Source: Nitrosococcus watsonii C-113
GTDB lineage: Bacteria > Pseudomonadota > Gammaproteobacteria > Nitrosococcales > Nitrosococcaceae
DNA: 64,000 nt
Direction: 5' to 3'
Assembly (NCBI RefSeq): GCF_000143085.1
Contig: NC_014315.1
Span: 2,696,001-2,760,000, forward strand
How positions within the stretch are numbered: the stretch's first letter is position 1; every line of letters starts with the position of its first letter. This document shows positions 1-64,000 of the stretch, one piece after another. The position numbers and the translations under genes are program-made. The notes beneath the pieces are model-generated. The model did not search any database and was not told the DNA's origin. It saw nothing but the letters and a program-made list of their open reading frames with translations.

Positions 1-1
1 C

Positions 2-583
2 TTTCACCTTCACCAGTTCCTTTCTTTGCCTAGCGAGCCAAGCTGGTTAAAGCAGGTCCATGGCGCAAGAATCGTCTCCGCGAGCCATGGTCCAGGACAG
101 CAAGGCGATGCCAGTATTGCCTATGGACCCGGCCCTGTATGCGCCATACTCACCGCCGATTGTTTGCCACTGCTGCTCTGCAACCAGGAGGGAACGCGGG
201 TGGCGGCGGTGCATGCAGGCTGGCGGGGGCTGGCTGCAGATATTATTGAGGTCACCATTAGCGCTTTGGGCACTCCTGGAGAACATTTGCTGGCCTGGCT
301 GGGACCAGCGATTGGCCCCCAGGCTTTTGAAGTTGGCCCCGAGGTAAAACAAAGCTTTTTAGAACAGGATAATGGCCATGCCCAGGCTTTCAATGCTGGC
401 CGTCCAGGACGCTGGTTAGCGGACATTTACCAACTTGCGCGCCTTTGTCTAACAAGACAAGGAGTCCGATCTATTTATGGCGGCGAATACTGCACCGTTG
501 CTGATCCGGAGCGTTTCTATTCCTATCGGCGGGAGGGGAAAACAGGGCGCATGGCAACGCTCATTTGGCTAGCGGCTGCTTAG
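2..583 (+). CDS. pgeF: PgeF/YfiH family purine nucleoside phosphorylase (peptidoglycan editing factor), 5' end outside window
   Basis: The reading frame is open to the left edge, so the first 50 or so residues of a roughly 240-residue protein are missing. The visible part has the family's metal-binding landmarks: WLKQVHG, TADCLPLLL, VHAGWRGL and WLGPAIGPQAFEVG, ending with RFYSYRREGKTGRMATLIWL. Members of this family (formerly polyphenol oxidase/laccase domain) act on purine nucleosides and keep peptidoglycan composition correct; they are cytosolic. It is followed 45 bases later by a glycosyltransferase on the same strand. The family assignment is secure; the exact substrate is not visible from sequence. 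Confidence 0.92.
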   Translation, partial: FHLHQFLSLPSEPSWLKQVHGARIVSASHGPGQQGDASIAYGPGPVCAILTADCLPLLLCNQEGTRVAAVHAGWRGLAADIIEVTISALGTPGEHLLAWLGPAIGPQAFEVGPEVKQSFLEQDNGHAQAFNAGRPGRWLADIYQLARLCLTRQGVRSIYGGEYCTVADPERFYSYRREGKTGRMATLIWLAAA

Positions 584-628
584 GCTAGTCTGGTATGATC
601 CGCCATTCTTCCAAGCTCCGATCAAAAC

Positions 629-1537
629 GTGCACCGGATATTGTTTTTCACGCTCAGCAACATTGGCGATGCGGTGCTGACCACACCGGCTCTCGAAGCC
701 TTACAGCAATGTTTTCCCGAAGCCGCTATCGATCTTGTGGCGGACCCGCGTTCGGCACAGCTATTTGCCCATTGCCCTTATCGGGGTCGCATCTTTCATA
801 AAAAAAAGAAAGCCGGCTGGCAAGGACTGCTCAGCCTGGTGTATCAGCTACGCCGCGTTCCTTATGATCTGGTGGTTGACCTCCGCACTGATGGTCTGGC
901 CTATCTGCTCAGGGCGCAAAAACGCCTGACCAAACGAGGAATTAAACCTGCCGGTCCCCATGCCGTAGAGCGCCACATGGCGATAGTGGCGTCTCTGCGG
1001 TCTCCCGCTGCGCCTATTCCTCCTTGCCGGGTTTGGCTGCAAGCTAAACAGGTGCAGTTTGCCAAAGCGCAGTTATCCCCCCTGCCGGGGCATCGCTGGC
1101 TTGCTTTAGGGCCAGGGGCGAATTGGCTCCCCAAAATCTGGCCCGCATCTGCCTTCACCGCACTAGTCAATACAGTCAAAAATCACTTTGATGGCGTAGT
1201 TCTTGTCGGCGGCCTCCAGGATCGGGAACGCAGCCAAGCCATCAGTGCCCATTTGCCATTGCCCTATGTTGATCTGTGTGGAAACACTGATTTACTGCAA
1301 GTGGCCGCAGTACTCCAGCAAGCCAGTATCTTTGTAGGAAACGACTCGGGGCTTGGGCATTTAGCGGCGGCAATGAATATTCCGACCCTAACTCTCTTTG
1401 GCCCCGGACAACCGGAACGTTATCATCCCTGGGGGAATCGTAACGCCTATGTATTAGCGCCCAATCGTCAGCTTGCGCAACTGCCAGCAACTACCGTTGC
1501 TCAGCGCCTCCTTCAACTTCTGGAGAAAACGCCATGA
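629..1537 (+). CDS. Glycosyltransferase family 9 (heptosyltransferase-like)
   Basis: A 302-residue protein starting at GTG. The N-terminus ILFFTLSNIGDAVLTTPAL and the acceptor-domain block GNDSGLGHLAAAMNIP followed by TLFGPGQPERYHPWG are typical of GT9 enzymes that transfer ADP-heptose or related sugars to lipopolysaccharide core at the inner face of the cytoplasmic membrane. It is shorter than classic WaaF/WaaC (about 330-350). Its stop overlaps the start of the next glycosyltransferase by 4 bases (ATGA), implying translational coupling. Which core sugar it adds cannot be decided here. Confidence 0.88.
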   Translation: MHRILFFTLSNIGDAVLTTPALEALQQCFPEAAIDLVADPRSAQLFAHCPYRGRIFHKKKKAGWQGLLSLVYQLRRVPYDLVVDLRTDGLAYLLRAQKRLTKRGIKPAGPHAVERHMAIVASLRSPAAPIPPCRVWLQAKQVQFAKAQLSPLPGHRWLALGPGANWLPKIWPASAFTALVNTVKNHFDGVVLVGGLQDRERSQAISAHLPLPYVDLCGNTDLLQVAAVLQQASIFVGNDSGLGHLAAAMNIPTLTLFGPGQPERYHPWGNRNAYVLAPNRQLAQLPATTVAQRLLQLLEKTP

Positions 1538-2601
1538 TTCGTTGCCTACATCTTATAGGAAGTAAGCAATCAGGCGGTGCGGAGCGTTTTTATTGCCGGT
1601 TAGTTAACGCTCTGCACGAAACTACCGGAACTATCCTGGCGGCTTTACCTCCCCAAAGTACACTCAGAGAGGCGCTAAACGCCCAGGTTCCCCAGAAACC
1701 AATCTCCATGAGAAATGTCTGGGACCCCTGGGCTCGTTGGCAAATTAGGCGACTTATCCGCGACTATCAGCCTGACATTATACAAACCTATATGGGCCGG
1801 GCCACACGCCTAACTCGTATTCCAGGTAATGTTGGACCCATCCATATTGCCCGCCTGGGCGACTACTATAACCTTAAAGGCTACCGCCATGCCCACGCCT
1901 GGGTTGGCAACACCCGCGGGATCTGCCAGTACTTGGTGCAGCAAGGAATGCCTGCGGCGCGGGTATTCCATATTAGTAACTTTGTCGATCTTCCCCTGCC
2001 AGCAAAACTAGCTTTACTTCATCAACTCAAAGCAGAACTGACCATTCCAGAGGATGCCTGGGTGCTCCTTGCGGTTGGTCGTCTTCATCCCGTTAAAGGT
2101 TTCGAGGATCTTCTGGCTGCTTTCGCTCTTCTGCCCAAATCTATTGCCGGCCGGCCAGTGCATTTGCTCATCGCTGGTGACGGTCCCCTCAGACAGAAAC
2201 TCCAGATCGAAGCTGCCAACCTCCGTCTAGAAGGGCGGGTTCATTGGGGTGGTTGGCAACAAAACCCTAGCGTTTTTTACCAACTGGCTGATATTTTCAT
2301 CTGCCCTTCCCGACACGAACCCCTGGGCAATGTGATCCTCGAAGCCTGGAGCCATGGCAAACCGGTTATCGCCACTAACACCCAAGGCGCCCAGGAACTC
2401 ATGACCCCCACTGAAAATGGATGGATCACTCCTAATGCCGATCCCAAAGCTCTCAGCAAAGCCATTTCCGCCCTTCTCACGGATGAGACTTTGCAAGCCC
2501 AACTAGGGAAAAATGGTTTCGCCACCCTCCAGCGTCATCATTCCCAGGAAGCCATCGTCACCGCCTATCTGAATCTCTATAGCCAGCTACTTGGCCATTA
2601 A
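1534..2601 (+). CDS. Glycosyltransferase family 4 (group 1), LPS core type
   Basis: A 355-residue retaining GT-B glycosyltransferase. The N-terminal domain opens with LHLIGSKQSGGAERFYCRL, and the donor-binding domain has AVGRLHPVKGFEDLLAAF, an HWGGWQ block and the E-x7-E type motif in CPSRHEPLGNVILEAWSHGKP. It overlaps the preceding GT9 gene by 4 bases, so both probably act in LPS core assembly. The last 386 bases are repeated at 5804-6189. This copy is complete and probably the functional one. Confidence 0.9.
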   Translation: MIRCLHLIGSKQSGGAERFYCRLVNALHETTGTILAALPPQSTLREALNAQVPQKPISMRNVWDPWARWQIRRLIRDYQPDIIQTYMGRATRLTRIPGNVGPIHIARLGDYYNLKGYRHAHAWVGNTRGICQYLVQQGMPAARVFHISNFVDLPLPAKLALLHQLKAELTIPEDAWVLLAVGRLHPVKGFEDLLAAFALLPKSIAGRPVHLLIAGDGPLRQKLQIEAANLRLEGRVHWGGWQQNPSVFYQLADIFICPSRHEPLGNVILEAWSHGKPVIATNTQGAQELMTPTENGWITPNADPKALSKAISALLTDETLQAQLGKNGFATLQRHHSQEAIVTAYLNLYSQLLGH

Positions 2602-3315
2602 GAGGAGAGAATATCCGGGCAAACCAGCCTTATCCCAGCATTCCGTCCTGGTGCAGGCGCGCCAGCACTTCCCCCGGCTGCAACTGTGCCAGACAACGGT
2701 GAGCATTCCGCGGGGGACACTCAGGAAGATAGCACGGGCTGCACGCTACCGGATGGACGAGAACACGCTGTTGCTGACCAACGGCATGGCTGCGGCGCCA
2801 ATCGGTGGGTCCAAACAAAGCATAAACGGGGATAGCGGCAGCAGCGATAGCATGCATGGGCGCCGAGTCGGTGGTCACCGCAAAACGAGCCTGATGCGCT
2901 AAGGCAACTAGCTCCAGGAGAGAAAATACGCCCGTTGCATCCATACCGATATTTTGGGAGAGGGTTTGGTTTAATGCAGCATCTTCCGAGCCGCCCACCC
3001 AGATGACCACTATCCCCTGCTGCTCCAGAATCGTCCCCAGGGTAACAAAGTGAGCAGCCGCCCACCGCTTACTCTCCCAACGGGCGCTGGAACCGGCATG
3101 GATGAGGGCGAGCTTTCTTCCCAGCAGCCCTTTTCCTGCCAGCCAATCCTCCACTTTTTGGCGCTGCCCGCCGCTGGCTTCAAGATAAGGCCCCGCCTGC
3201 GCCAGTGGCAAACCCGCCGTTTCTAATAGCCGGTTCAAGCGGCTAAAATTATGCACGTCCTTGCCCACAATTCCCTTGTTAGGTGGGCAATGGGTATAAG
3301 GAAAACCCGGGCCTA
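2216..3315. repeat. 1.1 kb direct repeat, copy 1
   Basis: The 1100 bases here reappear at 5804-6903 in the same orientation, offset by 3588. I see only three differences, all near the left end (positions 2226, 2249 and 2250). The copy contains the 3' end of the GT4 gene and the 3' two thirds of the convergent heptosyltransferase gene, which is cut off at 3315. The similarity stops abruptly at both ends. Confidence 0.95.
2630..3315 (-). pseudogene. 5'-truncated duplicate of the heptosyltransferase gene at 6218-7213
   Basis: This encodes the C-terminal part of a GT9 protein, identical in sequence to the intact gene at 6218-7213, including the DSAPMHAIAAAAIPVYALFG block. Identity ends at 3315, where unrelated sequence begins, so about 100 N-terminal residues and the native promoter are missing. 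An in-frame ATG at 3268 could start a 212-residue fragment, but it would lack the N-terminal Rossmann domain and should be inactive. Confidence 0.9.
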
Positions 3316-3640
3316 CCTTCGGTCATGAAATCGCGGCAGTCTGTTCTCGTTCAGGGAATCTGGGGTGGGGAGCACCCGAAGTGAAAGCGCGCGGGGCGGT
3401 AAAATACCCAAGGACCGTAATCTGGCCACCGCCGAGGACTGCGGGGAAGCGCGAATTCTCTAGGCTGGCAAGGCGAGGAGGGAACGAGCCAAAGCTAGTC
3501 ATGGCAAATGCCCAAGTGTTTATAAGGCGTTCAAAACAATAGCGCGGTGCGATTAGCGCGGAATCCCTCCCGTAGCGCCAAACAGCCCAATCAGGAATAG
3601 CCTAATCAAGGCTTGGCCTGAAAACGTGCTAGGAATAGCG
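3316..3640. other. Gap: no gene recognised at left edge of the insert
   Basis: About 325 bases between the end of repeat copy 1 and the first transposase fragment. It is fairly G+C-rich, with no open frame of useful length and no RNA gene that I recognise. It may be the outer end of a mobile element, but I could not name it. Confidence 0.5.
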
Positions 3641-3870
3641 TTATTTTTCTAATGCACGTTGATAGGCGCGCTCTGAAAGTAACACATCAGGATACGTCTG
3701 AATACACCGCTTAAGCGCGTCTTTATCCATTTTGCGATGCCGCGGTCTGTGAACCTTGGGATGAAGGTCATCACTGCTGCGCCAACGGTAAATTGTATTG
3801 CGGAATTCTTGAATATGCGCTGCACTTCTTTCTGGCTTCCGCTCTCTTTGATAAAGGATACAACGCGATT
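3641..3870 (-). pseudogene. IS630-type transposase fragment (N-terminal DNA-binding part)
   Basis: Minus-strand translation contains NTIYRWRSSDD, then HRKMDKDALKRCIQTYPDVL and SERAYQ. This resembles the helix-turn-helix and linker region of IS630-family OrfA-type proteins (KxDxxALxxxIxxYPDxxxxERA). The catalytic DDE domain is absent and the upstream part runs into the end of an IS3-type remnant near 3873, so only a scrap remains. Confidence 0.6.
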
Positions 3871-3872
3871 TA

Positions 3873-4480
3873 ATGTGGCAAGAGTTTTCCGGGCACATAA
3901 TCACGCTATTTCTCGGCATTGTTTTTCATAGTCCACTGAGGTCTGATAATAGCTGCGGAGTAACACCTTTGGCGGTTATAAAACGCTTCAAGATATTCAA
4001 AAGTCTCTTGCTGGGCTTCTACCCGGGTCAGGTAACGCTGGTGGTGGGTGGGTTTGGTTTTGAGGGTATTAAAAAGCTCTCTGCAGAGACATTCTCCCAA
4101 CAACATACCTAAGACTCATACTACACACGAAGCCATGCTCCCTGAGGGTTTTCTGATAAAGGTCGGAAGACTATTGACCGCCGTGATCATTAGCTCGGGG
4201 ACAAGTCGGCGCTTCCAAAGAGCCATCATCAGCGCATCATGGGTAAGATGAGCGTTGATTCGCGCTGACATCATCCAGCCCACCACACACAGATCGGGAG
4301 TAGAGCTCGGGCAAAATGGCCAAGTCAAGCCAACCTTCCTCCGTGGGGATAAAGGTGATATCACCCACATACCCCCTATCGGGCTAGATGGTGGCCTTCT
4401 TCAAGCAATGCCTCCCGGATACCCCTAGCACCGTAGGCATAGGTCTTGCGGCCTTTCTCGTGGCTTACCTTGATCTTCTC
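3873..4480 (-). pseudogene. IS3-family orfB remnant, multiply frameshifted
   Basis: Read on the minus strand across several frames, the region gives IS3 OrfB pieces: a start-proximal block (RRLGEKIKVSHEKGRKTY), degraded catalytic-core pieces, then FNTLKTKPTHHQRYLTR and EYLEAFYNRQRC. The C-terminal piece and the flanking end sequence at 3873 (atgtggcaag...ttttccgg) match the other IS3 remnant at 8683-8920. Internal stops and frame changes make it inactive. Confidence 0.75.
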
Positions 4481-4520
4481 TCCCAAACGACGGTTTGCTG
4501 TCTCTGGTTCTCAGGCCGTT

Positions 4521-4838
4521 CTAACGAGTCATAATGCGTACTTCATCTGCTTTGCCCCCGAAGCACTTAATCACGGCTTTGGCATTGCTGCTGTATCGAC
4601 GCCGGAGCACTTCAATGGCAAACGAAGCGCTCTTATCCAACACCATATCATCAAAAACTATATAGCCTTGAGCCGTGGTGACCACCTGACCGCACGCATT
4701 CTCCCCGAACAGCCGCGGGGTAATTCGTTCACCCCGCCCGCAAGTAGCTATTTGATGGTATCGTGGTTCAATCTCTCGCAGTGACCGGTAAACTGCGTCA
4801 GCGTATAGTTGATCTAGCGGACTAACAGATATTGGCAA
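4521..4838 (-). pseudogene. Transposase fragment (IS701/IS4-like DDE type)
   Basis: The 105-residue frame contains TAQGYIVFDDMVLDKSAS then EVLRRRYSSNAKAVIK. A hydrophobic strand ending in FDD, followed by DK and a YSxNAK.VIK stretch, is characteristic of the first catalytic Asp region of IS701/IS4-like transposases. The frame is lost immediately afterwards, so only the middle of the gene is left. Family assignment is from motif memory and is moderate. Confidence 0.55.
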
Positions 4839-4914
4839 TAATCCAAGCGCGTTACCGGTGCTTTCATGCCATAAGCCCTACCGCCCTTAAAGACGTTTTG
4901 CGTAAGCCCCGTCC

Positions 4915-5583
4915 TTAAATTATTTTGCCTTCGATTAGATAGAACGTCTTGCCACGATCATTTGCAAGAAAAACATCTACTCTTAAATCCTGAAAACATT
5001 TCCTATACCTAGCAAGCACCTCACTCTCGTTCTTAAAATGCCTTACATGTGATTCAAAAGGAAAATTCGGCACTGTACCATAGAATTTTGCCCCCGACCT
5101 GATCCGGTTTAGAACACCAATGTCATCCTCAACGTGCTCTAAGAACTCGGTACAAACAACAGCGGAATAGTCGCATGTCGTGAACAGATCTGTTTTGAAG
5201 GCATCTTGCTCGCTGAAGTTAAATTCAGGGCAAGCATTCTCTGCTTGAATGATACGCTTTGGACTGAAATCAAATCCATGATACTCCTTAACCCCTTTAT
5301 CCCTTATTAAACAGGCTAGTTGCCCCGAACCACATCCAATTTCAAGTATAGAGTCGATTTTTGCCCTTACTATCCGATCTGATATTACTGTCCATAAAAA
5401 ATAGTAATGTGATAGAGAATAATGGCATTTCCAATAGTCATCTTTCTCGAAGGATGCGTCATACCATGACGAATCCTTCTCTTCCTCTTCCTTTTTATCT
5501 TTCGATAGGAATACAGCCTTGACTCCACTCAGTATAATCGGCGGGGTAATAGCTTTGATTATATTCTTGATATCGTGTGTCAT
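4915..5583 (-). CDS. Class I SAM-dependent methyltransferase
   Basis: A Rossmann-fold methyltransferase of about 222 residues. Motif I is ILEIGCGSGQLA, followed by YHGFDFSPKRI and an acidic CTEFLEHVEDD segment. I chose the ATG at 5583 because agagga lies about 8 bases upstream; a frame extension to 5616 lacks such a site. The gene is visibly more A+T-rich than the flanking LPS genes and sits alone among transposase fragments inside the insert between the 1.1 kb repeats, suggesting horizontal arrival. Substrate unknown; polysaccharide or lipid modification is possible from context. Confidence 0.8.
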   Translation of the reverse strand: MTHDIKNIIKAITPPIILSGVKAVFLSKDKKEEEEKDSSWYDASFEKDDYWKCHYSLSHYYFLWTVISDRIVRAKIDSILEIGCGSGQLACLIRDKGVKEYHGFDFSPKRIIQAENACPEFNFSEQDAFKTDLFTTCDYSAVVCTEFLEHVEDDIGVLNRIRSGAKFYGTVPNFPFESHVRHFKNESEVLARYRKCFQDLRVDVFLANDRGKTFYLIEGKII

Positions 5584-5803
5584 ATAAATTCCTCTTGTAT
5601 AATAATTTATTCTCAAGCAGATAGACCCTCATAAAGTGATTAAAATAGTACTCAATTTATTGGGACATCCTCGTAAAAATGAGAGATTATTCTTGCCACC
5701 ACCAAAACTTGACGGTGGCCGTTTGCATATTAATACAAAGGTAGGGTTGTTATCAGATGCACTTTCTATGACCCCCATTGCAGTCACCGATAAATCCCTG
5801 CGG

Positions 5804-6189
5804 CCAACCTCCGCCTAGAAGGGCGGGTTCATTGGGACGGTTGGCAACAAAACCCTAGCGTTTTTTACCAACTGGCTGATATTTTCATCTGCCCTTCCCG
5901 ACACGAACCCCTGGGCAATGTGATCCTCGAAGCCTGGAGCCATGGCAAACCGGTTATCGCCACTAACACCCAAGGCGCCCAGGAACTCATGACCCCCACT
6001 GAAAATGGATGGATCACTCCTAATGCCGATCCCAAAGCTCTCAGCAAAGCCATTTCCGCCCTTCTCACGGATGAGACTTTGCAAGCCCAACTAGGGAAAA
6101 ATGGTTTCGCCACCCTCCAGCGTCATCATTCCCAGGAAGCCATCGTCACCGCCTATCTGAATCTCTATAGCCAGCTACTTGGCCATTAA
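5804..6189 (+). pseudogene. 3' fragment of the duplicated GT4 gene
   Basis: It encodes the last 128 or so residues of the GT4 at 1534-2601, with the same stop at 6189. It lacks the N-terminal acceptor domain. Upstream sequence is unrelated A+T-rich DNA, and no proper start is visible, so this is a dead end product of the duplication. Confidence 0.9.
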
Positions 6190-6903
6190 GAGGAGAGAAT
6201 ATCCGGGCAAACCAGCCTTATCCCAGCATTCCGTCCTGGTGCAGGCGCGCCAGCACTTCCCCCGGCTGCAACTGTGCCAGACAACGGTGAGCATTCCGCG
6301 GGGGACACTCAGGAAGATAGCACGGGCTGCACGCTACCGGATGGACGAGAACACGCTGTTGCTGACCAACGGCATGGCTGCGGCGCCAATCGGTGGGTCC
6401 AAACAAAGCATAAACGGGGATAGCGGCAGCAGCGATAGCATGCATGGGCGCCGAGTCGGTGGTCACCGCAAAACGAGCCTGATGCGCTAAGGCAACTAGC
6501 TCCAGGAGAGAAAATACGCCCGTTGCATCCATACCGATATTTTGGGAGAGGGTTTGGTTTAATGCAGCATCTTCCGAGCCGCCCACCCAGATGACCACTA
6601 TCCCCTGCTGCTCCAGAATCGTCCCCAGGGTAACAAAGTGAGCAGCCGCCCACCGCTTACTCTCCCAACGGGCGCTGGAACCGGCATGGATGAGGGCGAG
6701 CTTTCTTCCCAGCAGCCCTTTTCCTGCCAGCCAATCCTCCACTTTTTGGCGCTGCCCGCCGCTGGCTTCAAGATAAGGCCCCGCCTGCGCCAGTGGCAAA
6801 CCCGCCGTTTCTAATAGCCGGTTCAAGCGGCTAAAATTATGCACGTCCTTGCCCACAATTCCCTTGTTAGGTGGGCAATGGGTATAAGGAAAACCCGGGC
6901 CTA
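5804..6903. repeat. 1.1 kb direct repeat, copy 2
   Basis: Second copy of the segment at 2216-3315. Its left end begins mid-gene in the GT4 sequence and its right end runs seamlessly into the intact 5' part of the heptosyltransferase gene. Together the copies show that GT4 and the heptosyltransferase were once adjacent, and that the 2488-base insert (3316-5803) arrived with a duplication. Confidence 0.95.
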
Positions 6904-7213
6904 GACCATAGCGCCGGGTAGCCCCAGAAAGAGCCACCATGGTTTTGCTACGGTCGCTCCCTTGCAAATCAAAAACTATTTGGAAACCCTGGCTGCGTAT
7001 CCATCCCAGGGGAGGGAACAGAGACTGGATACCTTTTCTCGGGAAAGACTTCACTTTTAGATTAGGATAGCCTGCAAACAGGCCAGCAAACCCCGGCGCT
7101 GTAAGCAGCCAAACCTCGGCCTCAGGATAGCCCTCCACGATTCGTTTGATATGGGGGGTCGCCATGATGATATCACCGAGTGCCCCTAATTTAATGATCA
7201 GTATTCGCTGCAT
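6218..7213 (-). CDS. Glycosyltransferase family 9, ADP-heptose:LPS heptosyltransferase-like
   Basis: A complete 331-residue GT9 enzyme. It begins MQRILIIKLGALGDIIMATP, the classic heptosyltransferase N-terminus, and carries ALIHAGSSARWESKRW and the TTDSAPMHAIAAAAIPVYAL donor-site block followed by FGPTDWRRS. The cysteine-rich CSPCYLPECPP tail is common in this family. It should add heptose or a similar sugar to LPS core. It faces the GT4 gene tail-to-tail. An attC-like site and a repeat (7252-7339) lie just upstream of its start, so its promoter region has been rearranged. Confidence 0.92.
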   Translation of the reverse strand: MQRILIIKLGALGDIIMATPHIKRIVEGYPEAEVWLLTAPGFAGLFAGYPNLKVKSFPRKGIQSLFPPLGWIRSQGFQIVFDLQGSDRSKTMVALSGATRRYGLGPGFPYTHCPPNKGIVGKDVHNFSRLNRLLETAGLPLAQAGPYLEASGGQRQKVEDWLAGKGLLGRKLALIHAGSSARWESKRWAAAHFVTLGTILEQQGIVVIWVGGSEDAALNQTLSQNIGMDATGVFSLLELVALAHQARFAVTTDSAPMHAIAAAAIPVYALFGPTDWRRSHAVGQQQRVLVHPVACSPCYLPECPPRNAHRCLAQLQPGEVLARLHQDGMLG

Positions 7214-7251
7214 TTTTTATACAGTAGCAAAATTCACTGAGGTATGCTGTA

Positions 7252-7299
7252 AATAGATGTGGGGCATCTGATGATGCAGGAGGTTCTTCCCGTCGAACG
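7252..7299. repeat. 48-base direct repeat, left copy (flanks RelE/XRE module)
   Basis: This segment (aatagat...cgtcgaacg) matches 7956-8003 with six or so mismatches over 48 bases. On the minus strand both copies begin with the same core, GTTCGAC, and continue GGGAAGAAC. The two copies bracket the RelE/XRE pair, consistent with cassette-type movement of that pair. Confidence 0.85.
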
Positions 7300-7339
7300 G
7301 CTGCCCGCGGTGCGAACGCCTCGCATGCGATTGTTATGC
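7292..7339 (-). repeat. attC-like recombination site (site H)
   Basis: On the minus strand this runs GCATAAC ... GTTCGAC, and closely resembles the well-supported site at 48131-48196 (GCATAACAAGC ... GGGCAGCCGTTAGCA), sharing the GGGCAGCCGTT end. The antitoxin stop codon lies inside the left core (GCATAA), as in several cassettes of the 45-49 kb array. The internal stem is short and the core does not match the upstream right core, so this is a moderate call. Confidence 0.5.
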
Positions 7340-7588
7340 GGCATTGTGCACATCCCATCCTGGGAACACTAACACAGCTGGATGGCACTTGAGTGCTAGC
7401 GCCAACTGCTTCGCCCTTTCCACTCCCAAGTTAACTCGATCATTTTCAATAGCGGAGATAGTGGATTGGGGAATTCCAGCCAGCTTTGCGAGTTCATTCT
7501 GACTCATTTCCTGAAGTTCTCTGATTATCCGAACTGATTCGCCAACACTAACGTCAATTTGTCTTTTTGCAATTTTGTAATTTTTCAT
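7334..7588 (-). CDS. XRE/Cro-type HTH antitoxin
   Basis: An 84-residue protein with a central helix-turn-helix (MSQNELAKLAGIPQSTISAI, residues about 28-47), the usual DNA-binding fold of HigA-like antitoxins. It follows the RelE-like toxin gene with a 1-base gap and probably neutralises it and represses the operon through the paired palindromes at 7870-7903. The stop codon lies in an attC-like core. Confidence 0.85.
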   Translation of the reverse strand: MKNYKIAKRQIDVSVGESVRIIRELQEMSQNELAKLAGIPQSTISAIENDRVNLGVERAKQLALALKCHPAVLVFPGWDVHNAA

Positions 7589-7589
7589 A

Positions 7590-7871
7590 CTATTTATTCC
7601 TGTAGTCGTGTGCAGTTATGTTGACAACCTGAACTAGTATCTGATCTTTTTTGATTCGATATATCACGCGAAATTGTTTGCCAAGTCTCGATGATCGATG
7701 GCCCTTCCATTCACCTCTTAGTGACTCATCGTGAAAACCTTTAATCAACCTAAGACCCTGAGGCCCTGATATAGATACGATATCTTTCCATTTTTCGTAT
7801 CGTTTCAATATATCGGTAGGAATGGTTCGTAACTGTTTTGGAACATTCCGGTGTTCATAGATCGTCCACAT
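7590..7871 (-). CDS. RelE/HigB-type mRNA interferase toxin
   Basis: A 93-residue protein of the RelE/ParE fold with HRSSRLGKQFRVIYRIKKDQ and a basic C-terminus (VNITAHDYRNK). The toxin gene precedes the XRE antitoxin, the HigBA order. RelE-fold HigB proteins cut mRNA on the ribosome. Its ATG overlaps the first of two operator palindromes, so autoregulation by the antitoxin is expected. Apparently intact. Confidence 0.85.
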   Translation of the reverse strand: MWTIYEHRNVPKQLRTIPTDILKRYEKWKDIVSISGPQGLRLIKGFHDESLRGEWKGHRSSRLGKQFRVIYRIKKDQILVQVVNITAHDYRNK

Positions 7872-7903
7872 ACTAAAAATAGTATATATACTAAATATAG
7901 TAT
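7870..7903 (-). promoter_or_regulatory. Paired palindromic operators of the RelE/XRE operon
   Basis: Two 16-base palindromes, ATACTA-AAAA-TAGTAT (7870-7885) and ATACTA-AATA-TAGTAT (7888-7903), are spaced 18 bases centre to centre at the start of the toxin gene. Two helically phased sites next to an HTH antitoxin operon are the standard arrangement for cooperative TA autorepression. Confidence 0.8.
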
Positions 7904-7955
7904 GACAATTTGTGCCGCCTAATCTGGGAGTTAACTGGTGGGTTTTCTCCTGGGT

Positions 7956-8003
7956 AATAGATATCTGGCATCTGATGATACAGGAAGTTCTTCCCGTCGA
8001 ACG
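7956..8003. repeat. 48-base direct repeat, right copy
   Basis: Partner of 7252-7299. It lies immediately upstream of the RelE/XRE operon and directly abuts the attC-like site at 7996-8055, sharing its GTTCGAC core. Confidence 0.85.
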
Positions 8004-8055
8004 TCAAAACTCAGCCCCGCGAGGCACGAGCGTCGGCTGGAGCGCTTTGTTGGGC
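7996..8055 (-). repeat. attC-like recombination site (site I)
   Basis: Minus strand GCCCAAC ... GTTCGAC, 60 bases, with complementary arms CAGCC/GGCTG inside. The left core is identical to that of the site at 48636-48707. It overlaps the 3' end of the HigA-like gene, so the last 15 or so residues of that protein are encoded by recombination-site sequence, common for integron cassettes. Confidence 0.6.
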
Positions 8056-8352
8056 CGTTGAGTCAGCCACGAGAGCTGCTTCAGCATGCAATTTTAAGCC
8101 TAAGGCTCGTATGACCTTGAGAATTGTGTCAAAGCCTGGACTTCGTTCGCCAGAAAGTGCCTTGTAAAGACTTTCGCGGGACAGACCAGCATCACGTGCT
8201 ACCTGAGACATGCCCTTGGCGCGGACAATATCGCCCAGAGCCTTGGCAACGAATGCAGCGTCCCCATCAGCCTCCTCAAGGCAAGCTTCTAGATAAGCAG
8301 CCATTTCCTCAGGCGTGCGAAGGTGCTCGGCGACATCGTAAGGGGTAGTCAT
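8011..8352 (-). CDS. higA: HigA-type addiction module antidote
   Basis: A 113-residue protein: acidic N-terminus (PYDVAEHLRTPEEMAAYLEA), then an HTH (MSQVARDAGLSRESLYKALS) and the family tail FDTILKVIRALGLKLHAEA. This is the antidote family paired with RelE-type killer proteins encoded just upstream. The partner toxin (8362-8653) is broken, so the antitoxin is an orphan here. The C-terminal tail lies in attC-like sequence. Confidence 0.85.
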   Translation of the reverse strand: MTTPYDVAEHLRTPEEMAAYLEACLEEADGDAAFVAKALGDIVRAKGMSQVARDAGLSRESLYKALSGERSPGFDTILKVIRALGLKLHAEAALVADSTAQQSAPADARASRG

Positions 8353-8361
8353 GGTCCGTTC

Positions 8362-8653
8362 CTACAGGTTCCGAGCAAGGCGCAAGGCCGTCTTGATATC
8401 GCTAGCCTATGAACGTTTGTCGCCGCCAGCTAGTAAAATAATGACCTTTTTGCCTTGCTTTTTGTAGTACAGCCGATAGCCGGGTCCGTAATCGATCCGC
8501 AACTCTGAAACACCTTCACCCACAGGCTTAACATCCCCCGGGTTTCTGGCCGCCAAGCGCTCCCCCCGTACTTAAGATACGAACTCGGGCTTGGACATCG
8601 CGTAAACCATCGAGCCACTTGGCATAGGCTTCGGTCTTACGAATCTCAAGCAT
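8362..8653 (-). pseudogene. HigB/RelE-type killer protein, frameshifted and with an internal stop
   Basis: Starting at ATG 8653 the minus strand reads MLEIRKTEAYAKWLDGLRDV, the killer-protein N-terminus, then loses frame near 8575. In another frame it continues NPGDVKPVGEGVSELRI and YGPGYRLYYKKQGKKVII, then meets a TAG in place of a residue after GGDKRS, before ASDIKTALRLARNL. One frameshift plus one nonsense change inactivate it. It would otherwise overlap or closely precede the antidote gene at 8352. Confidence 0.85.
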
Positions 8654-8682
8654 GATCAAACTGTAACATATCGTCAATCCTG

Positions 8683-9307
8683 ATGTGGCAAGGGTTTTCC
8701 GGACACAAAATTACACCGCCTTTTGGTTCTGCGCCTCATAGTGAGCTGGCGTCTGATAGCCACTGGAGGAATGGCGGCGCTGGCGGTTATAGAACACCTC
8801 AATATACTCAAAGACTTCCTGCCGGGTGAGGTAACGCCGGTGATGGATGAGTTCGGTTTTGAAGGTATTAAAAAAGCTTTCTGCGGGGGCATTATCGTAG
8901 CAGCAGCCTCGACGGCTCATGCTACCTATAAAGCCATAATCGCTGAGAGTCTTCTGGTAGAGTTCGGAAGCGTATTGACTGCCACGATCACTGTTTTTAG
9001 AATATCCCGCTCCTCCTTTAAGCGGGCATTCTCTTTTCTCAGACGCTTGAGTTCATCATAAAGGTGTTCTTCACCCACCTTCTCCTCCTCCTGGTTAGCA
9101 CGATGATACTTGCCAATCCAGGTAGGCAGGGTATGCTTGTTCACCCCTCACTCTTCGGCAGTCTTGCTGAACGGCTGCTCACTCTCTACTGCCAGCTTCA
9201 CCGCGCGCGCTTTAAATTCCGCGGTAGTCTGATTCGCTCTCTACTTGGTATTCATCACAACACACTCTCCTCATTTTGCCTTTAAAATGACTTGAGTTCG
9301 TGTGTCC
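8683..9307 (-). mobile_element. IS3-family element remnant with internal deletion
   Basis: The ends share a ggacacaaa/ggacacac-type inverted motif (left near 8684-8707, right near 9290-9307). Only about 620 bases remain of an expected 1.2-1.3 kb. The right end interrupts the gene at 9308-9763. The left-end sequence is shared with the remnant at 3873. Confidence 0.75.
8711..9255 (-). pseudogene. Fused IS3 orfA/orfB remnant
   Basis: OrfA starts at ATG 9255 but has TAG at codon 5 and a TGA later (after SKTAEE); its HTH and leucine-zipper part reads HTLPTWIGKYHR and [19 protein letters not shown]. An internal deletion then joins it to the end of Orf[10 protein letters not shown] ... [20 protein letters not shown] ... 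[15 protein letters not shown]. The first catalytic residues are missing, so it cannot encode an active transposase. Confidence 0.85.
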
Positions 9308-9763
9308 GCAATCGTCTAGCCACTTCACTATTGAACTCTCCAGCCCCGCAATGACCGGCATCTCGATTTGAAAACAACTCCTTATCGCCTCGAAATCAAT
9401 GCCCGCCATGAGCCGTTCCGTGGCGGCAAGCCGCAAGGAGGTATCACACAGAGCCAGTCTGGCAGAGGTCTGGAGCTGGGAAAGGTGCGAGAAGTCGTGT
9501 TGGACAGGCTTAATATGCTCAAGCCATGACCGGTGTGAAGCAGCAAGGCTCTCGGCAATGCGGCTTGTCACGGTAGTCTGCTTTACCAACTCCTGCCAGT
9601 GTTGGTTGGCATTGGCTATCTCCCGTATTCGAGCCGCTGCTCCAGACATTTCGAGAGCACGGCTGATTTCCAACTGCTGACGACGTATCGGTTCCAGCGT
9701 GCGTTCCATCTGCTCGATCACGCTCAGATAGGACGGCTTGGCCAGCCGGTTGATGGCCTCCAT
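9308..9763 (-). pseudogene. 3'-truncated hypothetical protein gene downstream of sbcC
   Basis: About 150 residues remain from MEAINRLAKPSYLSVIEQME onward; the sequence is alpha-helical and rich in Arg, Glu and Gln. The frame runs into IS3 end sequence at about 9307, losing its true C-terminus. It lies just downstream of sbcC on the same strand. An upstream extension of the frame overlaps sbcC, so the start is uncertain. I do not recognise the family. Confidence 0.55.
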
Positions 9764-9825
9764 ATCCTGATGGAATTTAGCGAGAGCGGTTCTGGCTGTT
9801 TTGACAACCGTCCGACATTGCCGAG

Positions 9826-12800
9826 TTAACCCGCTTCTTTGGCCCGTTTTGCAGCACTCAACCCACCGCATCCAGGCCCCGCTATCTTGCTCCTGCCACC
9901 GGTTTGAGGTATTACCCGAATTTGGGAGCTGATCCGCTCCTTCAGGGCCGGCACGTGTGAAATCACGCCGATCAGCTTGCCGTCCTGCTGCAGGCCCGCG
10001 AGAGTTTCCAGCGCGGTATCCAGAGCCTCCTCATCCAGGGTGCCGAAGCCTTCATCCAGGAACAGCGAGTCCACCCGAACATTCCTGCTGGCCATGTGGG
10101 ACAATCCCAGCGCCAGGGACAGGCTGACGATAAAGCTCTCGCCGCCGGAAAGGTTCTTCGTGGACCGAATCTCCCCAGCCTGGTAGTTGTCAACCACGCT
10201 GAGCTCCAGGGGCTGAGCATCGTCGCGGATCAGCAGGTAGCGATCGGTCATTTGCTGGAGTTGCCGGTTGGCGTGACCAAGCATCACTTCAAAGGTCAAC
10301 CCCTGGGCAAAATTGCGGTATTTCTTGCCGTCTGCAGAGCCGATTAATTCGTGCAGGTTCTTCCACCTGCGGCATTCTTTTTTCTGGGCTTCGATAGCCC
10401 CTTGCTTCTCCTTTATCCGCTCTTTGGCGGCAGCATTTTCATCAAGCCTGTGCTTGAGACCGGCAATGATGTCTCGCAGCTCTTTCAGAGATTCCTCCTG
10501 TTCCTTGAATTGGGGCTCGAGCTCTTCCAGCGATTTGTCGGTAACCTTTTGGGCCATTGCCGTGGCCAGGCGCGTTTCCCGATCCTTTTGTCTGGCCTTC
10601 AGGTCGGTTTGACGCTCATCCAGCGCTCTAGCCTTATCCGCCAGCTCATCCCTCTGCGCAGAGGGCAGTCTGGCCACCAGCAGTTGTGCTTCAGTTGCAA
10701 AGCCCACGGATGCAAGCGCTGCGGAGAATCCGGCTTCCAGCCTACTCAGTTCCGGTGCTCGCTGCTCGATGCCTTTCTGCAGCGATTCGACCCGGGCCTG
10801 CGCGGTATTCCACTTTTGCTGGAGCGCATTGTGCCCTTCTCTGGCCCGCCTTTCGGCAGCTTCGGCATCAGCAACCGCCCTGTTCAAACGGCGCTCCTCA
10901 TCATCGGGCTTCTTGTCGCCGTACAGCGCCTTGCGCTCTTCACTTGCGGCGGTGAGTGCCTTTTTCAAGCTCTCCAGGCGTTCCCGCTTTTCGGCCAGGG
11001 CGGTGTTTTGGGTTTCGATCACCGCACCCAGCCGCTTCATCTCGCTGTCGAGGTCGGCAATCTGTTTCTCGCTGTCCGCCTTTTTCCTGACCTGGGCCTG
11101 CCACGCCTTCAGCCGCGCGCTGAGGGTTTCGAGCAATGATGCAATGTCCGTTTCAGGGAGATCCGTAATACCCAGCGGCAGCAATTTGGCAGTAACGGCC
11201 TGACGGCGTTCGGCAAAATCGGCACCGAGTTTCACCAGGCCATCCTTCACGTCAGCCAGAGCTTTCTCGGCAGCCTTCTTGTCATTAGCCGCTACTGACT
11301 CCAGCTTGTCAGCCTCCGCCAGGTTTTTACGGGCCAGGCTTTCAGCTTCTTCGAGTGTCCTGATGGCGGCTTCCTGATTCTCGGCTTGGCTGATCAGTCT
11401 GGTCAACGCGTCGATCTGCTGTTCGGTTTCATCGGGAACAGGGACATTGCCTGACGCGAAGGGATGCTCGGTGGCGCCGCACAGTGGACAGGGCTTGCCG
11501 TCTTCCAGTTTTGCCCGGTGATCTTCAAGCTCGGCAATCTTGGTCAGGAAGGCCATTTCCCGCAGCAGGGTTTCCTTCTCGGTGCGGTATTCCCGCAGTA
11601 GACGGTCTCCCAGTAGCCGGTTCAAGGCCTCTTTGCCCCGCTGCAGTTGCCTGGAGGCGTCTTCCAGCTTCTGTTTGCCAATGCCGGATTGCTTCTGCCA
11701 GCTGTCGAGTAACTGTGTCGCCTGTTCCAGAACCTTCGCGGCCTTCTCTTGAGCAGCCTCTTCGTGAAGGATTTCATTTTGCCGGGAAAACAGCCCGTTC
11801 AGTTGTTCTTCCACCCCGGCCAGACCGCCGATCAGCCATTCATCTTGCGCATGCTCCTTGAGGTAGTCGTCTGCAAGTTCCAGCGTCTCCTGTGCCCTGG
11901 CACGTTTTTCCTGCTCGCCAAGCTTGGCTTGTTTGTCCGCCGCAATCCTGGCCGCCGCCTTTTTGCAGCCCGCATCACCCTCGGTAACCGCCTGCTGCTG
12001 ATCAGCAAGTTTCTGATCGAGGGAGCGAATCGCCTGCAATCTCGGTGCGGCTACTTGCAGCTCATCCTTGGCCCGGGCGGTTTGCTGCTCGGCTGATTTC
12101 AGTGCCTCGGCCTGTGCCCTGGCGGCGGTCTCCAGTCCGGGAAGCGCCTCTTCCCCGGTTTGCAATGCGGCTCGGTCATCCACCTGCTGTTTGCGGGTGA
12201 CGGTGAGCGTTGCGTAGACGCCATCCAGTGAGGCGGCGCTCAAAGCCCGGTTGAGCTTTTCACGCTGCGGCTTGAACGCCTCGACATCGGCTTGTAGCCT
12301 GCCCGCCTCGTCAGCGAGGTCGGCGATTTCCTGCTGCAGGCCACCGATGGTGACGAGCCAGGCAATGGCTTTCCCGGTCTCAGCGAATCTGGCGGCACAG
12401 TCTGCCGCTTCCTTGCGCCTTGCCTGCAGTGCCTGCCCGAGCTCCTGTTCCTGCTCCGGCTCAAGAATCAGGATGCCTGCCGTTTCAGCCTGGAGCAGGT
12501 TCAGTTGCTCCCTTTCTTCGCGCTGGCGCTCATGGACACGGATGGATATCCGGCTGTAGATCCCGGTGCCGGTGATCTGCTCCAGGATCGGCGCCCGCTC
12601 ATCCGGTGCCGCCTGCAGGAAGGCGGCGAAGCCGCCCTGGGCCAACAGCATGGAACGGGTGAAACGGTCAAAGTCCATGCCGGTAGCGGATTCGATCCGA
12701 TCAGCGACCCCTCTGATTTTGGATTCGAAAATCTCGCCGGAATCGGCATGGGCAATTTCGTGTTTCGGGGCCTGGAGTTCGCCATCCGGCTTCTTGCGGG

Positions 12801-13101
12801 CGCGGTGCTGGCTCCAGTGGCAACGGTGACGCCCGGCCTGGGTTTCGAAGGTCACCTCGGCAAAGCATTCGCCGGTCTGGCGGGACATGATTTCGTTTCC
12901 GCTCTTGGTGACCCTGTGCAGACGAGGCGTCCGCCCGTAAAGGGCGAGGCAAATGGCATCGAGGAGGGTGGACTTTCCCGCGCCGGTGGGGCCGGTGATG
13001 GCGAAGATGCCGTCAGACGCGAAAGCCGGATGCGTCAGGTCGATTTGCCATTCGCCAACCAGCGAGTTCAGATTCTTGAAACGTACCTGCAGTATTCTCA
13101 T
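9826..13101 (-). CDS. sbcC: Exonuclease SbcC (SMC-like ATPase subunit)
   Basis: A 1091-residue Rad50-type protein. Walker A is GPTGAGKST (residues 37-45). Long coiled-coil arms surround a zinc hook CPLCG near residue 537. The C-terminal ATPase half has the signature NLSGGESFIVSLSLALGL and Walker B SLFLDEGFGTLDEEAL. With SbcD it forms the nuclease that opens hairpins and processes blocked DNA ends. It lies 11 bases downstream of sbcD in the same operon. Long cruciform-prone repeats elsewhere in the window are natural substrates for such an enzyme. Confidence 0.96.
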   Translation of the reverse strand: MRILQVRFKNLNSLVGEWQIDLTHPAFASDGIFAITGPTGAGKSTLLDAICLALYGRTPRLHRVTKSGNEIMSRQTGECFAEVTFETQAGRHRCHWSQHRARKKPDGELQAPKHEIAHADSGEIFESKIRGVADRIESATGMDFDRFTRSMLLAQGGFAAFLQAAPDERAPILEQITGTGIYSRISIRVHERQREEREQLNLLQAETAGILILEPEQEQELGQALQARRKEAADCAARFAETGKAIAWLVTIGGLQQEIADLADEAGRLQADVEAFKPQREKLNRALSAASLDGVYATLTVTRKQQVDDRAALQTGEEALPGLETAARAQAEALKSAEQQTARAKDELQVAAPRLQAIRSLDQKLADQQQAVTEGDAGCKKAAARIAADKQAKLGEQEKRARAQETLELADDYLKEHAQDEWLIGGLAGVEEQLNGLFSRQNEILHEEAAQEKAAKVLEQATQLLDSWQKQSGIGKQKLEDASRQLQRGKEALNRLLGDRLLREYRTEKETLLREMAFLTKIAELEDHRAKLEDGKPCPLCGATEHPFASGNVPVPDETEQQIDALTRLISQAENQEAAIRTLEEAESLARKNLAEADKLESVAANDKKAAEKALADVKDGLVKLGADFAERRQAVTAKLLPLGITDLPETDIASLLETLSARLKAWQAQVRKKADSEKQIADLDSEMKRLGAVIETQNTALAEKRERLESLKKALTAASEERKALYGDKKPDDEERRLNRAVADAEAAERRAREGHNALQQKWNTAQARVESLQKGIEQRAPELSRLEAGFSAALASVGFATEAQLLVARLPSAQRDELADKARALDERQTDLKARQKDRETRLATAMAQKVTDKSLEELEPQFKEQEESLKELRDIIAGLKHRLDENAAAKERIKEKQGAIEAQKKECRRWKNLHELIGSADGKKYRNFAQGLTFEVMLGHANRQLQQMTDRYLLIRDDAQPLELSVVDNYQAGEIRSTKNLSGGESFIVSLSLALGLSHMASRNVRVDSLFLDEGFGTLDEEALDTALETLAGLQQDGKLIGVISHVPALKERISSQIRVIPQTGGRSKIAGPGCGGLSAAKRAKEAG

Positions 13102-13112
13102 CGCCGGCCTCT

Positions 13113-14369
13113 CTATTGCGCCTGCACGTCGTCTTCAGTGAGAGACGAGACCGTTTCCCGGTAGGCCGCAAGCAGTTCCGGCCGCTGGTCTTCAGGCACC
13201 TCATGAGCGGCGAGGCAGCGTTCGAACACATCGTCCACGTTCAGGTCATCGAGCGTTTCCTCTGCATGGATTTGCCCCAGTACGCGGTCGATGATGCGGT
13301 TGTTTTTGATGCGGAGAATTTCCATCCGGGTGCCGGAAATTGCAGCCTCCAGGCGCTCACGCAGGTCGCCAATGACTGCCTCGCCTGCGTAAATGACTTC
13401 GAGCCAGATTGCCGATTCATCCGCGGAGCCGCTTGCCGACAATTCGCGGAGGCAGCGAGCGATGCCATCCCAGTCTCCCGTGACGCGCTCGAGCTTTTGA
13501 AACACCGGCACGTCGATCAGTTGCACGGCTGCAGCCCTGCTGTCGCCCGCGTCCCGGTCAAAGGTAACCCGGCAAACGCTCTTCTGCTGTTTTGCCTCGC
13601 CAAACCCCATGGGCAGAGGCGAGCCGCTGTAGCGTATGGTGTCGGAGCCGCTCACCCTTTGCGGAACGTGAAGGTGTCCAAGCGCCAGGTAATCAAGACT
13701 GGTGGGAAAAATCCCCGCCGTCACATGGGCCAGGGAGCCAACATAGAGCTCGCGCACGCCATCGCCGTCGAGGGTTTGTCCGCCAGCGGTAAACAGATGC
13801 CCCATGGCGACGATGGGAATATCAACCCCGAGTTCCTCGCGCTTGCCTTCGGCCAGGGCGGCGACGGTGGCGTAATGGGTGCGGATGCCGGCAATCAGCT
13901 TGCGCTCCTTGTCCTCGACGCTCTCACCCGCTTCCGCCACGCGGATGTCCCGGTCGCGCAGGTAGGGCACGGCACAGACAATCAGCGCCGGCGTTCCCTG
14001 GGCATCGGCGAGCACCAGAATCTCGTCCCGCGGGTCTTCGCACCTGCTACCGATCACATGGACATCGAGCGCCTTAAGCAGTTCCCTGGGAGCATTGAGA
14101 AAGGACGGTGAGTCATGATTGCCCGCGATAATCACCACATGGCGGCAGGAGGAAGCGGCCACCTGGCATAGAAAGCGGTAATAGAGCTGCTGCGCACGGT
14201 TGCTCGGGGCGCTGGTGTCAAAGACATCGCCTGCCACCAGCAGGGTATCGATGCCTTGCTGCTGAATCGTCTCCGCCAGCCAGGCCAGAAAGGCCTCGAA
14301 CTCCTCGTAGCGTTTTCTGCCGTACAGGGTGCGCCCGAGGTGCCAGTCGGATGTGTGGAGGACTCTCAT
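13113..14369 (-). CDS. sbcD: Exonuclease SbcD (Mre11-like nuclease subunit)
   Basis: A 418-residue calcineurin-type phosphoesterase. The metal-binding motifs are in order: SDWHLGRTLYG near the start, LLVAGDVFDTSAPSN, IIAGNHDSPSF, and LGHLHVPQ. It is encoded directly before sbcC. Length and motifs fit SbcD, the nuclease partner of SbcC. Confidence 0.96.
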   Translation of the reverse strand: MRVLHTSDWHLGRTLYGRKRYEEFEAFLAWLAETIQQQGIDTLLVAGDVFDTSAPSNRAQQLYYRFLCQVAASSCRHVVIIAGNHDSPSFLNAPRELLKALDVHVIGSRCEDPRDEILVLADAQGTPALIVCAVPYLRDRDIRVAEAGESVEDKERKLIAGIRTHYATVAALAEGKREELGVDIPIVAMGHLFTAGGQTLDGDGVRELYVGSLAHVTAGIFPTSLDYLALGHLHVPQRVSGSDTIRYSGSPLPMGFGEAKQQKSVCRVTFDRDAGDSRAAAVQLIDVPVFQKLERVTGDWDGIARCLRELSASGSADESAIWLEVIYAGEAVIGDLRERLEAAISGTRMEILRIKNNRIIDRVLGQIHAEETLDDLNVDDVFERCLAAHEVPEDQRPELLAAYRETVSSLTEDDVQAQ

Positions 14370-14527
14370 TGGGTAATCAATGCCTTCATTGGATCAAAGC
14401 GGCGGTCATCATCTTTTTGTATCAAGCAAAGCAGGATATTGAATACCCGCCTTTGATAGGCGGCATGTTTATTGGAGTTTCGCCATCGGTTCTGGTAGTA
14501 AGAGGGATTGAGCTTTTTTCACCCAAA

Positions 14528-14992
14528 TTAGGCCATTCCTCGCGCTTGAAGAAAGGTCCGCCAATGGCGGTACAGCCCAGCCAACGCACCTGCCGCCTCC
14601 ACCGCGGCAAGCAGATTGGCTAAACGGCGCTGAGGCCGGTCGGGATATTCATGGGCAAGCCGATTGCGGATTTCCCTCCAGGCGAACCAATCGGTGGCAT
14701 TGAGCACATGCAATTTTTCCAAGCGGTCGAGCCGGTCACGCATGGGCCACTCCTCGAAAGGTTCGCCTAAAGCAGCCAAAGTCGCCGGCACGAGGCGCAT
14801 CCCCAAGGCATCCTGGAGCTTCATGAAACGAAATAACACCTGATCCGCAACCCTCAAGCGGTGGGGATCTCCTTCAACCTCATTGAGGCTGGCTACCTCA
14901 CCATAGACCGCCCAACTTGCCATTGCCTGCTCCAGAACCACTAGATGCCGATCCGCTTCCCAAAGCGCCGCTTCCAGCCTCGTCCTCGTCAC
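14528..14992 (-). CDS. HEPN-family toxin of an MNT/HEPN pair (HepT-like)
   Basis: A 154-residue helical protein starting at GTG 14992, overlapping the MNT stop by 4 bases (GTGA). It has the HEPN RNase motif REIRNRLAHEYP (R-x4-H type) near residue 115. HEPN toxins of this type cleave RNA and are silenced by the adjacent nucleotidyltransferase antitoxin, which AMPylates a Tyr next to the motif; a Tyr is present (HEYP). A longer frame to 15100 would run through the MNT gene and is unlikely. Confidence 0.8.
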   Translation of the reverse strand: MTRTRLEAALWEADRHLVVLEQAMASWAVYGEVASLNEVEGDPHRLRVADQVLFRFMKLQDALGMRLVPATLAALGEPFEEWPMRDRLDRLEKLHVLNATDWFAWREIRNRLAHEYPDRPQRRLANLLAAVEAAGALAGLYRHWRTFLQARGMA

Positions 14993-15300
14993 GCTACCTC
15001 CAGGGGCAGGGCCTGCGCCCGCACCGTTTGCACGAATTCGTCCTCTTCGCCAGGCTCGGCCAATACCACATCTAGTTTGCGCTCTCCCAATCGACGCCAT
15101 ACCTCCGCCACGAAGCGCGCGCGGATTCTAGCGGTTTCCTCGGCAGACAACGATTCAGGAAGTTCGATCAATAAGTCAATATCACCTCCCCGACGCAAGT
15201 CATCCGTTCTCGAACCAAACAGAAACACACACGCCTCGGGACCAAAACATTTCCGCGCCGCCTCGATAAGTGCTCGTCGTTCAGGTATGGTCAGCCGCAT
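14989..15300 (-). CDS. MNT-family nucleotidyltransferase antitoxin (MntA-like)
   Basis: About 103 residues from ATG 15300. The minimal nucleotidyltransferase motif is present: FLFGSRTDDLRRGGDIDLLI (GSxxxx...DxD). It lies upstream of, and overlaps, the HEPN gene. In MntA-HepT systems this enzyme transfers AMP to the HEPN toxin. The frame could extend to 15333, but the family start aligns with MRLTIPERRALIEAA. Confidence 0.82.
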   Translation of the reverse strand: MRLTIPERRALIEAARKCFGPEACVFLFGSRTDDLRRGGDIDLLIELPESLSAEETARIRARFVAEVWRRLGERKLDVVLAEPGEEDEFVQTVRAQALPLEVA

Positions 15301-15513
15301 CCTTAACCCTGCCCCCACACTATCTTTTATCACATCACAGTTTTAATTGCCGGTTCAATTATGAGAATAGCCCTGTTTCTCATTCATCTCACCCCGAACT
15401 TCAAGAGCCAAGGCCCATCTATTCGCATCCTACCCCCCAATAGGCCATTGGCTAAAAAAGTACTGATAACTTATCCTAGCAATTAAAATATGCGGATATA
15501 AACTTTACCTCTG

Positions 15514-15864
15514 ATGAATACAAAATTTTTAAACTCTACCCACAATGACCATATATATCCCCTGAAAAAAGCCCCCCAATGGGACATCGCGGAATCTCAG
15601 CGAATCGTGCGAGAAAAACTAGGGGGGATAAAGGCGGATATCTACTTATTTGGTTCTAGGGCAGATGGAACCATGGGCCGCTATTCAGACATCGACATTG
15701 GCATAGATCCCTATGAGCCGCTGCCCGTAGGTCTCCTCGCGGAAATTCGAGAAGCTCTCGAAGAAAGCCAAATCATTTATCAGGTGGACTTGGTCGATCT
15801 GTCACAGACATCCCAAACATTCCGCCGGCGTGTCCTTGAAAAAGGTATTCAGTGGAAAGACTAA
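15514..15864 (+). CDS. MNT-family nucleotidyltransferase antitoxin (second module)
   Basis: A 116-residue protein with YLFGSRADGTMGRYSDIDIG, the nucleotidyltransferase GS...DxD motif. It is transcribed divergently from the MNT/HEPN pair on its left, with about 200 bases between. The next gene overlaps its end by 13 bases and encodes the HEPN partner. Confidence 0.82.
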   Translation: MNTKFLNSTHNDHIYPLKKAPQWDIAESQRIVREKLGGIKADIYLFGSRADGTMGRYSDIDIGIDPYEPLPVGLLAEIREALEESQIIYQVDLVDLSQTSQTFRRRVLEKGIQWKD

Positions 15865-16268
15865 AGCAAAGAATTGGTACCGCTCGCAAAGCACTATTAC
15901 GTTTTGGAAAACTAGCCAATTTATCTCAGCCTAACGATATTGAGCGCGATGCCAGTATACAACGCTTTGAATTCAGCTTCGAAGCCGTCTGGAAGGCCGC
16001 TCAGCGACACCTCCAGATTATAGAGGGAATAGATGCGGCATCTCCAAAAACCGTCATTAGGGCTTCCTTACAAACAAATCTTTTCGATGAGGACGAATCA
16101 CGCCTCGCGCTGCAAATGGCGGACGACCGTAATCTCACATCTCATACTTATAACGAAGCGCTTGCCAAGAAGATCTTCTCCCGCTTAGGTGCCTACCATA
16201 AGCTCATGGGCAACTGGCTAAACCGCATGGAAGAAAGACTTGGCAAAAGTAGCGTCCCCCGCGCATGA
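15852..16268 (+). CDS. HEPN-family toxin, HI0074-type nucleotidyltransferase partner
   Basis: A 138-residue helical protein starting at GTG inside the end of the MNT gene. The FEFSFEAVWKAAQRHL segment and DDRNLTSHTYNE (R-x4-H) are diagnostic of the HI0074/HEPN family. Tyr in SHTY is the equivalent of the modified Tyr in HepT proteins. Together with the MNT gene it forms a second, apparently intact TA module next to the first. Confidence 0.83.
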   Translation: MERLKQRIGTARKALLRFGKLANLSQPNDIERDASIQRFEFSFEAVWKAAQRHLQIIEGIDAASPKTVIRASLQTNLFDEDESRLALQMADDRNLTSHTYNEALAKKIFSRLGAYHKLMGNWLNRMEERLGKSSVPRA

Positions 16269-16296
16269 TCGCTAAATGCAAGTACGGTTATTCTAG

Positions 16297-17595
16297 CTAA
16301 TCCGATTGCAGCAGCCATCGTTCCAAGACGGCATACACCTCCTGATCGGTCAACTTGCAATCCGACTCCTTATTCAAGAAAATTCTAACCTTTGAAAAGA
16401 CCTCTTCGGAGAGAAGCGCGTTAATCAGGCTTTCTTGAGTGAGCGAGCTTGCTTTGACCCAGAGTTGCTCCAGCAAGCCTTTTCTTTTTATGCCATAACG
16501 GGAAATGAGGTAAAGACAATGAACGGTCTCATCATCCAGGCCGTTTCGTATGTCCACATCAAAAACGAGATGTGATTCTATTTTGCCGTCACACGTGGTT
16601 ATCCTGTAAAGTTGCCAAGAGATCACGTTCGTCAGAATAGCCCACTTTATCCCCGAGTGGGCGCCATAAGAAGTCGCCTGAAATATTTGTCTATCCCGGA
16701 GCTTTGAGTTGATACGTTTGGCTTCAATAACGATGACATCCTCTTCTTGAACGGAGAGAACGTAATCAGCTTTCTTACCTTTGATTGACTCCTCATTTTT
16801 TATTTCATCCATTTTATAGCCTAGGGCATCCTGCAAGAGACGATCGAGAATCATCCGGGTACTGCTTTCATTCTGGTTCTTTTCCAGAGCGCTGTTAATA
16901 TAAGGCAAATAGGTTTGTAGTCCCTTTTTAATCAGCTCTTTTTGTTCATCGATCACCGCTTGCCGGGATCGTCGAGTTGCTTTTTCCTGGGGCGCTACCT
17001 CATCTTCCGCCAGATCGTCCATGTTTATAGGGACGCCAAAATGCTCGGCCAGGGCTTTCAAGCCGCCCGAAAATCCTTGCCCGATAGCGCGGAACTTCCA
17101 GCCGGTATGATGGCGATAAATTTCCCCCAGCATCAGCGCCGTTTCATTGCCAATATCGCCGGTCATATTATAGGCGGCCAAACTATGATTAGAGGGAGTA
17201 CGATCTACTAAACTTATACTGAGCAATTCCAGGACATCTTTTAGGTTTTGACGATGCTCCTCCCAGCCATGAATCGTCAGGCAACACACCAGTTTTTGTA
17301 TTTCCTGGGAAATTTTCTTTAAGTGAATAATAAAACCCGTACTCTTATTATCGTTGCCTTCGCTGCTAATATGAACAACCGACTTATCTTCATCAATGCC
17401 ATTATTGTAAAAGATAAAATCCTGGTCTTTTCTTACTTTTTCATTAGCATTGACAAGGAAAATACTGGCATCTATGTCCGCTTCTATTGAAACGTTATTT
17501 TTCATTCTCCACTTGATTTGAATATATAGATCCCTTGATTGATTAAGATCTTTGGATAGCCATACATTCTCGCCTTTCCTGATTGAAGCAGCCAC
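16297..17595 (-). CDS. TerD-domain protein fused to a PD-(D/E)xK restriction-type nuclease domain
   Basis: A 432-residue two-part protein. Residues 1-195 are a TerD stress domain: IRKGENVWLSKDL, the Ca2+-type EADIDASIFLVNANEKV segment, and GNETALMLGEIYRHHTGWKF then AIGQGFSGGLKAL. A charged linker follows. Residues about 220-370 resemble the HsdR N-terminal nuclease fold: KGKKADYVLSVQEEDVIVIE followed by AKRI, with the D ... E-x-K triad. TerD proteins belong to tellurite/phage/colicin resistance systems, and HsdR_N domains cleave DNA. The gene stands alone between TA modules; its role is unknown, and defence is an inference. Confidence 0.75.
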   Translation of the reverse strand: MAASIRKGENVWLSKDLNQSRDLYIQIKWRMKNNVSIEADIDASIFLVNANEKVRKDQDFIFYNNGIDEDKSVVHISSEGNDNKSTGFIIHLKKISQEIQKLVCCLTIHGWEEHRQNLKDVLELLSISLVDRTPSNHSLAAYNMTGDIGNETALMLGEIYRHHTGWKFRAIGQGFSGGLKALAEHFGVPINMDDLAEDEVAPQEKATRRSRQAVIDEQKELIKKGLQTYLPYINSALEKNQNESSTRMILDRLLQDALGYKMDEIKNEESIKGKKADYVLSVQEEDVIVIEAKRINSKLRDRQIFQATSYGAHSGIKWAILTNVISWQLYRITTCDGKIESHLVFDVDIRNGLDDETVHCLYLISRYGIKRKGLLEQLWVKASSLTQESLINALLSEEVFSKVRIFLNKESDCKLTDQEVYAVLERWLLQSD

Positions 17596-17753
17596 GTTAA
17601 ACTCCCCTGCTATTTTAACCCTATGGAAAGTTCATCGGCCTAACCGCGCCTATCTTCAGCGCAGTCAAGAAAAAGGTTGTAGTCTGGCTGATAGCTAATG
17701 ACTGTATGCTTCTAAGCCACGGACAAAGCTCTCAACTGCATTGCAATTTTCTA

Positions 17754-17767
17754 GGTATTACAATACC
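17754..17767 (+). promoter_or_regulatory. Palindrome upstream of the broken VapBC pair
   Basis: GGTATTACAATACC is a perfect 14-base palindrome 32 bases before the antitoxin ATG, the expected position of a VapB operator. A ggagg ribosome-binding site follows at 17788. Confidence 0.55.
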
Positions 17768-17798
17768 TTGATTAAGTAATACTGAATGGAGGTTAACT

Positions 17799-18067
17799 AT
17801 GGCCACGATCCTTACCCGTAAAGGCCAAGTTACGGTGCCAAAGAAGATTCGTGATTATCTCGGCTTGCGCCCAGGATCAGCGGTTGATTTTTCCCTAGGC
17901 CCCATGGCAAAGTGATTCTGCGTCCGACGGAAAATGCCCCACCAGAACGCCGTAAGGATCGTTTCGGCAAGCTGCGAGGCACGCTCGATACCGGCAGGAC
18001 CACCGATGAATGGATGCATTTGCTGCGTGGCTACAATGCTGACGTCAACGACCCTGGCCTGAAATAA
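17799..18067 (+). pseudogene. AbrB/VapB-type antitoxin, frameshifted
   Basis: The start is MATILTRKGQVTVPKKIRDY, an AbrB/SpoVT DNA-binding domain. One base is missing in the C run near 17903, giving a premature TGA at 17913. In the restored frame it continues GKVILRPTENAPPERRKDRF to a stop at 18065. The DNA-binding half could still be made as a 38-residue peptide. Confidence 0.85.
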
Positions 18068-18470
18068 TTCTGGTCGACACTTGCTGCTGCTGGATGTAGT
18101 GAAAGGCGATCCACACTGGGCGGACTGGTCGCTGACACAGCTAGAATGGGCTGCGGAACACGGCAAACTGGTGATCAACCCGGTCGTGTATGCCGAGTTC
18201 TCGGTGTGGTATGACAACATGGCAGAATTAGAGCGGGCCCTTACCAACTTCGATGCTACTCTTGAGGCATTATCCCGGGAAGCCCTGTTTCTGGCCGGCA
18301 AGGCATTCCGGCAATACCGCGCGCGGCGGGGAACACGGGCCAGCGTGTTACCGGATTTCTTTATCGGCGCGCATACGGCGGTACGGGAAATGCCGGTGCT
18401 GACACGGGACACTGCCCCCATTCGCGCCTACTTTCCGACAGTAGCGCTGCTGACGCCGCAACGGAGCTAG
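18064..18470 (+). pseudogene. vapC: PIN-domain (VapC) toxin, N-terminal frameshift
   Basis: The first codons read I-L-V-D-T, the normal VapC start with its first catalytic Asp, but in a different frame from the rest (LLLLDVVKGDPHW onward). The expected ATG overlapping the antitoxin stop is ATA. Other PIN acidic residues survive: VVYAEFSVW, LPDFFIGAHT and LTRD. A TTG at 18081 opens the downstream frame, but that product lacks the first Asp and should be inactive. Confidence 0.8.
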
Positions 18471-18827
18471 CCTTCCTTTACAAACGCCACTATATAATCA
18501 CGTAGGGCGGGATGCGCTACGCTTTCCCGCCCTACCTTACCATACTGATTATCTGAGACGGGTTTTGCATTTTTTTTAGCCTAGCGACATCTATTTCCCA
18601 GTATAATTTCTAAAATCGGGTTCCATATGGTATTCAAGCTTTGTAACCCCATGCCGTTAATTGCACTATGCGGAATTATTGCAATACACATTGAACTAAT
18701 GGCCTAAAGTAGCACGATTCTTTAATAGCTAAAATTACCACCTAAGCGTAATCCCCAAAATTAACGGTTTAGGCTCATGTATATTGCAAGCTGCTGCACA
18801 GCATAACTTAAGGAGATAACTGCTTCA
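18471..18827. other. Gap containing a REP-like palindrome, otherwise A+T-rich
   Basis: Between the broken vapC and the polysaccharide operon. It holds the REP-like element at 18502-18535 and then A+T-rich sequence that probably contains the promoter of the glycosyltransferase at 18828. I see no additional gene. Confidence 0.6.
18502..18535. repeat. REP-like palindrome, family 1
   Basis: GTAGGGCGGGA ... TCCCGCCCTAC, an 11-bp stem with a 12-base loop carrying gcgctacgc. A diverged copy in the opposite orientation is at 30241-30275. Confidence 0.8.
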
Positions 18828-20045
18828 ATGCCTTCTTTCCCTCTGTCTTCTACTTTGCAAGAACGAGCTCTCCGTGTCGCTGTGCTCACCACTTCCTTTC
18901 CGCTTACAACAACGGCGGTAAGCGGCACATTCGTAAAACGTTTAATCCAAAATTTGCCCCCCTCAGTGGAGGCAACTGCCATTGCCCCCAGCGGTATTGA
19001 ATCGGAGCAACTACCAACGAATGCCAATTACCAAATCCGCTGTTTCCGCTATGCCCCCCGTTCTTGGCAACAACTTGCTCATCAACCAGGCGGGATTCCG
19101 GCGACCCTAAAACAGCGGCGGATTTTCTACCTTCTCCTCCCAGTGTTTTTAGGATCAATGTTTTTGGCTTGCTTGCGTACTGCTAGGAACGTTGATCTTA
19201 TTCATGCCAATTGGTCTATTAATGGTGTCATCGCAGGCATTGCCGCTTGGTTTACAGGAAAACCGATCATTACCACACTTCGAGGACAAGATGTTAATCG
19301 TTCTCGATCATCGCGGGTTTATCGAATAATACTAGGACTTTGCCTACGGCTAAGTAACCATGTGGTAGCAGTCAGCGACTCCATTCGGTTTTTGGCAGTA
19401 CAGCAATTTCCAACCCAAAATAATAAATTTACCGTCATCCATAATGGTGTCGATCAATGCTTTCTAGATATCGGCGCTCGACGCCAACAAACGGATTCGC
19501 AAACATTGAGGCTGATCACCGTTGCAAGTTTGATCCCATTAAAAGGGGTTGAGCAGATTATCCAGGCAGTGAATCTATTGAAAAATGAGATTGATCTAAA
19601 CCTTACTATTGTCGGCAATGGCCCAGAAAAAGAAAAACTGCAAAACCTAACAAAATTGTTTGAATTACATAAAAAAATTAGCTTTACCGGTAATATAGCT
19701 CCCAGTGAAATTCCAGCATATCTCGAAAAAGCAGACATATTTATTTTAGCAAGCCACAGCGAAGGACGTCCCAATGTTCTATTAGAAGCCATGGCAGCGG
19801 GCTTGCCTATTATTGCAACCAATATTCCAGGCACCCAGGAAATAGTGCAGAACGGTAAAACAGGAATTTTATTTCCGCCAAAATCTATCGAGAGACTTGC
19901 AGATGCGCTGCGGCGGCTATCTCAAAACGCTTCCTTGAGACAACAACTCGCCAAGAATGCTAGACGGTTTATCCTTGACCAAGGGCTTTTTTGGACTCAT
20001 ACGAGTTCCCGCTATGCTGAGCTTTACCGGCAGATCCTTTCTTAG
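18828..20045 (+). CDS. Glycosyltransferase family 4
   Basis: A 405-residue GT-B enzyme. N-terminal VLTTSFPLTTTAVSGTFVKR and donor-domain motifs TVASLIPLKGVEQIIQA and ADIFILASHSEGRPNVLLEA (E-x7-E) place it in GT4. It is the first gene of a plus-strand operon with the amidotransferase 15 bases downstream, a second GT4 and a flippase-like gene, so it acts in extracellular polysaccharide or O-antigen synthesis. Sugar and linkage unknown. Confidence 0.88.
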   Translation: MPSFPLSSTLQERALRVAVLTTSFPLTTTAVSGTFVKRLIQNLPPSVEATAIAPSGIESEQLPTNANYQIRCFRYAPRSWQQLAHQPGGIPATLKQRRIFYLLLPVFLGSMFLACLRTARNVDLIHANWSINGVIAGIAAWFTGKPIITTLRGQDVNRSRSSRVYRIILGLCLRLSNHVVAVSDSIRFLAVQQFPTQNNKFTVIHNGVDQCFLDIGARRQQTDSQTLRLITVASLIPLKGVEQIIQAVNLLKNEIDLNLTIVGNGPEKEKLQNLTKLFELHKKISFTGNIAPSEIPAYLEKADIFILASHSEGRPNVLLEAMAAGLPIIATNIPGTQEIVQNGKTGILFPPKSIERLADALRRLSQNASLRQQLAKNARRFILDQGLFWTHTSSRYAELYRQILS

Positions 20046-20060
20046 AGACCTTGCAATTCT

Positions 20061-21989
20061 ATGTGCGGCATAGTTTTTACCTACTCTCCTCAGCTAGAGT
20101 TATCCGAACGAACTAAAAGAGTACATCGGGGGCTTACTCGAATTGCCCATCGAGGCCCCGATGACCAAGGTATTATTGCCGATAAACAGTGGGCTATGGG
20201 ACACCGCCGACTTTCTATTATCGGCCCCACATCCGGTCATCAGCCCATCAACGATCCCAGCGGACGTTACTTTCTCACTTATAACGGTGAAGTCTATAAT
20301 TACCAGGAGTTGCGTACTGGTCCATTGAAACACTGGCCGTTTCGCACTCAAAGCGATACTGAAGTTGTGCTTGCAGGTCTTATCACCTATGGCCCAAATT
20401 TTTTCCATCAAATGGAAGGAATGTGGGCCGTGGCCTTCTGGGATCAGCAGGAACGAGAATTAGTATTGGCCCGGGATAGAATGGGCAAAAAGCCTCTATA
20501 TTATCAACTATACGAAGAAGCTATCTGCTGTGCCTCCGAGTTGCCTGCATTGTTCTCTCTTTCCGCTCAACCATTGACTGAAGACTTAAATAGTACTGCT
20601 GATTACTTCCGCTACGGCTACTATCTTCCTGGCACTACGGCTTACAAAGGCATTTGCGAAGTACTGCCAGGGCATCTTCTCACCTGGTCTCCTGAGAGCA
20701 AACCCCATTCCAGGCCCTATTGGTCTCTCTCCACTACTCCATTTACCGGCACTCATCAACAAGCCCAAGCACTGTTACAGGATAAATTTATCCAGGCCAT
20801 ACAACGCCGCCTGGTAGCAGACGTGGAAATCGGCGCTTTTCTTTCTGGTGGTATTGATTCCTCACTTATTGTGAGTTTGCTAAGCAAAAAACTAGACTTT
20901 ACCCCTAAAACTTTCACCTTAGGGTTTTCAGAAACCGCTTACGATGAACGCTCCTATGCCCGCCTCATTGCAAAAAAACACCAAACTCAACACTATGAGC
21001 GCTGCCTGGAACAGTGGGATGTCACCCAACTGCAACAGCTAATACAAGATCACATCGGCCAACCGTTTGCCGACTCTTCCCTGCTGCCCACGGCTTTGGT
21101 TTCCGAGCTTGCCTCCCAGCATGTCAAGGTGGTCTTGTCAGGGGATGGGGGCGATGAACTCTTTAGTGGCTACCAGCGCTATCAGGCCCGCGCCATCTTG
21201 CGCTGGTACACGCGCCTGCCCAAGGGGCTTAGAAAAGGGCTTGGCCGCATGATACGGGCCTTGCCGGAACCCATGGCTCATCATAGCCGCAGCCTGTTGA
21301 AAAAGGCCCATCTGTTTGAAGATATCGTGCAGCGCATGGGTACTGAAACCCCTTACCTTGCCCCACTGTTCTATTCCCAGGCAGATTTTCAACGGTTGGC
21401 TCCCGAATTAGCAGGGTATGGTCACACTCCACCTCATCTGCCTGAAGAAAGCCGCCTGGATGATATCCAAGCCATGATGGCCGCAGACGCCCTTATCTAC
21501 CTGCCGCAGGATATCCTTACTAAAGTTGACCGGGCCTCCATGGCCTATGGTCTCGAATGCCGGGCTCCCTTTCTGGATAAAGAAATTGTGGAACTCGCCT
21601 TCTCTCTGCCCCGCCGTTGGCATCGGCAGGGCTTAAAGGGCAAATGCTTTTTGCGGGAAACCTTTGGAGAGTATTTTTCTGCCGAGATCTGGCATCGCCG
21701 AAAACAAGGTTTTGCTGCTCCCATCCATAATTGGTTTCGAGGGACCATGGGCACGGAGCTAGAAATACTTCTGCAAGAGGGAGATAGCCCATTGCATCCT
21801 TCCCCATTCCTAGCTTTACTCACAGCCCACCGTAAAAAGCAACGGGATCATGGTTATCGCTTGTGGCAAATCTATGTTTATTTGCTCTGGCGCTCTCGGC
21901 ATACCCAACAACTTAATAGCAAGCCATACACCCCTAATGATTTAAGCTGTAGTAATGGGCACCTGGGAAAAGTAAGTGTCGGCGCATAA
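20061..21989 (+). CDS. asnB: Asparagine synthase (glutamine-hydrolysing)-type amidotransferase
   Basis: A 642-residue class II amidotransferase. Cys2 after the initiator Met (MCGIVFTYS) is the glutaminase nucleophile; YNGEVYNYQEL and DTEVVLAG complete that domain. The synthetase half has the PP-loop FLSGGIDSSLIV near residue 265 and VVLSGDGGDELFSGYQRY. AsnB-like enzymes in polysaccharide clusters may amidate sugar or aminosugar acids instead of making asparagine. Its end overlaps the next GT4 gene by 14 bases. Confidence 0.88.
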   Translation: MCGIVFTYSPQLELSERTKRVHRGLTRIAHRGPDDQGIIADKQWAMGHRRLSIIGPTSGHQPINDPSGRYFLTYNGEVYNYQELRTGPLKHWPFRTQSDTEVVLAGLITYGPNFFHQMEGMWAVAFWDQQERELVLARDRMGKKPLYYQLYEEAICCASELPALFSLSAQPLTEDLNSTADYFRYGYYLPGTTAYKGICEVLPGHLLTWSPESKPHSRPYWSLSTTPFTGTHQQAQALLQDKFIQAIQRRLVADVEIGAFLSGGIDSSLIVSLLSKKLDFTPKTFTLGFSETAYDERSYARLIAKKHQTQHYERCLEQWDVTQLQQLIQDHIGQPFADSSLLPTALVSELASQHVKVVLSGDGGDELFSGYQRYQARAILRWYTRLPKGLRKGLGRMIRALPEPMAHHSRSLLKKAHLFEDIVQRMGTETPYLAPLFYSQADFQRLAPELAGYGHTPPHLPEESRLDDIQAMMAADALIYLPQDILTKVDRASMAYGLECRAPFLDKEIVELAFSLPRRWHRQGLKGKCFLRETFGEYFSAEIWHRRKQGFAAPIHNWFRGTMGTELEILLQEGDSPLHPSPFLALLTAHRKKQRDHGYRLWQIYVYLLWRSRHTQQLNSKPYTPNDLSCSNGHLGKVSVGA

Positions 21990-23109
21990 GTCCATAAAAC
22001 CGAAGCTGGCGATTTTTCTGCCTGATCTTAATGGGGGCGGAGCAGAACGGGTAATGCTCACCCTGGCCAAGGTGTTCATGGAAAAGAATATCCAAGTGGA
22101 TCTCCTGCTGGCACGCGCCCAGGGATCTTTACTTAACTTAGTGCCTCAGGGTATTCACTTGCATAGTTTAACCACGGGTTTATCACGCTCTGGCAGAACA
22201 GGGTTAGCGCTTAGCGCTTTATGGGGACTCATCCGCTATCTACGGCGGGAGCAACCAACCACTTTGATGAGCACCCTCACCGGGGCAAATCTAATCGCTA
22301 TTTTTGCAAAGATTTTTGCACGGTCTCCTGCTCGCCTAGTGTTGCGAGAAGCCAATACCGCCCTTAACCATCGCAGCTTTCTAACGCAATTAGCGGTACA
22401 AGTTCTTTATCCCCTAGCAGATGCAGTGATTGCAGTTTCGCAGGGGGTGGAGAAGGATTTAATCAACATAATTGGTCTTACGCCGGATAAAATAACGTTT
22501 GTTCCTAATCCGGTAGATATGGCTACCCTCACCCGCCTGGCAGAGGAAAAAATTAATCATCCTTGGTTTGATAAAGATCAACCACCAGTCATTATCAGTT
22601 TAGGACGATTAACGGAACAAAAAGATTTTGCCACACTAATTTGTGCCTTCGCCTGCTTACGGCGGAATCGACCTGCACGCCTTATGATTCTAGGAGAAGG
22701 GAAAGGGCGCAGTAACCTTGAAGCCTTAGTTCACCGCTTTGATCTCGTTGATGATGTCGCATTGCCTGGTTTCAAAGTTAACCCATATCCCTACCTAAAA
22801 AAAGCATCACTGTTTGTCCTATCCTCTCGCTGGGAAGGAATGCCCAGCGTAATCCTTGAAGCCTTAGGGTTTGGACTCCCTATTGTGGCAACTGATTGCC
22901 ACAGCGGGCCGCGAGAAATATTAGAAGAAGGCCGCTTTGGGTGCTTAGTGCCAGTGGGCGACATACAAGCACTATCTACAGCCATATTACAAACCTTAGA
23001 CCATCCTCCTGAAGCAAGCACATTACAAGCCCAGGCGAAGGTTTTTTCCCCTGATTCCATAGCCCTACGTTATCTTACCGCTATGAGGCTGTCAAAGATT
23101 GAGCAATGA
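21976..23109 (+). CDS. Glycosyltransferase family 4
   Basis: A 377-residue GT4 starting at GTG inside the end of the amidotransferase gene. It has FLPDLNGGGAERVMLTLAKV, ISLGRLTEQKDFATLICAF, and SSRWEGMPSVILEALGFGLP. The GGGAE acceptor loop and E-x7-E donor motif are clear. Part of the same polysaccharide operon; it overlaps the following membrane-protein frame. Confidence 0.9.
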   Translation: MSAHKSIKPKLAIFLPDLNGGGAERVMLTLAKVFMEKNIQVDLLLARAQGSLLNLVPQGIHLHSLTTGLSRSGRTGLALSALWGLIRYLRREQPTTLMSTLTGANLIAIFAKIFARSPARLVLREANTALNHRSFLTQLAVQVLYPLADAVIAVSQGVEKDLINIIGLTPDKITFVPNPVDMATLTRLAEEKINHPWFDKDQPPVIISLGRLTEQKDFATLICAFACLRRNRPARLMILGEGKGRSNLEALVHRFDLVDDVALPGFKVNPYPYLKKASLFVLSSRWEGMPSVILEALGFGLPIVATDCHSGPREILEEGRFGCLVPVGDIQALSTAILQTLDHPPEASTLQAQAKVFSPDSIALRYLTAMRLSKIEQ

Positions 23110-23113
23110 TTTA

Positions 23114-23998
23114 ATGTTTAAATTAAAGAAAATCATGCGGTGGGTGCTTTACCTAATCATTATAACGCTACTTGCATTCTTGTTTTATACTCATCGAGTG
23201 GAGGTAATAAACACCTTTATCTACCATCGATGGGTATTATTATATGTTACAGGAATCACCATTCTCGGTTTTTCAGCGCAGGCTTTAAATTTTCTGCAAC
23301 TTATAGAGACGCTTAACAAACCTCCTTTCCAGGATACTTTACGCGCTTGGGCTTTAGCCAATATCGCTAATTATCTGGGGCCGTTTCAGCCGGGAATCGC
23401 CGTGCGAATGGCTTTTTTTAAACGGCATGGGATAGAAATCCCCACTACCATACGTGCCACATTGCATCAATTACAACTTAGCTTTTGGGTTGCAACCGGC
23501 ATAGCCGCAATTGCCGGGTCTATTAGTCATTACGAACCGATTCGTCCCCTTGCATTTGTCAGTGGAATTTTATTTATATCATGGCCTCTAGGGCTGCGTG
23601 CTTCCCATTTAGCAATTCTTTGGTCATCCGCACACATTAAGTTTATTGATAGGCATAAAGATATGCTGGCCTTTTTCTTCATATTGCCTCCAGCACGCAC
23701 ATTGCTTCTCGTTGCTATCCAGTACATTCTAGGCGCACTTAGCTTATATGTGGTCTACTGGTCTTTTGATACGCAAATCAACATTCAAGATGCATTCTTG
23801 CTTACTGTGGTAGTATTTTCATCAACATTCATTGCAATAACACCCAATAACCTGGGAGTCCAAGATGCCATCTACGGATATAGCGCTTATCTCTATGGGT
23901 TAACCGTAAGTGAAGCACTGAGCCTCGCCTTGCTTTTGCGCTTAGCCCATATCTTGGCCTGTGGATTGATCGTTTTGCTAATACGTCCTTGCCGTTGA
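23114..23998 (+). CDS. Lysylphosphatidylglycerol synthetase/UPF0104-type flippase-like membrane protein
   Basis: About 294 residues with seven or eight hydrophobic segments. ANIANYLGPFQPG and ITPNNLGVQDAIYGY match conserved loops of the AglD/UPF0104 flippase-like family. These integral membrane proteins accompany glycosyltransferases and may move lipid carriers. I chose the ATG at 23114; an upstream frame start at 23099 overlaps the GT4. Last gene of the plus-strand operon. Confidence 0.75.
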   Translation: MFKLKKIMRWVLYLIIITLLAFLFYTHRVEVINTFIYHRWVLLYVTGITILGFSAQALNFLQLIETLNKPPFQDTLRAWALANIANYLGPFQPGIAVRMAFFKRHGIEIPTTIRATLHQLQLSFWVATGIAAIAGSISHYEPIRPLAFVSGILFISWPLGLRASHLAILWSSAHIKFIDRHKDMLAFFFILPPARTLLLVAIQYILGALSLYVVYWSFDTQINIQDAFLLTVVVFSSTFIAITPNNLGVQDAIYGYSAYLYGLTVSEALSLALLLRLAHILACGLIVLLIRPCR

Positions 23999-24085
23999 TA
24001 TTTTATCTATTTAATCGCTCACAATCAGTAAGCAACATCTCTGGTATATGTAAAAAATAATATTATTTCTATCTGTTCTTATTAA

Positions 24086-24841
24086 CTACTTCTTAATTAT
24101 TATTCCCTGACCCGTAGTAAGCGATATCACATATTCAGGTTTATTTGACATAAATTCTTGTACCGCAGAATAGGCTCCATGGCATACAGTTGAACCATAA
24201 TCGTCAAGGACAAGCACGCCTCCAGGATTCAAGCGGGGATAGAAAAAGGCAAGACTATCTAAAGTAGGCTGATAAAGATCAACATCAATGTGTACAAGTC
24301 GAAATTTTTTGTTCCTAACTTCTTCGAATCTTGACGGTATCCAGCCTTTATAAATGATTATATTTGAAAACTCCTGTAATACTTCTCTCACTCTATCTTC
24401 CGCTGCGTACAGATTACCTTGAGACCATTCAAAGTGGTCATTCTTAAGGGGGCGATCAATCTCCTGAGGCTGGGAAAGACCGGCAAAAGAATCAAATAAA
24501 TATAAAGGGGTTTCAGGAGAAGACGCTGCCATAAACCATGCCGAAGCGCCTTGGTAGCAACCGCACTCGGCCATCGCTCCCGGAATAAATTGGGTAAATT
24601 TACAAAATTCTCGAAGAGTGTATTTTCGATCTTCAGAATAGAAATTCTGAGGTGAAAGACGCTTAAAATTAGCTAGAAAAACTTTATCCTCACGCCATAG
24701 CTTGTAATCATCGCTTATAGGAAAATCACCAAAAGCAGATGCTGATATTCTTGCAAACTCCTGGCGCACACGCCTACGCTGTGCTGGAGTTCCTTTTATA
24801 ATCCACTTCATCGCTTTGCCTATGCGGCTAACAGTATACAT
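24086..24841 (-). CDS. TylF/MycF-family O-methyltransferase
   Basis: A 251-residue protein with AMAECGCYQGASAWFMAA, LYLFDSFAGLSQP and HIDVDLYQPTLDSLAFFYPR, then GGVLVLDDYG: hallmarks of the TylF/MycF group, which methylates sugar hydroxyls in a metal-dependent way. In this polysaccharide context it probably O-methylates a glycan residue. It heads away from the operon at 18.8-24.0 kb, tail to tail. Confidence 0.85.
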   Translation of the reverse strand: MYTVSRIGKAMKWIIKGTPAQRRRVRQEFARISASAFGDFPISDDYKLWREDKVFLANFKRLSPQNFYSEDRKYTLREFCKFTQFIPGAMAECGCYQGASAWFMAASSPETPLYLFDSFAGLSQPQEIDRPLKNDHFEWSQGNLYAAEDRVREVLQEFSNIIIYKGWIPSRFEEVRNKKFRLVHIDVDLYQPTLDSLAFFYPRLNPGGVLVLDDYGSTVCHGAYSAVQEFMSNKPEYVISLTTGQGIIIKK

Positions 24842-24900
24842 TCTTATTAATCAATTCCCATTTAGAGTAAAGCTTGCTATAAGCTAGTTTAATTAGCCTT

Positions 24901-25668
24901 TTAATCATCGTTGTTTAGAAAAAAAATATTGCTTGAACTTCCTAATGCATAGCTTAATCTTGCCCGTATTTTAGGAGATAAATTGCAATGAAAAATAGCA
25001 TTTCCAGTATAGAATAGCCTTGTACGATAGGTATGCTTTATTATCCACCCACCTCGCTTAAATAAGCGTCTCCAACCATAGTAACTAAAAAGATATAGCT
25101 CTGATAACGAATTGCCGTGTTCTCCATGACGATGAGGCCAAAGTATTATACGAATCAGATTTGCTAGATTTAAACGTCTAGTTATTAGGGGTGCAGAGTT
25201 TTTCATAGTAGAAAACTTAAAAACAGAATATTTTAATGCACGAAAACTAAGCTTAGCAATGTAGACATGGTGCGTCAGGAAAGTCCAAAATCTCCATGTA
25301 GATGTGGGAACGATATGAATTGCTGAACCACCGGACTTTAATACACGTTTAATTTCATCCTGGAATTTATCTAAATGAGGTATATGCTCTAGAACGTTAG
25401 AGCTAAATACAATATCAAATGTATTATCAGCAAAAGGAATCTTATAGCCATCATAAATTTTCACAGGAAATACAGCCTGTGATAAATAGCGGCTTTCTTC
25501 CACATCAATCGCATTGACGTGATAGCCATGCTCAGAGAGAAGCTTGGCCTGCCAACCAGCGCCAGCACCAATCTCTAAAATCCGAGCGCCCTCAGGAAGG
25601 TAATTCATTGCTACCTTGAGTTCATGGGTTCTGATACTTGCTAGATAACAGTTGTTCTCCGCTGTCAT
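24901..25668 (-). CDS. Class I SAM-dependent methyltransferase
   Basis: A 255-residue methyltransferase. Motif I is ARILEIGAGAGWQAKLL; motif IV region is DIVFSSNVLEHIPHLDKF, followed by IKRVLKSGGSAIHIVP. The C-terminal half is basic and aromatic, possibly membrane-peripheral. It lies between a GT2 gene and the TylF-type gene on the same strand, suggesting glycan or lipid-linked sugar modification. Confidence 0.82.
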   Translation of the reverse strand: MTAENNCYLASIRTHELKVAMNYLPEGARILEIGAGAGWQAKLLSEHGYHVNAIDVEESRYLSQAVFPVKIYDGYKIPFADNTFDIVFSSNVLEHIPHLDKFQDEIKRVLKSGGSAIHIVPTSTWRFWTFLTHHVYIAKLSFRALKYSVFKFSTMKNSAPLITRRLNLANLIRIILWPHRHGEHGNSLSELYLFSYYGWRRLFKRGGWIIKHTYRTRLFYTGNAIFHCNLSPKIRARLSYALGSSSNIFFLNNDD

Positions 25669-25727
25669 ATGTAAATCTCAATTTGCTATAACTTCGACAC
25701 CATTACCGTCCTTTGAATTTGTTAAAT

Positions 25728-26597
25728 TCATTGCCTAGCTGTATTTGCATATAGCAAATTAGCAATTTGCTCCGAGATAAGGCCCATCAAAAAAACTAGA
25801 AGGGAAGTAATCAATAGCAAGGCGCTCATATTGGTGAACTGCCCAGCAATCATATAAGTATATAAATAGTTACTAACACCGAGAATAAAAAAAATAAAAC
25901 TAATAGGGGTAAATACTTTCAGGGGCGAATAAAGCGTCGCCACTTTCAATATAATTAAAAAAAACCGCAGTCCATCCTTAGCCAGCTTGATATGACTTTT
26001 CCCCTCTCGTTTATGGGCGCGAATAGGGATATAACTCACTAGGTAGCCAGCTCGAAAAAAAGCCATGGTGCTGGTGGTCGGATAGGAAAAGCCATTGGGT
26101 AACAGATAAAGAAATTCACGAAAGCGCTTGGCCCGCACCGCCCGGAAACCCGAAGTCAAATCCTCAATCCGGTGCCCCGTAACCCAACTGGCAAGACGGT
26201 TATAAAAGCCATTACCCAGCCGCCTGCTTAAAGAAGCCTGGGAGGCGGAATCTCGCGCCCCAACCACCATGTCAAAGCCTTCCGCGAGACGTTTCAGCAA
26301 ACGGGCAATATCCGCCGGATCATGTTGCCCATCGGCATCCATGAACACAATCACTTCTCCCGTAGCGGCGCGGGCGCCATGTTTGACAGCCGCGCCGTTG
26401 CCCATGCTATAGGCATGGGTAATCACCTTGGCCCCCGCAACCTGGGCCACCTCTACGGTATGATCACTCGAGCCATCATTAACGACGAGAATCTCCGCAT
26501 CGGGATAACCTTGACGCAATACCGGCAAAAGTCTTTCAAGACTATTGGCTTCATTCTTAGCTGGAAGAATAATACTCAAAGAACCTATTTCTTTCAT
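25728..26597 (-). CDS. GT2 polyprenyl-phosphate glycosyltransferase with two C-terminal membrane helices
   Basis: A 289-residue enzyme of the dolichol-phosphate-mannose synthase type. Motifs: SIILPAKNEANSLERLLP, ILVVNDGSSDHTVEV, VFMDADGQHDPADI (DxD) and EDLTSGFRAVRAKRF. Two hydrophobic segments close the protein (about residues 225-285). Such enzymes load a sugar onto undecaprenyl phosphate for a GT-C enzyme. The neighbouring upstream gene is exactly such a GT-C protein, so the pair may act on pilin. Confidence 0.88.
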   Translation of the reverse strand: MKEIGSLSIILPAKNEANSLERLLPVLRQGYPDAEILVVNDGSSDHTVEVAQVAGAKVITHAYSMGNGAAVKHGARAATGEVIVFMDADGQHDPADIARLLKRLAEGFDMVVGARDSASQASLSRRLGNGFYNRLASWVTGHRIEDLTSGFRAVRAKRFREFLYLLPNGFSYPTTSTMAFFRAGYLVSYIPIRAHKREGKSHIKLAKDGLRFFLIILKVATLYSPLKVFTPISFIFFILGVSNYLYTYMIAGQFTNMSALLLITSLLVFLMGLISEQIANLLYANTARQ

Positions 26598-26684
26598 AAT
26601 CTTTCCAAAGATAATTTTATAACTTATGGGATTGTTACCTGGTGATTCATCTTTGTTTGTATATGCACTGCATCTGAGTAAATT

Positions 26685-28679
26685 CTATATCTTATTATTT
26701 TTCTTATAAATCTGATCTTCCATGCTTTCTATTTGTAACGTGAAAGCGCCTTTAGTATCCAATTTCTTTACTTTATTTAATTCGGCTATTGCTAATGAAT
26801 AATTATCAAATTTTACAGCAAGGTCGGCTAGGCTAAGGTGATGAATGGGTTCTCTCGGATTCTCATTTATGGCGGCAATAGCAAAATTTACTGCATCCTG
26901 TAATTGACCAAGAGAATTTAAATAGTATCTACTTAAAGTGGAAAATAGTGCGGCACGTGTTCCATGACTAGCGCTACCATTACCTAAAGCCGCTTCAAAC
27001 AAAGAAACGATTTCATCTTCATCCAAAGAGACTACTCGTTTTTCAGTCCAATCCACTAATCCTCTGAAAGGCTCTATCACAGTTCCATTTAATGGCATAC
27101 TTGCTAATCGTAGCTCTAGCTTTTTAAGCAAGTTATGATCAACCGGCCTTCCGTTCGTTTGATCAAGCAAGATAACGGCAAAAAGTCCATTTATATAAGC
27201 ATTACTTAAGCTTGTGGAGAGCAGGAAATATTGCCTTGCTTTCTCATAATACATTTTCTCAAGTTCAGGGCTTTTTAAAATCACATTTGCATAAACCAGC
27301 CCTGCCTCATAAGTTGCGCGAGGCGACTCCGGGTGATGCTCTGCCATGATGATTCTTAGCCGATCAACATCGCGCCATTCATCTACACGCAATGCGGTTA
27401 CAGCTACAAAAAGTGAAATGATAGAAACTGCTGTGACAGCGCGCAGCTTTATTGATTTCTGCGGCCATGGCCCTAGTATTAAATAGGATATAGCTAAAAT
27501 TGGGCCATACATTGGAAGATAATTACGGTGTTCATGAACTAGTTCAAGGCCAATTACGGAAGATTCTAAACTGTGCCCTGCTAAAAACCAAGCGACTGAA
27601 AACAATAACAGAGGGATACGATTTCTCAGATAAAAGGCGGATGCCCCTATTAAAAGAAGACCTATAACAGCCAACACTGTTGTATAAGGTGTGAACATTC
27701 CATGTGAAATGATAATATCGTCATGAAATAAGCTTAATTGAATGGGGTTAGGAAGAAAGATCCAAGATATATAGAGCCATAACACTCGCGCTTCTGTCAG
27801 GAGACGCTGATATAGCGTGAAATCGCGTGTCTGATAGCCTGACAATAACCATTCAGGATAGACTGCAACATAAACAAAAAATGCTAGCGCTGGTAAACCC
27901 ACGATTATCGCAAAAAAAATATTAAGCTTAATCCGATCCTCCCTTCTCTTTAGGGAAAAACGATATATTGTAGCCTCAATAACCAGCATAAAAAGAGGTA
28001 ACAATGCGCCATTTTCTTTGCTCAACACCGCCAAAAAACCAAAACCTAGTCCTCCGAGCATTAGGCCGAAGCCATTATCCGCACGATCCAAACGTTCCCT
28101 TCCCGCCATATAGCAAATTAACCCAGCCAGAACAAACAATGAAGCCAGGCTATTCATTCTCTGAACCACAAATAAAACACTAGTAATGCCTAGCGGATGA
28201 AGAAGCCATACGCTAACTGCTATTATTGCGATCCAGTAAACTCGCTGATCGGATAAAGATGAATTATGCCGGCTACGACGATACGCAAATAGAATCTGTA
28301 AGGTCAAACAGAAAAGAAGAATGCCGTTGAGGATATGAATGATCAAGTTAGTAAGCTTAAAATAGAAAGGATCTAAACCATTACAATAATAATTTACCCA
28401 AAAACTTAATTGGCTTAATGGCCGACCTATGCTGCTTGCAATACCAGAAAATGCAGCCTGGCGCACCCCCTCCAAGGTCAGGGTATCTACTTGCAGACGG
28501 CTATTTTGGACAATATTGCTGATATCATCAAAAATGAATCCGCCAGAAAGCCCAGGAAAATAAATTATTCCGACTAGGAGTAGGATAAGAAAAAAAGGCA
28601 GGAAGGTACGGAGGCTAGAGCGATTTTTATTCATGATTTTTAAAAAAGAAAAATATCCCTTTCCATTATCCAAAAGCAC
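26685..28679 (-). CDS. TMTC-like GT-C membrane protein with TPR-like C-terminus (putative pilin or protein O-glycosyltransferase)
   Basis: A 664-residue protein with about ten membrane segments (residues 25-430), then a soluble helical-repeat tail. The first periplasmic loop GGFIFDDISNIVQNS and the GRPLSQLSFWVNYY, NGLDPFYFKLTNLIIHILNG segment resemble TMTC/PMT-type GT-C transferases; HEHRNYLPMYGP is another conserved loop. It starts at GTG 28679 or ATG 28634. It lies directly downstream of pilA, separated by a terminator. Glycosylation of the pilin is an inference from position and fold. Confidence 0.72.
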   Translation of the reverse strand: MLLDNGKGYFSFLKIMNKNRSSLRTFLPFFLILLLVGIIYFPGLSGGFIFDDISNIVQNSRLQVDTLTLEGVRQAAFSGIASSIGRPLSQLSFWVNYYCNGLDPFYFKLTNLIIHILNGILLFCLTLQILFAYRRSRHNSSLSDQRVYWIAIIAVSVWLLHPLGITSVLFVVQRMNSLASLFVLAGLICYMAGRERLDRADNGFGLMLGGLGFGFLAVLSKENGALLPLFMLVIEATIYRFSLKRREDRIKLNIFFAIIVGLPALAFFVYVAVYPEWLLSGYQTRDFTLYQRLLTEARVLWLYISWIFLPNPIQLSLFHDDIIISHGMFTPYTTVLAVIGLLLIGASAFYLRNRIPLLLFSVAWFLAGHSLESSVIGLELVHEHRNYLPMYGPILAISYLILGPWPQKSIKLRAVTAVSIISLFVAVTALRVDEWRDVDRLRIIMAEHHPESPRATYEAGLVYANVILKSPELEKMYYEKARQYFLLSTSLSNAYINGLFAVILLDQTNGRPVDHNLLKKLELRLASMPLNGTVIEPFRGLVDWTEKRVVSLDEDEIVSLFEAALGNGSASHGTRAALFSTLSRYYLNSLGQLQDAVNFAIAAINENPREPIHHLSLADLAVKFDNYSLAIAELNKVKKLDTKGAFTLQIESMEDQIYKKNNKI

Positions 28680-28683
28680 AAAT

Positions 28684-28711
28684 TAAAAAAGGGCGTTCCT
28701 TAGGAACGCCC
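28684..28711 (-). terminator. Rho-independent terminator of pilA
   Basis: On the minus strand GGGCGTTCC-TAA-GGAACGCCC, a perfect 9-bp stem with a 3-base loop, followed by TTTTTT. It lies 30 bases after the pilA stop. Confidence 0.93.
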
Positions 28712-28740
28712 TGATTTTATATAGCCACTTAAACTAGACC

Positions 28741-29169
28741 TCAGCGACAATTCGCGGGTAGGTATTTTTTGGCAAGAGTGCTATTCGTACAAATCCAAGT
28801 AACCGTGCCATCTGTCTTGCCTGTACCATCCAGTACAATGTTACCCGTAACACTATTTCCTAAATTCTTCGTGGCCACAGTAATCGTTGCTCCCACAGAA
28901 CCGGTGTTAGTGTAAGCTATACTACTAATGTATGGTGAACTCACACTAGAAATGCCGGCAGCGCTCATAGTTGTTGGCATCGCACCCACAGCTTGAAAGT
29001 ATTCACTTACAGATACCTTGGCTGAATCGCCAAAACTCAAGGGCTCAGAGACCTTAGCCCGTATTGTGTAGTCTTGATAGGCCGGAATCGCCACAGCGGC
29101 TAAAATACCGATGATCGCCACCACGATCATGAGTTCGATCAAGGTAAAACCCTGTTGTACTGTTCTCAT
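28741..29169 (-). CDS. pilA: Type IV major pilin PilA
   Basis: A 142-residue prepilin from ATG 29169. The leader MRTVQQG is cut before the methylated Phe of [20 protein letters not shown], with Glu5 present. The C-terminal disulfide loop is formed by Cys in WICTNST and the terminal PANCR. Ser/Thr-rich stretches are candidate O-glycosylation sites. A sigma-54 promoter sits 89 bases upstream and a strong terminator follows. A longer frame to 29247 has no pilin leader and is rejected. Confidence 0.95.
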
Positions 29170-29257
29170 GTATACGTTACTCCAAAATGAATATAATAAA
29201 ATCCAAACTTTATACGGTTGGCAGTTCCATGTTTTCCCTGCCTGCACCCTTCATAAG

Positions 29258-29272
29258 GCAATCCATGTGCCA
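29258..29272 (-). promoter_or_regulatory. Sigma-54 promoter of pilA
   Basis: Minus strand TGGCAC-ATGGA-TTGC matches the -24/-12 consensus (TGGCAC N5 TTGC) exactly, 89 bases upstream of the start codon. pilA genes of gammaproteobacteria are classically sigma-54/PilR-dependent. Confidence 0.88.
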
Positions 29273-29615
29273 TGCTTCTGTTTCGGCCAAAAACGCCAAG
29301 GCTTTATGGGAAGGAGTTCACAAAGTTAGGAGAAAACAATGTAGGGAAAGGCGCGGAGTCGCTATTCGGAAGTGGGCAATCAACGGGAAGGGACGCTTGG
29401 ATATGCCCAAGACGGACCAAAAGTGACGCGCTGGGTCACCTTTTCGCGCTATTCTAAAAAGGGGGCTCCTCAACCCGTCCCCCATTCAATGCGCGTCCCT
29501 TTATCATTACGGAGTAAATGCTTACTTTTGCAGGGCAACCCTTTTTTTATTGGCAAAGCATGGCCAAAAAAGATATATTAATATTTGGTAAATATGAATA
29601 TATGAGGTGGCAATC
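29273..29615. other. Gap: no gene recognised
   Basis: Between the pilA promoter and parD. Short plus-strand frames here have no family features. PilR-binding sites may lie just upstream of the sigma-54 promoter, but I cannot point to them. Confidence 0.5.
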
Positions 29616-29864
29616 ATGGCCAATACCAGCCTAAGCCTTGGGGAGCACTGGGAAACTTTTATCAAGAATAAAATGGCCAGCGGGCGCTACGGTTCCGCCA
29701 GCGAAGTCGTGCGCGATGCGCTGCGCTTGTTGGAAGCACGGGAAAGCAAGCTGGAGGCATTGCGGGCGCATTTAGGGCAGGGGGCGGCACAGGCACAGCG
29801 CGGTGAGTTTGTTGAAAACTATTCCATCGAGGCGGTGATCGCCGAGTTAGATCGGGAACGCTAA
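29616..29864 (+). CDS. parD: ParD-type ribbon-helix-helix antitoxin
   Basis: An 82-residue antitoxin starting at ATG 29616 with gaggtgg just upstream. N-terminal RHH region TSLSLGEHWETFIKNKMASG and SASEVVRDALRLLEARE are typical of ParD/CC2985. It overlaps the toxin gene by one base (TAATG). Confidence 0.92.
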   Translation: MANTSLSLGEHWETFIKNKMASGRYGSASEVVRDALRLLEARESKLEALRAHLGQGAAQAQRGEFVENYSIEAVIAELDRER

Positions 29865-30160
29865 TGCCTGATTATAGAATTACACCACGGGCAAGCACGG
29901 ATTTAAAAAATATTGGGCGCTATACGCTCAAAACCTGGGGCCGGCAGCAACGCAATATTTATCTAAAAAACCTTGATAAACGTTTTGCCTGGCTGGCGGA
30001 AAATCCGCGCCTAGGAAAGCACCGGCCTGATATCCAAGAAGGTTATTATTGCTTTCCCCAGGGGGCGCATCTGATTTTTTATCTCCTGCGCGAGGGTGGC
30101 ATTGATATCATCGGTCTCCCTCACCAGGATATGGATATTCTGAATCATTTTAACGGCTGA
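29864..30160 (+). CDS. parE: ParE-type toxin
   Basis: A 98-residue RelE/ParE-fold toxin: YRITPRASTDLKNIGRYTLK, RFAWLAENPRLGKHRPDI, and the C-terminal LPHQDMDILNHF. ParE toxins inhibit DNA gyrase. With ParD it forms an intact module. A G+C-rich hairpin (30164-30185) without a T-run follows the stop. Confidence 0.92.
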   Translation: MPDYRITPRASTDLKNIGRYTLKTWGRQQRNIYLKNLDKRFAWLAENPRLGKHRPDIQEGYYCFPQGAHLIFYLLREGGIDIIGLPHQDMDILNHFNG

Positions 30161-30240
30161 CACTCCTCGCCCGAGTGGGCGAGGGCTCTTGGGTCACCCC
30201 AGGAACCTTCCTGCTTCGATATGCTTTCCCTAGGCAGCAC

Positions 30241-30275
30241 GTAGGGCAGGAAAGCGTAGCGCATCCCGCTCTGCC
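30241..30275. repeat. REP-like palindrome, family 1, diverged copy
   Basis: GTAGGGCAGGAAAGCGTAGC and following bases are the reverse-orientation equivalent of 18502-18535, with a few mismatches in the right arm. Confidence 0.7.
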
Positions 30276-30329
30276 TTAATAACCTGCCGTGGGTTTTTTT
30301 ATTGAGTCGTCTCGTGCCAAGATCTCTCT

Positions 30330-30475
30330 CTACATACCATCCTGATCGCGGGTATCTACAAGATCATCGATATCCACCCCAAGTACCTTGGCGATCTGCT
30401 TGAGCGCTTTGACGGTCCCCTCCGCATTTTCAATGCTTGTGCTCGATTTTTTCCTTCTTTCCTTCCATCATAAGC
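30330..30475 (-). pseudogene. XRE-type HTH regulator remnant
   Basis: Minus strand encodes SIENAEGTVKALKQIAKVLG then VDIDDLVDTRDQDGM and a TAG at 30330, the C-terminal part of an XRE HTH protein. Upstream frames (ADIS then stop, in other frames) are broken. Confidence 0.65.
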
Positions 30476-30583
30476 TAGCTAATATCCGCTCTAGGCCCAG
30501 CCCACCGTATCTTCAGTCCGCTTGCTTCTCGTCGATAGCTACAGCATATCAATTTGCAGAAAAGTGCTTATCAGGGAAAACCC

Positions 30584-30890
30584 ATGCTGAAAACCATCCG
30601 CGACGCTTGCCAGCTTCATCCCCTGGCGCTCGACTACACCATGACCGACGCCATTGAGAATTTGGCCGATCTTATCGGCGACGAAGGCGATGGAGCCGCC
30701 TTCTTTGAAAAAAACCACATCACCCGGGGCATGGAGGAACTCTTCCGAGAGGGGCTGCTACGGCTGGGGGGGAAATCCGATCAAGCGGTCTTCGAGTTGG
30801 CCCAGGCCATGGGCGGGGGTAAAAGCCATCTGATGATTGCCCTCGGGCTGCTGGCCAAGCATCCGGCGCGGGCAAAAGCCGTCTTTACCA
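30584..30890 (+). pseudogene. N-terminal fragment of a DUF499-type ATPase
   Basis: About 100 residues from ATG 30584: LKTIRDACQLHPLALDYTM, AAFFEKNHITRGMEELF, and a Walker A in AQAMGGGKSHLMIALGLLAK. This is the start of the very large DUF499 P-loop ATPases found with DUF1156 methyltransferases and helicases in phage-defence loci. After KAVFTTS the reading frame joins unrelated helicase sequence, so over 900 residues have been deleted. Confidence 0.72.
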
Positions 30891-31407
30891 CCAGCAGGAG
30901 ACTGTTCAGATGGAGCGCGAAGCCCTCAAGCGGCTGGTGGCGGAGCGGGAAGTCCGGCTGATGATAGCCACCGACGCGGCCTGTGAAGGACTCAATCTCC
31001 AGATGCTCGGGACCCTTATCAATGTGGACTTACCCTGGAATCCCACCCGGCTGGAACAGCGCCTCGGGCGCATCAAGCGGCTGGGCCAGATCAGGGAAAA
31101 CGTGGACATGCTGAATCTGGTCTATCAGGGCACCGTGGATGAAACCATTTACGAGCGGCTCTCCGAGCGCATGCGCGACCGCTACGATCTGCTTGGGGCG
31201 TTGCCCGATACCATCAGAGACGAATGGATCGAGGACATCGCCCGGCTGGGGGAGGAGATGGATCGCTATATCGAGGCGCGCCGCCAGACGACCGGTTTCG
31301 ACCTTCGTTACAATGCCACCCTAGAACCGGGCGAGGATAGCTGGCGCAACTGCGCCAAGGTTTTTGCCCGCCGGGATTTGGCCAATCTCATGGGGCAAGG
31401 ATGGTAA
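30891..31407 (+). pseudogene. C-terminal fragment of a SNF2/DEAD-type helicase
   Basis: Coding sequence for the second RecA domain and tail: EVRLMIATDAACEGLNLQML (motif V), VDLPWNPTRLEQRLGRIKRL (motif VI) and NLVYQGTVDETIYERLSERM. The N-terminal ATP-binding half is missing. It is in a different frame from the DUF499 fragment, and the junction near 30890 marks a large internal deletion of a multi-gene locus. Confidence 0.78.
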
Positions 31408-31450
31408 ATAAAAGGGCATGTGCCGGCAATCTGCCGCACGAGACAGAGGG

Positions 31451-32026
31451 ATGACCTATAATCCGGAAATCCATCATCGCCGATCCATACGGTTACAGGG
31501 ATACGATTATAATCAGGCAGGGGCGTATTTCGTGACGGTCTGTACCCAAAACCGCGCGTGCCTGTTCGGCAACATCGTGGCCGGCGAAATGAAATTGAAT
31601 GATGCTGGTTTGACGATCCTGCGATGGTACGCCGAATTACCCAACAAATTCCCGGATATTGAAGGTGATGAATTCATTTGCATGCCCAACCACGTTCATT
31701 TCATTGTGGTAAACGCCGTAGGGGCGGACCTATGTGTCCGCCCTGACCTGTGTGTCCGCCCGGATGCCGTACCCGCAATCAACAAGGGCGAACACACAGG
31801 TTCGCCCCTACATGGCGTGGTGCAATGGTTCAAAACCATGACGACCAACGAATATATTCGTGGCGTCAAACGAAATGGATGGCCATCATTTCCCGGCAAA
31901 TTGTGGCAGCGTAATTATTGGGAACACATCATCCGTAATGAAACAGAATTGGACCGTATCCGCGAATACATCCGCAACAATCCTGTCCAATGGGAATCCG
32001 ACAAATTATTCGTAAACCCGGCCTAG
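31451..32026 (+). CDS. REP-associated tyrosine transposase (RAYT)
   Basis: About 191 residues from ATG 31451 (agaggg upstream). The HUH/Y1 landmarks are GAYFVTVCTQNRACLFG, CMPNHVHFIV (His-x-His) and the catalytic Tyr in IREYIRNNPVQWE. RAYTs mobilise REP palindromes. Unusually, residues about 92-120 are encoded by REP elements inserted in frame (31718-31812): GADLCVRPDLCVRPD then GEHTGSPL. The insertion sits between the HUH motif and the conserved VVQWFKTMTTNEYIRGVK block, so it probably forms a tolerated surface loop. Confidence 0.88.
   Translation: MTYNPEIHHRRSIRLQGYDYNQAGAYFVTVCTQNRACLFGNIVAGEMKLNDAGLTILRWYAELPNKFPDIEGDEFICMPNHVHFIVVNAVGADLCVRPDLCVRPDAVPAINKGEHTGSPLHGVVQWFKTMTTNEYIRGVKRNGWPSFPGKLWQRNYWEHIIRNETELDRIREYIRNNPVQWESDKLFVNPA
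31718..31743 (+). repeat. REP element, family 2, inside the RAYT gene
   Basis: GTAGGGGCGGACC ... GTCCGCCC palindrome. A partial second unit follows at 31744-31762. Confidence 0.85.
31786..31812 (-). repeat. REP element, family 2, inverted copy inside the RAYT gene
   Basis: GGGCGAACACACAGG ... CCCCTACA is the inverse of the unit at 31718, so the two form a BIME-like inverted pair within coding sequence. Confidence 0.85.
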
Positions 32027-32047
32027 CGGGAATCTGGCAAATTATTT

Positions 32048-32073
32048 GTAGGGGCGGACCTGTGTGTCCGCCC
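32048..32073 (+). repeat. REP element, family 2, downstream of the RAYT
   Basis: A near-identical copy of 31718-31743, located 22 bases after the RAYT stop and extending into the 5' end of the transporter frame. Confidence 0.88.
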
Positions 32074-33144
32074 TTCCAGAATATCCTTAGCCGCTTTGAT
32101 ATCCACTGGTTTATGGCCTCCATGGCGACAGGCGCAACGGGTATTTTTTCCTACCTTATCGGGCAATATCTCCAGTTTATTTTCCTCGACTATCTTGCCG
32201 TGGAATTCATTTTGCTGGCTTTTTTTATATTCATGCTTTGTTCCGTCTTTTTTCTGCTTCGTCTCCTATTTTTTTACCGGGAAGTCATTCATGATATTCA
32301 CGATTCCATGCTCTCGGTCTTTTTTCCCGCTATCAGTATTTCCGCTTCTATCCTAAGTACCGCCATATCCAACGTGATGTTTCCGCTTGGACTCTTTAGT
32401 TTCGATCCTCACTTAGGATACTTGTTAGCTCTAATTTTTTATGGTTTTGGAATGGCAAGCGGCATGGGCTTTTTGCTGATCATTTCTTATGGTTTCTCCG
32501 TTTCACAAACAATCGAAATAACCCAGGCAAATGGTGCCTGGCTGTTACCGCCCGTGGGTCTTTTCGTCAATATTTTTGCCGGCAATTTTTTGATTGCCCA
32601 TTTTCCAGGCTTTATCGGCCACTCCCTGCTAATATTCCATGTCTTCGCGCTAGGTATAGCCTTTTTTTCTTATTTTCTGATGCTCTCTTTACTTTTTCAC
32701 CAGCTCTACTGTTGTCCTCCTCCCCTGCGGGAAATGGCCCCCGCTCTGGCGGTACCATTAGCGCCACCAGGCGTTTCCGTGATTGCCTTATTAAGCCTGG
32801 AAAAAGCCTTGGACCATTTTCCGCAACTAGCTAGCTTGCAAAATAATCTTTCTCCTTTTATTCATGTATATGTCCCTTTTGTTATCGGTTATGGTTGTTT
32901 TTGGGCAATACTAGCGACCCTTATCATGGCCCGTTATGTAAAAGAGAAAAATATTCCTTTTACCCTCGGGTTTTGGGCCTTCGTTTTTCCTGTTGCTGCT
33001 TTTGGAATTGCGATATTTTTAACTGCCCAAAACCCCTTATTTTCCTTCCTTAATGGGGTTGCCATTTTTTTATGGGGTACTTCGCTTCTTCTCTGGAGTT
33101 TTACCACCTATAAAAACTTGTTGCACCTTCTGCCTAGAAATTAA
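32062..33144 (+). CDS. TDT-family (TehA/SLAC1-like) membrane transporter
   Basis: About 360 residues with ten hydrophobic helices, starting around SRFDIHWFMASMATGATGIF, the family's first helix. TDT proteins carry C4-dicarboxylates, sulfite or tellurite-related anions, or act as channels. The start is unclear: the frame is open back to 31990, ATG 32114 would remove half of helix 1, and GTG 32062 lies in the REP at 32048-32073. I list 32062. The native 5' end may have been replaced by the REP insertion. Confidence 0.68.
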   Translation: MCPPFQNILSRFDIHWFMASMATGATGIFSYLIGQYLQFIFLDYLAVEFILLAFFIFMLCSVFFLLRLLFFYREVIHDIHDSMLSVFFPAISISASILSTAISNVMFPLGLFSFDPHLGYLLALIFYGFGMASGMGFLLIISYGFSVSQTIEITQANGAWLLPPVGLFVNIFAGNFLIAHFPGFIGHSLLIFHVFALGIAFFSYFLMLSLLFHQLYCCPPPLREMAPALAVPLAPPGVSVIALLSLEKALDHFPQLASLQNNLSPFIHVYVPFVIGYGCFWAILATLIMARYVKEKNIPFTLGFWAFVFPVAAFGIAIFLTAQNPLFSFLNGVAIFLWGTSLLLWSFTTYKNLLHLLPRN

Positions 33145-33175
33145 TATATGGGTCTGCCGTTCGCGGCTAAACAAA

Positions 33176-35332
33176 CTAAAACTCATAGCGCAGAGCAGCA
33201 TAGAAGTTGCGGCCAGGGCCAGGTAAGCGCCGTCCTTGAGGGACATCGCTATTGAGCACGCGGTTAAAGCCTGTTAGGTGGTTAGTATACGTTTTATCGA
33301 GTAAATTATTGATTCCCGCAGTGAAGGTAATGCCTTGATTAAGCAACCGGTATTGGCCATAGAGATTAACCAAGACATAGCCTGGAGTCGCTTTATTGGT
33401 ATTGTTGGGGTTTCCTGGGTCCAAGGTATTGGTATCCGAAATATCTTCCTGCCGATACACCAACACGCTTTCAACGGTGGTAAACCAATGGACCCGTTCA
33501 TGGGTAAGGGAGAGGCGCAAATTGGGTGGGGCAATACGGTATAAATTATCATCAATATCCCACCGTTTACCCCGGACATAACTCGCCACGCCATCCAACC
33601 GCCATTGGGGATGGAAACGGTAGCCGAAATCCGCATCGAGGCCGTAAATCTCGGCATCCACATTGCTAAATTGGAGCGGGGTGGCATCCCCAGCAGCATT
33701 GGTGCTGACCGCAATCACCACGGAATCGGTGGCCGGAGTTCCTTGAATATAATCATCGACCCGGCGGTAGTAGGCTTGCGGCGAAAAGTAGGCAGCCTGA
33801 GTCTGCCAATCAAAGCCAAATGCCAGTTCGTGGGATGTCTCCGGATTAAGATTCACATTACCCACATAGGCATTCCCATCCCCCAGACCCGCATTGACTT
33901 CCAGGGGAATCCAGAGATAACGTTGAATGTAAGTTGGCGAGCGCATCTTCCGCGCCGCGCCGAAAGTCCAGCGAAGAGCGGAATTCATTTGGTAGCTGAG
34001 CTCGGCGACCCAGTCCACATTGTTGTTGTTTTGCCCACGATCGGCGCCATTGAATCGATTCCTGAGCATTTGTATCATCTGCGCCGGCATCCCCCCCATG
34101 CCCCTGTCGGCAAGCTGAGCGGGAAAGGCGTTGACCCCATCCGCATCCATCTCTACCCGATCATAACGGGCTCCAAGCTGGAGTTCCCAGTTAGAATAAA
34201 TCTCCTTGGTCCATTCACTAAAGAAGCCATACTTATTTATTTGCGCATTGTTAAAATTAGTCACGAAAAAGGGCGCAAAATCAGGATCCAAGACAGTCGC
34301 GTTGTGCTGCGCGGCATGGCCATCGGCGCCTATGGCTAGATCGCCACCCCAGAGGGCGAAGGTGGCCTTAAGGCCGTAGTTGAAATCTTCACTGCCAGCA
34401 TTCACCAAACGTTTATCATCGCCCTGGCAAAAGGGGGCCGGTAGAGCGCAAAAATTAGCGGCTTGCCGCAACCTAAAATTATTCATTTGATGATCCACAT
34501 CAGAATAGCCGAACCGGGTTTCTAGCTGGATATCGTTCCAAAACCCCGTATATTTACCTCCTGCCCGATTGGTCCTGATGAAGCTAATATCCATAGGCAG
34601 GCTTGGGGTGCCACTATTCTCGGTATCCAGACGTTGATAGTCAGCGCTAAATTCATGATCGCCTGTTTTAAAACCGTACCCAGCGCCATAAGTATTCCGT
34701 TCGTACTCGGTGGCCTTGATAGTGCCGTCGCCAAATTCAGTATCGCCACCATCATCCCGGCTACCAAGAAAATGTAACCGATGACGATCATTGGACAAAG
34801 ACAAAATACCCCCCAAATTATAACCACCATCGACGGAATGGCCTGCTATATCAACATCGCTGTGAAATTCAAATTGCTCGCTGCCGGTAAAATGGCTGGA
34901 CTTGGTTTTGGCTTCAACATAGCCGCCGATTCCAGAACCCGTACTGACCGACCCAACCCCCCGGGTAACCTCTATTGACTCTACCAGGCTGCGAGGCGCG
35001 TAGCTCAGTGGCGGGTCCATCCAATTAGGTCCTCCTGATTCAATAGGCGTACCATTTATCCGCACGTTCATTCGCGGCCCAAACATCCCCCGGTATTGCA
35101 CCATACCTGCTATCGGTCCATTCGCATTGACATTAGCGCCAGGGACCCGCCTCAGCAAATCGGCCGTATCAGGCGTGGCGAAAGGCTTATTTTCTGCTTC
35201 TACCCCCGCACGCTCAACCGGTTGTCCCACCACCTCAAGCTCCGGCAAGGTCACCTCTTCATCCTGGGCAAGCAACGGGGAGGCAGCGCAGGCGGTAGCT
35301 ACGAGGACGAAAATGGGCGTTCTTTTAAGCAT
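33176..35332 (-). CDS. TonB-dependent outer-membrane receptor
   Basis: About 718 residues from ATG 35332, with aggggaa upstream. A signal peptide (LKRTPIFVLVATACAASPLLA) precedes the TonB-box/plug region: ELEVVGQPVER, TADLLRRVPGANVNANGPIA and QYRGMFGPRMNVRINGTPIE. A 22-strand barrel ends with ...RNFYAALRYEF, terminal Phe included. A Met-rich loop (RGMGGMPAQMIQMLRNR) hints at copper or another soft metal, but this is inference. It may serve with the nearby DUF411 and TauE-like genes. Confidence 0.9.
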   Translation of the reverse strand: MLKRTPIFVLVATACAASPLLAQDEEVTLPELEVVGQPVERAGVEAENKPFATPDTADLLRRVPGANVNANGPIAGMVQYRGMFGPRMNVRINGTPIESGGPNWMDPPLSYAPRSLVESIEVTRGVGSVSTGSGIGGYVEAKTKSSHFTGSEQFEFHSDVDIAGHSVDGGYNLGGILSLSNDRHRLHFLGSRDDGGDTEFGDGTIKATEYERNTYGAGYGFKTGDHEFSADYQRLDTENSGTPSLPMDISFIRTNRAGGKYTGFWNDIQLETRFGYSDVDHQMNNFRLRQAANFCALPAPFCQGDDKRLVNAGSEDFNYGLKATFALWGGDLAIGADGHAAQHNATVLDPDFAPFFVTNFNNAQINKYGFFSEWTKEIYSNWELQLGARYDRVEMDADGVNAFPAQLADRGMGGMPAQMIQMLRNRFNGADRGQNNNNVDWVAELSYQMNSALRWTFGAARKMRSPTYIQRYLWIPLEVNAGLGDGNAYVGNVNLNPETSHELAFGFDWQTQAAYFSPQAYYRRVDDYIQGTPATDSVVIAVSTNAAGDATPLQFSNVDAEIYGLDADFGYRFHPQWRLDGVASYVRGKRWDIDDNLYRIAPPNLRLSLTHERVHWFTTVESVLVYRQEDISDTNTLDPGNPNNTNKATPGYVLVNLYGQYRLLNQGITFTAGINNLLDKTYTNHLTGFNRVLNSDVPQGRRLPGPGRNFYAALRYEF

Positions 35333-35697
35333 TATTTTTCCCCTGATAGATTTATTAAGCTGAGCAGTCAAACTTAATAAATAGCAAAATTTATGCTAAA
35401 TATTTTTTATCAAAACAAGCAGGAACTTACCTACGAAGCCCCCAGAATCAGGGATAAAAGTACGGCATTTCCCGTATTTTTCCTCAGAAATACGGGAAAT
35501 GCCGTACTTCAGCCTTCTCTACGGATGCACGGCACCCACCGCTTGAGGCTTTTTCTAACCCACCCGCAAAATAATGGTGTTTTTCATGGGCACAGCGCCA
35601 ATGGCCGTCCGTCTTGCAGGGACGGCTGCCCCCGCCTGCGGGTGAGCAGGGCAGCGCGAAACCAACCGTGCTTTTCTCAAAATTTTTGCTAAAATAC
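35333..35697. other. Gap with a long perfect hairpin
   Basis: Between the TonB receptor and the ABC transporter. It contains the 22-bp inverted repeat at 35458-35509 and a further G+C-rich stem-forming region (35601-35660). No gene recognised. Confidence 0.6.
35458..35509. repeat. Perfect 22-bp inverted repeat (hairpin)
   Basis: AAGTACGGCATTTCCCGTAT and the next two bases on the left arm are exactly complementary to 35488-35509, with an 8-base loop ttcctcag. It lies about 125 bases upstream of the TonB-receptor start. No T-run follows on either side, so it is not a simple terminator. Confidence 0.92.
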
Positions 35698-37188
35698 TTA
35701 TCTTTTCCGCTCTGCCAACCGCAGCCCTTTAGGGACTATGGCTCGATCCGCCCACTCAAACAGCCCTTGCACCAGCATGGCCAGTCCGGCGGCAGGAATG
35801 GCTCCTTCCAAAATAAGACTCACGTCATCCAAGCGAATTCCAGTCAATATAGGTTGCCCATATCCCCCGGCGCCGATTAAAGCACCCAGGGTAGCCGTGC
35901 CCACATTGATCACCGCTGAGGTTTTAATACCCGCCAAAATAGCGCGGGAGGCCATGGGCAGTTCCACTAAACGCAGCCTGGCCCCCGTTGAAAGACCCAG
36001 CGCTACTGCCGATTCTCGAAGCTGAGGGGAAATATCATGCAACCCGGTATGGGTATTGCGCAGGATGGGTAAAAGACTGTACAGGAATAAGGCCACAACC
36101 GCCGGCGGACCGCCAATGCCAAGGAGAGGAATCATGAAAACCAGCAAGGCCAGCGCGGGAATAGTTTGAATAATCCCCGCTATACTCAAGATAATCGACC
36201 CTAGCCGGGGCCGGTAGGCTGCGATAACTCCGAGCGGGATGGCGACAACAATGGCGCTTGTCAGGGAAATGCCGACCAAAACCAAGTGCTCCTTGGTATG
36301 GCGGTAAAAACGCTGCCAGGCGGTTACCGGAGAGGCTTGCGGGCGATGGCCAAAAGTTTGTTCCAGAAAATTTCCGGCTACCTGGAAATCGGGGACGCGC
36401 TCCAGCTTAACCTGGGCATTCATGGCGGCCATGCTTGCCGAATCAAGGCGCCCCTCCAAAGAATGTAAGGCAGTCACTGCCTCTGGCGCCTGTTTCAGCA
36501 AGTCACGCCGGTAAAGCAATAGGGCTTTATAGTCGGGAAAGTAATGACGATCATCTTCTAGTACGCGCAATCCATAATAATCAATTTCAGCATCGGTCGA
36601 GTAGAGATCAATCACCTGCAAGGAACCCTGCGCTAGTCCCCGGTAAGCGAGATCATGATCCAATCCGCTGACCTGGCGTTGGGGCAACCCATAGCGAGTA
36701 CGCAGACCCGGCCATCCGTCAGCCCGGGCCATAAACTCATTACTAAATCCCAGCACTAGCTCTGGATGTCTAACCAGATCTGAAATCTTACGAATATTGA
36801 GCCGCTCGGCAACCGCTTCTTTCATTCCCAAAGCATACGTATTATTGAATCCCAAGGGACGGCTCATCTCAATTCCCTGGGCCACTAAAAGGCGGCGCAG
36901 TTCGGCTTCTTCGGTCACCTGCCGGGAAAAAATTTCGTAATAGAGCGTGCCAGTATATTCAGGATAAATATCGATTTCACCGGTCAGCAAGGCGTTCCAA
37001 AGAACCCGCGATCCCCCCAGTTCCCGGCGATGGATCGCGTTCACGCCCGCACTCCGTATCTGCTGAACTACCAGCTCACCCAAAAGAATGGATTCCGTAA
37101 ACTTCTTGGAGCCAACGATCACCGCGGAATCGGCCAAGCATCCCGAGAATAGCAGCCACAAAGCCAAAGCAAGGCTTGCTTTATTCAC
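35698..37188 (-). CDS. Osmoprotectant-type ABC transporter, fused substrate-binding lipoprotein and permease (OpuC/ProW-like)
   Basis: About 496 residues from GTG 37188, which gives a lipoprotein signal (NKASLALALWLLFSGC). Residues 20-285 are an OpuAC-type binding domain (GSKKFTESILLGELV, IDIYPEYTGTLYYEI, DLYSTDAEIDYYGLRVL). The rest is a BPD-type permease with about five helices and NVGTATLGALIGAGGYGQPI. Such systems import glycine betaine, choline or other solutes. In the fusion order the binding domain precedes the permease. It overlaps the ATPase gene by 8 bases; an ATG at 37203 is an alternative start. Confidence 0.88.
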   Translation of the reverse strand: MNKASLALALWLLFSGCLADSAVIVGSKKFTESILLGELVVQQIRSAGVNAIHRRELGGSRVLWNALLTGEIDIYPEYTGTLYYEIFSRQVTEEAELRRLLVAQGIEMSRPLGFNNTYALGMKEAVAERLNIRKISDLVRHPELVLGFSNEFMARADGWPGLRTRYGLPQRQVSGLDHDLAYRGLAQGSLQVIDLYSTDAEIDYYGLRVLEDDRHYFPDYKALLLYRRDLLKQAPEAVTALHSLEGRLDSASMAAMNAQVKLERVPDFQVAGNFLEQTFGHRPQASPVTAWQRFYRHTKEHLVLVGISLTSAIVVAIPLGVIAAYRPRLGSIILSIAGIIQTIPALALLVFMIPLLGIGGPPAVVALFLYSLLPILRNTHTGLHDISPQLRESAVALGLSTGARLRLVELPMASRAILAGIKTSAVINVGTATLGALIGAGGYGQPILTGIRLDDVSLILEGAIPAAGLAMLVQGLFEWADRAIVPKGLRLAERKR

Positions 37189-37936
37189 TGTGCGGCCTTC
37201 CATAAGCCTCCAAGGGCGAACGTTGGGCACGAATAAAGCGTTCTACGAAAGGCGCACCAGGGTTTTCCACTAAATCTCGAATGCTCCCTTGCTGCACGAT
37301 TCTTCCTTCCTGCAGCAATACGATGTGATCACCAAAATGAGCTGCCTCTCCCATATCGTGGGTCACCATCACCACGGTTTTACCTAACGACCTAAAAACT
37401 TCTTTCAGTTCGGCTTGCAGTTCATAGCGGTTCAAAGGATCTAGGGCGCCTAAGGGCTCATCCAGCAATAGCAAGCTTGGATCAAGCATCAATGCACGCA
37501 TCAAAGCGACTCGCTGACGTTGCCCGCCAGAAAGCTGGATGGGGTATCGGTCCAAAGCCTCGCTGGGAAAACGGGTGAGCGTCACCAGCGCCTCAAGCCG
37601 CCGGTGTATCCGCGCTTTATCCCATCCTAGATGCTCGGCCATCAAAACAATATTGCTCCGTGCCGTGAAATGGGGAAACAATCCCCCTTCTTGAATCACG
37701 TACCCCATCTCCCGGCGCTGTGCTAAGATGTTGGCGGTGGTTAGGGAGACGCCCTCGAAACGGATGATGCCTGTATCTGGCTGAATGAGCCCTATCATTA
37801 ATCGCAGCAGTGTAGATTTACCGCAACCGCTAGGGCCGATTAAAACGGTGGTCCAACCTTGGGTAATGGACAGATCCGTAGTATGTAAAGCGATGGTGCT
37901 ACCGTAGCGTTTAGAAACCGCTTCCAGTTCTAGCAT
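37181..37936 (-). CDS. ABC transporter ATP-binding protein (OpuCA-like)
   Basis: A 251-residue ATPase with Walker A GPSGCGKSTLLR, signature LSGGQRQRVALMRAL, Walker B SLLLLDEPLGALDP and the H-loop MVTHDMGEA. It lacks the C-terminal CBS pair of osmosensing OpuCA/ProV. Encoded directly before the fused permease. Substrate most likely a quaternary amine. Confidence 0.92.
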   Translation of the reverse strand: MLELEAVSKRYGSTIALHTTDLSITQGWTTVLIGPSGCGKSTLLRLMIGLIQPDTGIIRFEGVSLTTANILAQRREMGYVIQEGGLFPHFTARSNIVLMAEHLGWDKARIHRRLEALVTLTRFPSEALDRYPIQLSGGQRQRVALMRALMLDPSLLLLDEPLGALDPLNRYELQAELKEVFRSLGKTVVMVTHDMGEAAHFGDHIVLLQEGRIVQQGSIRDLVENPGAPFVERFIRAQRSPLEAYGRPHSE

Positions 37937-38247
37937 GCCCTTGTACTCTGGAATGGGGGGAGCCGAATATTAAAATTCTGAGCCTATACAGAATAATGTC
38001 AAGGAGCAGGATCAATAACCCTCAACAAGTTCCCGCCAGAGAATAATAGTTTCCATATCCTCTAGAAACGGCCCCTTGCGAGTCTTCTTTTGATAATTCC
38101 GAATCCATCTACCAGCGGCTATTACTTCATAAACGATGAATACCCGACGGATAATTTGGCCTACGCTTTGCTGGTCGGTTATATAAATAAATGCTTGGCC
38201 TTTGATATGGCCTAAAGCTCCCTACTTTTCTATTTATTTTGTTATTT
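37937..38247. other. Gap: no secure gene
   Basis: About 300 bases. A minus-strand frame ending near 38010 (IVYEVIAAGRWIRNYQKK and following) is open for about 57 codons but has no start codon or family resemblance, so I do not call it. Promoters of the divergent genes should lie here. Confidence 0.5.
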
Positions 38248-38967
38248 GTGACGCTTTTAGATCCTCTTTTTACCACCTCTTTCACCTTCGCGCTTTTGCT
38301 GGGTCTGCTGAGTGGTCTGCATTGTGTTGCCATGTGCGGGGCGATCATCGGCACCCTAACCTTGAGCCTGCCACGGGAAATCCGCAGCGACAAAAAGCGA
38401 TTGCTCACTTTTGTCTTTGCCTATAATTTAGGCCGAGTCGCAAGTTACATTACCATGGGATTCATCATGGGGCTGCTGGTCGGGTTGCTGGGTTCCCTCA
38501 GCCATCCTCTCGTCTTCGGGGTCTCGGGACATGATATATTGCAGGCGGTTTCATCCTTTATCATGTTGGGCACGGGATTGTATCTTGCTAATTGGTTCCC
38601 CCGCTTTGCTGTGGTAGAGCGGATAGGGGTTCCTCTATGGCGCCGGCTAGAACCCTTGGGACGGCGGCTAATACCCGTTCGCTCTCGGAAGCAAGCCTTT
38701 GTCTTTGGTACCATTTGGGGTTGGCTGCCCTGTGGCTTGGTTTATAATGCCGTTGCGGTAGCCGCCACTACCGGTAGCGGAACCCAAAGTGCCTTAACCA
38801 TGCTTGCCTTTGGCATCGGCACTCTGCCAACAGTGATGAGCACGGGCATTTTTACCGCTTGGATGGCTCACCTCGCCAGCCTCAATCGCTTGCGCCTCGT
38901 AGCCGGTTTAGTCATTATCGCCATGGCCCTGGTTAACTTGCTGGCCGTTGGCTTCTATAAGGGCTAA
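38248..38967 (+). CDS. Sulfite exporter TauE/SafE-like membrane protein (CcoG/DsbD-region type)
   Basis: About 239 residues, six helices. GLLSGLHCVAMCGAIIGTLT and WGWLPCGLVYNAVAVAATTG are the paired Cys motifs of the UreH/DsbD-like group, often found with cytochrome oxidase or copper genes. The start is uncertain (GTG 38248 or TTG 38239). A metal-handling role is inferred from the Cys motifs and neighbourhood. Confidence 0.82.
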   Translation: MTLLDPLFTTSFTFALLLGLLSGLHCVAMCGAIIGTLTLSLPREIRSDKKRLLTFVFAYNLGRVASYITMGFIMGLLVGLLGSLSHPLVFGVSGHDILQAVSSFIMLGTGLYLANWFPRFAVVERIGVPLWRRLEPLGRRLIPVRSRKQAFVFGTIWGWLPCGLVYNAVAVAATTGSGTQSALTMLAFGIGTLPTVMSTGIFTAWMAHLASLNRLRLVAGLVIIAMALVNLLAVGFYKG

Positions 38968-39037
38968 TACGGCTACGGAAAATAGGGTAATATACCGTTT
39001 AAATCATCAATAATTAAACGGATAAACAGGTGACGGG

Positions 39038-40009
39038 ATGGATGGGTTTGATTCACTGATTGGTAAAGCGCCGGCTTTCGAAGCCCTTTTGCGCAGCGCA
39101 CGCATGGTGGCGGCCACAGAGGTGACCGCACTCATTATAGGAGAAACGGGAACAGGTAAAGAGCTGTTGGCACAGGCCATTCATGCCGAGAGCCAGCGGG
39201 CAAACAAAGCATTTGCAGCCATTAACTGCGCGGCACTGCCGGAAGGGCTAGCCGAATCAGAACTTTTTGGCCATCGCCGTGGCGCTTTCTCTGGCGCCAT
39301 CCATGACCATTTGGGACGTTTTCGGGCTGCCGAAGGAGGTACCGTATTCCTGGATGAAGTCAACGAGCTCTCTCCTGCCATTCAAGCTAAGCTGCTCCGC
39401 TTCCTGGAATCGGGCGAATGCCAGGCCATTGGCGATACGCGGGTCCAACACTGCGATGTACGGGTTATCGCTGCCACTAATTGCAATCTAAACCAACGAA
39501 TCCAGGAAGGACGGTTTCGCCAAGATCTTTACTACCGCCTCCATGTGGTGCCCTTGGAGATACCACCCTTGCGGGCACGGGAAGGAGATATCCACAGGCT
39601 TTTAAAGCACTTTTGCGCCGTCTTTGCTCAGCACCACCACGGCCTTACGCCAGCGGGCTTTAATGCGGCTGCCTTACGGGTTCTCAACCTCTATTCCTGG
39701 CCCGGCAATGTGCGGGAATTGCGTAATTTTTGCGAGCGCATGATGGTGCTATTGCCGGGCCAAATTGTTACCCCTCAAAATCTGCCCTTTAACATTCGCG
39801 GCGACTTGAATCTGCTGCCAGAAAAGGGGGAAAAACCACTGATCACCTTGCCAGAAAGCGGTTTAGAACTTGATCGGGTAGAGATGGAACTCATTCACCA
39901 AGCCATCGCCAAAACCAAGGGTAATCGCGCTAAAGCCGCGCGGCTGTTGGGTATTAGCCGCGATACGCTCTGTTATCGGCTGCAGAAATACACCCTTCAA
40001 ACCAATTAA
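39038..40009 (+). CDS. Sigma-54-dependent transcriptional activator without receiver domain
   Basis: A 323-residue AAA+ enhancer-binding protein: Walker A GETGTGKELLAQAIH, the sigma-54 contact loop as GAFSGA instead of GAFTGA, Walker B EGGTVFLDEVNEL, arginine-finger region FRQDLYYRLHVVP and a C-terminal Fis-type HTH (NRAKAARLLGISRDTLCYRL). It starts at the AAA+ domain, so input must come from another protein or expression level. Its target is unknown; the only sigma-54 promoter I see in the window is that of pilA, 10 kb away. Confidence 0.9.
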   Translation: MDGFDSLIGKAPAFEALLRSARMVAATEVTALIIGETGTGKELLAQAIHAESQRANKAFAAINCAALPEGLAESELFGHRRGAFSGAIHDHLGRFRAAEGGTVFLDEVNELSPAIQAKLLRFLESGECQAIGDTRVQHCDVRVIAATNCNLNQRIQEGRFRQDLYYRLHVVPLEIPPLRAREGDIHRLLKHFCAVFAQHHHGLTPAGFNAAALRVLNLYSWPGNVRELRNFCERMMVLLPGQIVTPQNLPFNIRGDLNLLPEKGEKPLITLPESGLELDRVEMELIHQAIAKTKGNRAKAARLLGISRDTLCYRLQKYTLQTN

Positions 40010-40121
40010 AACAAAACAACGCCAAGGGCATGGTCAACACGGTGCCATACGGACGGACCTGCCCTTTTAGCGCACCTGCAATTATGCCGAACCTGCTAGT
40101 TGGCATTCTTATTTTATATAG

Positions 40122-41327
40122 ATGAATAGCACCGAACAGCAACAGCCTCTGAGTATCATTAAATTCGCTGATCGCCAGATTACCCTTCTGGGCACCGCCC
40201 ATGTCTCGCGAGCTAGTGCCGAGCATGTCAAGGCACTGCTTGCGACAGGGGACTACGATGCCGTGGCGGTTGAACTCTGCCCGAGCCGTTACCAGGCCCT
40301 TATCAACCCTAATGCCCTCTCCCGCATGGATCTGCTCGAAGTACTTCGCAAAGGCAAGGCTGCCATGGTAACCGCCAGTCTGGCCCTGGGTGCTTATCAG
40401 CAGCGGATAGCCGAGCAGTTCGGTATCGAACCCGGCGCGGAAATGCGCGCGGCCGTCGATTCGGCCCATAGTGCCAAACTTCCCGTATTGTTGATTGACC
40501 GAGAAGTCGGCACCACCCTCAAGCGCATCTACCGCAATGTCCCTTGGTGGCAGCGCTTTAACTTGATCGGCGGACTATTTGCCAGCCTAATGTCCCGGGA
40601 TACGGTCAGCGAAGAAGAAGTAGAGCGCCTTAAGGAGGGAGATGTCCTGGAAACAACCTTCTCTCAGTTTGCAATGGAAGCGGAAAATCTCTACTTACCT
40701 CTCATCGACGAGCGGGACCGCTACATGGCGGCCCGCCTCCGGGAAGAAATGAATCAGAATGAATACCGTCATCTCTTAGGGGTCATCGGGGCGGGGCATC
40801 TCCGGGGCGTAACCCGTTACCTAGAACAAGACAACGCTACACCCGCGAAAAAAACTATCACCGAACTGGATCAGATCCCCCCCCCGAGCCGTTGGCCTCA
40901 AATTATCCCCTGGTTGATCGTGGTTCTGGTGTTGGTTGGCTTCATCTTTGGTTTTTACCGTAGTCCCGAACTGGGCTGGCAGTTGATTATAGACTGGATT
41001 TTAATCAACGGTGGCCTGGCTGCCCTGGGCGCCCTCATCGCCGGCGCCCACCCCTTAACCATTGCGGGCGCATTCGCCGCCGCGCCTTTGACTTCCCTCA
41101 ATCCCACCATCGGAGCAGGTATGGTCACCGCCGCGATTGAAACATTTCTGCGCCGGCCTACCGTGGGAGATTTTAGCCGCCTCCGGCAGGAAACCGTCCA
41201 TATCAAGGGTTGGTGGAGCAACCGCGTCACTCGGATTCTACTGGTATTTTTACTCAGTACCCTCGGCAGCGCCGTAGGGACTTATGTGGCCGGTTTCAAG
41301 ATCATTGATCGCCTGACGGGAGCATAA
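40122..41327 (+). CDS. TraB/PrgY-family membrane protein
   Basis: A 401-residue protein. The TIKI/EreA-like catalytic-type motifs are present: ITLLGTAHVSRASAEHV, DAVAVELCPSRYQAL, and VIGAGHLRGVTRYL. The C-terminal third has about four membrane helices. PrgY shuts off peptide pheromone in enterococci; bacterial chromosomal homologues are of unknown function, possibly peptidases. Confidence 0.88.
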   Translation: MNSTEQQQPLSIIKFADRQITLLGTAHVSRASAEHVKALLATGDYDAVAVELCPSRYQALINPNALSRMDLLEVLRKGKAAMVTASLALGAYQQRIAEQFGIEPGAEMRAAVDSAHSAKLPVLLIDREVGTTLKRIYRNVPWWQRFNLIGGLFASLMSRDTVSEEEVERLKEGDVLETTFSQFAMEAENLYLPLIDERDRYMAARLREEMNQNEYRHLLGVIGAGHLRGVTRYLEQDNATPAKKTITELDQIPPPSRWPQIIPWLIVVLVLVGFIFGFYRSPELGWQLIIDWILINGGLAALGALIAGAHPLTIAGAFAAAPLTSLNPTIGAGMVTAAIETFLRRPTVGDFSRLRQETVHIKGWWSNRVTRILLVFLLSTLGSAVGTYVAGFKIIDRLTGA

Positions 41328-41537
41328 TCCCGGTTCCCATAGGACAAGGGGGAATTTCCCGGATTTTCGATTGTCTCACTGTAAGTCTATGGATCAGGAC
41401 ATGCGATTATTTCGCATATCGCCTCCTGAAAATCCATAAAACCTACTGCTGGACGGACTATGTCACTCCCCTTCTTCGCTTTGTGCGACGGGGATCGCGG
41501 GTTCGAATTCCGGCAACCTGTCTTTTGGAGCAAATAA

Positions 41538-42029
41538 ATGCGATTAATCTATCAGCTTAGCCTAGGTCTTCTATTAATTTTACCCGTAATCTCTTCCCAT
41601 GCTGAGGAAGAAAGCGTATGGGACAAGGCCCAGGTCTCCTATTTTGGTCCCTCCAATATCACGGTCTATCGCAGTCCTACCTGCGGCTGCTGTAAGAAAT
41701 GGGTCGATCACCTAGAACAGCACCACTTCACTGTTAAAGATATCACCACCGATAATATGCAAACCCTAAAGCAACAATATGGTGTTCCCCGGGAGTTGGC
41801 TTCCTGCCATACCGCTATCATCAATGGTTATGTCATTGAAGGCCATGTTCCCGCCGACGATATCAAACGCCTCCTTATGGAGAAACCTAAAATAACGGGC
41901 CTGACGGTTCCCGCCATGCCGGTAGGCACACCAGGCATGGAAATGGGGGCGAGAAAAGATCCATTCTATGTCCTTCAGTTTAATGAAGCAGGCCAGTCAA
42001 AACCATTTAATACCTACCAGAATTACTGA
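41538..42029 (+). CDS. DUF411 periplasmic metal-binding protein
   Basis: A 163-residue protein with a cleavable signal (LIYQLSLGLLLILPVISSHA). The family core is YRSPTCGCCKKWVDHLEQH then ASCHTAIINGYVIEGHVPA, with Cys pairs and Met-rich motifs (PAMPVGTPGMEMG) suited to copper. DUF411 genes travel with copper resistance. A short hairpin follows the stop. Confidence 0.92.
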   Translation: MRLIYQLSLGLLLILPVISSHAEEESVWDKAQVSYFGPSNITVYRSPTCGCCKKWVDHLEQHHFTVKDITTDNMQTLKQQYGVPRELASCHTAIINGYVIEGHVPADDIKRLLMEKPKITGLTVPAMPVGTPGMEMGARKDPFYVLQFNEAGQSKPFNTYQNY

Positions 42030-42052
42030 ATTTAAAGAATGGATACTACTTA

Positions 42053-42078
42053 GCGGCAATGGACTGCCGCTTCTTCCC
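42053..42078 (+). terminator. Possible terminator after the DUF411 gene
   Basis: GCGGCA-atggac-TGCCGC followed by TTCTTCCCTT, 24 bases after the stop. The stem is only 6 bp and the T-tract is interrupted, so support is modest. Confidence 0.45.
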
Positions 42079-42271
42079 TTGAAGGAATACAGGGATGTAT
42101 GACGATCCCCCAGCGAGCGTGCGAAGTGAAACTTTGCTGCGAGCGCGAGGGCAAGGTAAAGTGATGTTTGCGGCGGGCAAAATTCGCGGTATCATTGAGG
42201 GCGCGGCTAGATAGTGTTGGAAGCGCTACCTAGCCACTTGCCACAGACCCAATAGGAAAAGTATTGAGGCC

Positions 42272-43618
42272 ATGACCGAGCGTGATTCTACCACTATCCA
42301 GCGGTCCTATACATTCCGCTTCTACCCCACCAGTGTCCAGCGCCAGCAACTCGCTATGGAATTTGGCCATGCCTGGTGGGTGTGGAATACCGCTTTAGCC
42401 TGGCGTGGCCGTCAATACCGAGTGCACGACAAGCGCGTTAGCGGCATTGACTTTAGCCGCCAGCTCACGTTTCTAAAAAAGCTAGGGCCGTACGCGTGGC
42501 TGGGCGAGGCCAGCGCTACAACGCTTAATCAAAAGCTCAGGGACCAGGATGTGGCCTTCAGGAACTTCTTTGCTGGGCGGGCCAAGTATCCAAAGTTCAA
42601 AAAAAGAGCGCACGGGCAAAGCGTGCGGTATCAGCTAGACTAGCGCCAGGTAGCCAACCTGTATCGTAGCGGCGAATTTCTTAAACTACCCAAGCTCGGG
42701 TCGCTCAAGCTCAAGTGGTCCCGCAGGCCCCAAGGCATCCCCAAAATGGTGACGGTTACCCAGGACTGCGCGGGCCGCTATTGTGTCTCCTTCATGTGTG
42801 AGGAAACCCTTCAATACCTGCCGCAAAAGCCAAACGGCAGCGGTATTGATTTAGGGGTGTGCGATGTGGTGGTGACTTCCGAGGGCTGGAAGTCCGGCAA
42901 CCCACGCCACCTACGCAGGCATACCCGGCAACTCAGAAAAACCCAGCGCAGGCTATCCCGCAAGCGCAAGGGAAGCGTTCGTTGGCATCGTCAGCGGATA
43001 CGGGTCGCCAAAGCCCACGCCAGGGTGAGCAATACCCGCCAAGACTTTCTGCACAAGCTCACCACGGCGCTGATTCGCCAAGCGGGGTTCATTGCCATGG
43101 AAACGCTCAACGTCAGGGGCATGATGGCCAATCGGCGCATCGCCAAAGCCTTGGGCGATGTGGGCATGTTTGAGCTCAAGCGGCAACTGGAATACAAGGC
43201 TAAGTGGTATGGCCGGGCGTTGGTGCAAGTGGATAGGTGGGCGCCCACCAGTAAAACGTGCTCAGTGTGTGGCGCAGTGCAAGCGGCTATGCCGCTCAAG
43301 GTCCGCGAGTGGACTTGCCCGGACTGTAAGTCAGTCCATGACCGCGATATTAACGCGGCTAAAAATATTTTAAGGTTAGCTACACGGTTGGGAGAACCGG
43401 AAGTGATGCGCGTGGAGGGGTATACCCACCGGAGGTGGCTTATGGCTGCTGAAGGACTCCGTGGAAACGCGAATTGTAGCAGGCGAGGGAGCTTGTCGGG
43501 AACAAGCGAACGAGACTTAGCCGCAAACTCCAAGTCTCGACACATTCCGGCGCGAGTAACAGCGGGTTGCCTGAAACTAATACTCGGCCGAACTATCATG
43601 CCATACCATCACCGATGA
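42272..43618 (+). pseudogene. tnpB: IS200/IS605-type TnpB (OrfB) with an internal stop
   Basis: RNA-guided nuclease TnpB of an IS1341-like element without tnpA. An in-frame TAG at 42641 (after SVRYQLD) splits an otherwise continuous frame; the downstream part resumes RQVANLYRSGEFLKLPKL. The RuvC residues survive: GIDLGVC (Asp), AMETLNVRGM (Glu), DRDINAAKNI (Asp), and the zinc ribbon CSVCG ... CPDC. The frame runs past the usual end into the region encoding the omega RNA. Translation could reinitiate at 42746, but that product lacks the N-terminal lobe. Confidence 0.88.
43400..43560 (+). ncRNA. Probable omega-RNA/right-end region of the TnpB element
   Basis: In IS605-type elements the guide RNA scaffold overlaps the tnpB 3' end and the transposon right end. 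This stretch is conserved with a separate remnant at 44770-44920 (both contain gagacttagccgcaaact), while sequence beyond diverges, which marks the likely right end near 43535. Boundaries are estimates. Confidence 0.45.
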
Positions 43619-43633
43619 TTTTTTTAGCTGTCC

Positions 43634-44080
43634 TCAGGCATCGTGGCGATGGCCATGTTGCCAACCTTGCCCCTGCCTTCCGCCTCTTTCAACGCATCGG
43701 CGAAAGGCAGGAAGGTGATTATCCATGGATGCTTTTTGTAATTGGGTGAGCACTCTCTGAACGCCTGGATAATCTGTTGTCGATTCAAGCAGCCTATCAT
43801 ACATATTTGCGTTTTCGATTTCCGCTTCGACTCCTATTTGACAGGCTTCCAGAACAGATAAAGGCGCTTCAATTCGTGAAGCCCAATTATCTTCTGGAAC
43901 AGCAACACCCTATTTTTGAAACAAAGGTAATAATGCTTCGATATGCCGGCTTTCCGCTTCTACGATATTAATGAAGGGACGTATTTCACCGAACTTACGA
44001 ATGACATGGCGGTATGTTGCACGTGCCTTGTACTCATCGTTAATGGCTTCTATGAGAACATTGCTTACAGTTTCTGACAT
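43634..44080 (-). pseudogene. DUF2202 ferritin-like protein with an internal stop
   Basis: Minus strand from ATG 44080 reads SNVLIEAINDEYKARATYRH, VEAESRHIEALLPLFQK, then TAG, then GVAVPEDNWASRI, VEAEIENANMYDRLL and NHLPAFRRCVERGG. Glu and Exx H metal ligands of the ferritin-like DUF2202 fold are visible. A single nonsense change (expected Tyr) splits the gene; no frameshift is needed. About 148 codons. Confidence 0.82.
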
Positions 44081-44169
44081 TGTTTTCTTCTTAAGAAAAA
44101 ATGCTGAACCTATTTTCGCGCCTGTCGGGTCAAAATTGGGTAGTACCCTAGACCGGAGTGGTCCAGTAC

Positions 44170-44739
44170 CTAGATGAGCGGCTTCACGCCTAGCAGCGTT
44201 TCATGAAGCCAGAAAACGATTGCCGCATATACAGCCAAGCCAGCCACAACCACGATAAGGTCGTTTGCTTTCGATTGAGGCATACTAGGTACTGAGCGGG
44301 TGACTCGCTTCATCATCGAGATACGATCTACGATGGCCCACAGCAAGAACGACCCGAACAATAATAGGTCGGCTAACGTGCCGTTTACCAATAAGTGCGC
44401 CACGGCCCAAATCATCACAGCGACAAGCTGCGGATGTTTTACAGTGTTATTAATTCGCCCAGGAAAGTATGGCGCAAGAAAAAGAATGAATGTGGGCAGC
44501 AAAAGAATGGTAACCACATAGCGCAACCAAATAGGCGATACGTAAAGTAAGGTGGGTGCTTGTCTTAGGTCCGCGTAGCCCTTTGATATGAAAATAATCC
44601 CAATGAGCGAGATACTGCCATACAGTATTTTCCATCCGATTTCGCTTTTTGCCGCCAATTGATCACGTAGCGGCAAGGCTACGATGGACATAGAATGCAT
44701 GCCGAAGAATAATGCGAGACCTAGCAAGAATTGCGGCAT
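44170..44739 (-). CDS. NnrU family membrane protein
   Basis: A 189-residue protein with five to six helices. The start PQFLLGLALFFGMHSMSIVA, LPLRDQLAAK and VKHPQLVAVMIWAVAHLLVN then DLLLFGSFLLWAIVDR match NnrU/15-cis-zeta-carotene isomerase-like proteins, which use a heme between conserved His residues. NnrU is linked to nitrite/nitric-oxide metabolism in denitrifiers; here the function is unproven. Confidence 0.88.
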   Translation of the reverse strand: MPQFLLGLALFFGMHSMSIVALPLRDQLAAKSEIGWKILYGSISLIGIIFISKGYADLRQAPTLLYVSPIWLRYVVTILLLPTFILFLAPYFPGRINNTVKHPQLVAVMIWAVAHLLVNGTLADLLLFGSFLLWAIVDRISMMKRVTRSVPSMPQSKANDLIVVVAGLAVYAAIVFWLHETLLGVKPLI

Positions 44740-44766
44740 ATAGAGTAGATGGCTCCTTTAGATAAA

Positions 44767-44921
44767 CATTTTAGAGTTTGCGGCTAAGTCTCGCTTGGCT
44801 GTTCCCGGCAGCCGTGCTTGCCTTGCTGCAATTCTCGCCTCCACAGAGTCCATGGGCGGCAGCCATACGGCTACCGCCTCCGGTTTGTATACTCCTCCAC
44901 GGGCATTAAGGTGGTCGGGTA
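44767..44921 (-). mobile_element. Right-end remnant of an IS605/TnpB-type element
   Basis: On the minus strand it matches the 3' part of the TnpB element at 43407-43535 at roughly 80%, including cgtggagg.gtata, ccggagg and gagacttagccgcaaact. Only the right end remains, and it lies inside a hicB-like gene. Confidence 0.75.
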
Positions 44922-44973
44922 CATATGCTGAGTAATTACCTTCAGGTTTCTCGATAACAATTGCGTAGCGCAT
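44921..44973 (-). pseudogene. HicB-type antitoxin, truncated by the IS605 remnant
   Basis: From ATG 44973 the product begins MRYAIVIEKPEGNYSAYVPD, an almost canonical HicB N-terminus, then switches to translated transposon end sequence. The rest of the antitoxin is absent. Confidence 0.8.
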
Positions 44974-44974
44974 G

Positions 44975-45127
44975 CTAATTACCACCTCGATACTCAATCC
45001 CTCTAACCACTACGACAAACCCATCTATTTCGACCACGGCAAATATGTCGAGTTGCCCAGCAGCGCCTTCTGTGGCCAATCCAGAATCGAAAAGCAGCGT
45101 TTCTATTTGCAGGAAATTACCAGCCCT
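44975..45127 (-). pseudogene. 3' part of an unrecognised gene upstream of the hicB remnant
   Basis: The minus-strand frame NFLQIETLLFDSGLATEGAA then LDIFAVVEIDGFVVVVRGIE ends at TAG 44977, two bases before the hicB ATG. It is open back to a TGA near 45127 without a start codon, so it looks like the tail of a gene whose 5' end was lost at the cassette junction. I do not recognise it. Confidence 0.45.
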
Positions 45128-45147
45128 TGTTTCTCAGAGTAGCATCA

Positions 45148-45322
45148 CTATCCCTCATCCCAACGCTGGAAATCAGCGACGCCGAAGGCGTCCGGTACAT
45201 GCACTTGATAATTCCATATTTCGATATCACTCGCTGAACCCATACCAATATTACGGACGTGAACTGCTTCATAACCAATCGCATAGTTTCGGCGATAAAT
45301 TTTGATCCAGCAGGATCTTCAT
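45148..45322 (-). pseudogene. DUF5615 PIN-like toxin, frameshifted and truncated
   Basis: ATG 45322 overlaps the DUF433 stop (ATGA). It reads KILLDQNLSPKLCDWL then stops; a shifted frame continues EAVHVRNIGMGSASDIEIWN and then runs into attC-like sequence. DUF5615 proteins are PIN-fold nucleases paired with DUF433 antitoxins. Confidence 0.8.
45158..45211 (-). repeat. Degenerate attC-like site (site A)
   Basis: The right part resembles the site at 46827-46884 (both have aacgc.ggaaatcagcg), ending minus-strand GTTGGGA. The left core (AATTATC) does not follow the consensus. It cuts the DUF5615 gene. Confidence 0.5.
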
Positions 45323-45549
45323 CCTGACTTGAGAACAATGCTATGGCGCGGATCGGCCGCATAGGCTAAACAAGCCAGTATATCTTCCCGCTCCAAATCC
45401 GGGAAATCATCAAGGACTTCATCAACGTTTATTCATGAGGCGAGGTATCCCAGCACATCGTAAACCGTTATCCGAAGACCCCTTACGCAGGGCTTCCCCG
45501 ACCTCTTACTCGGTTCCAATGTTATTCTATCTCTGTAGTTCACAGTCAT
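45319..45549 (-). pseudogene. DUF433 antitoxin with an internal stop
   Basis: From ATG 45549: MTVNYRDRITLEPSKRSGKP, CVRGLRITVYDVLGYLAS, TGA, INVDEVLDDFPDLEREDILA, CLAYAADPRHS. This is the small HTH DUF433 family. The internal TGA probably replaced a Gly codon. Confidence 0.85.
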
Positions 45550-45554
45550 AGTTT

Positions 45555-45617
45555 ATCCAACTTCTACTTCACACAAGTTCATTATTATTATGATATGAAT
45601 TGAACGCATTGTTATAT
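45555..45617 (-). repeat. attC-like site A', A+T-rich
   Basis: Minus strand ATATAAC ... GTTGGAT, with an internal GTTCA/TGAAC stem. The left core is 6/7 complementary to the right core of the next site to the right (ATTATAT at 46289-46295), as the cassette rule requires. Confidence 0.6.
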
Positions 45618-45731
45618 GCCTAACCACATCTATACCTATTTGTTCTATGAAGTGGCCGGCTCCATATTGACAGAATGACGAATGTAGCTACAATGTATAT
45701 ACATTATTCAATAGCCTGAAACGAGGTTGTT

Positions 45732-45962
45732 ATGATCGCATCTATCGCAAAATGGGGTAACAGCGCAGCTATTCGACTACCTAAGAAGATACTTGATGCG
45801 CTATCTTTGCACATCGGAGACCAGGTGAATATTGTTCAAAGAGGCCGTTCTGTTGTCATCGAGCCCTGCAAGCCCTCACTAGACGATTTGCTGGCTAGAG
45901 TAACCCCTCAGAACCGTCACGAAGAAGTCTTCACCGGCCAAGCAGGGCATGAGCTTCTATGA
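45732..45962 (+). CDS. mazE: MazE-type antitoxin
   Basis: A 76-residue AbrB/MazE-fold protein: IASIAKWGNSAAIRLPKKIL and LHIGDQVNIVQRGRSVVIEP. RBS gagg upstream; it overlaps mazF by 4 bases. It is on the plus strand, opposite to the direction of the surrounding cassette array. Confidence 0.93.
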   Translation: MIASIAKWGNSAAIRLPKKILDALSLHIGDQVNIVQRGRSVVIEPCKPSLDDLLARVTPQNRHEEVFTGQAGHELL

Positions 45963-46294
45963 GTCACGCCCCAAACGTGGGAGACATCGTAATAGTTGAC
46001 TTTGATCCTCAAGCAGGTCATGAGCAGGCTGGTAAGCGTCCCGCACTGGTATTAAGCCCAGTTAAATTTAACAATGTCACCGGCTTTGCTTGGCTCTGCC
46101 CTGTTACAAATCAAGAAAAAGGGTATCCTTTCGAAGTTAAAGTTCAAGGAACTAAAAAAACAAAAGGTGTTATTCTTACCGACCAGTTGAAATCGCTAGA
46201 CTGGTCAGCAAGAAACCTTCACAAAGTAGATAGAATTAACGCTGAATGCTTAACGGAAGTGAAGAGTTTGGTATCGACTATCTTGGGCATATAA
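45959..46294 (+). CDS. mazF: MazF-type mRNA interferase
   Basis: A 111-residue toxin: GDIVIVDFDPQAGHEQAGKR then PALVLSPVKFN, LCPVTNQEKGYPFEV and KGVILTDQLKSLDWSAR. The catalytic Arg and Thr regions are intact. MazF cuts mRNA at short motifs. Its stop lies within the attC-like site at 46289-46358. Confidence 0.93.
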   Translation: MSHAPNVGDIVIVDFDPQAGHEQAGKRPALVLSPVKFNNVTGFAWLCPVTNQEKGYPFEVKVQGTKKTKGVILTDQLKSLDWSARNLHKVDRINAECLTEVKSLVSTILGI

Positions 46295-46358
46295 TGCCGA
46301 AGCTCAGTTGCCGCTACGGAGCGAAGCGGAATGTGGGCGGCAAAGTGCCAAGTTAGGT
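46289..46358 (-). repeat. attC-like site B
   Basis: Minus strand ACCTAAC ... ATTATAT, 70 bases, with complementary arms TTGCCGC/GCGGCAA. The left core is 6/7 complementary to the right core of site C (GTTAGAT). The G at the crossover position of the right core is changed to A. Confidence 0.75.
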
Positions 46359-46618
46359 AAGCTTGCGATAAATATCTTTATGATGTCCCACTCTGATAAT
46401 CTCTATAACCAGAACATTCGAAAATACTAAATAACTCGATAATTTCCTACCCGAATACGGTAGGTGTGCTCACTGCCTCGCAATTTTATGCTGCCTCCAG
46501 GATATGGATTTTCAGCTAGCGCTGCTACCGCTTCAAGAACTTTAGGGATAATAGTCTTTGTAAGCTTCCTTAGCTCCTTTCTGGCCGATTGCTTCCATTC
46601 GATCCTATATGAGGCCAT
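46353..46618 (-). pseudogene. RelE-type toxin with a one-base frameshift
   Basis: ATG 46618 gives ASYRIEWKQSARKELRKLTK, GGSIKLRGSEHTYRIRVGNY, RVI then TAG. Shifting one base restores VFSNVLVIEIIRVGHHKDIY then RKLT and a TAA in the attC left core. A single deleted base at a Tyr codon near 46428 explains the loss. The 63-residue product lacks the C-terminal catalytic residues. Confidence 0.85.
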
Positions 46619-46805
46619 CTTTTTTTAACTCGATAATCAAGTCTTCATGAGAGATAGCCGGTTCTTCTCTTCTTTCAGCGACAGCAGCTAAATCTTCGAT
46701 GTCTTCGATCAGTTCTTCAAATTCAGACATCGGAAGAATGACCGATTTCTTTTCACCCTTTTCATCGGTGATGTACTCTAGATGAAGATCATTTAGCTTA
46801 ATCAT
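46605..46805 (-). CDS. Phd/YefM-like antitoxin (partner of the broken RelE)
   Basis: A 66-residue acidic protein: LEYITDEKGEKKSVILPMSE, FEELIEDIEDLAAVAERREE and SHEDLIIELKKDGLI. It fits the small prevent-host-death type antitoxins that precede RelE toxins, overlapping the toxin gene by 14 bases. Intact although its partner is broken. Confidence 0.85.
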   Translation of the reverse strand: MIKLNDLHLEYITDEKGEKKSVILPMSEFEELIEDIEDLAAVAERREEPAISHEDLIIELKKDGLI

Positions 46806-46826
46806 TGTATATCTCTATAATTGCTT

Positions 46827-46884
46827 ATCTAACGCCGGAAATCAGCGGCGCGGGTACCCCGTCCGCTGCACTGACTTGTTAGGA
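46827..46884 (-). repeat. attC-like site C
   Basis: Minus strand TCCTAAC ... GTTAGAT, 58 bases with CAGCGG/CCGCTG arms. Left core is an exact reverse complement of the right core of site D (GTTAGGA). Confidence 0.85.
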
Positions 46885-47289
46885 GCCTCTGCATGCAAGG
46901 CTCAGGATGGAAAAGATGAACGCTGCCGCAGACAAGACTAGAGGCGCTGTGAACCGGAACCATGATTGGTGTAACTCTGCCAGCACTGCCGACAAAAGTG
47001 GAAAATTGACTGCATGCTTATCTTTGCCAACCTTAAAAGCAAATAGCTCAACCTTGGAGCCATCATCCTGCCGATAACCGTATTTCTTGTTGAGATGATA
47101 ATAAAGTCGACCAAATACGATGTCAGGATCAACGTTGAGATCAGATGCGATCACTCGGCAATCTATGGGGGCGTAGATTTTGGATTCGCGCGTTGGCTCG
47201 GAGGCTGACAAGTCAAAGTCGCCGAAGTCAATTAAGTAACGATCGTGGATTTTTTTTAAGATTTCTCGATCCGTTGGTGGCCGTTTCAT
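46879..47289 (-). CDS. Hypothetical cassette protein with C-terminal membrane helix
   Basis: A 136-residue protein I do not recognise: RPPTDREILKKIHDRYLIDF, FGRLYYHLNKKYGYR, and a single hydrophobic helix near the end (APLVLSAAAFIFSILSLA). The stop TAA lies in the attC left core, as expected of a cassette gene. A tail-anchored soluble domain is the simplest reading. Confidence 0.7.
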   Translation of the reverse strand: MKRPPTDREILKKIHDRYLIDFGDFDLSASEPTRESKIYAPIDCRVIASDLNVDPDIVFGRLYYHLNKKYGYRQDDGSKVELFAFKVGKDKHAVNFPLLSAVLAELHQSWFRFTAPLVLSAAAFIFSILSLACRGS

Positions 47290-47305
47290 CTAGACTCCAA
47301 GTCGC

Positions 47306-47398
47306 TCCTAACGACAAAGCTCACCGGCAGCAAAAAGCAGAGCGGCGAGGAACGAGGAGCGGCGCTTTTTGCTGTCCGAGTGCATGTGATTGTTAGCA
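47306..47398 (-). repeat. attC-like site D
   Basis: Minus strand TGCTAAC ... GTTAGGA, 93 bases, with a long stem CAGCAAAAAGC/GCTTTTTGCTG. Left core exactly complements the right core of site E (GTTAGCA). Confidence 0.88.
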
Positions 47399-47403
47399 CT
47401 TTC

Positions 47404-48105
47404 TTAGGTTTCAATTCGCCATTCTGGCTCTGCCCAATCGGAAGTCCAGTCTAAAGGTTCTGACATTGCAGCTATTTGCCTATACTCATTAAAGAAGGCG
47501 TGAACTATGGTTGGCTCAGTAATATAGAGGGCATTTTCTAATGAGTTAGTAGCATTTTTTGTAAAATTGAACGAGCCTGTCCAGACTGCAATGGCTCGAT
47601 GGTTTCTACTTCATGTTCATTGCTTCCCGCTGAAAACTTTGCAAACACCAGAAACTTATTGTGCATTCTCGTAAATGCTGGTTTTTTTATCTTTATTATG
47701 ATTTCCAACACATCGCACAGGCTCAATTGACGGGTCAGATGCCACAGATACAGAGCTAAGTATATTTTGGAAGGAATACCGGGTTAGCCCATACTTTAAT
47801 TTAGAGTATTTGGAACGTAGATCTTTCTTCCAATTACTATTGGCCCCACTATCAGGACGAAGGAAATCTTCTTTTTGGACAATTATAGATACATCGGACA
47901 ATCTTGATAGCGCCTCAAGAATAGGAGCACTTGTCAGCCATGCCACTGCACCAAATGCGGCATCGGCTTCTAAAATATGTTTGAGTAGCTTGTTTTCGAT
48001 GTCTCGAAAATATACTGCTACACCAACATTTGAATCGGCACTATTGTCTAATAATTGCTTGTCAAAATTACCATCATTGTCAAGCTGATAGTCATTTAAA
48101 TTCAT
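47404..48105 (-). pseudogene. Phospholipase D-like (HKD) protein with two frameshifts
   Basis: ATG 48105 opens MNLNDYQLDNDGNFDKQLLD and NVGVAVYFRDIENKLLKHIL, EADAAFGAVAWLTSAPILEA. At a run of seven A's near 47685 the frame shifts to PAFTRMHNKFLVFAKF (HxK motif). A second shift near 47595 leads to AVWTGSFNFTKNATNSLENA and ends EPEWRIET. The single HKD-like motif plus GSFNFT box is typical of small PLD-fold nucleases. As it stands the protein is broken, unless the A7 run is slippery. Confidence 0.8.
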
Positions 48106-48130
48106 GAATGATTTCCCATTTGGTTTATTG

Positions 48131-48196
48131 TGCTAACGGCTGCCCATCACGGGCCACGACCGAAGGGAGCGGTCCGCATGCATGGGCTTGTTATGC
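48131..48196 (-). repeat. attC-like site E
   Basis: Minus strand GCATAAC ... GTTAGCA, 66 bases, GCCCAT/ATGGGC stem. Left core exactly complements the right core of site F (GTTATGC). Confidence 0.9.
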
Positions 48197-48406
48197 GGTA
48201 TCCACGTCAACAAGCTCGCTGACGCTGTGCGGTTTCGGCACAGGCTGTCCTTCCTGTTTCAATCCTTCAATGTGGAACTCGATTGCCTCTCTAATGAGTG
48301 CTAAAGCTTCTTCGCGAGTTTCTCCTGCTGCTACGCAACCCGGCAGATCGGGAACATATGCTCCGTAGCTTGAGTCGCCTTCCTCAAGAATGACTGTATA
48401 TTTCAT
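48191..48406 (-). CDS. hicB: HicB-type antitoxin
   Basis: A 71-residue protein, MKYTVILEEGDSSYGAYVPD then LPGCVAAGETREEALALIRE, a partial RNase H-like HicB fold. It follows hicA after 9 bases. Its TAA stop is in the attC left core. Confidence 0.92.
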   Translation of the reverse strand: MKYTVILEEGDSSYGAYVPDLPGCVAAGETREEALALIREAIEFHIEGLKQEGQPVPKPHSVSELVDVDTA

Positions 48407-48415
48407 ACGCTGTGC

Positions 48416-48604
48416 TCACTTGTGTAACCCTGCTTGTTTAAGTGCATTCTTCAATGTGCCGACTGGAATATCTACACTTGCCTTGCCGGAAACTGTTACG
48501 ATCCCCACCTTGGTCGGGTGCCTGAATTGTCGGTGACTGCCTTTCATTCGAATTTGTACCCAACCATCTGCTTCGATGAGCTTGATAAGCTCCTTGACCT
48601 TCAT
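48416..48604 (-). CDS. hicA: HicA-type mRNA interferase
   Basis: A 62-residue dsRBD-fold toxin: ELIKLIEADGWVQIRMKGSH then RQFRHPTKVGIVTVSGKASV and GTLKNALKQAGL. The active-site His in GSHRQF is present. Intact module with the following hicB, HicA first. Confidence 0.93.
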   Translation of the reverse strand: MKVKELIKLIEADGWVQIRMKGSHRQFRHPTKVGIVTVSGKASVDIPVGTLKNALKQAGLHK

Positions 48605-48635
48605 CCGTTAACCTTGTTCTTTAGCATGTTCCTGC

Positions 48636-48707
48636 GCATAACGACCAAGCTCACCTGCTGCTGAGGAGCGTAGCGACGAAGCGGTCAGGTGCAGCGCATT
48701 GTTGGGC
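48636..48707 (-). repeat. attC-like site F
   Basis: Minus strand GCCCAAC ... GTTATGC, 72 bases, with CACCTG/CAGGTG arms. Left core exactly complements the right core at 49186-49192 (GTTGGGC). Confidence 0.9.
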
Positions 48708-48716
48708 GATTTCCGC

Positions 48717-48935
48717 TCATTCAAACTCACTGCGTTGAAGACCTGACTGTCGTATGATAGACATCAGTGTGCCTGCCCTGATTTCTTTATGATCTGGAAC
48801 TGGTACGGTAACTGTGCTTCCCGATATCTGTTTTTGCATAACTATATGACTTCCACGTTGCCTCACTTTCTCAAAACCGTGGGCTTCCAGTATTTGACAG
48901 ACCTCTTTACCGGAGAAGACTTTAAGCTTACCCAA
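48717..48935 (-). CDS. hicA: HicA/YcfA-type toxin
   Basis: A 72-residue protein: VFSGKEVCQILEAHGFEKVR then QRGSHIVMQKQISGSTVTVP and HKEIRAGTLMSIIRQSGL. The GSH active-site motif is present. It overlaps the antitoxin gene by 8 bases, here with antitoxin first. Confidence 0.9.
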   Translation of the reverse strand: MGKLKVFSGKEVCQILEAHGFEKVRQRGSHIVMQKQISGSTVTVPVPDHKEIRAGTLMSIIRQSGLQRSEFE

Positions 48936-49149
48936 CTGCTATATCCACATGAGTAATATAAACTTCCTCATGTAGCCGTGACGTTACTTCCTCAGCGGAT
49001 GCGGCCTCGAAAAATAATTCCAGCGCTTCTTTCAAGTTATTTCTAGCCTCGCCAATAGTATCGCCCTGACTAGCCACATCCACCTCCGGACAGAGTGCTA
49101 CATAGCCATCGTCTTCCCTTTCAATGATGGCGGTTAGTTTTCTATTCAT
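48928..49149 (-). CDS. hicB: HicB-like antitoxin
   Basis: A 73-residue HicB-type protein: LTAIIEREDDGYVALCPEVD then VASQGDTIGEARNNLKEALE. It precedes and overlaps the YcfA-type toxin. Nearest the right end of the cassette array. Confidence 0.9.
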   Translation of the reverse strand: MNRKLTAIIEREDDGYVALCPEVDVASQGDTIGEARNNLKEALELFFEAASAEEVTSRLHEEVYITHVDIAVG

Positions 49150-49185
49150 AGTTAACCTCTCTTTATCTATTTCGTTATATTAAAC

Positions 49186-49192
49186 GCCCAAC
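49186..49192 (-). repeat. Right-end core of the cassette array (site G)
   Basis: Minus strand GTTGGGC, the exact complement of the left core of site F. It marks the entry point of the first cassette; whether the flanking sequence is an attI or a truncated attC cannot be told. No integrase gene lies nearby. Confidence 0.6.
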
Positions 49193-49469
49193 ATGAAATA
49201 GACTGACTAACCTGCGCCTTATTATACGCAATTAGCGATTGGCCAATACTTATTTCTATCCTGGTATCAAATAATTATTTATTCGGCCAGCCCCTATTAG
49301 CTTTAGCAAATACGCGCGCCATAGGCAAAGTAATTTCGATACTTCTAACCTGATCGACTTGCCTTTATTGAGCTTTTCCGAAAATCTGTGCTAAGGCCCT
49401 ACTATAAACCCAATCCGATGATGACCATTCAATCCACAAAGGGCAGTGCTATCTTACCCCAAAAGGCGC

Positions 49470-49841
49470 TTAAAACAGCCCGGCGTATTGAAGCAAGGCA
49501 CCGAGAAGAAATGCACCGAGAACGCTGCCAAGGCAATACCTTATGGAAATTCCAATAAATGTTCCGGGTGTGGATAGGTACTCGCCTTCTAAAACTTTCT
49601 TGAGGTGCATGCCAGCCAATAGCCAAAACACGCCTCCCAGGGCCACCGGAAAAACGATTGCAGCCGGCGGTAAACTACCACTTGCCACATAAACTGCAAG
49701 CAAGGGATATCCAAGAATATAGGCTACCGTTCGCGTGGCCTCTGGCGACTTATTTTTAGTTTTAAAAAAACCATAGAGCTCCGCCGCCAGCCAAAATAAA
49801 AATATCAGTGCTAACAGAGTAGTTATAATAACGCCTCTCAT
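49470..49841 (-). CDS. Small integral membrane protein of unknown function
   Basis: A 123-residue protein from ATG 49841, chosen because aaaggagg lies just upstream. Four hydrophobic helices: RGVIITTLLALIFLFWLAAE, AYILGYPLLAVYVASG, AAIVFPVALGGVFWLLAGMH and GSVLGAFLLGALLQYAGLF. I do not recognise the family. Confidence 0.72.
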   Translation of the reverse strand: MRGVIITTLLALIFLFWLAAELYGFFKTKNKSPEATRTVAYILGYPLLAVYVASGSLPPAAIVFPVALGGVFWLLAGMHLKKVLEGEYLSTPGTFIGISIRYCLGSVLGAFLLGALLQYAGLF

Positions 49842-50435
49842 TGCATTGCCTCCTTTAAAGGATCGGCCTGGCACGCACGGCGCGAGATATTTTTGCTCGG
49901 CCAGTATGCGGCACACCCTCGCGCCCGTCGGCTATCTGCTCTAGGAATATGCTCTATTTCACCGTTTAATGGGCGATCATCCTACTCCCAATGTTGTAGA
50001 AGTTCCGTTCTCCCGAGAACCGCTTCTATCCTATAGCTGCCATCATGGAGTAAGAGAAACGGTAGCGTTCCATCTCTGAGATGACAAGTTTACGTCTGCA
50101 TCCTACTCCATATCGTTTAATAGACGGTCCAATGACGATACCATGTCAATAAGTGGATTTTGGCAAAACCCATCGTGGGGCGAGCCCACCGCCTAGCAAA
50201 GTCTATCAAGTGAAATGCACGGGAATGAGCGTCCTGGAAAATCCCCGTTTTTCTTCCTTGAGTTTATTGGGTGAACTGCTAGGCTTTTGCCCAGTGTCAA
50301 TCTACTCAATTTTCCTCATCATCTAAACGCGACCAGAGAAACTACATAGATTGGAATACTTGACGCTGCGGATAAGGGCAAGTCTCCATAGCCTACCGTC
50401 CTTATCCTTATTATTTATTTACCAAACAATATCTT
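49842..50435. other. Gap: nothing recognised
   Basis: About 590 bases without a convincing frame on either strand. The short phrase catcctactcc recurs at 49979 and 50099. The antiporter promoter should be in the A+T-rich last 100 bases. Confidence 0.5.
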
Positions 50436-52262
50436 ATGGAACCTAACTTAATCCTTATTTTTTCATTTATTGTCGTGCTCGGTGTTAGCATCCAGTGGCT
50501 AGCATGGCGCTTTCAAGTCCCGGCCATTGTGTTGCTGTTAATGGCTGGTTTCGCGCTTGGACCGGTCTTGGGCTGGCTCAATCCGGAGCAAACTTTCGGC
50601 CACATCCTCCCCCCCTTGATCGCCCTCTCGGTGGCTATCATTTTATTCGAAGGCGGACTCAACCTTCAGTGGCACGAATATAAAGAAGCTGGGGTCGATG
50701 TAAGGCGTTTAGTCAGCCTAGGATTATTTTTGACCTGGACCCTCAATACAGCAGCAGCGCACTTTATTGCGGATCTCTCTTGGCCCATTGCTACCCTCTT
50801 CGGCGCCATCAGTGTAGTCACGGGTCCTACGGTGCTTATGCCGCTGCTAAAACACGCTCGTCTTCAGCGCCGTACGGCAGCGCTGCTTAAATGGGAGGGA
50901 ATTGTTAATGATCCGCTGGGCGCCTTGCTTGCTATTTTAGTCTTTCAATATTGGGCCGTGTGGTACTGGGTGCTGGAGTCCCCCGAACATGGGATACTCG
51001 CGGCGCTAGGCAACCTTGGCCTAGGCTTGCTCGCCGCTATCGGCGCCGGTATCGGCTTTGGCTACTTGTTAAGTTGGGCCTTTCACCGGGGACATGTCCC
51101 GGAATTCCTGAAATCTCCCGTGATGCTAGGCGCCGTACTCTTGCTCTATGTGGCCATCAATGCCGTCCAGGAAGAAGCGGGGCTGCTAGCCGTTACCGTG
51201 GCAGGCGTCGTAGTCGCCAACCAGCGGCTGCGTAATATTGAAGAACTGCGCCGTTTCAAGGAACATATCACCCTCATCCTCGTTTCAACGCTCTTTATTG
51301 TCTTGAGCGCCAATATCGAGCTGGAAACGCTTGCTAGACTCAACTGGCGCAGCCTTGCCTTGCTGGGCATCGCAATCTTCCTCGTGCGGCCCCTCTCCGT
51401 CTATCTCGCCACCCTGGGAACCGGGATAAAGTGGCAGGAAAGACTGCTCCTTGCCTGGATTGCTCCCCGGGGCATTGTCGCCGCTTCAATGGCGGGCTTA
51501 CTAGCCTTTCCCCTTATCCACCAAGGATTTGAAGGCGCCGATCAACTCCTGCCCTTGGTCTTTGCGCTCATCGCCGCCACCGTTATTCTGCATGGTCTCA
51601 CCATGTCGGGGCTAGGCCGGCTGCTAGGACTTGCCGCTCATAATCCCCATGGCGTACTTATCGTAGGTGCTACCCCTTGGTCTATTGATCTAGCCCGCTC
51701 GCTTAAAAAATTAGGCATTCCCGTAATTGTAAACGATACTTCATGGCATCACTTACGGGCCGCGCGCCTATCGAATCTGGAGATATACCGGGGACAAATA
51801 TTATCTGAAGTTGCGGCAACTTCTCTTGAGCTCAATGCCATCAGCTATGTGCTGGCCGTCACCGCCAACGACGCCTACAATGCTCTTGTGTGTACCCGCT
51901 TCGCGCCACAACTGGGCCAGAATCACGTATTCCAGTTGCCTTCCATAGCCAATTCCAGCGAAGAGGATAAAACCTTTGCCCGCTCGGCGCGAGGAAGAAT
52001 CGCCTTTGATGAAAATACTCAGTATGAAGATTTTATGCGTCACTATTATCATGGTTGGGAATTTCACAACACCCAACTCACAGAAGAATATACCTACGAG
52101 GATTACCTTCAGGATCGCCCTCGGGACATGATACTCATCGCGGTGGTAGCTAAAAACGGCCAGCTTACCTTTTATCCCCTTGCTGATTTGAACCCTCCTG
52201 AAACGGGGGATACCATCATCAGCTTTAGCCCAGATGACTCTGAAAGCGAGCCAGAAAAATAA
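50436..52262 (+). CDS. CPA1-type Na+(K+)/H+ antiporter with C-terminal TrkA-like domain
   Basis: A 608-residue protein with about twelve helices. The ion-binding region LLKWEGIVNDPLGALLAIL holds the ND motif typical of CPA1 exchangers; AWIAPRGIVAASMAGLLAFP is the other conserved helix. Residues about 400-600 form a nucleotide-binding TrkA_N-type domain (GVLIVGATPWSIDLARSLKK) and a TrkA_C-like end. It exchanges monovalent cations for protons, fitting a saline or alkaline habitat. Confidence 0.9.
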   Translation: MEPNLILIFSFIVVLGVSIQWLAWRFQVPAIVLLLMAGFALGPVLGWLNPEQTFGHILPPLIALSVAIILFEGGLNLQWHEYKEAGVDVRRLVSLGLFLTWTLNTAAAHFIADLSWPIATLFGAISVVTGPTVLMPLLKHARLQRRTAALLKWEGIVNDPLGALLAILVFQYWAVWYWVLESPEHGILAALGNLGLGLLAAIGAGIGFGYLLSWAFHRGHVPEFLKSPVMLGAVLLLYVAINAVQEEAGLLAVTVAGVVVANQRLRNIEELRRFKEHITLILVSTLFIVLSANIELETLARLNWRSLALLGIAIFLVRPLSVYLATLGTGIKWQERLLLAWIAPRGIVAASMAGLLAFPLIHQGFEGADQLLPLVFALIAATVILHGLTMSGLGRLLGLAAHNPHGVLIVGATPWSIDLARSLKKLGIPVIVNDTSWHHLRAARLSNLEIYRGQILSEVAATSLELNAISYVLAVTANDAYNALVCTRFAPQLGQNHVFQLPSIANSSEEDKTFARSARGRIAFDENTQYEDFMRHYYHGWEFHNTQLTEEYTYEDYLQDRPRDMILIAVVAKNGQLTFYPLADLNPPETGDTIISFSPDDSESEPEK

Positions 52263-52820
52263 TATTTTGCTACACGCCAGGTCAAAGATTTTAAAAGGCC
52301 CAATTCATACTCCGCCTCTACCCTGCGATCTTGAAGCAGCTATTAAATCGATAGAAATCTACACCCGCACAGGGCATTTGCCGTTCCACTTGGAAGGGTA
52401 AGCACCCCCTGCGGGTTGTATCTCTCCCCTATTCGTCTGAAGACAATCCCATTGAAGCGGCAAGCCACAACCGGCTTCTTCGAAAACCATCAACCTCTTT
52501 TAGACCGGAACGGATACCAGCTTGCGCTTACCCTTAGAGGCGGGCAAGAACTGGCACCGGGCACCCCATGTGGACATCGAGCAGTTTGTGGCCTGGCAGA
52601 TATGGGAGCGGAGCGCCAAGGCGCACATCGTGCGCCTTGGCGCTCCAGTTGCTTGGGCTCATTCTACAAAGGGGCTATAAAAAACACCCTCTTACCGAAA
52701 AATTATAGTTCCTGCTCGTGCAATGCTTACAAGTCACAATAGGCATCGTCGATGAGTGTAGCCAGATTCGGTCGGCATCCCCGCGGTTACTGGATTTTAC
52801 TCAAAGACATGGTTAACGGC
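52263..52820. other. Gap with a perfect 16-bp palindrome and a possible gene remnant
   Basis: A plus-strand frame reading NWHRAPHVDIEQFVAWQIWE is open for about 45 codons to a TAA near 52680 but has no start or known family; it may be a remnant. The palindrome is annotated separately. Confidence 0.5.
52611..52645. repeat. Perfect 16-bp inverted repeat
   Basis: GAGCGCCAAGGCGCAC, 3-base loop atc, then its exact complement. No T-run follows, so it is not a standard terminator. G+C-rich and likely to form a cruciform. Confidence 0.9.
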
Positions 52821-55163
52821 CTACTTCAACTCGATGACGACCTTCTCGATCTCACCTGTAAAGGGAAATGGTGGCTTGTAATCGTTGATAACGGGTTGTC
52901 CGGTATCTGCACCTATACCGAAGGTGTCTATACCAAAACCACCGCCTACCGAGCCGGCCATCTTCTTCTGCGCAACTTGTTCTCCATCAACCAACAGGCT
53001 CAGGGTTGCACCTGCACCGAGTTTGCCACCGCCATCGTAAGCAAAATCAACAACGAGGATGGCATCGCCATCAACCACCTTGTTGCCTTTCAGGGTGGTG
53101 TAGTCATTGAAGTAGTTGTAGGTAAATACGGGAATCCCTTTATCGATATAGAACGTCATGCCGGCACCTAAACCGCCCCAGGCCATAAGTACGCCCTCGG
53201 TTTCCGCGCCCTTTCCTGTGGCATACGCCGTCATGGTCCAGGAACGATTCTTCATCTGCGGCGCAGCCGTCTCGCCGATTCGCGTTGCCCCCGCTGGGTA
53301 GGTGAAAACTGTGGCGCCATCTATAGCGCCAGGTACGCCCGGTTTGGGAACAGCAATGCGTGCTGCGCCACGGTCATCAAGGGGATAGACGCCAAATTCC
53401 TGGGCAGCCTGGTCAAACTTCGCCTTCATTTCTGCCAGTTTTTCCGGGTTCTTGTCGGCCAGATCGACCGCTTCGGAAAAATCATCCGGTAGGTAATAGA
53501 GTTCCCATTGGTCTTGTTCCCAATTGCCGGGCGCATATCCTTGCCGCCACGGGAAGGAATGTTGTGCGTTGGCTTTCCAGCCATCCTCGTAGTAAGAGCG
53601 GTTGGAAATAATCTCGAAATATTGCGAATTACGTCCTTTGAAATCCGGATCGCTGAAACTGTTCAGGAAGGAGGCACCTGCCAACGGTACCTGTTCGATG
53701 CCGTTGACCGTCTTGGGCATCGGTACGCCGACCGCTTCCAATATCGTCGGCACGACATCGATGACATGTAGAAATGCCTCACGTGGCTTGTCATCATGTT
53801 GGATGCGTGCGGGCCAGCTCACTACCATCGGGTTGCGAGTGCCGCCCAAGTGGGACGCCACCTGCTTGACCCACTGGAAAGGGGCATCGCCCGCCCACGC
53901 CCAGCCCAAGGGGTAATGGGGTTGCGTGCCGGGTTGACCCACGTCATCAAGACGCGGAATAAGGTCTTCCAAGGGCTTCAGAACACCATTGAGGGACGCG
54001 ATTTCATTAAACGTGCCGTCCGGACCACCTTCTGCGGATGCCCCATTGTCGCCAACAATATAGATTACCATGGTGTTTTCGGCATCGGGCAATTGCTTGA
54101 CACCATCAAGCAAACGACCGATTTCGTGGTCGGTAAACGCCATATAGCCGGCGTAGTTTTCCATCAGTGTTGTATAGACACGGATCTGGGTTTCATTGAG
54201 TGATGACCACTCGGGTACCCATTCCGGGCGAGGTGTGAGTTTGGTACCTTCGGGAATGATGCCCATTTCCAATTGCTTTTTGAACACCTTTTCGCGATAG
54301 GCTTCCCAGCCGTCGTCGAAAGCACCCTTAAAGGGCTCACGCCATTTTGGCGCAGCTTGGTGCGGTGCGTGCATCGCGCCCGGTGCAAAGTACATGAAGA
54401 AGGGTTTTTCAGGTGCAACAGCCTTGGCAACCTTCATTCGCTCGATAGCCCGATCGGTCATGTCGGTGAGCAGGTGATACCCCTCATCGGGAGAGGCGGG
54501 CGGCTCTATTGCAACCGTGTTCTCGATCAGAACTGGATAATACTGGTCCGTCTCCCCACCGTTGAATCCGTAAAAATAATCAAATCCCATTCCTGTCGGC
54601 CAACGGTCAAAAGGACCGGTCATCGTGGATTCCCAACTAGGTGTGTTGTGATTCTTGCCAAACCACCAGGTTGCATAACCGTTATCCTTCAAAACTTCGC
54701 TGATCGTAGCCGTCTGTTTAGGAATCATGGTCGTATAGCTGGGGTAACCGGTCGCCCATTCCATCAGAAAGCCATTGCCCGCGGTGTGGTGGTTTCGGCC
54801 TGTGAGCAATGCGGCCCGGGTTGGCCCGCAAATTGCCGTGGTATGAAAACGCGTATATTTCAAACCTTCAGCCGCCAACTCATCCAGTTCCGGGGTCGGG
54901 ATCATGCCCCCAAAGGTTCCAGTCTGGCCAAAGCCCACGTCGTCGAGCAAAATTACAATGATATTCGGCGCGTTCTCTGGTGCCGAGACTGGTTCCTGCC
55001 AATCGCCCGTAGAGGTTTTGTAGGTTTTACCGATCTGGCCCTCAAAGGGCGACAACGGTTGCGGCAACTGTGACCTGTCTGGCCAATCCTGTGCTTCGGC
55101 GCTTCCTAAAAAAGCACCCAACAGCAGCGCGAGACCGAGCAATCCACTCAGTAATTCCTTCAT
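52821..55163 (-). CDS. Exported arylsulfatase-family hydrolase
   Basis: A 780-residue sulfatase with a signal peptide ([21 protein letters not shown]). The metal site [16 protein letters not shown] and the formylglycine signature [13 protein letters not shown] (C-x-P-x-R) are present, with [10 protein letters not shown] and [13 protein letters not shown] further on. It needs a formylglycine-generating enzyme, not seen in the window. The C-terminal 150 residues form a beta-rich domain shared with the second sulfatase. Probably periplasmic; substrate unknown. Confidence 0.92.
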
Positions 55164-55256
55164 GTTCCATCCCTCATGTTATTGGTTAGTTGAATTTCTA
55201 AGGAACGTCTTATTAACCATGGTTCCTGGTCGTACAATACAATTATGACCAATCCT

Positions 55257-55850
55257 TCACTTCGAGCTGCCTGGCATGGAGACCTCAATGTTCAGTGGAT
55301 ATTTCGCCAAAACTTTTCCATAGCGGGCGACTTCCTGGCCCATTTGGGTGACGATCGGCAGATAACGGTTTCCAATACCGAAATCCTCCTGCGGATTCTC
55401 GTACAGATTCACCATGACGGAACCACCCGTCTCCGAGAGCACGGCACCACTGAACCCTCCCTTAAGACCAAGCGGGAAAATTGCGTTCTGTAACTGAACC
55501 ACCATATGGTACTTAAACTCATCAATTCGAACCGCCACCAGGTGTGCGTTCATTCCGACGCCCTGCGTCTTGCAACCGGGTTTTTTGAGAATCGATGCAA
55601 CCGTCGCCGCGCCCTCAAGCCCACCCGACTCTCCGTACATCGGCGGACGCAAAAGGCCATGATGCAAAGGGTTCTCCCCCGTCATGATCGTCGCGCGCGC
55701 CGGCGTACAGGACGGCGTCGCATAGGCCGAGGTCAAGATCAAACCCTCGGCTGCGAACTGATCAAGGCTTGGCGTCGCGTTACCCACCGCAATACCACCA
55801 CCGTTGAAGCCGAAGTCCATCCAACCGACATCATCGGTCATAAAGTACAG
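55257..55850 (-). pseudogene. Third sulfatase with large internal deletion
   Basis: The minus strand gives a sulfatase N-terminus (ILYFMTDDVGWMDFGFNGGG and TPSCTPARATIMTGENPLHH, with the CTPAR site), then near 55545 jumps from KTQGVG to the C-terminal strand region AVRIDEFKYHMVVQLQNA. About 300 central residues and the signal peptide are missing. The nearest upstream in-frame stop is a TAG near 55945 and there is no proper start. It lies between two intact sulfatase genes on the same strand. Confidence 0.85.
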
Positions 55851-55952
55851 GATATTCAGTTTTTTAACGTGGCATTGTTGTAGGCTTTCCTGAAATACTG
55901 GGCACTGTACCGTTATTACAGCTATGACTTTGTGGAAGGATGTACAAACCCA

Positions 55953-58385
55953 CTACTTCTTCACGGGCTGAGTGGGGGCAACCTCAAAGATCACATTCTC
56001 AATCTTGCCGGTAAAAGCGAAAGGTCGTTGCTCGCGGTAGTCTCCAGCTACCGGGGAGCCCAGATCTTTACCGATGTCCATGGTTTCAGTGGCGGAGAAT
56101 CGGGCGGGTACCATCTTTTCTATAGCACCCTTTGCTACCGATTTTCCATTGACGAACAGTTCGGCTTCGCCGCCGGTGGGTTCCACGAAGGGCTTGAAGG
56201 GGGACTGTACATAGTTCATCGCCACTTCCACTTCGCCCATTGGCAGTTTATCGGGAGATACCAGGTGATATGAATCCCTGCCAAAATAATTGTAGGTGTA
56301 GTGAAGTTTGCCGTCCTTCACGTAGAGCGTGTAGCCACCACCGGTGCCGCCACAGGCAATGATGACTCCCTCCGTATTCGGATCGGTGATATTCACCTTG
56401 GCCGAAATCTTGTGGGAACGCTGATACGTGGGGGGCGCGCTTCCTTCGGGAATTCGCGTGGTTCCAGGCGAATAGGTGAATTTTGTACGACCGGCAGTCA
56501 CCGATGGACGAGCCACACCGGCGCGTTCGGCAAAACGGTCATCGAGCGGATAAACCTGATATTTTTTGGCTTCCTGATCAAAGATTTCCACCATTTCGTT
56601 CAACTTGTCCGGGTACTTTGCGGCGAGATCATTGGCTTCTGAAAAATCTTCATCAATATTGTAAAGTTGCCAGGTGTTGTATTTCGGATCGGTAAAGCCC
56701 ACGGAGCCCGTGAGCACCCATGGCGCACCGTGGAAATTGGCCGCTACCCAGCCGTCGTGATAAATGGCCCGGTGGCCACCCGTCTCAAAATATTGGGTTG
56801 TCCGCACCTCGTCCGCATCCGCAGAGGCGAAAGTAGAACTCATGTCCACACCAGCCATAGGAATCTGCTCGATGCCATCTACCTCTGCCGGGATTGGAAT
56901 ATGGGCTGCATGGAGGATCGTGGGAACCACATCCACCACGTGGGTAAACTGATCGCGAAGGCCGCCCTTATCTTCGATGACCTTGGGCCAGGATACGACC
57001 ATACCATTGCGCGTTGCACCAAAGTGCGAGGGTACGCGTTTCATCCATTGGAAGGGCGAGGAGCCTGCCCATGACCAACCAACGGCGTAATGATTCTCGT
57101 GCAACGGGCTGCCGAGCTCGTCTATCTTTGACAACTGCTCCTCCACGCTGCCCGGTATGCCGTTTTGGGTCATGATCTCATTGAGGGTTCCCGTCGGCCC
57201 ACCTTCCGGGCTTGCGCCGTTGTCACCGGCAATATAGATAATGAGTGTATTATCCGCATCGTCGGAATTTTCAATTGCTTGAATAAAACGACCAATCTCG
57301 TGGTCGGTATGCGCTACGAATCCGGCGAATACTTCCATCTGGTGCGCATAAAGGCGCTTCTCGTCAGCACTCAGGGAATTCCATGCCCTGATTTCTTCGG
57401 GACGGGGTGTGAGCTTGGTGTCCTGCGGAACCACGCCCAATTTTTTTTGCCGTTCAAGTGTTTGCTCACGAAGTTTGTCCCAACCCTGGTCAAACTGTCC
57501 CTTGAACTTGTCTATCCACTCCTTGGGTGCGTGATGGGGTGCGTGGGTTGCACCTGTGGACAGGTAAACAAAGTAGGGTTTCTCCGGATTCACAGACTCG
57601 TGCACATCGATCCAATCGATGGCGTGGTCCACAAGATCCGTTGTCAGATGATAGCCCTCTTCCGGACTTTTATCAGGTTCTACTGCTTGCGTATTGTAAT
57701 AAAGCTGTGGCTCCCATTGGCTGGTAGCCGCCCCGTTGAACCCATAGAAGGTTTCGAAGCCCCATCCCATAGGCCAGTGGGTATAGGGTCCTACCGGATT
57801 GGACTCCCAGTCCGGGGTGTTGTGGTTCTTGCCGAACATCGCTGTGCTGTACCCATTTTCGCGCAAGGTGTGCGCCACGGTCACGGCATCCCTGGGCAAC
57901 AGGCTGTTGTACCCTGGATAACCCGTGGAGAGTTCGACAATGGTTCCAAAACCGACCGAGTGATGGTTGCGGCCGGTGAGCAATGCGGCCCTTGTGGGCG
58001 AACATACACCGACGGTATGAAAGCGGTTGTAGCGCAGCCCCTCGCTTGCCAACTGGTCGAGTTCAGGCGTTGGCACCGGACCGCCGAAGGTTCCTGGCTG
58101 TCCAAAACCGAGGTCGTCGATAAGGATCAATACGACGTTGGGGGCACCCTTGGGAGCCTCTACTGCCTTGGGGAAATCGGGTGTCGATTCCTTGTAAGTC
58201 TTGCCTATCTTTCCCTTGAACGGTGGATCTTCCAGAGGAAGATTCGCTCTCTCCTGAGCAGAGGGAACCGTCTGGGAGAGAGGTTCGCTTTGTCTGTTTA
58301 GCTCGCCATAGCAGGCAGCGGTAGCGAGTAGAGCAAGGGGAAATAGCAACGCTTGAGTAAGCTTCGTGGGGTGGTTGCGTGACAT
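55953..58385 (-). CDS. Exported arylsulfatase-family hydrolase (probable lipoprotein)
   Basis: An 810-residue protein homologous to the sulfatase at 52821 along its whole length. The leader LTQALLFPLALLATAAC ends in a plausible lipobox Cys. Active-site motifs: [32 protein letters not shown] and YIAGDNGASPEGG. The C-terminal domain ends PFAFTGKIENVIFEV. Anchoring to a membrane would place it in the periplasm. Substrate unknown. Confidence 0.92.
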   Translation of the reverse strand: MSRNHPTKLTQALLFPLALLATAACYGELNRQSEPLSQTVPSAQERANLPLEDPPFKGKIGKTYKESTPDFPKAVEAPKGAPNVVLILIDDLGFGQPGTFGGPVPTPELDQLASEGLRYNRFHTVGVCSPTRAALLTGRNHHSVGFGTIVELSTGYPGYNSLLPRDAVTVAHTLRENGYSTAMFGKNHNTPDWESNPVGPYTHWPMGWGFETFYGFNGAATSQWEPQLYYNTQAVEPDKSPEEGYHLTTDLVDHAIDWIDVHESVNPEKPYFVYLSTGATHAPHHAPKEWIDKFKGQFDQGWDKLREQTLERQKKLGVVPQDTKLTPRPEEIRAWNSLSADEKRLYAHQMEVFAGFVAHTDHEIGRFIQAIENSDDADNTLIIYIAGDNGASPEGGPTGTLNEIMTQNGIPGSVEEQLSKIDELGSPLHENHYAVGWSWAGSSPFQWMKRVPSHFGATRNGMVVSWPKVIEDKGGLRDQFTHVVDVVPTILHAAHIPIPAEVDGIEQIPMAGVDMSSTFASADADEVRTTQYFETGGHRAIYHDGWVAANFHGAPWVLTGSVGFTDPKYNTWQLYNIDEDFSEANDLAAKYPDKLNEMVEIFDQEAKKYQVYPLDDRFAERAGVARPSVTAGRTKFTYSPGTTRIPEGSAPPTYQRSHKISAKVNITDPNTEGVIIACGGTGGGYTLYVKDGKLHYTYNYFGRDSYHLVSPDKLPMGEVEVAMNYVQSPFKPFVEPTGGEAELFVNGKSVAKGAIEKMVPARFSATETMDIGKDLGSPVAGDYREQRPFAFTGKIENVIFEVAPTQPVKK

Positions 58386-58610
58386 TGATTTCGGTCCTGT
58401 TGCAAAAAATTTGTTAGCGGTGCGCTTGCCTGATTATGGAAAGACAAAGGGTTATATCGCCAAGAGATATCGTCTAGCTTGAGGGACTTAGTCAGATTGA
58501 GTATCGCAAGCAAAGACAAACACCAGTCAGCGCCATTGGCGGTAACCCCTTTGATGACCGCTGAGATTACCGCTAGATAGCAATAACCTCTTTGAGACCA
58601 TCTTGGATAT

Positions 58611-58650
58611 AAAAAAGCCGAAAGCTATTATACTTAACTCGCTTTCCGGC
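58611..58650 (-). terminator. Rho-independent terminator after tRNA-Met
   Basis: Minus strand GCCGGAAAGC ... GCTTTCGGC followed by TTTTTT, 29 bases downstream of the tRNA 3' end. Confidence 0.85.
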
Positions 58651-58678
58651 CTTCTGTGCACTTTCTCGGATAGGTAAT

Positions 58679-58755
58679 TGGTGGCTATGGGTGGATTCGA
58701 ACCACCGACCTCAGCATTATGAGTGCCGCGCTCTAACCAACTGAGCTACATAGCC
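58679..58755 (-). tRNA. tRNA-Met (CAT)
   Basis: A 77-base cloverleaf on the minus strand, GGCTATG acceptor pairing with CATAGCC, D-arm AGCTCAGTTGGTTAGAGC, anticodon loop CTCATAA (CAT), T-arm GGTTCGAATCC and encoded CCA. The 5' G-C pair and D-arm fit elongator Met. It is followed by a terminator and preceded by ychF. Confidence 0.95.
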
Positions 58756-58863
58756 AAGAAGCTTTGAAGTTTACGATGAGAGCCAGCCGCGCCTAACAAC
58801 ACGACTTCGAGATGGAAAAATATTTTACGTTATCTAGCGGTAAATTGTCCAGAAGAGCAACCA

Positions 58864-59952
58864 TTATACATTGAAGCGAAAATGGATAACGTCGCCATCC
58901 TGAACCACGTAGTCCTTTCCTTCAAGGCGCCATTTACCCGCCTCCTTGGCACCCTGCTCTCCCTGGCAAGCAATAAAGTCTTTATAGGAGATAACCTCCG
59001 CCCGAATGAAGCCTTTTTCAAAGTCGGTATGAATAACTCCAGCAGCCTGGGGAGCTGTTGCACCCATGGGAACCGTCCAAGCGCGAACTTCTTTCGGACC
59101 AGCGGTAAAAAAAGTTTGCAAGCCCAGCAGTTTATAACCGGCACGAATGACCCGGTTCAAACCAGGCTCCTCAATGCCCAACTCCGCCAAAAATTCTTCC
59201 TTTTCAGCATCCTCCAGTTGAGACAGCTCCGCTTCAATGGCAGCACACACGGGCACGACCTCGGCTCCTTCCCTGGTCGCGAATTCCTGTAGTGCCTTGA
59301 GCCAAGGATTGTTCTCAAAGCCATCCTCGGCCACATTAGCAATATAAAGGACGGGCTTGGAAGTGAGCAAATGTAGGGATTGCAACTCTTTCCATTCCTC
59401 CGAGTCAAGCACCAGGGTCCGGACTGATTTACCCTCATTCAGGTGCCCCCGCACCTTCTCTAACAGGCTTTTGAGGACGAGGGCCTCCTTATCCGCTTTT
59501 GCCGCCCGGGTTGCGCGGGATAAAGCCTTTTCTACTGTTTCCAGATCCGCTAGGGCCAGTTCGGTGTCGATAACCTCTATATCCCCTAAGGGATCGATTT
59601 GCCCGGCTACATGGATCACATTTTGGTCTTCAAAACAGCGTACCACATGGGCAATAGCTTCCGTTTCGCGGATATGAGCAAGAAATTGATTGCCCAGCCC
59701 TTCCCCTTGGGAAGCACCTGCAACCAGACCGGCAATATCCACAAACATCATGGTGGTGGGAAGCACTTGTTGAGGACGGACGATGGCAGCGATTTTGTCC
59801 AGCCTTGGATCGGGCATGGGCACCATACCCACATTAGGATCAATGGTACAAAAGGGATAATTCTGAGCCTCGATACCCGCCTGGGTAAGCGCATTAAACA
59901 ACGTGGATTTACCCACATTGGGCAAACCCACAATTCCGCATTTAAATCCCAT
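58864..59952 (-). CDS. ychF: Redox-regulated ATPase YchF (Obg-like)
   Basis: A 362-residue translation-associated P-loop NTPase. G1 is [18 protein letters not shown], switch region [20 protein letters not shown], and the altered G4 motif NVAE (in [11 protein letters not shown]) that favours ATP. TGS domain at the C-terminus ends with the conserved [17 protein letters not shown]. Encoded 12 bases after pth. Confidence 0.96.
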
Positions 59953-59964
59953 GAATATGAGCTC

Positions 59965-60546
59965 CTAGCTTTGACTGTGCAATCGGTGCATGGCCTTTTC
60001 CGTGTCGCCCGCCAGCACCTCGGGTAGTACCTCAAACCCAGCACCAATGGCCGTCTCAATGGCTTGCCGATCCTCCCTTGAAGGGCGGTTTAGCACATAG
60101 CTCACCACATCCTGACCGCTTCCCGGATGGCCCACCCCTAAACGCAGCCTGAGAAAATCCCTCCGACCAAGGCGGTTAATAATATCCCGCAGGCCATTAT
60201 GCCCCCCATGGCCCCCAGTGCGCTTGAGTTTGGCTATTCCAGGGGGTAAATCCAAATCGTCATGGGCAATAAGCAAGCGCTCAAGAGGGATTTGGTAGTA
60301 ATTCAAGAGAGCAAGCACGGCCTGGCCACTGCGGTTCATAAAAGTCGTAGGCTTAAGCAGCCAGAGATCGTGCCCGCGCCAATGAGCGCGGGCATAATCG
60401 CCAAAAAACTTCGCCCCTGGCTTAAAGTCAATACCTAGTTCACTGGCAACAGCATCTAGCCACCAAAATCCGGCATTATGACGGGTCTGGGCATACTCTA
60501 TCCCCGGATTACCAAGCCCAATTAATAACCAAGCAGTGGCAGCCAT
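59965..60546 (-). CDS. pth: Peptidyl-tRNA hydrolase
   Basis: A 193-residue enzyme that frees tRNA from stalled peptidyl-tRNA. Motifs: [20 protein letters not shown] (catalytic His), [13 protein letters not shown] and [16 protein letters not shown] then [12 protein letters not shown]. In the usual order rplY-pth-ychF. Confidence 0.97.
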
Positions 60547-60561
60547 GGGACGAGCGTCGGC

Positions 60562-61209
60562 CTATTCGGCATCAGTAGCTTCAACGTCGTCGCCTTCAGC
60601 GCCTGTTTCTTCTTCCTCGGCAACAACCCGGGGCTTATGGATAGTGACCACCGGTTGATCGTGGTCTTCGCCAAGCTTCAATGCTGGAATCTCAACCCCC
60701 CCGGGGAGTTTCAGATCCGATAGATGCACCGTCTCGCCAACACCTAAATTGGCTAAATCAACTTCGATATACTCAGGTAAGTCTTTAGCCAAGCAACTGA
60801 CCTCAACATCGTTCAAAAGTCGGGCCACCGTACCGCCTTCTTGCTTCACACCAGGAGCCGTCTCATCACCAATGAAATGCAGGGGCACTTTGATAGTCAG
60901 CTTTTGGGCAGCGCTCACTCGCTGCAAATCCAGATGGAGCACTTTGTTAGGATTCACTGGATCTCGCTGCAAGGCCTTAAGAACTACCTTTTCCGCCTTG
61001 CCGTTGGCATGAATAGTTAAGATATGGGAGTAAAATGCATCATGGCTTAGATGCCGAAAAAGCAAGTTGTGATCAAAAATAAGAGAAATAGGCTCTTTAG
61101 CAGCACCATATAAAACAGCCGGTACCTTGCCGGCGCGGCGCAGGCGGCGGCTCGCACCTTTTCCCTGCTCAGCGCGGACATCGGCGTGGAGTTCAAATAG
61201 GTTTTCCAT
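60562..61209 (-). CDS. rplY: 50S ribosomal protein L25/general stress protein Ctc
   Basis: A 215-residue long form (CTC) of L25, with the N-terminal 5S rRNA-binding domain (ELHADVRAEQGKGASRRLRR) and the C-terminal TL5-type beta domain (GETVHLSDLKLPGGVEIPAL). Acidic tail EEEETGAEGDDVEATDAE. It binds 5S rRNA. Confidence 0.96.
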   Translation of the reverse strand: MENLFELHADVRAEQGKGASRRLRRAGKVPAVLYGAAKEPISLIFDHNLLFRHLSHDAFYSHILTIHANGKAEKVVLKALQRDPVNPNKVLHLDLQRVSAAQKLTIKVPLHFIGDETAPGVKQEGGTVARLLNDVEVSCLAKDLPEYIEVDLANLGVGETVHLSDLKLPGGVEIPALKLGEDHDQPVVTIHKPRVVAEEEETGAEGDDVEATDAE

Positions 61210-61303
61210 TGTCTTTTAGTCTCCTGTTGACGAATCAAAAGCGCCCCACACGTTATTCTCGCCTTCCCCGCGACCAGGGTTAAGGCACAACGATAAGGGG
61301 CAT

Positions 61304-62239
61304 TTATTCCACAAAAAGGGAGCTGACCGACTCCTCGGTACTAATCCGGTATACGGTCTCGGCCAGCATTTCAGCGATACTCAGCTGACGAATCTTACTA
61401 CAAGCAGCGGCCTCTTGATGCAGCGGGATGGTATCCGTTACCACCAGCTCATCCAGCATGGACTTGTTGATATTGTCTACCGCCGGTCCAGAAAGAACTG
61501 GATGGGTGCAATAGGCTATCACCTTGGCTGCCCCCTTTTGCTTAAGGGCGCGGGCAGCCTCGCACAAAGTGCCGGCCGTATCCACCAAATCATCCACCAG
61601 TACGCAGGTACGCTGTTCAACATCACCAATAATATGCATGACCTTCGCTTCATTGGGGTGAGGCCGGCGCTTATCAATAATCGCCAACTCTGCTTCCAAG
61701 TGCTTTGCCAAGGCACGAGCTCTCACTACCCCGCCCACGTCAGGTGAAACAACGATTAAATTAGCATATTCATGCTTCCAAATATCACCTAGAAGAACTG
61801 GCGAGGCATAGACGTTATCCACCGGCAGGTCGAAAAAACCTTGAATCTGGTCCGCGTGGAGATCTACCGTCAGCACCCGGTCGGCCCCTACAACGGTAAT
61901 CATATTAGCAACGACTTTGGCACTGATAGGGACACGGGCCGACCGGGGCCTGCGGTCTTGGCGAGAATAACCAAAGTAGGGGATCACCGTGGTGATCCGG
62001 GCCGCCGAGGAACGCCGAACCGCATCCACCAGAATCAGTAACTCCATTAAATTATCATTAGTAGGCGCGCAAGTAGGTTGAATGATAAAAACATCCTTGC
62101 CACGCACATGCTCCATCAGTTCCACCATGACTTCCCCATCGCTGAAGCGACTTACCTGAGCTTTAGTTAGGGGAAGATGGAGATAGGCAGCAATATCCTT
62201 CGACAACTGGAGATGGGCATTACCGCTAAGAATAAGCAA
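61304..62239 (-). CDS. prs: Ribose-phosphate pyrophosphokinase
   Basis: Makes PRPP from ribose 5-phosphate and ATP. Motifs: [45 protein letters not shown]-type loop [15 protein letters not shown] and the PRPP loop [17 protein letters not shown]. No ATG fits: I list TTG 62239, which gives 311 residues aligned with the usual N-terminus (LILSGNAHL). The frame is open to a TTG at 62326, which would add 29 atypical residues. Confidence 0.93.
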
Positions 62240-62364
62240 GCGAGATGAAGAGCCAGATCCAGTATCGGGAGTTCCTGGAGGGTAAGTACGGAATTTTCCT
62301 GTGCGTGTTAGCACTGTTACTCTCAAAGAAGAGGAAGAATAATATTAATCAACACTACCAAAAA

Positions 62365-62439
62365 TGGCTGGGGTGCCAGGATTCGAACCTGGGAATGCGG
62401 GGATCAAAACCCCGTGCCTTACCTCTTGGCGACACCCCA
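62365..62439 (-). tRNA. tRNA-Gln (TTG)
   Basis: A 75-base cloverleaf on the minus strand: TGGGGTG acceptor with CACCCCA, D-arm GCCAAGAGGTAAGGC, anticodon loop TTTTGAT (TTG), T-arm GGTTCGAATCC and encoded CCA. Its position between ispE and prs is conserved in gammaproteobacteria. Confidence 0.95.
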
Positions 62440-62456
62440 ACAATACTAAACTATCG

Positions 62457-63299
62457 TTAACAGCCTGTTTTCTCTAAACAGTCTAACAATAACGAATCAT
62501 TACAGCCTTTAGCAACAATACCTTGCCAATGGGAAGGCATACATGCTAATGCCGCCAAGGCTTGAGATTTTCCATCAAACGCCGCGAATACACTGCTACC
62601 CGTACCTGTCATCCTAGCCGGTGAAAACTGGGACAACCAATCAAGGGCTTCAGCCACCACGGGATAGCGCCCCCGCACCACAGGCTCGCACACATTTTCC
62701 CCTTCACCGGCAAGAAGACCCGGTATTGTCATAGGTTTGCAATCCCGTGTCAATTCTGGAGCGGTAAATACCTCACGGGTGGATACGTGAACCGCTGGAG
62801 TAACAATCAAATACCAGGGTTCGGGCAACTCAAGCGGCTGCAATTGCTCTCCCACCCCTTCTGCCCAGGCGGCGCGGCCATAGATAAATACAGGCACGTC
62901 CGCGCCCAATTCCAGTCCCAATTGGGCCAGTTGGGAGATGGATAACCCTGTTCCCCAAAGATGATTCAACGCCACTAAGGTAGTCGCCGCATCCGAGCTT
63001 CCACCACCTAGACCGCCACCCATGGGGAGGTGCTTACGAATTCGGACTTCTACTCCCTGGGAGCAAGCCGTCCTCTGCTGCAAGAGCAAAGCCGCTCGAT
63101 ACACCAAGTCTTGTTCCACCGGCACCGCCGGTAAGGGTGATAAGTGCTCAATACGCCCGTCTGCACCAGGCCGGAATCCCAACCAATCGCAATAATCAAT
63201 AAATTGAAAAGCGGTTTGGAGCAGATGATAACCATCTTCACGGCGTCCAGTGATATGGAGAAACAAATTTAGTTTGGCGGGAGCAGGCCAAAGCAACAC
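62457..63299 (-). CDS. ispE: 4-diphosphocytidyl-2-C-methyl-D-erythritol kinase
   Basis: A 280-residue GHMP kinase of the MEP isoprenoid pathway. N-terminal WPAPAKLNLFLHITGRREDG and the ATP-binding PMGGGLGGGSSDAATTLVAL; C-terminal MTGTGSSVFAAFDG. Encoded 7 bases after lolB. Confidence 0.97.
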   Translation of the reverse strand: MLLWPAPAKLNLFLHITGRREDGYHLLQTAFQFIDYCDWLGFRPGADGRIEHLSPLPAVPVEQDLVYRAALLLQQRTACSQGVEVRIRKHLPMGGGLGGGSSDAATTLVALNHLWGTGLSISQLAQLGLELGADVPVFIYGRAAWAEGVGEQLQPLELPEPWYLIVTPAVHVSTREVFTAPELTRDCKPMTIPGLLAGEGENVCEPVVRGRYPVVAEALDWLSQFSPARMTGTGSSVFAAFDGKSQALAALACMPSHWQGIVAKGCNDSLLLDCLEKTGC

Positions 63300-63306
63300 G
63301 AAATGC

Positions 63307-63915
63307 TTACCCTAAATGCCAGTGATCGATAACGAGCCGTAACCGAAGTTTTGGATGCTCTAGAAAGACTTTACCAGGAAGCGCAAGGTTTTCAATCCAC
63401 TTATAATCCAAATAGCGAATTTGCCAACCGCCTTGGGACAAACGGAGCAGGCGCCCAAAAGAGTCTAAGGACGACTTGGCTACAGGTAATCCTGGTGCTG
63501 GCAATCCCAATAACCAATAACGCAGACCACTGACGGGCAACGACCATCCTAAGCGAGTCTCAAGGAGTTCTTCCGCGGAGGTTGCGACCATTGGCTCTTC
63601 CTTGGGAGCGCGGAGAGTAACTCTGTCAGGATTGCCATACAATTCCACACTCCCCTGTCCAAGGGGAAAAAGCCACAGAATTTTAAATTCATCACCCCTT
63701 TGCGTCCACCGCAAGGTACCCGTCCAAGCCTCTTTGATGGCATTGATTGCTAAGCGTCCACTCAAATTCCAGTCATCAAGTTTTTGCAGGGCAAACTGGC
63801 GCTCCTGCCACGTTTGCTGAGGATTGGCGGAAGGAGAAGGTTGGCGAAGGGGCATACAACCCACAAGCAGGATGACGCTCAACACTAGCAAGATCAAAAG
63901 TCTGCACCACCTCAT
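63307..63915 (-). CDS. lolB: Outer-membrane lipoprotein receptor LolB
   Basis: A 202-residue lipoprotein: signal CRLLILLVLSVILLVGC with lipobox LVGC, then LDDWNLSGRLAINAIKEAWT and TLRWTQRGDEFKILWLFPLG. LolB accepts lipoproteins from LolA and inserts them in the outer membrane. Start ATG overlaps the preceding TPR gene stop by 4 bases. Confidence 0.95.
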   Translation of the reverse strand: MRWCRLLILLVLSVILLVGCMPLRQPSPSANPQQTWQERQFALQKLDDWNLSGRLAINAIKEAWTGTLRWTQRGDEFKILWLFPLGQGSVELYGNPDRVTLRAPKEEPMVATSAEELLETRLGWSLPVSGLRYWLLGLPAPGLPVAKSSLDSFGRLLRLSQGGWQIRYLDYKWIENLALPGKVFLEHPKLRLRLVIDHWHLG

Positions 63916-64000
63916 TCCTGAAAGCGCTGCATAACTTCCAGAAGCACTTTATTGCCTTGGTTCATTTTAAGCGTATGTTGCCATACTTGGCGGGCGCCTG
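63912..64000 (-). CDS. C-terminal end of a TPR-type protein (5' part outside window)
   Basis: The last 28 residues, ARQVWQHTLKMNQGNKVLLE then VMQRFQE, and a TGA overlapping lolB. TPR proteins commonly precede lolB. Too short for more. Confidence 0.65.
   Translation of the reverse strand, partial: GARQVWQHTLKMNQGNKVLLEVMQRFQE

Follow-up and report, generated by a model that had tools for sequence, protein, structure and literature searches.

What does a protein do that carries a TerD domain and a restriction-type nuclease on a single chain? Ter genes have been linked to phage inhibition. A natural fusion that pairs a TerD-type domain with an enzyme whose type of output is known offers a way to learn what TerD senses or binds. 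The case described here also points to phrog_17239, a phage nuclease family of unknown function often found right after a repressor. The gene lies in a 64,000-nucleotide stretch of DNA, called the window throughout. We argue that the fusion is probably a phage-derived weapon against rival phages, because its relatives belong to temperate phages, in many cases placed right behind the repressor gene.

The fusion gene is a single uninterrupted open reading frame of 432 amino acids on the minus strand, with a GTG start at 17595 and a stop at 16297-16299. Its parts are as follows.

16297..17595, minus strand: TerD-nuclease fusion gene, 432 aa (open reading frame, Pfam; full-length relatives at L055:3401-4702 and L123:3583-4839)
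17608-17602, minus strand: Shine-Dalgarno-like AGGGGAG, 6 bases 5' of the GTG (direct reading of the letters)
17038..17589, minus strand: residues 3-186, TerD domain that resembles TerA/TerF and lacks the acidic loop of canonical TerD (Pfam, VIA-align, tree, alignment)
16966..17037, minus strand: linker, residues 187-210 (AlphaFold2 pLDDT below 50 at 197-205)
16300..16965, minus strand: residues 211-432, HsdR_N-type PD-(D/E)xK nuclease ending in a helical tail, phrog_17239 (Pfam, PHROGs, nuclease-only model, VIA-align)
16867-16869, minus strand: E243
16765-16767, minus strand: D277
16717..16725, minus strand: E291-A-K293 of the catalytic motif (conservation in 52 rows; letters checked)
16678-16680, minus strand: Q306
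16666-16668, minus strand: Y310

Pfam recognized TerD at residues 3-186 (E 1.1e-48, 165.7 bits against a cut-off of 25.3) and HSDR_N_2 at residues 243-339 (E 8.3e-9, 36 bits against a cut-off of 25). PHROGs assigned two families of unknown function, phrog_5698 over residues 5-185 of the TerD half (E 1.5e-19) and phrog_17239 over residues 215-430 (E 3e-42), and all NCBIfam matches were far below their respective cut-offs. The AlphaFold2 model of the protein, built from an 82-row alignment (mean pLDDT 92.3, pTM 0.62), predicts two confident domains with a loose join near residues 197-205. The fusion of TerD with a restriction-type PD-(D/E)xK domain reported by the first-pass annotation is thus borne out by both Pfam matches, by the single reading frame and by the same join in relatives.

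We then compared the predicted nuclease half with solved structures. In the full-length model, residues 222-369 superimposed on the nuclease domain of DrdV (VIA-align Z 11.8, rmsd 2.8, 130 aligned), in a tie with HsdR 3h1t (Z 11.7, rmsd 3.4, 119 aligned) and BpuSI (Z 11.6, rmsd 3.8, 148 aligned). A nuclease-only AlphaFold2 model (pLDDT 93.7, pTM 0.85) left these top rows unchanged (DrdV Z 12.3, BpuSI 11.9, HsdR 3h1t 11.7). Foldseek gave no PDB match below 0.001 for this model (best 1.5e-3, BpuSI), so the fold assignment is taken from VIA-align and Pfam. Some mitoribosomal chains also reach Z 8-9.5 with the nuclease-only model, and for that reason the EcoR124I rows (Z about 8.5) do not suffice by themselves. 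D277, E291, K293, Q306 and Y310 are invariant in 52 aligned rows (the window protein, L055, L123 and 49 further members from viruses); E243 is retained in no fewer than 90%. Outside this set, the chromosomal member L024 has N in place of D and a truncated remnant in genome G004 has no equivalent of E243. The motif first quoted as KADY...VIVIEAKR was read correctly, its catalytic residues being D277, E291 and K293. Neither of the two refuting conditions set for it came true: a nuclease fold is predicted with high confidence, and homologues retain the catalytic residues. By its predicted restriction-endonuclease fold and D...ExK residues the C-terminal half belongs to the PD-(D/E)xK enzymes of the HSDR_N kind, and it would be a metal-dependent DNA-cutting nuclease.

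We rejected the HsdR subunit of a type I system as an identity for the whole protein, which has no SF2 helicase motor, HsdM or HsdS domain by Pfam; the six neighboring ORFs scanned have none of these either. No PADLOC-DB 2.0.0 family matched the whole fusion protein at E 0.1, and the nuclease half alone gave weak partial matches to type IIG families (best 4.7e-7).

We also compared the TerD half with solved structures. Residues 18-190 superimposed on TerD 3ibz (VIA-align Z 21.7, rmsd 2.4, 171 aligned), the half scored Z 15.1 to 2kxt, and the solved sequence relatives at credible E-values are TerD proteins (2kxt 9.6e-34, 3ibz 5.8e-29). The top VIA-align row was 9a6r_B (Z 26.3), an integrative model titled GLPD-SCP2. 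A Pfam score above the gathering cut-off and the predicted TerD fold place this half in PF02342. It had been called a full TerD domain, and it is complete in length; what it lacks is the acidic loop of canonical TerD. This loop, GDNxTGxGxGDDE, which we take to be part of the Ca2+ sites, is present in 8/8 stand-alone TerD rows aligned and absent from the window, L055 and L123 fusions. The window and L055 proteins do retain D40, D42, N64 and N65.

In a tree of 35 hand-picked TerD domains, the fusion halves grouped with the N-termini of multidomain Ter rows that we take to be TerA and TerF (90/89), apart from 21 canonical TerD proteins and five of a second kind. The TerD half of L123 forms a long branch nearer the TerA/TerF rows (92/74), and the three TerD halves are not one clade, being held together in only 4% of bootstrap trees. 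Given this degenerate TerA/TerF character, the TerD half is more likely to serve as an adaptor than as a free sensor of Ca2+. Three features lead us to favor a model in which it docks on a TerD assembly to one in which it senses Ca2+ directly: its likeness to TerA/TerF, the missing acidic loop and, in L123, its pairing with a canonical TerD.

How widespread is the fusion? We found three intact fusions and one remnant. Both full-length relatives come from viral contigs: L055 matches the window protein at 77% identity from end to end and L123 at 39%, and each scores above the Pfam cut-offs for TerD and HSDR_N_2. The remnant, in G004, a genome of another genus in the same family, is a 264-aa ORF (L004) that is 51% identical to residues 90-347, truncated at both ends and, by eye, beside a pyrE-like gene. 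Between the window gene and L055, dN/dS is about 0.08 over 432 codons, at a dS of 1.67 that is near saturation; taken separately, the TerD half gives 0.17 and the nuclease half 0.03, the latter with a saturated dS (2.4). The computed ratio indicates purifying selection on the fusion. The join is not accidental, since it recurs at 77% and 39% identity and under such a low dN/dS. Nothing beyond rarity speaks for a chance join or sequencing artefact, and the same join is present in L055, in L123 and, truncated, in G004; we give this explanation a negligible chance and reject it, because the join recurs.

The nuclease half forms a family of its own, with members mostly about 250-300 aa long. It is present in 14 of 369 genomes of the class (window genome counted), 7 of 72,556 plasmid records and 1 of 50,697 phage records. 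One scan of viral contigs recovered 60 loci, among which only L055 aligned over the TerD half; L123 was found by a later scan with the TerD half as query. Stand-alone members include those at L012:4031-4867, on Leptospira weilii plasmids, and at L014:2968-3762, in Thermus phage Riverbug, where the nuclease lies behind a LexA-like regulator with an integrase two genes on.

Searches for further full fusions were negative. There was none among 58 relatives besides the window genome, of which only the G004 remnant extended past the TerD half, and none in the three other genomes of the genus, though TerD is present there. Among the 368 class genomes besides the window genome, 13 had a C-terminal match and none a full fusion when the ORFs were read; nine of these 13, and one plasmid member, have no TerD by Pfam, and one match is in a broken frame. 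Scans of 397 phylum genomes besides the window genome (E 1e-30), of 48 genomes (E 1e-35) and of 273 besides the window genome gave no full fusion either; the last two add little, since their genomes, as far as shown, had already been drawn in the class and phylum scans. The L123 fusion was not covered to 80% in one place by any of the 50,697 phage or 72,556 plasmid records, and two pattern-based scans of genome contigs, weak for being pattern-based, gave no further full fusion. The fusion is thus rare in what was searched. More are likely in viral contigs, because each of the six scans made there recovers only contigs with the exact peptide patterns used and one of them missed L123. Foldseek on BFVD gave 12 matches below E 0.001, mostly TerD-like, and one of them, A0A6J5NY69 (396 aa, named HsdR N-terminal domain protein; 260 columns, rmsd 11.8), might span both halves.

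A tree of 57 nuclease halves, built without the truncated L093 and L101, places the TerD fusions and the remnant in one clade (97/85), nested in a 100/100 clade with L056, L057 and L116. The nucleases of these three are 45-49% identical to that of the fusion. In place of TerD, L057 has a Zn_ribbon_4 match (1.7e-5, below the curated cut-off) and L056 and L116 have four cysteines, read by eye; a weak match to Zn_ribbon_4 occurs also in L029, which is chromosomal and more distantly related. By this nuclease tree, then, TerD may have been added a single time, and the recipient nuclease would have had its closest kin among proteins with a zinc-ribbon-like N-terminus. A single simple origin is disfavored because the TerD halves of the three fusions do not form one clade.

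We next consider where the relatives lie. PHROGs identifies in L055/L157 a terminase small subunit, an O-like replication protein, a CII-like regulator and, in the place of Cro, a transcriptional repressor. In L055 the last three follow in this order on one strand, and the other strand holds a CI-like HTH_3 protein, one small ORF and then the fusion. This is a lambda-type immunity region, and the fusion stands behind the CI-like repressor where lambda keeps rexAB. No RexB-like gene was read after it, on a contig that ends about 1 kb on. A PIN-domain ORF follows on the opposite strand (L055:4941-5480, E 3.9e-6); a PIN-like gene also lies near the window fusion, and this shared neighbor may be a coincidence. 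The closest relatives without TerD, L056, L057 and L116, likewise follow same-strand HTH_3 proteins, with none to one ORF between. Downstream of the zinc-ribbon-like/nuclease protein of L116 is a D12-class adenine methylase (L116:6143-6904), which could protect self DNA.

L123 is a Mu-like phage in which the fusion begins 3 bases behind a canonical TerD gene; L123/L160 carries, by PHROGs, terminase large subunit, portal, Rha-like and holin genes. The order in L123 is Mor activator, FIST/GGDEF protein, TerD, fusion, and then Rha-like, holin, terminase and portal genes, with no repressor ahead of the fusion in the ORFs read (Pfam on part of them). Farther upstream come a C-5 cytosine methylase fragment, an HD-CE protein and an ORC-CDC6-like protein, resembling accessory conflict genes; together with the Mor and FIST/GGDEF genes they lie at L160:2-6754 and perhaps form a further conflict cluster. 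No methylase was read beside the fusion in the window or L055; the L123 contig has the cytosine methylase fragment.

To count neighbors we took up to two same-strand ORFs on each side of 52 non-redundant viral loci out of 61, nine near-identical loci having been dropped (L111 and L112 were also dropped from row set A15). HTH_3 was present in 18/73 upstream ORFs (45 loci) and in at most 1/61 downstream ORFs (41 loci), an upper bound set by its absence from the 25 commonest families there (Fisher p 9e-5 for 18/73 vs 1/61). Control ORFs more than 1.2 kb away had it in at most 1/75; edge ORFs were removed from this set (75/101 kept), and 3/73 upstream ORFs touch an edge. Peptidase_S24 occurred in nine upstream ORFs. 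Phage_integrase occurred in two upstream and in 7 of the 61 downstream ORFs, a difference that is not significant (p 0.08), and Resolvase gave three matches among the same 61. Because the viral contigs were collected to be rich in phages, location in phages is by itself a weak argument. More weight goes to the position relative to the repressor, which is seen in a minority of the loci (18 HTH_3 ORFs in 45 loci), L055, L056, L057 and L116 among them; L123 and the window copy do not have it.

The window copy itself has other neighbors.

14528-15100: ORF without a Pfam match at E 1, partner of the following nucleotidyltransferase ORF
14989-15333, 3' side of the fusion: nucleotidyltransferase ORF (Pfam)
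15514-16268, 3' side: nucleotidyltransferase/NTase_sub_bind pair (Pfam)
within 17799-18470, 5' side: MazE/AbrB-type antitoxin in a broken frame (E 5.8e-7 for the open first piece)
18081-18470, 5' side: PIN-like ORF, open (PIN E 0.0027, below the curated cut-off)

The two nucleotidyltransferase (MNT) modules at 14528-16268 lie back to back on opposite strands. They had been annotated as two MNT/HEPN modules, of which the nucleotidyltransferase parts stand and the ORF at 14528-15100 has no Pfam match. The supposed VapBC pair on the other side is toxin-antitoxin-like; its antitoxin is of the MazE/AbrB type with a broken frame, and its PIN match is weak. Pfam found no repressor, integrase or other ter gene in the six neighbor ORFs (14528-18470). 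A location inside a prophage has no support, as there is no integrase or repressor in these ORFs and only weak repeats of 16-25 nt at 14000-19000. Nucleotide similarity to contig L119 covers the fusion gene alone, besides chance-level matches of 14-23 bases. G002, the genome with the most similar SbcD (83%), shares only 9826-14435 with window positions 1-40000 over the 38.5 kb compared; only sbcCD is common to both, the DNA on both sides differs, and sbcCD may mark a variable site. Promoter and terminator scans were at about shuffle level (4 vs 3.0 and 1 vs 1.9). G+C is 0.436 in the fusion gene, 0.602 in sbcCD and 0.503 in the mean window tile, and the value of the fusion gene is no strong sign of transfer because 19/210 tiles are as low.

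The window genome comprises 3.37 Mb in three contigs. PF02461, the ammonia/methane monooxygenase subunit family, occurs in 6/6 genomes of the family including this one, and the host is a probable ammonia-oxidizing gammaproteobacterium. Its own ter locus lies about 0.49 Mb from the fusion and encodes a canonical TerD (36% identical), TerB, TerC and PRTase_2 proteins. Fragments resembling the L055 replication protein in two other genomes of the genus suggest that related phages reach these hosts.

With moderate confidence, we read the fusion as a temperate-phage exclusion effector that was left behind or moved onto the chromosome; its TerD-like half would direct the nuclease by docking on Ter assemblies or by sensing them. 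In a lysogen the protein would be made with the repressor, from the repressor side of the immunity region, and would guard the lysogen. Its C-terminal HsdR_N-type nuclease would be the effector and cut DNA; its N-terminal half, an adaptor or sensor of the TerA/TerF kind, would dock on canonical TerD assemblies, supplied by its own neighbor in L123 and by the host ter locus in the window genome. Docking would place the nuclease, or switch it on, when a rival phage perturbs the cell, and the TerD half might thus act as a stress sensor that drives the nuclease. The system may have two components, the fusion and a canonical TerD, and not be the single-gene defense first proposed, because L123 has a separate canonical TerD gene ahead of its fusion. 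The defense role suggested at the outset is better argued from the context of the relatives, which points to phage exclusion, than from the toxin-antitoxin neighborhood. Against this reading, the window gene is an orphan, L123 is not behind a repressor in the ORFs read, and in the window and L055 self-cutting would have to be avoided with no methylase read beside the fusion. A fuller version, held tentatively and on balance doubtful, is a Ter system with a DNA-cutting arm: a TerD-like adaptor would assemble with a phage- or host-coded canonical TerD and, on the Ca2+ or nucleotide-like signal of the Ter pathway, turn on the nuclease or aim it at incoming DNA. If this fuller version is true, TerD would gain a measurable output, and phage nucleases that follow a repressor and differ in an interchangeable N-terminal part for recognition (TerD, zinc ribbon or none) would make up one family.

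Other roles have to be weighed against phage exclusion. The TerA/TerF character of the TerD half, the host's own ter locus (TerD, TerB, TerC, PRTase_2) and the TerD gene preceding the L123 fusion would also suit a chromosomal DNA-processing or repair enzyme of the Ter pathway, with TerD bringing the nuclease to damaged DNA in chemical stress and no anti-phage role. This is unlikely: the three other genomes of the genus have TerD and no full fusion, the two other full fusions are on phage contigs, and the window copy is about 0.49 Mb from the ter locus. We think it similarly improbable that the protein is a lytic-cycle or counter-defense nuclease of the phage (host DNA breakdown, recombination or attack on plasmids) whose place in the early region is incidental. 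In its favor are phrog_17239, a phage-borne family of unknown function, and the L123 fusion, which adjoins an antirepressor-like Rha gene and lysis genes; HTH_3 upstream (18/73) and seven Phage_integrase and three Resolvase matches among 61 ORFs downstream point to the lysogeny side, though integrase is not significantly commoner downstream than upstream (p 0.08).

The gene could also be a relic without present function in the window genome. It is an orphan in a toxin-antitoxin patch with one broken gene, the one further copy found in a cellular genome is the truncated G004 remnant, and the G+C of the gene, 0.436, is as low as that of 19/210 window tiles. Set against these points are a full-length ORF with a start signal, all the catalytic residues, and the dN/dS of about 0.08 to L055, with which recent decay is still compatible because the ratio averages the whole path. 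We give the relic a slim chance and keep phage exclusion as the preferred reading.

Anantharaman 2012, the key paper on Ter domain fusions, may mention TerD-nuclease fusions. Each ingredient is already known: TerD domains, HsdR_N nucleases and exclusion genes that follow a repressor. The union of TerD and an HsdR_N nuclease in one protein, repeated in phages, is absent among the matches listed in the open-licence PMC literature, where judging by titles and the starts of abstracts no paper has such a fusion as its topic. Two papers put forward TerD as a ligand-binding sensor of threat signals and phage Ter genes as acting against superinfecting phages, as a hypothesis (PMC7824862, PMC7159879), and another calls prophage-mediated defense likely widespread (PMC6426596). 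An anti-phage system that depends on TerD and has a McrBC-like restriction part is already in print (cited in PMC3710099). As the fusion would, it links TerD with a restriction-type nuclease in defense; there the parts are separate genes of one neighborhood, whereas here they form one protein with an HsdR_N-type nuclease.

Among known proteins, those of the multidomain TerA/TerF type resemble the fusion in their N-terminal TerD-like half (90/89), their degenerate acidic loop and their place beside a canonical TerD (L123), but their C-terminal module is a second TerD-like or vWA domain and not a PD-(D/E)xK nuclease. The stand-alone phrog_17239 proteins of temperate phages and plasmids, named HsdR N-terminal domain-containing, share the whole C-terminal half, its catalytic residues and often the post-repressor place; they have no TerD half, and most have no recognized N-terminal domain. 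L056, L057 and L116 are closer, in the same 100/100 nuclease clade and behind a CI-like repressor, with a four-cysteine N-terminus that replaces TerD. The type I HsdR subunits and the type IIG/IIL enzymes BpuSI and DrdV share the predicted nuclease fold at Z about 12, and the fusion has none of their helicase, methylase or specificity parts. In lambda, rexAB directly follows CI (PMC12894663). The L055 fusion has the same post-CI place and, presumably, an exclusion role, but it is one nuclease-bearing protein with no RexB-like membrane partner seen. SNIPE is a defense nuclease with diversified N-terminal regions that localize it (PMC13190303). It has GIY-YIG and DUF4041 domains and mostly a membrane anchor, whereas Pfam at E 1 found neither domain in the fusion; the likeness, a defense nuclease with a variable N-terminal part, would be one of possible working.
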